A stretch of 25,926 bases of DNA from a virus. Under the pieces are notes generated by a model. The model ran no database searches. It was not told where the DNA came from and was given only the letters and a program-made list of their open reading frames with translations. The translations under genes and the position numbers were made by a program. This document shows positions 1-25,926 of this stretch, in pieces (the first letter of the stretch is position 1; each line of letters opens with the position of its first letter). The stretch lies in the IMG/VR virus record IMGVR_UViG_3300027754_000382, positions 1-25,926 of that record; one strand, written 5' to 3'.

Positions 1-567
1 TTCGGCCTGCTCAATTTTCTTAATGGCATCCTCCAGATCAAATTTTGGAGCATCCAACAAAATTTGCTTCGGCTCAGTCCACGGAACAACTTCAACAGTG
101 GGGGATTGCTGCATATCCTGAACTTCCTCGGGCGTGTACACGCCCCCAGTTGCTGCTGGGAAAACCATTCTTACCCCTTCACTTACAACCCTCGCGCGAA
201 GCATGTTTCGTGGATAATTTTTCCAGATTGCCTTATCCGCTAATCCGGCTTTTTTAGCCCGTTCTATGGTCCAGTCAATTGTCACCGAACCCCCTTGTGG
301 GTGGGTGAATTTTGCTTCGACTTTCTCGTCGGAATAAACCATCCACTCTACACGGCCGCCGGATTCTTGAAACCGGCGAAGCATTGCCTCGCTCTTCATT
401 GATGGCTTGCCGCCAATAAGATTGTAATCGCGGCAGGCAGCACCGGGATGAAGTCCCTCGGCCTGCGCAAGGACCATAAGGGTCATTGCCTGCTGGGGGG
501 TGTTGATACTGAACATTCCACTCGACGCAATGTCTTGCGCGAGACTTCTGAGGTCATTGTATTGCAT
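1..567 (-). CDS. recT: RecT-like single-strand DNA annealing protein (C-terminus cut by window edge)
   Basis: The reading frame stays open from the ATG at 565-567 to the window edge, giving 189 residues. The protein resembles phage RecT-family annealing proteins: it has a stretch around residues 30-50 (AQAEGLHPGAACRDYNLIGG), a following K-S-E-A-M-L-R-R-F segment, the HPQGGSV-T-I-D-W segment, then NYPRNMLRARVVSEG and GVYTPEEVQD, a pattern I know from these phage recombinases. RecT proteins coat and anneal single-stranded DNA made by a partner 5'-3' exonuclease. The start lies five bases after the stop of the upstream nuclease gene, so the two form an exonuclease-annealase pair. The C-terminus is outside the window, so total length cannot be compared with the family. 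Family membership is likely, but the RecT versus Bet label is uncertain without a search. Confidence 0.8.
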   Translation of the reverse strand, partial: MQYNDLRSLAQDIASSGMFSINTPQQAMTLMVLAQAEGLHPGAACRDYNLIGGKPSMKSEAMLRRFQESGGRVEWMVYSDEKVEAKFTHPQGGSVTIDWTIERAKKAGLADKAIWKNYPRNMLRARVVSEGVRMVFPAATGGVYTPEEVQDMQQSPTVEVVPWTEPKQILLDAPKFDLEDAIKKIEQAE

Positions 568-572
568 AGTTT

Positions 573-1379
573 TTATCTGTGGTTTTTCGCGAACCAGTTT
601 GGAAGCGAAAGGGGTTGCAGTTCGCCAGAATATGCTGGCCAAACGCCGGTGTCGAGACACTCGGCAAAAGTTTTTAAATCCTGCCGGTAAAGTTTCCGGC
701 CAACGTCAATGAATTCATCATCCGCAACAAACGCGGCGGAGAGGTATGGTGCATCTTTTTCAACCACCATAAATACGAACGAATTGACCTCGGCCCCAGC
801 TTGTCTCAATCCGTCGAGGTAAAACGCTGCCTGAACTGCATAACGGTACGAGACACAATCTTTTTGAAACGATTCAGCGGTTGCTCTTCCTGAAGTGGTT
901 TTCAGATCGAACACGATTCCATCCGTGCGGATGGCGTCCGGCCTTGCTCGGCAGGAGACACCGGTCTCTGAGTCTTTCCAAAAAACGGAATGCTCGATTC
1001 CGATTTCACCCGCAAGAAGCTCCGCGCATGCTCTGTTTCTAAAAATCGAATTACGCATTTCTGTCAGTTGCGAGAACTCATCCTGACTGATGATTTCTTT
1101 TCCGGTCGCAGAGGCTTCGGCGTATGCCGCTTTGCCGTCCTTAGTCCGGCGATCGACATCCAGAATCATCGTTTCGTCCGCAAGTTTTTGCGGTTCCAAA
1201 ACCGCAAGATGAACAAGCGTTCCCCATCGAAGTGCCGCCGATTTTTCGGATTTTTTATTTTGCAGACTCCACAAGTAAAGTGCTGGGGCTTGGGCAATTT
1301 TGTCCAAACCATGCTTTGAAATTGTGGTGAGATCTGAGTGATATTGAGAGGACGGTAAGTCCGTGATGATTTGTGCCAT
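573..1379 (-). CDS. RecE-like PD-(D/E)XK exonuclease
   Basis: A 268-residue protein with the layout of phage RecE C-terminal or YqaJ-like nucleases. Visible motifs, numbered from the ATG at 1379, are WGTLVH near residues 52-57, then R-A-R-P-D148 and F-D158-L-K160-T-T, matching the metal-binding Asp, D-x-K core, followed by the helix with Y-A-V-Q183 and Y187. Such enzymes degrade the 5' strand of duplex ends and hand the 3' strand to an annealase, here the RecT-like gene five bases downstream. I chose the ATG at 1379 because the longer alternative uses a TTG at 1413-1415 that lies inside the candidate operator. No clear Shine-Dalgarno sequence precedes either start. The gene diverges from the HTH gene at 1438. 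Confidence 0.85.
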   Translation of the reverse strand: MAQIITDLPSSQYHSDLTTISKHGLDKIAQAPALYLWSLQNKKSEKSAALRWGTLVHLAVLEPQKLADETMILDVDRRTKDGKAAYAEASATGKEIISQDEFSQLTEMRNSIFRNRACAELLAGEIGIEHSVFWKDSETGVSCRARPDAIRTDGIVFDLKTTSGRATAESFQKDCVSYRYAVQAAFYLDGLRQAGAEVNSFVFMVVEKDAPYLSAAFVADDEFIDVGRKLYRQDLKTFAECLDTGVWPAYSGELQPLSLPNWFAKNHR

Positions 1380-1400
1380 GAAAAAAGCTTTAAAAAAAAT

Positions 1401-1444
1401 CTTGCTGCGATGCAAGTGATTTGTTCAACTTGCATCCATGCACA
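1401..1444. promoter_or_regulatory. Dyad-rich operator candidate in the divergent intergenic region
   Basis: A perfect 8-base inverted repeat, GATGCAAG at 1409-1416 and CTTGCATC at 1429-1436, is separated by 12 bases. CTTGC at 1401-1405 pairs with GCAAG at 1412-1416, and TGCATCCATGCA at 1431-1442 is a further dyad that covers the ATG of the HTH gene. There are thus up to four half-sites built on the core TTGCAT. The array lies between the leftward nuclease gene and the rightward HTH gene, where a small phage regulator would bind. Binding is inferred. I see no convincing sigma-70 hexamers, so promoters are not placed. Confidence 0.55.
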
Positions 1445-1629
1445 ACTTCGCAATGAGGTTCGTCGCCGAACTCGACGAGAAAAGGGAGATGCTTGGTGTT
1501 TCCCGAAAAAAATGGCTGAAAAAAAGCGGTGTGGCCGAATCTACCTTTTATCGGTGGATGGCTGGAGAAACGCACCCAAACACAAAAACCGTTGTCCGGC
1601 TTGAAAAAGCCTTAAAAAAAACCAAATGA
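1438..1629 (+). CDS. Small HTH (Cro/XRE-like) regulator candidate
   Basis: A 63-residue basic protein. Residues about 20-44 (VSRKKWLKKSGVAESTFYRW and on) read as a helix-turn-helix: a first helix with S-R-K-K-W-L, a G-V-A turn, and a recognition helix S-T-F-Y-R-W. P-N-T-K-T-V-V-R-L-E-K-A-L-K follows as a typical third or fourth helix of short Cro/XRE proteins. It is the first gene of the rightward operon and sits on the dyad array at 1401-1444, so it is probably an autoregulator of this divergent unit; that is inference. No ribosome-binding site precedes the ATG, and the operator dyad overlaps it, so the message may be leaderless. An internal ATG at 1453 is the alternative start. Confidence 0.7.
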   Translation: MHNFAMRFVAELDEKREMLGVSRKKWLKKSGVAESTFYRWMAGETHPNTKTVVRLEKALKKTK

Positions 1630-1841
1630 AACACAAAATCAACGAAGTCCACATTGGCAGACATTTCCTGTCTGCAAAAGATGATTGGTCATTAACGAAA
1701 GATGATGCGTTGGCATTCATCCAGTTGCTCTCAGTCCTCGGCGTTGATGCTGAGTACTCATGTTCGTCAGCACCAACAACGGTGCCAGATGATGTCATGC
1801 TCGAAGCGGTTAGCCTCTTTTTCTATCAATCATGGAAATAA
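1626..1841 (+). CDS. Hypothetical small protein
   Basis: 71 residues, not recognised. The start overlaps the stop of the HTH gene in an ATGA quartet, indicating translational coupling. The protein is mostly polar with a central helix-like stretch (K-D-D-A-L-A-F-I-Q-L-L) and no Cys pairs, membrane segment or catalytic motif that I can name. It belongs to a run of ten coupled early genes, and its role cannot be deduced. Confidence 0.6.
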   Translation: MKHKINEVHIGRHFLSAKDDWSLTKDDALAFIQLLSVLGVDAEYSCSSAPTTVPDDVMLEAVSLFFYQSWK

Positions 1842-2050
1842 ATCCTTTCACCGGGCGGCCCAATCCTCCTTCGCAGGAAAAAACAGCTTGGCTGTTTTTT
1901 GGGTTCCTGTTTTTGGCATGCGTCGATGTTTACGTGATCCGAAATCTCGGGTTTCAGTTTTTCGATGCGCTGGTTGTTGTTGGCCTCGCGATGATCTCGT
2001 GCTTGGGCATGCTAGCGTGTGCCGTGAAAATCAATAAAGGAGACCAATGA
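1832..2050 (+). CDS. Small membrane protein with two predicted transmembrane segments
   Basis: 72 residues. Two hydrophobic segments are visible, about residues 19-36 (AWLFFGFLFLACVDVYVI) and 44-66 (FDALVVVGLAMISCLGMLAC), with a polar Pro-rich N-terminus and a short charged C-terminus. It overlaps the preceding gene by ten bases and shares an ATGA with the following gene. Small inner-membrane proteins in early phage operons often act in superinfection exclusion or host modulation, but nothing in the sequence shows that here. The function is unknown. Confidence 0.6.
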   Translation: MEINPFTGRPNPPSQEKTAWLFFGFLFLACVDVYVIRNLGFQFFDALVVVGLAMISCLGMLACAVKINKGDQ

Positions 2051-2346
2051 TCTCAGACAACGAATTCAATTCAGACCTCGATGATGATGTGGCAACTGCT
2101 TATTTCGAGGTATTGCATCCAAAAGTGCTGGCAAAAAAATTAAAACAACACGCACAGGAGTGCATTGATGGACCCATTATGACTGTTGCTGCCCACGTAA
2201 TCGACAATTTGCACGAGGCTCTCAAACAGGCAACCAAGCGAAATGAAAAACTTGAGCGCTTATTGGTGGAGATGATCCATCATCTCCACCCAGAATTAAC
2301 TCCAGAGCAAATTGCTGCTCGAGTTCTGAGGGAGGTGGGCGAATGA
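2047..2346 (+). CDS. Hypothetical helical early protein
   Basis: 99 residues, acidic at the N-terminus, then strongly helical. A coiled-coil-like stretch runs about residues 54-78, with Leu spaced through N-L-H-E-A-L-K-Q-A-T-K-R-N-E-K-L-E-R-L-L. The end, L-T-P-E-Q-I-A-A-R-V-L-R-E, resembles a small helical module. GGAG lies just upstream of the ATG (about 2039-2042), and the start overlaps the preceding stop by four bases. It is not recognised; oligomerisation through the helix is likely but no function follows. Confidence 0.65.
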   Translation: MISDNEFNSDLDDDVATAYFEVLHPKVLAKKLKQHAQECIDGPIMTVAAHVIDNLHEALKQATKRNEKLERLLVEMIHHLHPELTPEQIAARVLREVGE

Positions 2347-2510
2347 ATTTCCTACGTGACCATCAATGGAAACTCGACGCCATGAGTGAACCAGAGAACG
2401 AAACTCCGGATTGCGAAGATTGCGGCGAAATAATGCACAAAGATCTGTTCGGGGAATGGCTTTGCGCGGCATGTGAACAAAAGAAGGAGCAAGAAAATGA
2501 TCGGCAATAA
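2343..2510 (+). CDS. Small zinc-ribbon-like protein
   Basis: A 55-residue protein starting at the ATG that overlaps the previous stop (ATGA). It carries two Cys pairs, C24-E-D-C27 and C41-A-A-C44, with 13 residues between them. That is the spacing of a treble-clef or zinc-ribbon zinc site, with an acidic first half. Its end overlaps the next gene by 14 bases. Small proteins of this type are frequent in phage early operons and may bind nucleic acid or host proteins. The zinc site is inferred from Cys spacing; the function is unknown. Confidence 0.6.
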   Translation: MNFLRDHQWKLDAMSEPENETPDCEDCGEIMHKDLFGEWLCAACEQKKEQENDRQ

Positions 2511-2790
2511 ATACAGGGATCTCGTCGGAGTAGAATTTGAACTAATCGCCATTCACGGCAGTCGTTCATGGGCAAAATATTCAAATGGGTATGTCACTCA
2601 AATTGACCTAACAAATTGTGTTTTCGTTCAGGAATCGGTCCAAGGCCGCTTATTTGAGGCAGCAAGGGCACTGCGCGACCGGTTAAAGGTGAGGATAGCG
2701 GACGATTTAACCGCTCGCCCCGGGGAACGGTCCGCCTTGCTTGAGTTTGATGTTCTCGAGGCGGAGATTTGCCGAAAGGAGGTTTTGTGA
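2497..2790 (+). CDS. Hypothetical early protein
   Basis: 97 residues from the ATG at 2497. I preferred this start to an in-frame GTG at 2473 because AAGGAG lies a few bases upstream of 2497. The N-terminal half alternates hydrophobic and polar residues, suggesting beta strands (G-V-E-F-E-L-I-A-I, G-Y-V-T-Q-I-D-L). The C-terminal half is helical and charged. It overlaps the zinc-ribbon gene by 14 bases and the next gene by four (GTGA). The family is not recognised. Confidence 0.6.
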   Translation: MIGNKYRDLVGVEFELIAIHGSRSWAKYSNGYVTQIDLTNCVFVQESVQGRLFEAARALRDRLKVRIADDLTARPGERSALLEFDVLEAEICRKEVL

Positions 2791-2963
2791 ACGATTATTT
2801 AGACCCAGATCACTGGATAAATGGCGGTGAACTACACTGCCCGATTGAAGTGAGGCAACGAGATGAGGCAGTCGAGTTGCTACGAGAAATCCTCGACGGC
2901 ACCTGCATTTTGGATGAATGGGTCAGCAAAGCAAAAAAATTAGTTAGTGAGGTTGCAAAATGA
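2787..2963 (+). CDS. Hypothetical small acidic protein
   Basis: 58 residues starting at a GTG at 2787. A near-perfect Shine-Dalgarno sequence, AAAGGAGG at about 2776-2783, lies at the right distance and decides this start over an upstream TTG. The start overlaps the previous stop (GTGA) and the end overlaps the next gene (ATGA). The protein is acidic and mainly helical (R-D-E-A-V-E-L-L-R-E-I-L-D) with no recognised motif. Confidence 0.6.
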   Translation: MNDYLDPDHWINGGELHCPIEVRQRDEAVELLREILDGTCILDEWVSKAKKLVSEVAK

Positions 2964-3223
2964 CTGACGAAGCAGAATTTATTGTGCTGGAATCTGAGAT
3001 TGAAGATCTCAGGCAGGCGTTACACGACGCTCGAATAGAAAATAGTGCTCAGGCTGCATTGCTTGAGCAAGCAAGAAAACATCGTCCAGAGCCATCTCGG
3101 CTCGAGATTGCGGCAATGGCTATGCAGGGATTACTTGCAAGTGGAGACATAATTATAGATGTCGGCGGAACAGCAGTTAAATATGCAGATGCACTTATGA
3201 ATGCAGCAAAGGAGGCAAAATGA
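2960..3223 (+). CDS. Hypothetical early protein with N-terminal coiled coil
   Basis: 87 residues. Residues about 5-42 form a heptad-like acidic helix (L-E-S-E-I-E-D-L-R-Q-A-L, then A-A-L-L-E-Q-A-R-K). The second half contains A-M-A-M-Q-G-L-L-A-S-G and a short alanine-rich helix. It overlaps both neighbours by four bases. I recognise no family; a small oligomeric accessory protein is plausible. Confidence 0.6.
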   Translation: MTDEAEFIVLESEIEDLRQALHDARIENSAQAALLEQARKHRPEPSRLEIAAMAMQGLLASGDIIIDVGGTAVKYADALMNAAKEAK

Positions 3224-3315
3224 CCGACGAAAAAATCAACGCTGCGATTGCCGAGGAGCGCCAACGGGCGGAGGCGTTTCTAAGAGTGCTTGGGAAATGG
3301 GAGGAGTCTGAATGA
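3220..3315 (+). CDS. Very small hypothetical protein (31 residues)
   Basis: A 31-residue frame starting MTDEKINAAIAEERQRAEAF, preceded by a strong AAAGGAGG and overlapping both neighbours by four bases in ATGA quartets. The first three residues (M-T-D-E) repeat the beginning of the previous gene. It is a single charged amphipathic helix ending in W-E-E-S-E. Its position in an unbroken coupled operon and its ribosome-binding site support translation. The function is unknown. Confidence 0.5.
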   Translation: MTDEKINAAIAEERQRAEAFLRVLGKWEESE

Positions 3316-3749
3316 GCAACGGAACAATAAACGGCCAATCATACGTTTCAGTCCGCCGCCACTGGAATAAATGGGACGACTGGTTAGAGCAGGGACGTGA
3401 TCAAGAAACCGGCACTAAATTTGACCCGATAAGTTTTCGAGCGGCAATTGAAGCCGCAAAGGCGAAAGGTCAGATAAAATATGGTCCGGTTGAAAATTTG
3501 TGCCGCAATTGCAACGTGGTGGTACGAGAAAATCGTACACATTGCGAGCTGTGCGCGGCGTATTTTACGGACCTAAAAAAACGAGCGAATGATATCGTCA
3601 CAAGAACCTGTCCGGAATGCGGTAAGCAGTTTCAGAAACGATTGAAGGCCAGAAATGTGGTTTGCTCAGAGCCATGTCGTGAAAAACGACATACCAAGCA
3701 AAGGCGAGGATGTCACCCGCCTCCTCCAATACGAGGTACAGAATATTAA
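3312..3749 (+). CDS. Cys-rich protein with two zinc-binding candidates
   Basis: 145 residues. Two Cys clusters are visible: C64-R-N-C67 with C78-E-L-C81, and C100-P-E-C103 with C118 and C122. These are two probable zinc ribbons or treble clefs in the second half, and C134 is extra. The N-terminal third is Trp-rich (H-W-N-K-W-D-D-W-L). The tail is basic and proline-rich. The second cluster, R-T-C-P-E-C-G-K-Q-F, resembles zinc fingers of DNA- or RNA-binding proteins and of some phage HNH-type proteins, but I see no HNH catalytic His. It is the last gene of the rightward operon, with an ATGA start overlap, and faces the late operon tail-to-tail. The function is unknown. Confidence 0.65.
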   Translation: MSNGTINGQSYVSVRRHWNKWDDWLEQGRDQETGTKFDPISFRAAIEAAKAKGQIKYGPVENLCRNCNVVVRENRTHCELCAAYFTDLKKRANDIVTRTCPECGKQFQKRLKARNVVCSEPCREKRHTKQRRGCHPPPPIRGTEY

Positions 3750-3790
3750 TTCTGGCTTCCACCGTTTTTTGAACGCCAGCACCTGATTAA

Positions 3791-3846
3791 GAAGCGATTG
3801 GTCCGCCAGATGCCCGTGAGAACAACCGACGGCCAAGAATCGCTTC
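3791..3846. repeat. Inverted repeat between convergent operons
   Basis: GAAGCGATT at 3791-3799 is the exact reverse complement of AATCGCTTC at 3838-3846, with 38 bases between. It lies in the 112-base gap between the stop of the rightward operon (3749) and the stop of the leftward late operon (3862), where a bidirectional terminator would be expected. The loop is long and no U-tract follows on either strand, so a classical intrinsic terminator is not shown. Confidence 0.3.
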
Positions 3847-3861
3847 CATTTGCGGACGACG

Positions 3862-4233
3862 TTAGCCATTTGCCTTGCGCCGCTTTGGCAACTGACAAGC
3901 AGTACTTACAAGTTGCTTTTTCAACTTCCGAGGATTGCTCGGTACTTGTTTCGAAGCGATGAACTGGCAGTAGTGCCAATGAGCCCCCAACAAAAACGTC
4001 ATCGAGATGCCGAAATTTGTGAGAATCTCGCTTGGTGCCGGAGTCGATAGCGTGAGCAGGTTCCAACAACTCCCAGCCATCAGCGTCGAAAGCGCCAATT
4101 TTCCGGCGATTGCGCGAAACTTGTCCTTGTGAATTGGAGAATTTTCACGCCCAAAAACGAAAATCACGATCGCGATGATCGTAATTACGTTAATCGTGTT
4201 TGCTGCCGCGTTGAGTACGGTGGGGAGGTTCAT
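3862..4233 (-). CDS. Membrane protein with basic C-terminal tail, holin-like
   Basis: 123 residues. Three hydrophobic segments are visible at about residues 11-28 (ANTINVITIIAIVIFVFG), 42-62 and 68-92, followed by a strongly basic tail rich in Lys and Arg. Small size, three membrane spans and a positively charged C-terminus are the usual features of class I holins. It is the last gene of the late operon and overlaps the preceding membrane-protein gene by 44 bases. It could be the pore-forming holin, an antiholin, or another envelope protein. I do not recognise a specific family. Confidence 0.6.
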   Translation of the reverse strand: MNLPTVLNAAANTINVITIIAIVIFVFGRENSPIHKDKFRAIAGKLALSTLMAGSCWNLLTLSTPAPSEILTNFGISMTFLLGAHWHYCQFIASKQVPSNPRKLKKQLVSTACQLPKRRKANG

Positions 4234-4516
4234 GCGTTGCAGTTTCTCCGATAAAACGTGTGGCTATTTTCTCAACCGCTTTAAGCCCGCCAAATCCCAG
4301 CAGGAACGCGATTGCATATCCGCTGTCGTTGGGGTCTAGCTTCGTGATTTTTAGCACAATCGGCGTCATGTAATTCGCGCTGGCAGCCCCGCCAACAATG
4401 GAAATCGTGGTCTGTCCTATCGTTGCTGCTGCCCGCTTGGTGGTCATTAAAACCGCGCCAAAAAGGCCAGCGACAAGGAAGCCAACGCGAATGCCTATGC
4501 TTTCAAGGTCAATCAT
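4190..4516 (-). CDS. Small membrane protein, second holin candidate
   Basis: 108 residues from the ATG at 4514-4516, which overlaps the stop of the 3TM holin gene in an ATGA; the longer upstream frame is a shadow of that gene. Hydrophobic segments are at about residues 10-24 (RVGFLVAGLFGAVLM), 36-56 and 66-84 (GYAIAFLLGFGGLKAVEKI). Gly- and Ala-rich helices such as G-G-A-A-S-A-N fit tight helix packing in the membrane. The C-terminus is polar with His and Arg. The neighbours are an endolysin and two other membrane proteins, so a lysis or antiholin role is likely. Confidence 0.65.
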   Translation of the reverse strand: MIDLESIGIRVGFLVAGLFGAVLMTTKRAAATIGQTTISIVGGAASANYMTPIVLKITKLDPNDSGYAIAFLLGFGGLKAVEKIATRFIGETATHEPPHRTQRGSKHD

Positions 4517-4992
4517 TTTGAAGGTGGAGTTTGTTGGTGAGAGGCACCAAAATAAAACGAGATGACGCACCCCCACGACGTGCTGAGGGCGCCCAGGAGC
4601 AACGTCAGCCCGGGATTGTCCCACAGTTTTAGATCGCCAGTCATTAGGCCCATTAGGATTCCAAAAAAGCCAAGCGTAACAACGCACGCCAACGCTGCCG
4701 GCGTCCAAGATCCAGTGGCGGATTGCATCTGTCTGGCACTGCTTCGATCTTGCATTTCGAGATTTGCAAGTTCGATCCCCATTTCCTTCAGCTTCAATTC
4801 GAGTTCTGCATCGGCCTTTTTAATCGCCGCCAACTGCTCTGCCGTAAGCGTGTTTTTCTGGAGCGCATTCGTGACTGCATTCACCGTTTTCTCACCGCCT
4901 AGGATGTCTCCAAGTGCCTGAGCTGCGATGCCTCCTAATGGGCCTCCCAGCAGCGTTCCGACCGTTGGTGCTATTTTTTTAAGCCACTCCAT
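4513..4992 (-). CDS. 3TM-type holin (GTA_holin_3TM-like)
   Basis: 159 residues from the ATG at 4992; a TTG two codons earlier is the alternative. The N-terminus is a Gly-rich hydrophobic stretch (TVGTLLGGPLGGIAAQALG). A charged coiled-coil-like helix of about residues 40-85 follows, then D-R-S-S-A-R and two C-terminal membrane segments (AALACVVTLGFFGILMGLM, and LTLLLGALSTSWGCVISFYFG). This order matches the 3TM holins found in gene transfer agents and phages of Gram-negative bacteria. It overlaps the endolysin gene by 14 bases, and the adjacent endolysin has no export signal, so a holin is required. Confidence 0.75.
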   Translation of the reverse strand: MEWLKKIAPTVGTLLGGPLGGIAAQALGDILGGEKTVNAVTNALQKNTLTAEQLAAIKKADAELELKLKEMGIELANLEMQDRSSARQMQSATGSWTPAALACVVTLGFFGILMGLMTGDLKLWDNPGLTLLLGALSTSWGCVISFYFGASHQQTPPSK

Positions 4993-5527
4993 TTGCAAAT
5001 TCTTTTTTTAGGTCTTGCGTTCTGTTTAGCCACCCTTTCAGAAACTTTGCCATTGCAGGCTTTTGTTGCGCCAGTGCTTTGTAAAAATCTTCGCGAGCGT
5101 GAACAATCGACAACGCCGCCACTTCTGGACCGACGTCAACAATCCACTCGCCCACTGCTGCCGACGTATTAGGCCCCCATGCTCCATCCTCCACTGCGGT
5201 GCCTGCAAGTCGCTGGAAAAATCGAGTTGTTTGCCCCTTGCCGACGTTTACCGCAGAATCGAACGCCACGAGATTTACGGGCCATGGTAAGACGTCACAG
5301 CCGTAGTCCAGCCAATAGTGAGTCGAGTAAATATCACCCGCCTCTTCGACTGTGAGCCGCGCAACTTCTGGCCCGTGCGTGCGTGCGTCTAAGCCGAATT
5401 TTGTGACGCCGCCGGGATCATCTGGATCGTTTTCAGCAATCGCAAAATCATAATCTCCGTGATGGCCTTTCTCGAAAACAGTTTCCCAGCGTAGGACAAA
5501 ATCTAAGGCGCGTTGAAAGTCGCTCAT
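4979..5527 (-). CDS. Endolysin, GH108-type N-acetylmuramidase
   Basis: 182 residues. The N-terminal domain has the GH108 pattern: a helix ending in R-W-E15, the candidate catalytic Glu, then N-D-P-D-D-P-G-G40-V-T-K-F-G, and later W-P-V-N-L-V-A-F-D-S-A-V-N-V-G, the usual conserved segment. The C-terminal third (G-A-W-G-P-N-T, then H-A-R-E-D-F-Y-K) fits the small peptidoglycan-binding domain normally fused to GH108. It hydrolyses glycan strands of peptidoglycan to release virions. No signal peptide or membrane anchor is present, so release depends on a holin. About ten extra residues (F-E-K-G-H-H-G-D-Y) lie between E15 and the DPGG motif compared with the usual E-G-G-Y form. The start overlaps the upstream stop in an ATGA. 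Confidence 0.9.
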   Translation of the reverse strand: MSDFQRALDFVLRWETVFEKGHHGDYDFAIAENDPDDPGGVTKFGLDARTHGPEVARLTVEEAGDIYSTHYWLDYGCDVLPWPVNLVAFDSAVNVGKGQTTRFFQRLAGTAVEDGAWGPNTSAAVGEWIVDVGPEVAALSIVHAREDFYKALAQQKPAMAKFLKGWLNRTQDLKKEFANGVA

Positions 5528-6360
5528 TGTGCTGGGAGTGGGAAAAGTGGAGTGTAGCTAGCGGTGTAGCGGCACACGCCAAGTGTGATTCTCATTTCAT
5601 CCATAAACGCAAGATCTGCTGCTGTATTGACTCGCGGCGCGGTCATGTAAATCAGTGCTGGAAAGATAAACTGCATTCCTCCCACCGTTTGGACAAGTGA
5701 TCCATTCACAAAAAAATACATTGTGCCAGAGCCGTCTCGGCAAATCGCAAGATCCGTCCAAGTCTGAATCGGAAGCGTTGCGACGTTAATTGTGCTAGTG
5801 CCTCCCACTGTGTTGTTATACTGAGCCTGCAAAGTGCCGTCAGTCAGTAAAATAAAACTGAAGACAATCCCTCCAAAAACTGAATCAAACCCACCAATTA
5901 AACGGCCAGTAGCTCCTGTTGAAGCATTCCACCAAAATGATGCTTCAATTGAAAACGGTGTTGCCCCTGCAATGTTTAACCCAGACTTTCCAAGTGCGGG
6001 AGCAGTCCCGCTAGCGTTTGGAGAAATGGAATTTGGCGTTGACCTGCTTCGAGTCGCTGAAACTGCAAGAAATCCAGTGCCAGTTGTAAAGGTGTTTCCT
6101 CCGTAAGTCTGCGTTGGATTGGCGACAAGCGACAAGGTGCCGCCAGCCTTCATATTTTGGCCGTTTGCAACCGTTCCAACAGCCAAAGAATCCCAATTTT
6201 CAAAATACTGAACCGAACTCCAATACGGGTCTGATGTTGGAACATTGGATCGAAACCGCCGCACCTGAGTTGCGTCTCCAGAATCAATGGAAATAAACTT
6301 CCCAGCGCCAACGCGCTTAATTTCAAGTCCGTACTGGTCTGGCGTCAGAATCTTTTGCAT
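5524..6360 (-). CDS. Tail-associated protein with LamG/concanavalin-like domain
   Basis: 278 residues. After an N-terminal region (about 1-45), the sequence has the strand pattern of a LamG-like jelly roll: P-F-S-I-E-A-S-F-W-W, G-R-L-I-G-G-F-D-S, T-W-T-D-L-A-I-C-R-D-G-S-G-T, M-Y-F-F-V-N-G, and a final A-F-M-D-E-M-R-I-T-L-G-V-C-R-Y, which is the typical end of the fold. Such domains in phage tail proteins usually bind surface glycans. The ATG overlaps the upstream stop in a TAATG. It is the last structural gene before the endolysin. The fold is likely; receptor binding is inferred. Confidence 0.75.
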   Translation of the reverse strand: MQKILTPDQYGLEIKRVGAGKFISIDSGDATQVRRFRSNVPTSDPYWSSVQYFENWDSLAVGTVANGQNMKAGGTLSLVANPTQTYGGNTFTTGTGFLAVSATRSRSTPNSISPNASGTAPALGKSGLNIAGATPFSIEASFWWNASTGATGRLIGGFDSVFGGIVFSFILLTDGTLQAQYNNTVGGTSTINVATLPIQTWTDLAICRDGSGTMYFFVNGSLVQTVGGMQFIFPALIYMTAPRVNTAADLAFMDEMRITLGVCRYTASYTPLFPLPAQ

Positions 6361-8057
6361 TAGGTCAATTCAGTTACGCGAGCAGTCCCAGCGGCACCAA
6401 AAATGCCCGTCAAGGCTTGTGTGACTCCGTTTAGCGTGACAACATCACCAGAGGCAAGAGAGACACTGTAATTTGTTGCAGACGCTGTGCCCGAGCCGAT
6501 TAGCACGTAAAGAGTGCCAGCGCCTTCGTTGGTGATGATTGCTGACTTTCTTGCATTGTTAGCCGCAAGGAGCGTCGCCGAACTCGTAGAGGTAAAGCTA
6601 GAGATTACTGATCCTGCTCGGGCTGCCGTATCGCCGTTTACGACAATTTGCGCGGCTTTGATTAGCACATAGCCAGCCGTTACAGTGCTTCCAGCCGTCT
6701 TCACGATTGCTCTGAGTTGCTGTGCATTTCCAATCGAGCACGTCGTGCGGACTGTCGAACTAGCTATCGCCTGTAATGGTGAGCCAAGATCGAACCAAGT
6801 TGCTCCAAAATCATCCGAGCCTTGAAGCTGCAACACGGGAGCAGTCGTTGCTGCTCCAATATTCACAACCAGAGACGCCTGAGAACAATTTTGAGAGACA
6901 AGTGTTGCAGTTGTGCTGCTCAAGGTTGTTAAGGAAATTGTGCGATCAAAACGCTGCCGTTCAAGCGGAGGGATTATCGAATTTTGCAACCGAGAAATCG
7001 AGCGAGTAAAGCTGGGACCAGTTCCTCCGATCGTGGAAACGTATCTAATGCGATTCCCCCTTAATTGTAAAATAGGAGACTCGTAAAATCCCGTTGCAGT
7101 TATCCTAGGAAAATCGTAAATGCGAGTCCAGTTAGTGCCACTGTCTAACGACTCTTCTACGCTTAGGTCATACGTCGGTAGCGTTCCGGAGACTACCGTA
7201 ACAGCCATACTGACAACAAATCCAACTCCACTCCCTGCTGTAATTGCTGCACTATTTGCAGTCGTGGTGATTGCTGCACTTGTTTGGTCGGTTACAAGAG
7301 AGGCCAAACCAAGATTTGAATTTGTAACTGCCGAAACAGTTCCACCGCTAGAAACAGTTCCAATTTGGTTAATTGATGGTGCTTGAGTGCAAGGAATTAT
7401 TGAAATTGAAGCCGATCCAGTGGTTATCGCAGTGCATCGCACTCGAAACAAAACTTGATTAGCAATCACTCCACCAGTGACTGGCCCGTAATACAATGCC
7501 GCTGCACTTAAATTGCTTGCAGTTGTAGCTGCTGAAGCTTGCGTCGATGCAATGGCAAGTGCTGATGCCAGCCAAGTTGCACCATTATCAATAGAAACCT
7601 CCCAAGCAACAGTAAGCCCTGTAAAGGTTCCGGTTAATGAAACAAAGATTCCATTGTATCCATCAAGAGCGGTAGTAACAACAGTCTGAGCTGCGGCTGT
7701 AAGCGACCCGTTTGTTGCAGTCCCGTAAACCTGCCGTTGCGGAACACCTGTGGAGTCAGTCGCAAGCGTTACAGGCGAGGCATTGGCCGATGTGGTCGCT
7801 CCAACGACGTCGTACAAACACGTTAGGCTATCGCTATCAGCCATCCCAACAGTTGAATACTGCAACGTGATTGTGTTCGCGGAAAAATTGCTGTATCCGT
7901 AACCGCTGCCCATCGCAGGGCAATAGATGATAGCGTTGCGAGTGTTGTTTATAACAGCCTGCAATCGGCTAAGCGAGAACCCGCCTGCAAGCCCAGTAAA
8001 ATTAAGCGTTCCAGCCGAGGCTGTGAAAGTCGGGTTGAATGTCAGTGCTTGCTTCAT
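6360..8057 (-). CDS. Large tail structural protein, fibre-like
   Basis: 565 residues, very rich in Ser, Thr, Ala and Gly, with repeated predicted beta strands and almost no Cys. The start (M-K-Q-A-L-T-F-N-P-T-F-T-A) and the following L-Q-A-V-I-N-N-T-R-N-A-I-I-Y resemble N-terminal domains of phage structural proteins. Later segments repeat a pattern W-E-V-S-I-D-N-G-A-T-W, S-L-D-S-G-T-N-W-T-R and G-S-D-D-F-G-A-T-W, suggesting at least three beta-sandwich (Ig- or carbohydrate-module-like) repeats. It lies three bases after the fibre gene at 8061. A tail appendage role is inferred from composition and position; no named family. Confidence 0.65.
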   Translation of the reverse strand: MKQALTFNPTFTASAGTLNFTGLAGGFSLSRLQAVINNTRNAIIYCPAMGSGYGYSNFSANTITLQYSTVGMADSDSLTCLYDVVGATTSANASPVTLATDSTGVPQRQVYGTATNGSLTAAAQTVVTTALDGYNGIFVSLTGTFTGLTVAWEVSIDNGATWLASALAIASTQASAATTASNLSAAALYYGPVTGGVIANQVLFRVRCTAITTGSASISIIPCTQAPSINQIGTVSSGGTVSAVTNSNLGLASLVTDQTSAAITTTANSAAITAGSGVGFVVSMAVTVVSGTLPTYDLSVEESLDSGTNWTRIYDFPRITATGFYESPILQLRGNRIRYVSTIGGTGPSFTRSISRLQNSIIPPLERQRFDRTISLTTLSSTTATLVSQNCSQASLVVNIGAATTAPVLQLQGSDDFGATWFDLGSPLQAIASSTVRTTCSIGNAQQLRAIVKTAGSTVTAGYVLIKAAQIVVNGDTAARAGSVISSFTSTSSATLLAANNARKSAIITNEGAGTLYVLIGSGTASATNYSVSLASGDVVTLNGVTQALTGIFGAAGTARVTELT

Positions 8058-8060
8058 AAG

Positions 8061-9143
8061 TTATCCAAGTGCGATTGCGTAACCGATTGCCATTGCATTT
8101 GTTGGCCTTGCGCTCAGGTCAGTTGTCAAATTGGAAATCTTGCTTTGGTCGATTGCCGCAGCTACGTCAACGTCTGCATTAACCAACAGGCTTGCAGGAC
8201 TCTGGAACGTGCCGTCGATAACCTTTACGAGCCCAGAGCCGCCCACGCTGGGGATTGTGCTGTGGACGTGCGAAGGCGTCGAATCACCAAACGACACTGT
8301 AACCGTGTGATTATTCCCAGTCGCCTTGGCGCGAATCTCGATGTAAACTCGATCCGTTAGCTCGACATCGGTCTGCGGAATCACCAGCGAGATAGCCGTC
8401 TGCACTGGTGTGCCGTTATTGGCAACAAGGGCATCGCCGGACGTTGCAATGAGCGTTGGCGACGTGCCATTGTATTTATACAGACGGATCTGAAGAACGG
8501 TAGGCGCTCCTGCGTTGGCATTGCCAGTGCACCAGACATTGAAGTCCCAAATTCCTGCTGGCCAATAAGATACATCTGGATCAATCGGCGATGACTCGGA
8601 GACAAATCCGCAAATCAAATCATACTGTCCAACCGTCAGATTTCCGCTCGTGACGCTCGACTGTGAAATCTCAGCCGAACGGCCCAACTGGTGCGGCACC
8701 ACTGGAGAGGTTGGAAGGCCCGTAGTTGGCGCATCTGCGGCTGTTGTGTAGTTTAGATAGTACAGCAGTCCGCCGCCCCCAGAACCTCCGCCGCTGACAG
8801 TTCCGGCGACCCAATTGTTTCCATTCCATTGCAACACTTGCCCATTGCTCGGGGAAGCCGCCGAAACTGGATTGCCTTGGAGCGCCGAGATTTGCAGGCT
8901 TGCAGTGCCAGCGGTTGCGGTTACGTCGCCAGATAGAGCGCAAAGCTGTTGAGTTTCAAGCGTGCCAGAGAGTTCGGCAAACGACGTTGCGCCGCCAGCC
9001 CCTTGAATCTCAACAACCCCACTATCCGCGCCCATGTAAACCTTGCCAGTGGAGCGATTGGTAGCAATCTCTCCAAGGAAAAGTGACGAAGGGGCACCTG
9101 CTCCGGGAGCGGAGTTGGTGCGTGGGATAATGGGGTTGCTCAT
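8061..9143 (-). CDS. Tail fibre protein (paralogue of the upstream fibre)
   Basis: 360 residues. Residues about 1-50 (M-S-N-P-I-I-P-R-T-N-S, then G-E-I-A-T-N-R-S-T-G-K-V-Y-M-G) form a small N-terminal module shared with the adjacent fibre gene and common at the start of phage fibres. A glycine linker, GGGSGGGG, lies near residue 120. A longer beta-rich domain follows, and the end has A-A-I-D-Q-S-K-I-S-N-L-T-T-D-L, a motif seen in many fibre proteins. No Shine-Dalgarno sequence is visible before the ATG. It probably contacts the host surface. Confidence 0.75.
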   Translation of the reverse strand: MSNPIIPRTNSAPGAGAPSSLFLGEIATNRSTGKVYMGADSGVVEIQGAGGATSFAELSGTLETQQLCALSGDVTATAGTASLQISALQGNPVSAASPSNGQVLQWNGNNWVAGTVSGGGSGGGGLLYYLNYTTAADAPTTGLPTSPVVPHQLGRSAEISQSSVTSGNLTVGQYDLICGFVSESSPIDPDVSYWPAGIWDFNVWCTGNANAGAPTVLQIRLYKYNGTSPTLIATSGDALVANNGTPVQTAISLVIPQTDVELTDRVYIEIRAKATGNNHTVTVSFGDSTPSHVHSTIPSVGGSGLVKVIDGTFQSPASLLVNADVDVAAAIDQSKISNLTTDLSARPTNAMAIGYAIALG

Positions 9144-9156
9144 GGGTTAATCGAGA

Positions 9157-10263
9157 TTAGTACGTGCCACCATTAAACACGGTCGGGGATGTGCTGGTGG
9201 TGATTGCAACCGTATTGTCTACAGTCAGCAATCCAGAGCCGTCAATGGACAGCCCATTTCCGGCAATAATTCCTCCCAATTGAGCGGTCGTTGCCGGAAT
9301 CACGGACAAATCACCGCCAAGCGTCACCGAAAGCCCGCTTCCCGCAATGATTCCACCCAACTGAGCAGTCGTCGCTGCTGGGAGCGTGTATTGACCTTGA
9401 ATTGCACTTAGTACCCCAGATGAAATTGTAAGGTTATCACCTACGATAATAGCCCCTACGCTTGCGGTTGTTGCATACGGGAACCAGCTTGGGTCAATTT
9501 TACCATTATAAGGCCCGACTTCAGATGCTGAAATTGGAATTACCCCCTCACCAGCAACAATGGATACTTGCTGAGTGCCAAGCGCCCCAATATTTGCAGC
9601 CGTAAGCGTTACATTTCCAGAAATCGGGCTGACGTTATTTACGGAAATTACGTAGGCGTCAGAGCCGGGGATCTTGTCCCAAGTCGCACCGTCGAAAACC
9701 ACAAGATCACCTGTGAGCCAGTCAGTGTGGCCGTCGAGGTTAGTATTACCAGCGACCGATACGACGTAATACCAGCCCTTGGTGCCAACGCCAGACGCAA
9801 GCGCGGGATCATTTGTCGAAGCATCCCAAGATCCCTTGAAGGTTAGTCCGCCGATGATAGACGCTGGAATCTGTTCAAGAGAAATTTTGCCACCGCCATC
9901 AAGTTGAGGGACTAGTCCAGCGATTGCAGCCGTGGTTAGGAAATTCACGTCGGCAGTCGAAATGGTTGGCAACTGGCTCGATGTGAGCTTGCCTGCGCCA
10001 TTAAGCGATGCCACGCCATTTGCTGCGCCAAGCTGCTGAGTGCCCAAAGCTCCAATGGATGCTGTGGTGATTGAAACGTCGCCAGTCCCGCCATTCACGG
10101 ATTTGACTGGAGCAACGTCCACAACGTCGCCATTTGCTTTGCGAAGATAAAGATTTCCGCTTGTTACGTTTGATGCAATTTCAGCAGTGACCAATGCCAA
10201 TGCGGGCGGCGCGGCAGTGCTGAGTAAATTGCTGTTGAATTTTGGAATAATGGGGTTGGCCAT
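9157..10263 (-). CDS. Repeat-containing tail fibre protein
   Basis: 368 residues from the ATG at 10263, two bases after the preceding stop; a longer frame running into that gene is less likely. The N-terminus (M-A-N-P-I-I-P-K-F-N-S, then A-E-I-A-S-N-V-T-S-G-N-L-Y-L) parallels the next fibre gene. Fibre repeats follow: S-I-G-A-L-G-T-Q-Q and N-I-G-A-L-G-T-Q-Q, a G-A-G-K-L-T-S-S-Q-L-P motif, and two copies of T-T-A-Q-L-G-G-I-I-A-G-x-G-L-S near the C-terminus. It ends in G-G-T-Y, as does the small gene upstream. These features mark a trimeric fibre shaft; the receptor is unknown. Confidence 0.8.
   Translation of the reverse strand: MANPIIPKFNSNLLSTAAPPALALVTAEIASNVTSGNLYLRKANGDVVDVAPVKSVNGGTGDVSITTASIGALGTQQLGAANGVASLNGAGKLTSSQLPTISTADVNFLTTAAIAGLVPQLDGGGKISLEQIPASIIGGLTFKGSWDASTNDPALASGVGTKGWYYVVSVAGNTNLDGHTDWLTGDLVVFDGATWDKIPGSDAYVISVNNVSPISGNVTLTAANIGALGTQQVSIVAGEGVIPISASEVGPYNGKIDPSWFPYATTASVGAIIVGDNLTISSGVLSAIQGQYTLPAATTAQLGGIIAGSGLSVTLGGDLSVIPATTAQLGGIIAGNGLSIDGSGLLTVDNTVAITTSTSPTVFNGGTY
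9253..9378 (-). repeat. Two-copy 81-base-spaced repeat inside the fibre gene
   Basis: Two related 45-base segments, 9253-9297 and 9334-9378, lie 81 bases (27 codons) apart and encode T-T-A-Q-L-G-G-I-I-A-G-S/N-G-L-S. The copies differ mostly at third codon positions, so they are old or selected as protein rather than a fresh slippage event. Confidence 0.7.
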
Positions 10264-10265
10264 GA

Positions 10266-10535
10266 CTAGTAAGTTCCTCCGAGTATTTGTTCGTTGTTGG
10301 TTAAGATTGGGTTCCCGTTTAGAGTACAAGTCCCCGTCAAGACTGCATTGGTTCCACTGATCGCGCCCACATCTGTTGCGGTTAATGCAACAACGGGGCC
10401 GGTGTAGCCGTTGATTTCCGTAATTCCACCCGCCGCGCCGGGTTCTCCTTGCGGACCTTGTGGTCCCTGTGGACCGGGAATTCCTTCAAGAATGTCAACA
10501 GTGATGATCTGTTGGGTATCGTTACAGCAACTCAT
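10266..10535 (-). CDS. Small collagen-like tail protein
   Basis: 89 residues. Residues about 17-33 contain the collagen-like run G-I-P-G-P-Q-G-P-Q-G-P-Q-G-E-P-G. A fibre-type segment follows (G-Y-T-G-P-V-V-A-L-T-A-T-D-V-G-A-I-S) and the protein ends in G-G-T-Y. Gly-X-Y repeats in phage tail proteins form trimeric stalks. The GAI-type motif and GGTY end are shared with the next fibre gene, suggesting the two arose from a common module or act together. The start overlaps the upstream stop in an ATGA. Confidence 0.75.
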   Translation of the reverse strand: MSCCNDTQQIITVDILEGIPGPQGPQGPQGEPGAAGGITEINGYTGPVVALTATDVGAISGTNAVLTGTCTLNGNPILTNNEQILGGTY

Positions 10536-10840
10536 CTGATTGAAACCCTCCCTTGTGCGACGTTGAGAAAAAACGAATCCGAAATTCGAGTGGCATCGAG
10601 CGTCATTACCGCCCTTTGCGCGGAAAACTCAGAGGTTTGCTCCGGAGTAAGCGAACAGCAAAGAACATCACTTTCTCTGAGGTCGGATGACAAAATGGCA
10701 AGAGGAGTCCCGTCTTGAGTCGAGAGGGTGGCATCAAAAGTCCAGTTCGCGGCGGAATCCTCAGTTCTAAAATTCAACTGAAAGCCAATCGCGAAAGAAA
10801 ACCCTCTCTGAAGTGATGTCGAAAACTCGACCGGTGCCAT
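10532..10840 (-). CDS. Small tail or fibre-associated protein
   Basis: 102 residues, predicted all-beta. It has a pattern seen in small proteins of fibre loci: an aromatic N-terminus (R-G-F-S-F-A-I-G-F-Q-L), a W-T-F-D-A-T-L strand, S-L-T-P-E-Q-T, then a final N-V-A-Q-G-R-V-S-I. I regard this as resemblance only. A TTGACAA box lies 12 bases before the ATG. Its position between the unrecognised 574-residue gene and the collagen-like gene suggests attachment of the fibres to the tail. Confidence 0.55.
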   Translation of the reverse strand: MAPVEFSTSLQRGFSFAIGFQLNFRTEDSAANWTFDATLSTQDGTPLAILSSDLRESDVLCCSLTPEQTSEFSAQRAVMTLDATRISDSFFLNVAQGRVSIR

Positions 10841-10852
10841 GCCTCTGGAGGA

Positions 10853-10859
10853 TTGTCAA
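10853..10859 (-). promoter_or_regulatory. TTGACAA box before the start at 10840
   Basis: TTGACAA overlaps the TGA stop of the 574-residue gene and ends 12 bases before the next ATG. No purine-rich sequence other than a short CCAGAGG lies between. It is one of five boxes in the same relative position. Confidence 0.4.
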
Positions 10860-12580
10860 CTGTCAGCATACTTCTCTCCAATTTTCCATTCTACGTTCAA
10901 ATTTGCTATTCCGGGAAGCCCCCAAATTGGAGCAGAACAGATTTCATTTTCATTTTCATCGAGGATGCGATAATTCCCAGCCATCATAATCTGATTATCT
11001 CGAAGGTCGTTAAAATAATCGCACAGCCTCTGAACAAAATCGGTAATGATAGCTGGATTATCCACAACTGTTAAAGTGCGATAAACCCCAGTATAGGGAT
11101 CTGTTTTAGATGTCGATGGATTTCTGTACACCCAAGGGCTAAAATTGGGGGCTGGAACATACAATTCTAATCCTGTTTCTGGATCCGTTGATAAAACAAT
11201 TTGACACTCAAATCCAGAGCCTAGACTACCCCATCCTCCAAACGGAGTGGCTGGTATTGGTTGGCTGTTGTTTGTGTAAGTCCCAGATTCCGTATGCCCG
11301 TCTGGATACTCGTCTATAAATGTAAAATCTTTATAAAAGAAAACAACTTCAGCGTTTGGATCAATGGCCTGTGCTTGACCATTTAATTTTTCTGGAGAAA
11401 AACTTAAAACTTTTGGAAACTGCTTTTTTACCTGTTCTTTTGAAAACCCAATAAAAGCCGAAAAAGCAATGTCGTTTGATTCCTCAAAGGCCATCCAAAA
11501 ATTTTCAGCATTGAAATAATAATCTGAAACAGGCGTCCATGTGACTTCTCCGCCTTCTTCCGTTGGCCCGCTTCGGATCATCACTTTAACGGACTCAGGA
11601 AAATTAAAAGTGCTCCACGGAGTGTTCCAAACGTGATACGGACGTTGGAGTTTGCACAGCATCTTCCAGCCAGATGTTGTTTGTGTAAACGCCAGTCCAA
11701 AAAAATCACCCCAAGCCAACACATTTTTGCATGACGCTCCATTTGCAATGGCTTCGGTTGTATTAACCTCAAACATTGGAACCGGAGCAGATTCAAGTGA
11801 GTAAATAAAAGCCCCACGTTGAGCCAAATCCCACTTTAACCTCGGGTCTGTTCCTTGAATTTTATCTGCCCACAAAGCCGCGTCTGCTGTCATTGTGTTC
11901 AAATCAAAATCTCCGTAAATTTCGATAAAATACCAAACAGGGTCTTCGTATGATGTTATTCGCTGCTGGTTATAGTTTCTCGCCCATTTTGCTGCCTTTA
12001 AGGAATCGGAAGCGGGATTCCATTGTTCATTTGGTCCTTTGTATGAAAACGGAACAGCAAGTTCCCATTGTCTCGTAGACGCTTCCCCGGCGTCTGTTTG
12101 ATATTGGCCCTGATTTCCAACAACTACATTTCTGGAGAAAACTCTTGGAATCAGCGTTTGAAAATCACGATCTTCTTCAAGCAAAACTTGACCGCGAGTG
12201 CCTTCTGTCGGAGTCCAAGTTGCTTGAGGTTCTGAAATTCCTCGTTTGAATTCCCATATTTTTGCACTCCAATACGCTTTTACCAAAGCCTCCGGTGACG
12301 GAACATCAATCCATCCAAATGCAATTCCAGCGTATTGAAAATCATTTGAACTGGATTGACTGTACGGAAGCGGTGCTTGAAATCGTCGTTCCAGCCCGCC
12401 TCCATCAAGCAAATCCCTGTTTGCCAACGGTGCCGCCCATTTGTATTCACCGTCTAATTCTTCATCCCAAAGTTTTACAACCCAGTTGTAGTCATTCAGT
12501 GAAACATCTGGATTTTGAATAAAATAAGGCCACCACATCATTTCTGGTGGAACTGGCGACCATCCGTGCGTCAAGCTCAT
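10856..12580 (-). CDS. Unrecognised 574-residue tail-tip candidate
   Basis: A 574-residue protein unusually rich in Trp, Pro and Asn (for example W-S-P-V-P-P-E-M-M-W-W-P-Y-F near the N-terminus) with alternating strand-like segments, few Cys and no signal peptide or membrane segment. I recognise no domain. It overlaps the upstream gene in an ATGA, lies in the tail region between the tape measure and the fibres, and is one of the largest proteins there. By position it should be a tail-tip, baseplate or hub component; that is inference. DNA in this part is visibly more AT-rich than the fibre genes. Confidence 0.6.
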   Translation of the reverse strand: MSLTHGWSPVPPEMMWWPYFIQNPDVSLNDYNWVVKLWDEELDGEYKWAAPLANRDLLDGGGLERRFQAPLPYSQSSSNDFQYAGIAFGWIDVPSPEALVKAYWSAKIWEFKRGISEPQATWTPTEGTRGQVLLEEDRDFQTLIPRVFSRNVVVGNQGQYQTDAGEASTRQWELAVPFSYKGPNEQWNPASDSLKAAKWARNYNQQRITSYEDPVWYFIEIYGDFDLNTMTADAALWADKIQGTDPRLKWDLAQRGAFIYSLESAPVPMFEVNTTEAIANGASCKNVLAWGDFFGLAFTQTTSGWKMLCKLQRPYHVWNTPWSTFNFPESVKVMIRSGPTEEGGEVTWTPVSDYYFNAENFWMAFEESNDIAFSAFIGFSKEQVKKQFPKVLSFSPEKLNGQAQAIDPNAEVVFFYKDFTFIDEYPDGHTESGTYTNNSQPIPATPFGGWGSLGSGFECQIVLSTDPETGLELYVPAPNFSPWVYRNPSTSKTDPYTGVYRTLTVVDNPAIITDFVQRLCDYFNDLRDNQIMMAGNYRILDENENEICSAPIWGLPGIANLNVEWKIGEKYADS

Positions 12581-13239
12581 TGAATTTCGTTGTGACTAAT
12601 CCACGGAGCAGCAACAACCGCTGCTTGTCCTCCTATTGCTGTTAAAAACAAACACAAATCTGTCCTTGTCAGATTGATAATTTTTTTATCTCCAACAACT
12701 GTGCCGCTTCGAGAATCATCAGCAGATGAAATTTCTGCTATAGGAACATACAAAACGCCCTGCCTTCCATTTTCCGGATCTCTTTCAATCGGATCAGGAT
12801 ACCCTTCCCAGAATGATTGGTACGCTCCAACAATAAAATACGCCCCGTTTGGTCGATAATTTGAATCAAGCGTAATTTTTAACACAACCATCTCTCCAAG
12901 AGATGGAAATGCAAAATTTGACTCAAGATTTGCAATGGTTTGTGTGTCTGCTGCCGGAGATTTCCATAAAAACGAATGAGGATCTACGTTGATATAATAT
13001 CCTTCCTCAAAGACAAAATAATTTACCTTAAAAGGATATTGTTCTAAACTTTCTGCCGTTCCTCCACTTCCTCCACTTCCTCCATTTTGATCTTGAATTA
13101 CAAGAGTTGTTCCGCCGGAAGTCCTGTTAATTAAATATCCGCTGCCGGGTTGAATTGTATTTTTGCGGATTTCATCTGCAAGTTCATTCAGTTGAGAGGC
13201 GTACAATGGTCCGCCTTTGTAAAATGGAGTTGGTCCCAT
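12577..13239 (-). CDS. Unrecognised tail protein with Gly-rich linker
   Basis: 220 residues. An N-terminal helix (A-S-Q-L-N-E-L-A-D-E-I-R-K) is followed by G-S-G-Y-L-I-N-R-T-S-G-G-T-T-L-V-I, a pattern I associate with short N-terminal domains of phage structural proteins. A GGSGGSGG linker comes next near residue 55, then a beta-rich C-terminal domain. It lies two bases after the stop of the gene at 13241 and overlaps the next gene by four. No enzyme motif is visible. It is probably a tail appendage or adaptor. Confidence 0.6.
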   Translation of the reverse strand: MGPTPFYKGGPLYASQLNELADEIRKNTIQPGSGYLINRTSGGTTLVIQDQNGGSGGSGGTAESLEQYPFKVNYFVFEEGYYINVDPHSFLWKSPAADTQTIANLESNFAFPSLGEMVVLKITLDSNYRPNGAYFIVGAYQSFWEGYPDPIERDPENGRQGVLYVPIAEISSADDSRSGTVVGDKKIINLTRTDLCLFLTAIGGQAAVVAAPWISHNEIQ

Positions 13240-13240
13240 A

Positions 13241-13882
13241 TTACGAGCTGTAAAGCCATGTATCCCATCCTAATGGCCCGGAACCAAGGTATTCATAAGT
13301 GTTATGCCATTTCCCTTCAGTACCTTCTTGTTGTCCAGAACATCCCATAAACAAAAAATTAAATCCATTAGGCAACGGAATTGGAGAAATATCAGCAGAT
13401 TGAATAAATCCAACGCCAAGAATATTGGGTGGGTTGTTTGAGATTTCAGTGTATTTAACTGTTGCTCGAGGCGACATGTAATCTGTAATTCCTTTTTTAT
13501 AATAATCAAAAAGGGTTGCAATCCCAGCATTTCCACTGGTTGACGGGGTCCAAGTTCCTAGTTTTCCGTCAGTAGGATTTTTTTTCCAAATAATCCACTT
13601 TTCCATCTGATCGGTTGGAATGTTTTGGTTTAAAATTTTTGGGTGAGTTTCAATTGGCGACTGTAGCAAAGCCACGTCGATTGAATAAGAAACTATCCAT
13701 GGCGAAGGAGATGCGTACACCTCTTCGACCGTAGTTGTTTTGCCGTCGGTGGTTGTTTGAGTCCAAGACCGAGCCGTGTTTGATGGCAAAACACCAGCAT
13801 CAAAAGATTCAGTTGTGGTTTTTTGTATAATTAACCCAGTTGGGTCTTTTGATACTTCAAATGCTGTTACTGTTGTTGCCAT
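13241..13882 (-). CDS. Unrecognised tail protein downstream of the tape measure
   Basis: 213 residues, beta-rich and high in Thr, Ser and aromatics, with no membrane segment. The first 70 residues are Thr-rich (T-W/Q-T-T-T-D-G-K-T-T-T-V-E-E-V). The C-terminus has G-P-L-G-W-D-T-W-L-Y. It starts directly after the tape measure gene, where distal-tail or minor tail proteins are usually encoded. I recognise no family. Confidence 0.6.
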   Translation of the reverse strand: MATTVTAFEVSKDPTGLIIQKTTTESFDAGVLPSNTARSWTQTTTDGKTTTVEEVYASPSPWIVSYSIDVALLQSPIETHPKILNQNIPTDQMEKWIIWKKNPTDGKLGTWTPSTSGNAGIATLFDYYKKGITDYMSPRATVKYTEISNNPPNILGVGFIQSADISPIPLPNGFNFLFMGCSGQQEGTEGKWHNTYEYLGSGPLGWDTWLYSS

Positions 13883-13883
13883 A

Positions 13884-15485
13884 TTATTTTAAAAGGGCCT
13901 GAACTTCTTTGCCTGACCAATTTCCTGTATTGGACGCAATTTGCAGCAAAATTTCGTTTGATCGATCTTGCGCGGCTTTTTGTTGTCGAGCTTGATCTAA
14001 AAGAGGATTTTCAACATTAAAATTACTTGCGGCGGCAAATCCTCCGCCTCCCCCTATTTGTTGGAGAGCAGAAGCAATTGGAGCAATAAAATAACGTTGA
14101 GCTATTGGTGCTTGCTGATCAGGTTCGGAAACAGATGTGTAAGATTGTCTGATTTTTTTATTTTTTGATTCAGTTGCTGTTTTTAATGGATCAAAAATTG
14201 ACATTAACTCATTTTGAGATGCTGTCGTGTTGTATATATTTTCAGTATTTTTAAAACCCTCTTTAAACGACTCAATAGTAGTTCCTAGCCCATCAAGAAA
14301 AACATTTTTTAGTTTTGAAAAACCTCCACCAAATCCTGTGCCATCTTTTTTTTCCGTTTCAACAAGCTCTGCTCGTTGTTTTGCAATTGTTTGCTTACCT
14401 TTATTATAATCTTTTTCAAGACTTCCAAGCCCGGGGATTTTTGCCACAGCACCAATAAGGCCGTTTAATGCAGTTTCAAAAAAAATCCAAACACGCTGAA
14501 CAATTGCAAGCAGCACATTTCCCCAGCCTGCCCAAAATTCCGGACTCATTAACATTGTAAAAGATGAAACAAGGTGTCCAATCAACCCAGAAAAAACCGA
14601 TCCTAAAATTTTGTATAAAAAATTTACTGAAACTTCAAACGCATACATTAAAGCGGACAATGCGAGATCTCCAAGTTTTCCCTGACTAAATGCTGTAAAA
14701 ATCAAAGAAACAATTGATCCTATTTGTTGACCAAGTTCCGTAAAATCCAACGCATTCATCGCATCAAGGATTTCAATAAATCCGGGGGCAATTTCAGATG
14801 CCATTCCGGTAAAAAATCCTGCCACTTTTGTTCCAGCACTGTTTAAAAGTCCGGCCATATAGTCAAACATGCCAGAATTTTGAGCCATTACCTCCGCTTG
14901 TTTTCCAAGTGTTTGAGATGCTTTTTCAAGTCCTCCTCCGGTGAAAATTGTTGCCAATTTATTCCCCGAAGCACCAAGAAGTTCTGTTGCCAATTTTGTT
15001 CGTTCGGCACTATTTGAGACTTTCCCAAGAGCATTGGAAACTTTCTCCATTGCTTTGTCTGTGGACATTGTCGAAAGTTCTCGAGCAGAAAGTCCAAGTC
15101 TTAAAAACGCATATCCAGCTTCCCCGCCAACAGTTGCTGCTGTTGTTATTTTTGACTGTAAATCCGTAAGAGTTGATCCAACTTGATCCGCTCCAATTCC
15201 GGCCTGCATAAAAGCAGTTTTAAGCGTCATCAATTTTTGAACTCCAACTCCAGTTTGGTCTTTTAGTCTTTCAAGACCTTGACCTTCTTGGATTGAATCA
15301 TTCATTCCTTTTGCGGCGACAGCAATTACTGAAGCAACAGCAGCAAATGCAGTTCCAATACCAGTAATTGCCATTCCCGCTGCTCCTCCGGCAGACCCTC
15401 CAACAGTTGATGCCAGTGCGTTTTTTGCTTTGTTTAACGAAGAAAGAAACCCACCGATATCCAGTGTAAATGCTGCTGTAATCAT
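13884..15485 (-). CDS. Tail tape measure protein
   Basis: 533 residues. The N-terminus (A-F-T-L-D-I-G-G-F-L-S-S-L-N-K-A-K) and an early Gly/Ala-rich hydrophobic segment (residues about 38-60) precede a TMP domain with G-L-E-R-L-K-D-Q-T-G-V, L-S-A-R-E-L-S-T-M-S-T-D and E-L-L-G-A-S-G-N-K-L, the typical phage tape measure pattern. Further hydrophobic helices lie in the middle and a polar helical tail follows. Tape measure length sets tail length, by the known rule of roughly 1.5 angstrom per residue; about 533 residues would give a short siphoviral tail near 80 nm. It overlaps the upstream gene by four bases and follows the chaperone genes as expected. Confidence 0.9.
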   Translation of the reverse strand: MITAAFTLDIGGFLSSLNKAKNALASTVGGSAGGAAGMAITGIGTAFAAVASVIAVAAKGMNDSIQEGQGLERLKDQTGVGVQKLMTLKTAFMQAGIGADQVGSTLTDLQSKITTAATVGGEAGYAFLRLGLSARELSTMSTDKAMEKVSNALGKVSNSAERTKLATELLGASGNKLATIFTGGGLEKASQTLGKQAEVMAQNSGMFDYMAGLLNSAGTKVAGFFTGMASEIAPGFIEILDAMNALDFTELGQQIGSIVSLIFTAFSQGKLGDLALSALMYAFEVSVNFLYKILGSVFSGLIGHLVSSFTMLMSPEFWAGWGNVLLAIVQRVWIFFETALNGLIGAVAKIPGLGSLEKDYNKGKQTIAKQRAELVETEKKDGTGFGGGFSKLKNVFLDGLGTTIESFKEGFKNTENIYNTTASQNELMSIFDPLKTATESKNKKIRQSYTSVSEPDQQAPIAQRYFIAPIASALQQIGGGGGFAAASNFNVENPLLDQARQQKAAQDRSNEILLQIASNTGNWSGKEVQALLK

Positions 15486-16183
15486 GGTTTTTTAGAAATG
15501 GTTCTTTTGGCCAACGCAACTAATGCACTTCTCACTGAATTTTCCATGACCCTTTGTTGCATATTCAAAGCCCATTGAATCCGTTTTTGAATTTGCTCGG
15601 CAGGAGACCATTCGGTCATGTTTCTTGCAATAAATTCATAAATTCCGTTTTTCCCCGTTGGCATCTGAAGGTCTCCGGGGACAAAATTGTGTTTCGTTAC
15701 CCACCCCGGAATTCCTGTGACAAGGGACGCTAGTTTCCAACCGGCCCATGTTGTGCCGGTTCGGTTTTTCATATTTTTTCTTAATTCTTGAAACGTCGAC
15801 GGAGCAATTGTGTATTCATCCCTTCGAGCTTTAACTCGTTTTGATTTTGTTCTGTATCCCTTGTAAATGCTTAAAACGCGATTGAAATCGTAAATTGCTT
15901 TTTTCCTGTTTTTAGCAATGCAAAATGCTTTAGCAGTATCAGAATCAATGGCTTTCCAAGAAAGTTGTCTACCTTCTGACCACCGAACACGCTTGTTTTC
16001 ATCCAACTTTGATTCGGACCTTGCGTTCATGGGAGGAGTGACAGCAAAAACAAAACGAGCAATTCCCTTCATCACTTTTTTCATTGCATCATCCGATGAT
16101 CGTTTTGCGTATTTAATGTACTGCTGTAAAGCGGGATTAAATCTGCTCAAATCAATTTTTATTGATGCCGATGAATTAGCCAT
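15482..16183 (-). CDS. Basic minor tail protein, possible tail-completion type
   Basis: 233 residues from the ATG at 16183; the longer frame begins inside the chaperone gene. It is basic, with K-Y-A-K-R-S-S-D-D-A-M-K-K near residues 25-38 and K-G-I-A-R-F-V-F-A-V-T-P-P, a segment that resembles the N-terminal part of minor tail or gpZ/HK97-gp10-like proteins. A long Arg/Lys-rich middle follows. It overlaps the chaperone extension by eight bases, and a TTGACAA box lies 14 bases before the ATG. The tail-completion label is a weak resemblance; being placed between G-T and the tape measure is less usual for such proteins. Confidence 0.6.
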   Translation of the reverse strand: MANSSASIKIDLSRFNPALQQYIKYAKRSSDDAMKKVMKGIARFVFAVTPPMNARSESKLDENKRVRWSEGRQLSWKAIDSDTAKAFCIAKNRKKAIYDFNRVLSIYKGYRTKSKRVKARRDEYTIAPSTFQELRKNMKNRTGTTWAGWKLASLVTGIPGWVTKHNFVPGDLQMPTGKNGIYEFIARNMTEWSPAEQIQKRIQWALNMQQRVMENSVRSALVALAKRTISKKP

Positions 16184-16403
16184 CTTCCTCTGAAAAATTG
16201 TCAACAATTGCCAGCAGTTCTCTAAATTCGGAATGTGCTGTTTTTTGAGGTTTCACAGTCCACGCACCATTTGACCACAATGCGGCGTGATAATACTCCA
16301 ATGCGCGACAAAATGGCAATTCCCATAAAATGAAATGCTCAGACCACCCTGTTTCTTTGGCCAAGGAGAAGACCATAGACGGTCCCCAGCTCGGCCCAAT
16401 TAG
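16176..16403 (-). CDS. Tail assembly chaperone extension (gpT-like), made by -1 frameshift
   Basis: The frame entered by a -1 shift at the slippery site codes for 75 residues up to TAA at 16176-16178. The joined product would be 131 plus 75, about 206 residues. The extension begins L-I-G-P-S-W-G-P-S before an internal ATG and continues W-S-E-H-F-I-L-W-E-L-P-F-C-R-A-L-E-Y-Y-H, resembling the Trp- and aromatic-rich T part of lambda-like G-T chaperones. G-T bridges tape measure and tube subunits during tail assembly and is absent from mature virions. Independent initiation at the ATG at 16376 is the alternative, but no ribosome-binding site is seen there. Confidence 0.75.
   Translation of the reverse strand, partial: LIGPSWGPSMVFSLAKETGWSEHFILWELPFCRALEYYHAALWSNGAWTVKPQKTAHSEFRELLAIVDNFSEEDG
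16198..16204 (-). promoter_or_regulatory. TTGACAA box before the start at 16183
   Basis: TTGACAA ends 14 bases before the ATG at 16183. Here it lies inside the chaperone T frame (I-V-D-N), so it also codes. It is one of five boxes at the same distance from a late start codon. Confidence 0.35.
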
Positions 16404-16795
16404 TTTGGGGGCTGTCCGTCCTCAGACTTTCCTCCGGGGCGCGGAACAACCTCCACCGCTCGATCTCCGGCCATTTTAGAAATTCTTTGAATTTCGTCAG
16501 CAAATTTTTGAACCCCATCTATTGGAACATCCCACATGAAATCTGAAATTCGATCTCTTGCAGATCCATCTCGAATAGCTTTTTTGACTACTGCAAGATC
16601 TTCAGATTGCATCCAAGCCAAAGCACACACTTGGAATTGCTTTTCCTCATCCGAGATAGATTCGCTTTTTTCGGAATCAGTAAAAAGAGACAATTCCAGT
16701 GCGCGACACGCTTGCATGGTGCCAAGTGTGAATGGCCGCAATGTGATTCCGCAAATAACAGACGGAACTTCTTCTACAAAACTTGAGTTTGTCAT
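16400..16795 (-). CDS. Tail assembly chaperone (gpG-like)
   Basis: 131 residues, acidic, helical. It starts in an ATGA overlap with the upstream gene. The region I-T-L-R-P-F-T-L-G-T-M-Q-A-C-R-A-L-E resembles the N-terminal part of many G-type chaperones and of tail-assembly proteins in which a target loop is followed by helices. Position two genes upstream of the tape measure, the -1 slippery heptamer at its end and an extension in the -1 frame all support G of a G/G-T pair. It keeps the tape measure soluble and recruits tube subunits. The C-terminus is P-R-P-G-G-K-S-E-D-G-Q-P-P-N. Confidence 0.8.
   Translation of the reverse strand: MTNSSFVEEVPSVICGITLRPFTLGTMQACRALELSLFTDSEKSESISDEEKQFQVCALAWMQSEDLAVVKKAIRDGSARDRISDFMWDVPIDGVQKFADEIQRISKMAGDRAVEVVPRPGGKSEDGQPPN
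16403..16409 (-). other. Programmed -1 ribosomal frameshift site
   Basis: On the coding strand the sequence reads C CCA AAC directly before the TAA stop of the G frame. It fits X XXY YYZ in the correct phase, so tRNAs on CCA and AAC can re-pair with CCC and AAA. The -1 frame is then open through the T region. I did not find a definite downstream stem by eye, although GC-rich segments follow. Confidence 0.75.
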
Positions 16796-17241
16796 AATTC
16801 AGATAAAATTTTTTTTGTTTTGGCTTCACTGCAATCCGCCGGAATGTAGGCGCACCGATTTCCCCTGCGAACCAAAACAGCAGGTTTCTGGTCCCGCAAC
16901 CATTCTCGGACTTGCTTTAGGTTTTTTGAAAAGTACTTCAAAAAAGTAATCGGGTGATCCGTGTTGGCCGCTAACCACTTGTCATCCAGCCAGCGTTTCC
17001 TGAATTCCTCAAACGACACTTGATTTTCAATGCCCGGAAAATCAACTCGAACATCGCCATCCATGCAATACATCACCGTTCGTCTCGGACCCGATGCCGT
17101 TTGCTCAACGGTGTCAACGTAACTGTTTTTTGCCAATGGTTGCCCGCCGCATGTAATCCACGCGCACACCATATCGGTGTTGGGAGATTTTAATGGAGGC
17201 AGATTGTCAGTAACGTATGAAATGCTTTTACCTTGTTGCAT
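16792..17241 (-). CDS. Hypothetical tail-region protein
   Basis: 149 residues, not recognised. It has four Cys scattered without paired spacing, a Trp-rich middle (R-K-R-W-L-D-D-K-W-L) and a basic C-terminus. It lies between the second tail-tube candidate and chaperone G, and shares an ATGA with the latter. The start at 17241 is the only nearby ATG, with no Shine-Dalgarno sequence. Its position suggests a tail assembly accessory, but nothing in the sequence proves it. Confidence 0.55.
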   Translation of the reverse strand: MQQGKSISYVTDNLPPLKSPNTDMVCAWITCGGQPLAKNSYVDTVEQTASGPRRTVMYCMDGDVRVDFPGIENQVSFEEFRKRWLDDKWLAANTDHPITFLKYFSKNLKQVREWLRDQKPAVLVRRGNRCAYIPADCSEAKTKKILSEL

Positions 17242-17263
17242 GTGATGTTCAGTTAATCATTTT

Positions 17264-17578
17264 TTAGGTGGCAGAGGGATATGCTACCCCGGAGTATTCG
17301 TAGCCTTCCCAATCATCGTTGGTGTACGAGTGTTTTACACTGGTGATGATGACTTTTCCTGAAGTGCCTTCTGGTGCGCCGGTGTCTGCTCCAATTGTCA
17401 CTGTTGGAGTGCCTTTGCCTTTGACTGAAAACGAGTATGAACTGTCAATGACTCTGGCTTCAGAAAATGCTCCGGCAGAATCAATCAGCACTTTAGTGTC
17501 TGCCTTCATTTCAAGGTCAACACTTTCCACGATGGTCCCAGACGTTGGGACTAGAGTAATTCCAATTTGGCAGGACAT
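17264..17578 (-). CDS. Tail tube protein candidate, copy 2
   Basis: 104 residues, beta-rich. The second half contains F-S-V-K-G-K-G-T-P-T-V-T-I-G-A and V-I-I-T-S-V-K-H-S-Y-T-N-D-D, then S-G-V-A-Y-P-S. The upstream gene has the matching order N-V-K-T-K-G, L-T-I-T-G-S-K-V-S-Q-T-N-D-D and T-G-I-A-Y-S. The two are tandem paralogues of about 100 residues located just before the chaperones, where the tube protein of siphoviruses is encoded. Tube assignment is from position, size and strand pattern. It starts two bases after its neighbour's stop. Confidence 0.65.
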   Translation of the reverse strand: MSCQIGITLVPTSGTIVESVDLEMKADTKVLIDSAGAFSEARVIDSSYSFSVKGKGTPTVTIGADTGAPEGTSGKVIITSVKHSYTNDDWEGYEYSGVAYPSAT

Positions 17579-17580
17579 AA

Positions 17581-17889
17581 TTATGACAAGGTGGAGTATG
17601 CGATCCCGGTGACTTCTGATGTTGGGAAATCATCGTTGGTTTGACTTACTTTTGACCCAGTAATGGTCAACCCTGAAAATACTTTTGCTACAACTGGAAC
17701 CAAATCTGTTTCACCCTTGGTCTTGACGTTTACAGTTCGGGTAACCAATTTTTTTGCGCAGGCTTCAACAACAACTCCAGAAGCATTTTTGATAGTCAGT
17801 GTATCAACTGCATATTCTTCTGACGCTTCCTGAGTGTAGCCGTCAGGCTTAGTAAGTCCAAAAGTTCCAACAATTCCAAAAGCGGGCAT
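17581..17889 (-). CDS. Tail tube protein candidate, copy 1
   Basis: 102 residues. It begins M-P-A-F-G-I-V-G-T-F-G-L and ends with L-T-I-T-G-S-K-V-S-Q-T-N-D-D and T-G-I-A-Y-S. The ending aligns with that of the adjacent gene, so the pair is a tandem duplication with diverged N-termini. One may be the main tube subunit and the other a minor tube or tip-end subunit; sequence alone cannot decide. A TTGACAA box lies 12 bases before the ATG, and no Shine-Dalgarno sequence is seen. Confidence 0.65.
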   Translation of the reverse strand: MPAFGIVGTFGLTKPDGYTQEASEEYAVDTLTIKNASGVVVEACAKKLVTRTVNVKTKGETDLVPVVAKVFSGLTITGSKVSQTNDDFPTSEVTGIAYSTLS

Positions 17890-17901
17890 ATCTTTAATGG
17901 G

Positions 17902-17908
17902 TTGTCAA
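17902..17908 (-). promoter_or_regulatory. TTGACAA box before the start at 17889
   Basis: The box lies in CTAGTTGACAA, covers the TGA stop of the tail-terminator candidate and ends 12 bases before the next ATG. The 11-base form CTAGTTGACAA recurs exactly at two other junctions. Confidence 0.45.
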
Positions 17909-18282
17909 CTAGCTGGAGTGAATCCCACGATATAATTCATGGTTGAGATCCAGTGTCGTTCGTTTCTTGTCGTGTCAAAATTTTGATACACTGTGCCGCA
18001 CATTTTAACTGGCTCGGTCAGTGCCAGAGATTTTACAAATGTCCCAACTTCGTCGGTAAATTCTGCATGAGCTTCCGGTGTCGAGTCATCGGCTTGTGTC
18101 GCAACACTAACTGTCATCGTTCCTCGATAAAGCGGTCCACCAACAACTGCATCCGATTTCATCTCCACCATGATTGCGGGGAGTTGGATTTCAGTGTTCT
18201 CCATTGATGCCCCGACAAAAACACTTGGGAATTGCGCTTTAATCGCAGCAGCAATTGCATTGACTAAAAGGAGATCGATCAT
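17905..18282 (-). CDS. Tail terminator / minor tail protein candidate
   Basis: 125 residues, alpha/beta. It has an N-terminal helix (I-D-L-L-L-V-N-A-I-A-A-A-I-K-A-Q-F), then strands (A-I-M-V-E-M-K, G-T-M-T-V-S-V) and a helix T-D-E-V-G-T-F-V-K-S-L. This order is typical of lambda gpU-type and related tail terminator proteins. Its place between the head-tail joining candidate and the tube genes fits. It overlaps the upstream gene by four bases. The label rests on position and secondary-structure reading. Confidence 0.6.
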   Translation of the reverse strand: MIDLLLVNAIAAAIKAQFPSVFVGASMENTEIQLPAIMVEMKSDAVVGGPLYRGTMTVSVATQADDSTPEAHAEFTDEVGTFVKSLALTEPVKMCGTVYQNFDTTRNERHWISTMNYIVGFTPAS

Positions 18283-18578
18283 CGATTAACCTCGTCAAGG
18301 TGGAGTGTCCAAGAAATCTGGTCTTCATCAACCGCAACAATTCTCCGGATCTTGCCTCCAATTGTGATTCTTGCCCCCATCACCGGTTGAGGAAACGAAT
18401 CCTTTGCCACAGTAACTTGAGCAGTCAAAGACACATCGTAACCTCCAACCTGAATTGTCTGTTTGTCTGCCAAAATATTGATGACTCCGGTGTAGTCTTG
18501 TCCGTTATACGAAAACTGCTGCCCCATGACTGAGACAGCAGATTTCAGGTAAGTAGAACTGAATTCGGTAAAATTCAC
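18279..18578 (-). CDS. Head-tail joining protein candidate
   Basis: 99 residues, mostly beta, with G-Q-D-Y-T-G-V-I-N-I-L and A-R-I-T-I-G-G-K-I-R-R-I-V-A-V-D-E-D. The order resembles small head-closure or stopper proteins (gpFII-like), where a G-G-K-x-R/Y-R-I segment is common. It overlaps both neighbours by four bases, directly between a small post-capsid gene and the tail-terminator candidate. The function is inferred. Confidence 0.6.
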   Translation of the reverse strand: MNFTEFSSTYLKSAVSVMGQQFSYNGQDYTGVINILADKQTIQVGGYDVSLTAQVTVAKDSFPQPVMGARITIGGKIRRIVAVDEDQISWTLHLDEVNR

Positions 18579-18775
18579 TCTTTAGACTTTTTCTTGGTGC
18601 CTTCTTTGGCTTCAAAATGCCGAATGGCAGTCCGTTCAATGAATGAATACAATTCCGTTGTGACCGCATTGCCCGGGCGGTCTAATTCCGCCCGAGCAAC
18701 TTTACGATCAGTTCCGAGGTATCGAATTTCGAGTTCCCCGGATTGAGTTTTTGAGATGGTCAGATGCAGTCTCAT
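18575..18775 (-). CDS. Small hypothetical protein after the capsid gene
   Basis: 66 residues. A beta-rich first half (R-L-H-L-T-I-S-K, G-E-L-E-I-R-Y-L-G-T-D-R-K) precedes a helix, and it ends in a Lys-rich tail (K-K-K-S-K-E). It starts one base after the capsid stop and overlaps the next gene by four. It might be an adaptor or a head accessory protein. No family is recognised. Confidence 0.55.
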   Translation of the reverse strand: MRLHLTISKTQSGELEIRYLGTDRKVARAELDRPGNAVTTELYSFIERTAIRHFEAKEGTKKKSKE

Positions 18776-18776
18776 G

Positions 18777-19661
18777 TTAAGCGGAGACTAGACGCTGACC
18801 GGCAACAGGGTTCCCAACTGCAACCCCGTAGATATAAGCGAGGTAAACGGTTGCAGACAACGTAGCAACGTCGATTTGCTCAACAGCCATCACAGACAAC
18901 CCGGAAATAGGGTCGGTTATGATTTCGATGTTCCCGTTGAGCGGGGCATTCGGAAGTGCCTCACGAGGATCTTTTGGAACACGGCCTGCAAACACAACGG
19001 AGTCCATCGTTCCGGCAAAGCCAGTCAGATGATCGGTCGTTGGGAGGGAAGGATATTCAAAGATGTTGGAGAATCCAGCAACCTGAGCAAGTTCACCGTC
19101 AACGATAGGATCGTTGCCCATCACTTTGTAGAAGCGATTGCACAGAGGATCTTCGAGCAACAATGCGTAAACGTCAGGGTTCACAACAGCAAAACGATCG
19201 CCGTGATTGCCTCGGCCGATCAATGCTTTCCGCATGTTTACGAGCGTCGTGTACGAAGGGGTTGCATCAAGCGTGTAATTCGAGAAATTTGATCCCAAAT
19301 ATAAAGCACCAACCGAATCGATGATGTCATTGGCCATTGCAACGGCAATGGGTTCGGCAGATTCCTGAACCAAATTACGATCAGTTGCATTCAATTCAGC
19401 GGCAGTGAAAGAATATCCAACCTGCTTAAATTTGTTTAACGTCACAGGAACGTCTGTGTCGACCTTGTTGGTAATACCAGATCCAAAGTTTCCAACTGCT
19501 GGAACTCCGTGAATACGGCTGATTACCTGTTGGTTTAAAAGCGCACCCTGAGGGGCAAGATCTTTTGAGATCTTTTTAAGCAAAGGACGCTTGGTGAAAA
19601 CGAGGCTAAGAGCCTCTTGGATGATTAGGGCACTGGATAACGTGCCGAGTGTATTACTCAT
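18777..19661 (-). CDS. Major capsid protein, HK97 fold, P22-coat-like
   Basis: 294 residues. The beginning (M-S-N-T-L-G-T-L-S-S-A-L-I-I-Q-E-A-L) and L-L-K-K-I-S-K-D-L match the N-terminus of coat proteins I know from P22-like and related phages. V-P-V-T-L-N-K-F-K-Q-V-G-Y-S-F-T and the following helix with D-R-N-L-V-Q-E-S-A-E-P-I-A-V-A-M-A also match. Position after scaffold and protease supports it. No long N-terminal delta domain is present, agreeing with a separate scaffold gene. No Shine-Dalgarno sequence is visible before the ATG, which is surprising for the most abundant protein. Confidence 0.85.
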   Translation of the reverse strand: MSNTLGTLSSALIIQEALSLVFTKRPLLKKISKDLAPQGALLNQQVISRIHGVPAVGNFGSGITNKVDTDVPVTLNKFKQVGYSFTAAELNATDRNLVQESAEPIAVAMANDIIDSVGALYLGSNFSNYTLDATPSYTTLVNMRKALIGRGNHGDRFAVVNPDVYALLLEDPLCNRFYKVMGNDPIVDGELAQVAGFSNIFEYPSLPTTDHLTGFAGTMDSVVFAGRVPKDPREALPNAPLNGNIEIITDPISGLSVMAVEQIDVATLSATVYLAYIYGVAVGNPVAGQRLVSA

Positions 19662-19683
19662 GGTTATTTAATAGGGTAGGGGA

Positions 19684-20100
19684 TTAACGATTTTTAAGAA
19701 GATCTTCCATGTTGGCTGCGCGGAATTTTGCCCGAGCAACAGGATCTGTGATTTTAGAAAGTTTTTCGCGAGCGGATTCCTGAACACTGTTCGATGGTTC
19801 TTGCTGGATTGCAACAATGTCAACAGATACTGATGCCAACGCTTCAACAGCCTTTTGGTTGGCAATGGATTCCATCGTTTCGGAAGCCTGAGCCGCATTA
19901 GCCAATTGATTTTGGTATTCAGCGTTTGCTTTTTTAAGCAATTCAACTTCTGCCGACAGAGCATCTCTGTCTTCAAGAATTGCTGAATGTTGCGCAGCCA
20001 GTTCGTTGAATGCTGCCATTTCGGTTTGAAGCCCAGCGACGGTTGCCGCTTGAGCATCAAACGCCTCTAGCGCATCCGCCAAGGTTGTGGGTCTTTCCAT
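19684..20100 (-). CDS. Scaffold-like coiled-coil protein
   Basis: 138 residues, Ala-, Glu- and Gln-rich. A long heptad-like helix runs from about residue 18 to 75 (F-N-E-L-A-A-Q-H, A-E-V-E-L-L-K-K-A-N-A-E-Y), then a less ordered Ser/Pro-containing part and a charged end (A-R-E-K-L-S-K-I, A-N-M-E-D-L-L-K-N-R). It lies between the S49 protease and the capsid gene, the normal place of an assembly scaffold. It would shape the procapsid and then be cleaved by the protease. A TTGACAA box lies 13 bases before the ATG. Confidence 0.7.
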   Translation of the reverse strand: MERPTTLADALEAFDAQAATVAGLQTEMAAFNELAAQHSAILEDRDALSAEVELLKKANAEYQNQLANAAQASETMESIANQKAVEALASVSVDIVAIQQEPSNSVQESAREKLSKITDPVARAKFRAANMEDLLKNR

Positions 20101-20113
20101 ATCTTTTGTTATA

Positions 20114-20120
20114 TTGTCAA
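20114..20120 (-). promoter_or_regulatory. TTGACAA box before the start at 20100
   Basis: TTGACAA, within the longer CTAGTTGACAA that contains the TAG stop of the protease gene, ends 13 bases before the ATG at 20100. In this copy the stop is TAG in another phase of the motif, so the motif is not just a by-product of one stop codon. Confidence 0.45.
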
Positions 20121-20978
20121 CTAGTTGCCAAGTTTTGCCAAGAAAGCCTCATAGGCCTCATCTTCGGTGCCTATTGCGTCACAAAGGTTGTTCTTCATGG
20201 CTCTGGCAGCAAAAAATGCTTGTCCTCGCATAGCAGAATCAGGAACAGCCCTATTGCGAAGAACATTCCCTTTGAATGCCTCAAAAGCGTCTTGGCAATA
20301 TTCTTGAAGCGATGCCCTTTGTTCCGGAGTTAAGCTCGGCCCATGCATTGCCGATTTTAAATCTCCTTCTGTATTCGTGATGGGATCAAATTTCATTCCT
20401 TCCATGTCCCAGCACCGAGAGGAATCTATCCATGGAATAATAACTCCAATCGATCCAATTGTGGCCGATTGTGATGCCCAGACCCATTTTGCCGATGCCG
20501 CAATATTGTATGCAGCAGAGCAGCAATATGACTTCGCGTATGCCATCACGGGCACTCCGGCATTTTGAACCGCTTCGACTGCTTCAGCATTTCCCGCAAC
20601 CGTTCCTCCAGAAGAATCCATGCACAGAAAAATCCCACGCACCCCAGAGCCAGTGGCCATTTTGATTTCTTCGATGATGTCTTCATAATCAGTTGCACAG
20701 GATTTTTCTATTTTTGATAACCCTTGTCCAAGTGTGCCTTGCACATAAATGTGGGCAACATTGTTCGGGTCTATTTCCATTTTTTGGCGCATGTTGAACA
20801 TGCCCATTAACGGACTCATATCATCTTCGTCGTCTCCATTTCCATCAGAGACAGCCCGAGAGGGAAGGGGATTGCGAAGAAGTTTGTTTCCAATTACCGC
20901 TCGCACGGCGGAAAGCCCTTGCGGCGTTATAAACCAAGGGGAGCCGTCAATTAATTCAATTACTCGTTGGAGTCTCAT
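20121..20978 (-). CDS. S49 family head maturation protease
   Basis: 285 residues. S49/SppA hallmarks are G-I-F-L-C-M-D-S-S-G-G-T near 115-126, candidate catalytic Ser154 in Y-C-C-S-A-A-Y, A-T-I-G-S-I-G-V-I near 172-180, and candidate general-base Lys208 in G-D-L-K-S-A-M-H-G-P followed by T-P-E-Q-R. The Ser-Lys spacing of 54 residues fits the family. The N-terminus (S-P-W-F-I-T-P-Q-G-L) is like that of phage proteases of the lambda gpC type. It cleaves scaffold and portal or capsid parts during head maturation. It overlaps the portal gene by 23 bases. Two Cys precede the nucleophile, where many relatives have Ala-Ser-Gly-Gly. Confidence 0.88.
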   Translation of the reverse strand: MRLQRVIELIDGSPWFITPQGLSAVRAVIGNKLLRNPLPSRAVSDGNGDDEDDMSPLMGMFNMRQKMEIDPNNVAHIYVQGTLGQGLSKIEKSCATDYEDIIEEIKMATGSGVRGIFLCMDSSGGTVAGNAEAVEAVQNAGVPVMAYAKSYCCSAAYNIAASAKWVWASQSATIGSIGVIIPWIDSSRCWDMEGMKFDPITNTEGDLKSAMHGPSLTPEQRASLQEYCQDAFEAFKGNVLRNRAVPDSAMRGQAFFAARAMKNNLCDAIGTEDEAYEAFLAKLGN

Positions 20979-22500
20979 TATTGTTTTGTGGTTGAGCGTT
21001 CACGTCTACTCCAATCATGTTGCCGTTCGGAGTAATCATTCGGAACCATGACTCCGGTAGCCCGGAGCGTTTCATGCGTTCCATGATATTAATTCCTTCG
21101 GCCTCGCGTTCGTCTAGGTGCTTGTCGAGAGATTTACCGCCTTCACCAAGAATATCCGTCATGGATCGCAATCCGGTTCGATACGCATCAAGCGCATCTC
21201 CATTTGCGTAGGATTGATCTGCTGTCAAATAGGCAGGCATCGAAAAATCCCAACGCAAAAATCCGCCCAATTGGTTTCCCGGAAATTTTGGAATGAATCC
21301 GCTTTTAATTGCTTTAGAGACGGCCCATCCAACACGTCTCCGAGCGGTCAATTTCATTAATTGCTGCCGATCTTGAATGGTGCGATTGACCTTCTGAATC
21401 ACCATCCTCACGTTTGCTCCTGTATTGCCCTTAGGATCGTAGTAAAACTCAGGAGGCATCCCAGCAGACAGCATGGAATTCCGAATTAGCCGGTCCATCA
21501 AATTCTCTGTGGATTGAGAAGGCGTATTGTTTACCAACTGCTCCAATTTTGCCCCAGAGTTTGCTCGAAAATACCGTATTGTACCTCCACTGAGCAATTC
21601 AGTGTGAAGCATAGGATCTCCCTGAACCGTAGTCGGGTCAGTAAACATCGATGCAATATTATCGGGGTCCGCAAACCCATTTTCATTGGTCTCAATTAAT
21701 CCAATCGAGGAAGCAATTTGAACCGCTTGCTTTGAGTAATTTTGAATCAGTAAACAATCCCGCAAATCTAAGATGGCAGCAGTGAAAGCAGGGAAGCCCC
21801 TGTATTGATCCGGTGTCTTTGGTTCGCGGAGGTAATCCATCGATTGAGCTGGGATATCCCTGTCAAATTCAGGGGATTTCCCAAGCAACCGAAATGCAAT
21901 CACTCGGCCAACGTCATTCAAAATCAGACCGTTATTTTGAGCGTATCCTTTAAACGGACCAGACTTCACCAGTTCTTCGTTGTCTCGAGATCCGATGGCA
22001 TGCCACGGAATTTGTTGCAACTGAGGAAACCCAGATCCATTTCCGGATTCAGTATACAGAGAGGCAATGTCTCCATCTCGATCGATCCCAATCGAATCCA
22101 AGTAAAGACCGGTGTGCCAATCGTACCCGTTTGCATAGCAATTCGGAAACCATTGACCAATAAGCCAGTCTTCGGCCTGTTGCGCCCATTTTTTTACTCT
22201 GGAATCGGACTGGTCGCCCGCAAATTGAGGCATCCACGCCTTCCCGATTGTGAACAAAGCCTTATCCTCAATTGCACCTGCAACCGGCCCAAAAGACCAA
22301 AACAGCCTATTTGACGATGAGACAATGGTTTTCCACTCGGACCGAGTGACATCCTTTGTCAGGTTTCCAGTGACATTAACTTGGTATGGCCGGTGCGCCC
22401 AATACCCTCCGGGGATCAGTCTTTGGTTCTGAAGGAAATTGTACTCAGATTTGGGTTGGTTGTCCTTGTTGAACAGTTTCCCAAGTAGTTTTTTAATCAT
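20956..22500 (-). CDS. Portal protein, lambda family
   Basis: 514 residues from the ATG at 22500, which overlaps the stop of the upstream small gene in an ATGA. The sequence fits lambda gpB-type portals: D-V-T-R-S-E-W-K-T-I-V near 50, a stem and wing region with D-W-H-T-G-L-Y-L-D-S-I-G-I-D-R-D-G-D, R-V-I-A-F-R-L-L-G, F-P-A-F-T-A-A-I-L-D-L-R-D, and A-G-M-P-P-E-F-Y-Y-D-P-K-G-N. It forms the dodecameric ring for DNA entry and terminase docking. The longer frame starting at 22536 lies within the preceding gene and is less likely. Confidence 0.88.
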   Translation of the reverse strand: MIKKLLGKLFNKDNQPKSEYNFLQNQRLIPGGYWAHRPYQVNVTGNLTKDVTRSEWKTIVSSSNRLFWSFGPVAGAIEDKALFTIGKAWMPQFAGDQSDSRVKKWAQQAEDWLIGQWFPNCYANGYDWHTGLYLDSIGIDRDGDIASLYTESGNGSGFPQLQQIPWHAIGSRDNEELVKSGPFKGYAQNNGLILNDVGRVIAFRLLGKSPEFDRDIPAQSMDYLREPKTPDQYRGFPAFTAAILDLRDCLLIQNYSKQAVQIASSIGLIETNENGFADPDNIASMFTDPTTVQGDPMLHTELLSGGTIRYFRANSGAKLEQLVNNTPSQSTENLMDRLIRNSMLSAGMPPEFYYDPKGNTGANVRMVIQKVNRTIQDRQQLMKLTARRRVGWAVSKAIKSGFIPKFPGNQLGGFLRWDFSMPAYLTADQSYANGDALDAYRTGLRSMTDILGEGGKSLDKHLDEREAEGINIMERMKRSGLPESWFRMITPNGNMIGVDVNAQPQNNNETPTSN

Positions 22501-22763
22501 TGGATTCGCATGATGGTTCGTTGCATAGGACGACAAATGCCCTTCATTTTGTAATCCAAAGCCAACTGAGCCAGATTGGCAATCTCGATAGGGGATAGGG
22601 CGCTATCCAACTGAATTTCAAAACTTGATCCGTTGACGGTAGACTTCACAAGCGTTCCGCCCAACGCCATTGCACTTTCAAACTGCGCGTCCCTAAGTGC
22701 GCGTAATTCCAAAACGTCACGCTGAATAAACAACTGAAGGACGTGAGCGGATACTTTTACCAT
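22497..22763 (-). CDS. Small protein between terminase and portal
   Basis: 88 residues from the ATG at 22763; a TTG at 22784 in frame overlaps the terminase stop. I prefer the ATG because it lies 14 bases after a TTGACAA box, as at other junctions. The protein has an N-terminal helix (H-V-L-Q-L-F-I-Q-R-D-V-L-E-L) and a strand-helix second half (S-F-E-I-Q-L-D-S-A, P-I-E-I-A-N-L-A-Q-L-A). Lambda has gpW at this place, but I do not see clear gpW motifs. It is probably a head-completion or accessory protein; the function is uncertain. Confidence 0.55.
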   Translation of the reverse strand: MVKVSAHVLQLFIQRDVLELRALRDAQFESAMALGGTLVKSTVNGSSFEIQLDSALSPIEIANLAQLALDYKMKGICRPMQRTIMRIQ

Positions 22764-22777
22764 ACATTTCTCAACAC

Positions 22778-22784
22778 TTGTCAA
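22778..22784 (-). promoter_or_regulatory. TTGACAA box before the start at 22763
   Basis: TTGACAA in the 11-base CTAGTTGACAA covers the TGA stop of the large terminase gene and ends 14 bases before the ATG at 22763. The TTG of this box is itself an in-frame potential start codon. Confidence 0.4.
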
Positions 22785-24562
22785 CTAGGTGTTCCAGACG
22801 TGTCTTCAATGTCTGGAAGCAGTCTAAAAATTAAAGCGCAGACAATTTGCATGCACTCAGTGTCCCACAGGTGATTGTCTTTTCTGGTTCGCACCCATTT
22901 TAATTCGGATTTTTTCGTTCGAGGATTTAGTGTTTCCCGTTTTATCTCAGAATTCATTTGCTTCAGATAAGAAGGAGACACATCTCGAGGGAACTCCCAC
23001 ATGGGTGGACCAACCATGCGCAGGCGAGCAAGAATATCTTTTACCCCTTCATTGCACCAAGAGATCCCGGCAATTTGCGCAGGAATGTTTGTTCCGGGGC
23101 GTTTAACCGTTGGAGCAACCACAAAACGAGGTTCACTCCAGAAATGACGCCGTTTGTCTTTATGTGTAAAATACGGTTGAGCGGTCCCAAATAGCAAATG
23201 CCATCCAAATTTGGCTGCCACATCAAATATTCGACCGTCCCCAGATTCGCCTTTGCCTTCTTGTTCTTTGTACCGTCCATCAAGAAATGTCATCTTGTCT
23301 TTGACCTTGTATCTCAATTGCAACGCCCGCAAATCTTGCGCGTTCAATATTTGACCTTCCCAGAGTAATTTTGAGTACGTGTTCGATGAAAACGCTCGAA
23401 TGCATGCCCAGAACGAATTTTCCTGAACATCCACGGTCATAAAGCGAACTCGCTCGTTATCGATCAACTGTCCGTCTCTGAAATCTTCCAATGAATAATC
23501 GGAACTTTCCAGCGCCATCGTGGGCAAATCCGCATCCGGTTTCCACATTTGCGCCTGTCGCTTCTGCTTAAATTGTTTCAGTGGTTCAAGGTTCCCGCGT
23601 TGTTTTTCATCCATCGCGTTCAGCCATTCAAAAACGAGATTTTTCCACTCAATCCACCAGACTGCTTGAGCGGTCCATGTCCGCATCCGGTGACCGGCTA
23701 AGAAATTCCCGCCGCGCCCCCTGTAGCATCCAAGTCTAGACATTTCACGCCTTGCTCCGGTCGTGTCCTCGGTTTTCAAACCACAAACAGAACATTCGTG
23801 GTGAACCGATTTTCCAATCGCATTCCAATCCCATTCACCATCCGGCGTTTTGATTTGCTCGAATTTGATATCCGTCCAAGGGTAATTCGACCAGTTTTCG
23901 CAATCTCGACACTCTGTGCCCCACTCAAAAACCTCTGCATTCGAGACCTCTTTTTCCAACTCATGGCCCGCATCAAAACCCTGCGACACCAACAACGTGA
24001 GCGAAGCATACCGGTCGTGATGTCTCTTTTTTAGTTCGCCGATCATCCCGTCTTTCCATCTCCAGACCTCATCCCCGATACAATATCTAAGACTTTTTTC
24101 CTGCAAACTCGATAAATTTGCCCCCACGAGGTAAAGCGGAGCATGCCCAAAGAAAATAGCCGTTTTCCTTTTTTGGTGTCGATCCGTTGGGAACAATCTT
24201 GAAACCGGTTCGCACAGGTTGAACATTGGCAATAGTCGCTCTTCGGCAAATTCTTTACAGAGATCATCCGTCTGCCCAACAAGCATCGACGGTCCGGGTC
24301 TAGCCGCGATCATAAAGCACAGGCTAGTCTCCAGCAGGGTGGTTTTCCCTCCTCCAGTTGGAGCAATCACAATTTCGCACCGGATGTGATCATCTCCAAT
24401 GTCCTCGTAAATTTCATTCAGCCACGGAGACGTATCCCGCATGAATTGACTGGATCGAGCAGAATGGGGGATTCTTACATGCTGTTCCAGCCAGTCTACT
24501 GTGGAACCCTTAAACCTCGGCTGGAAGCCCAGTAATAGCCCTTCATTGATCGGATTTGGCAT
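22781..24562 (-). CDS. Terminase large subunit, lambda gpA type
   Basis: 593 residues from the ATG at 24562; the extra 26 residues of the longer frame overlap the upstream gene. The ATPase domain has A67-P-T-G-G-G-K-T74 (Walker A) and C-I-G-D164-E165 (Walker B). Two Cys pairs, C218/C221 and C257/C260, form the zinc-like insertion usual in gpA relatives. The nuclease domain shows V-D378-V-Q, L-D428-G-R-Y and W-D567-T-E as acidic metal-site candidates. The enzyme cuts concatemers and drives DNA into the head with the portal. A gpA-type enzyme suggests cos-type packaging, but the cut site is not seen. It overlaps the upstream gene by 20 bases. Confidence 0.92.
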   Translation of the reverse strand: MPNPINEGLLLGFQPRFKGSTVDWLEQHVRIPHSARSSQFMRDTSPWLNEIYEDIGDDHIRCEIVIAPTGGGKTTLLETSLCFMIAARPGPSMLVGQTDDLCKEFAEERLLPMFNLCEPVSRLFPTDRHQKRKTAIFFGHAPLYLVGANLSSLQEKSLRYCIGDEVWRWKDGMIGELKKRHHDRYASLTLLVSQGFDAGHELEKEVSNAEVFEWGTECRDCENWSNYPWTDIKFEQIKTPDGEWDWNAIGKSVHHECSVCGLKTEDTTGARREMSRLGCYRGRGGNFLAGHRMRTWTAQAVWWIEWKNLVFEWLNAMDEKQRGNLEPLKQFKQKRQAQMWKPDADLPTMALESSDYSLEDFRDGQLIDNERVRFMTVDVQENSFWACIRAFSSNTYSKLLWEGQILNAQDLRALQLRYKVKDKMTFLDGRYKEQEGKGESGDGRIFDVAAKFGWHLLFGTAQPYFTHKDKRRHFWSEPRFVVAPTVKRPGTNIPAQIAGISWCNEGVKDILARLRMVGPPMWEFPRDVSPSYLKQMNSEIKRETLNPRTKKSELKWVRTRKDNHLWDTECMQIVCALIFRLLPDIEDTSGTPS

Positions 24563-24995
24563 CTTTTCGTTTCTTGTGATGTTCGTGTGCGAGTTTTCGG
24601 TACACATCCCGGGTCCATTCCGCTTTTCGGTTTGGTCCAATCGGGAGTCTCAAAAAATTTGTCCACTCAATGCAAAGTTTTGAGATCCACGCCACCGAAA
24701 CATTTTCTCCACGGGCAGCCTCGCGCATCGTTTTGTACCCCGTGACCCAATTGCAACCGGCAGCAAACGCCAACGCTAGGGCTCTCATGCGAACGTCACC
24801 CGGCTTTAACAGCCCGGACAGCAAAAGCGAAATCCGGTTTGAAAACAAACTGACAGGGGCAATGTCCCGTTGTGAGTGAATGTACTCCATCAAATCCCTC
24901 AATTCCCGATCGGATATTGATGGAATGATATCACGCAAAATCTCCGATTCAGCATCGAGATCACCATAAGGGAAGGGTGTGGATGGCTCTTTCAT
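24543..24995 (-). CDS. HTH-containing protein between small and large terminase
   Basis: 150 residues. A helical N-terminus (S-D-R-E-L-R-D-L-M-E-Y-I-H-S) precedes a hydrophobic middle (A-L-A-L-A-F-A-A-G-C-N-W-V). A helix-turn-helix candidate follows at residues about 88-110 (M-R-E-A-A-R, G-E-N-V-S-V-A-W-I-S-K-L-C), and the tail is strongly basic (H-K-K-R-K-D-A-K). The HTH resembles those of DNA-binding small terminase or regulator proteins. A separate Nu1-like gene lies upstream, so this may be a second packaging protein or a regulator that binds the repeats just before it. No family name is certain. Confidence 0.65.
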   Translation of the reverse strand: MKEPSTPFPYGDLDAESEILRDIIPSISDRELRDLMEYIHSQRDIAPVSLFSNRISLLLSGLLKPGDVRMRALALAFAAGCNWVTGYKTMREAARGENVSVAWISKLCIEWTNFLRLPIGPNRKAEWTRDVYRKLAHEHHKKRKDAKSDQ

Positions 24996-25280
24996 CTGTA
25001 GTCACCCACACTTAACACACCCAAAACACACCCATTTTCACACTGTAAGTTGTTGCTCATAAATTAGTTAAGCCTAAAAACACACCACCCACACTTTTTT
25101 GGAGAGATAGACCCTATAGTGCGCATACATGTGCATACAGGCGTATGTATGTATATATATATATTTATATATTTATATAGTGTTTTATGTGTTTATATGT
25201 CTTAAGTTCTTAAAAATGAAAAACTTGTGACACACACATTCACCCACACCCTCTGTGGGTGGCGTGGGTGAACTTGTGTT
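24996..25280. other. 285-base non-coding block with repeats and AT-rich core (packaging site or origin candidate)
   Basis: No credible gene lies here. From left to right it holds CACCCACACTT at 25003-25013, two AACACACCCA copies 11 bases apart (25014-25023, 25025-25034), a second exact CACCCACACTT at 25086-25096, and CATACAT/ATGTATG inverted copies at 25124-25130 and 25145-25151. An almost pure A/T tract spans about 25150-25180, and a CACCCACAC-based hairpin lies at 25239-25272. Repeated short boxes around an easily melted core are the layout of a replication origin, and multiple TerS boxes next to terminase genes are the layout of a packaging site. Either is inference. Confidence 0.55.
25239..25272. 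repeat. Perfect inverted repeat (9-base arms) after the small terminase gene
   Basis: TTCACCCAC at 25239-25247 pairs exactly with GTGGGTGAA at 25264-25272, and inside it a CACCC/GGGTG pair can form a nested stem. It lies nine bases beyond the small terminase stop in the direction of transcription. No U-run follows directly, so it may be a structured terminator, an mRNA end-stabiliser, or part of the binding-site array, since the arms contain the CACCCAC box. Confidence 0.5.
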
Positions 25281-25904
25281 TTACTCTGATTCTACCTCCT
25301 CGGCTTTCTGGAGGGCTTCGATAAATCGCTTTTCCATGGTGTCGAGGCGGGCTTGAAGTTTTGCCTTTACGGTCAGTTCGTTTTCACCGGCAAGCACTCC
25401 GGGAGTGTCGCCAACAATCGACAGCAGTTCGGCTGACAAAAGACTCCCAGCCTTCAGTGATGCTTCTCTCACCTTGTCTCTCGAGATGTACTCGCCTCGT
25501 TTCCTTGCCAGTTCAAAGTCCAACGACTCCACCTGACGGAGAACTTTCATTTTGGCCAATTGGGTATGTGTGTAAACGTCTGCCGCAACAATTGGAGCAG
25601 TCCCCTCCCCCACCCCTTCGTCAGAAACCTCCCCTGCCCTCCCCTGTCCCCTGCCCGCTCGGTTGTCTTTCAGTCTCTGAACATACCCAAGCACTGACCC
25701 CTTCAAATCAAAAGTCCCCTCCCCTACCCTTTTGGTGACATTTTGGTCGGCAAGTTCGTATGTACGCTGCTCAGAAATGCCTAAAATGTCCGCTAATGCC
25801 CCTCCGGTACATACCCAGCCATCAAATGATCTGACTCTTTGGTCAGGTGCCTTCACGGGCTTTTTAAGGCCACTATCAAGGGTTTTGTTTTTTTGTTTAC
25901 TCAT
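25281..25904 (-). CDS. Terminase small subunit, Nu1-like
   Basis: 207 residues. Residues about 33-78 carry a winged-HTH of the lambda Nu1 kind: L-A-D-I-L-G-I-S-E-Q-R-T-Y-E-L, then a wing with G-T-F-D-L-K-G-S-V-L-G-Y-V-Q-R-L. A Gly/Arg/Glu linker (about 80-105) follows, then a helical region (L-A-K-M-K-V-L-R-Q-V-E-S-L-D-F-E-L-A) resembling the self-assembly part. It recognises the packaging site and recruits the large subunit, encoded two genes downstream. The linker DNA has dense G-tracts on the coding strand. The ATG at 25904 has no Shine-Dalgarno sequence. It is the first late gene in the window. Confidence 0.85.
   Translation of the reverse strand: MSKQKNKTLDSGLKKPVKAPDQRVRSFDGWVCTGGALADILGISEQRTYELADQNVTKRVGEGTFDLKGSVLGYVQRLKDNRAGRGQGRAGEVSDEGVGEGTAPIVAADVYTHTQLAKMKVLRQVESLDFELARKRGEYISRDKVREASLKAGSLLSAELLSIVGDTPGVLAGENELTVKAKLQARLDTMEKRFIEALQKAEEVESE
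25631..25656 (-). other. G-quadruplex-like G-tract cluster in the small terminase gene
   Basis: On the coding strand the segment has five tracts of three or four G within 26 bases (complement of C-runs at 25631-34, 25637-39, 25641-44, 25648-51 and 25654-56). More G-runs flank it at 25602-25616 and 25716-25729. This fits the general G-quadruplex pattern. It codes for the Gly/Arg linker, so amino acid composition may be the sole cause. Confidence 0.4.
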
Positions 25905-25926
25905 AGAATTTGCATTCGCGGCTCAC

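Follow-up and report, generated by a model that had tools for sequence, protein, structure and literature searches.

A conserved array of sequence boxes between the small terminase gene and the P150–TerL genes of a phage, with a possible role as an operator

The window analysed here, 25,926 bp long, is an entire viral contig. Its 285-base gap at 24996–25280, between the genes for the small terminase (terS) and the HTH-type protein P150, is a genuine cis element, strongly conserved and of a common type, namely phage operator or packaging-recognition DNA. Between the window and L003 (TerL 93% identical), the one contig that carries the orthologous gap and thus the second of the two sequences on which conservation of the region rests, boxes C and D of the gap are identical at 65 of 66 positions, compared with 37 of 90 four-fold sites of the genes on either side (Fisher p 5e-16), which argues that the gap is a selected cis element. 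We tentatively propose that it is the operator/promoter region of a P150–TerL operon and that P150 is probably the protein that reads it.

Late genes lie on the minus strand in the order terS, gap, P150, GpA-type TerL, small gene, portal, protease and capsid, and the gap fits exactly between the terS stop (25281) and the P150 ATG (24995), both belonging to minus-strand ORFs (Table 1). Read along the late strand, it runs from the hairpin box pair A through an A-rich block, an A/T tract, three 10-bp units and box C to box D, which stops a few bases short of the P150 start codon. The repeats listed in the first-pass annotation could all be located: two CACCCACACTT boxes (25003–25013 and 25086–25096, read from the sequence), a third box, CACCCACAC (25241–25249), an inverted box with the core TGTGGGTG (25254–25261), a pair of AACACACCCA copies with a spacing of 11 (25014–25023 and 25025–25034), the inverted copies CATACAT (25124–25130) and ATGTATG (25145–25151), which fall in a stretch less conserved than boxes C and D, and an A/T tract at ~25149–25179. 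Beyond these we found a 24-nt inverted repeat right after the terS stop (25227–25284), a third 11-bp unit in register (GGGTGTGTTTT/GGGTGTGTTAA/GTGTGGGTGAC) and the three 10-bp units, which end in an invariant GGGTCTATCT. Box C carries AAAAAAGTGTGGGTGGTGTGTTTTT on the late strand, and the GGTGA of box D may double as a ribosome-binding site for P150.

Table 1 Features of the gap and of the genes around it (positions in the window; identities are to L003)
Feature	Position	Strand	Remarks
TerL, GpA-type large terminase	22781–24562	-	PF05876 E 2.5e-21; PF20454 E 2.6e-16
P150, 150-aa HTH-type protein, basic C-terminal tail	24543–24995	-	Probable reader of boxes
Box D, 11-bp units GGGTGTGTTTT/GGGTGTGTTAA/GTGTGGGTGAC, then TACAG and P150 ATG	24996–25033	-	37/38 identical
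Box C, TCCAAAAAAGTGTGGGTGGTGTGTTTTT	25076–25103	-	28/28 identical
Three 10-bp phased units ACGCCTGTAT/GCACATGTAT/GCGCACTATA and invariant GGGTCTATCT	25104–25146	-	36/43 identical
A/T tract, TATATAAATATATAAATATATATATATA	25149–25180	.	27/32 aligned columns in 25147–25180 the same
A-rich block, TTAAGACATAYAAACACATAAAACA	25181–25205	-	24/25 columns the same; possible promoter/-10 area
Box pair A, inverted CACCCAC.CC / GGTGTGGGTGAA	25227–25284	-	Strong hairpin just 3' of terS stop, without U-run
TerS-like gene, 207 aa, small terminase	25281–25904	-	phrog_57 terminase small subunit, E 2e-11
Contig end, probable physical genome end (cos)	25905–25926	-	22 bp upstream of terS; by analogy with nine distant relatives

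The 8-mer TGTGGGTG occurs four times in the block, a count matched by 4 of 1000 dinucleotide shuffles, the 9-mer GTGTGGGTG three times (matched by 2 of 1000) and an 11-mer twice (matched by 13 of 1000). Four of the five copies of TGTGGGTG in the 25.9-kb window are inside the block. In a scan for repeated 9-mers the block ranked joint first in the window and clearly first in L003, with a score of 20 (next 10; mean 1.1). The sole other close box match, TTGTGGGTGGGTGAA at 295–309, lies 25 kb off within a RecT-like gene. A likeness of GTGTGGGTG to yeast telomeric repeats was rejected as composition.

Silent sites of the flanking genes are near saturation between the window and L003, and the spacer separating boxes C and D is identical at only 25 of 41 positions. 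Judged from this alignment, purifying selection acts on the box sequence itself, and a sequence-specific reader is needed. Synonymous positions in the first 40 codons of P150 also seem more conserved, with 27 of 35 codons identical compared with roughly half further on. Exact-pattern scans of viral contigs with three box patterns returned L003 only, plus a chance match in L094 without related genes. Searches with the P150 protein found two close contigs, to which a profile search added distant homologues without these boxes; TerS protein searches gave no match in phage records or viral contigs, and a DNA similarity search of the block against known phages gave none.

The likely start of TerL overlaps the end of P150, and the two probably form one co-translated operon. 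P150 has a pI of 9.2, rising to 10.4 in the C-terminal 40 residues. It has no Pfam or PHROG match, its profile produced only unusable matches among PDB sequences (KorA-type HTH proteins, E about 0.9), and its AlphaFold model, with a mean pLDDT of 52, is too poor to judge a DNA-binding mode. From the anatomy and phasing of the gap, its conservation, the gene order and the P150–TerL overlap we infer a binder, a promoter and a regulatory effect with its direction, and hypothesize that a DNA-binding protein, most likely P150, would bind the GTGTGGGTG-type boxes, that is, the A pair, C and the three 11-bp units of D, which would surround an AT-rich, easily bent segment. Such binding would control P150, TerL and the late genes that follow at the level of transcription, independently of terS, and the hairpin downstream of the terS stop could serve to mark or shield the 3' end of the terS mRNA. 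The selection on boxes C and D described above, the position of box D against the start codon of P150, the overlap of P150 with TerL and the apparent conservation of the first 40 P150 codons favour this operator reading.

The operator reading also draws on the late regulators of other phages, as the P150 family sits where Ltr/RinA proteins sit. The target promoter of an Ltr protein contains imperfect repeats to which the protein binds (PMC13123087), and in Ltr/RinA systems such as the phage Phi13 P23 promoter an imperfect-repeat array is placed upstream of the late packaging and structural genes, with a small HTH-type regulator gene beside it near terS/terL (PMC13123087). Likewise, boxes A, C and D are directly upstream of P150–TerL, and the small basic P150, encoded adjacent, is the putative binder. 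In contrast to those systems, the putative regulator gene here follows the repeats and lies between terS and terL; we found no sequence relation between P150 and Ltr, and the host is probably a member of the Verrucomicrobiota, to which the cellular TerL relatives of the phage group mainly belong. Nor was a vegetative promoter recognised beside the repeats: a sigma-70 search of the late strand gave nothing convincing in the window and one 9/12 match in L003 only, which weighs against the operator reading, as does a hairpin that lacks a U-run. A T7-like promoter, CACTATAGGG, at the third 10-bp unit was taken as coincidence, L003 having CATTACAGGG at this place.

P150 homologues are widespread, with members in many phages of the wider group, and usually follow a DnaB-like helicase gene where the replication cluster ends, a short distance ahead of the terminase genes. 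In a second clade (G008, L023 and L030) a non-coding array of AGTGCCGCAAAACT, direct and inverted, lies directly upstream of the P150 homologue, which is next to the helicase gene, across cos and away from terS. The array of G008 is by far the most repetitive stretch of that genome, and the exact AGTGCCGCAAAACT motif was found there only upstream of the P150 homologue. These array sites (L047:1600-1900 in G008, L023:1-240 and L030:3880-4170) also hold a C9-TATAA-G11 hairpin. Because the array accompanies P150 in the second clade while terS is elsewhere, P150 seems to us a likelier partner of the boxes than TerS. Against the operator reading, most P150-bearing relatives (G003, G004, G009, L067-L089) lack a box array ahead of P150, and G009 (L032) seems to have lost the array with its flanks kept; the two clades also have different motifs, the P150 model is poor and the region is known from two sequences. 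As far as these sequences go, the link between array and P150 is one that recurs in two clades with different motifs and is not general. Two related phages contain long non-coding period-5 arrays (GGCNN, about 40 units; L074:1080-1320 and L093:1430-1690), one of them interrupted by hairpins.

A more speculative extension, which we consider improbable, is that array and P150 together form a movable regulator-operator cassette that changes motif and place, following the helicase gene in the second clade and lying between terS and terL here. It would have split the terminase genes in this clade, such that TerS and TerL would be expressed separately or P150 would act in packaging.

The main rival to the operator reading is a remote TerS-binding site, in which TerS would bind boxes in direct and inverted orientation that flank a bent AT-rich core and would anchor the terminase, with TerL cutting ~650 bp away at the contig end; we regard this as unlikely. 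Nine contigs of related phages, whose TerL is about 41-43% identical, share one end position 26 bp ahead of the TerS-type start, and G003 and G008, the two complete genomes among the fixed-end relatives, have the same 12 bases at both ends (GGTAAYCAWACT), as filled-in 12-nt cohesive ends would give; G008 differs from the end-search pattern by one base and was counted from its own sequence. Fixed ends at this position were seen in G003 and G008 (L042/L010, L046/L047), G002, G005-G007, G010-G012 and G014, and several of these relatives have DNA-modification or methyltransferase-like genes inserted between cos and terS. By analogy in position, the end of our contig at 25926 is probably the physical genome end (cos), and the gap would therefore lie ~650-930 bp inside the genome. 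Since the ends of the relatives lie 26 bp upstream of the TerS-type start, and our contig ends 22 bp upstream of its own terS, a cut site in the gap is unlikely, and the genome cut probably lies elsewhere. We also rejected a cut inside the block as the window and L003 contigs read through it; the 98%-identical contig L002 does have its first base precisely at the block's right edge (P150 ACAGATG), but this is probably an assembly break and weak against nine identical ends. The first-pass annotation had offered a packaging site, an origin or operators for this block, and among these the operator fits best, packaging in its cut-site form is unlikely and the origin has a general look only.

That the block adjoins terS, near the probable genome end, and that the boxes are nearly confined to it are consistent with binding by TerS. 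So is the N-terminal part of the TerS-like protein, which differs from that of relatives without boxes; residues 120-190 of the protein are ~37-40% identical to TerS-type proteins of related phages. The mixed orientation of the boxes, which would be putative TerS sites, and the bendable centre recall lambda cosB, ordered R3-IHF-R2-R1 (R3-I1-R2-R1) with R2 inverted (PMC4669245), and both systems have a small-terminase gene beside the boxes and a GpA-type TerL. However, a lambda-like cosB must adjoin cosN (R3 at about bp 48-59), and moving it spoils nicking (PMC4669245), so that a cosB of the lambda type is unlikely in the gap. Where cosB lies within about 50-170 bp of the left end, between cosN and terS, the block is downstream of terS and about 650-930 bp from the cut as placed at 25926, whereas the conserved element of the relatives, coding or not, is within about 60 bp of theirs. 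The motif also differs from that of lambda, and the block has no exact IHF consensus between the boxes or elsewhere, the only match being one with a single mismatch (25215-25227) and the number in the window being no more than chance. Finally, the array of the second clade accompanies P150 and not terS.

Within terS we noted a G-rich repeat cluster on the minus strand (25595-25725; GGGGAGGGGAC twice and GGGCAGGGGACAGGGGAGGG) at 200-330 bp from the probable genome end; the contig has no other G-quadruplex-type motif. The cluster might form a structure or act as a TerS site. The L003 contig stops just past it.

A replication origin, in which an initiator, P150 or some other protein, would bind phased iterons beside an AT-rich unwinding zone, is improbable. 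The block does combine three 11-bp and three 10-bp phased units with an AT tract of ~30 bp, as do lambda ori and iteron plasmids, and P150 homologues occur in the replication cluster behind the DnaB-like helicase gene. The repeats here are nonetheless shorter and of mixed orientation, the neighbours are terS and P150 with no initiator, helicase or other replication gene adjacent, the block contains no DnaA box (TTWTNCACA), and GC skew, which the first-pass annotation had named as a check, does not turn there. The loss of the analogous array in G009, with flanks kept, shows that it is dispensable in that phage and also speaks against an origin.

Least probable among the readings we graded is an RNA element in which the terS 3' hairpin, with its left A arm pairing with boxes C or D, would form an attenuator or processing site. 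In the window both the hairpin (z -5.6) and the whole-block RNA (z -4.5) fold well, and either A-right or box C can serve as pairing partner of the left A arm. In L003 the hairpin is strong too (z -3.1) but in a different pairing register, and the whole block reaches only z -1.8, not reliably better than shuffles; an Rfam search gave no match, and boxes C and D are kept letter by letter with no compensatory change. Because the hairpin registers differ and the L003 fold is near that of shuffles, DNA sites are a better reading than structured RNA. The hairpin has no T run after it and was not called as an intrinsic terminator. A partition site built on the 11-bp repeats was rejected, as no ParM- or ParA-like gene is adjacent.

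In general, the gap provides a cis element in a phage group probably infecting Verrucomicrobiota, for which our literature search found no regulatory study, and the cut site of this genome should be sought at the contig end rather than in the gap. The two boxes offer an exact target of ~66 bp for binding and reporter tests. The impact is local, being confined to how a single late operon is controlled in a single group of uncultured phages; a movable cassette that re-wires terminase expression, if true, would raise the interest of the finding.
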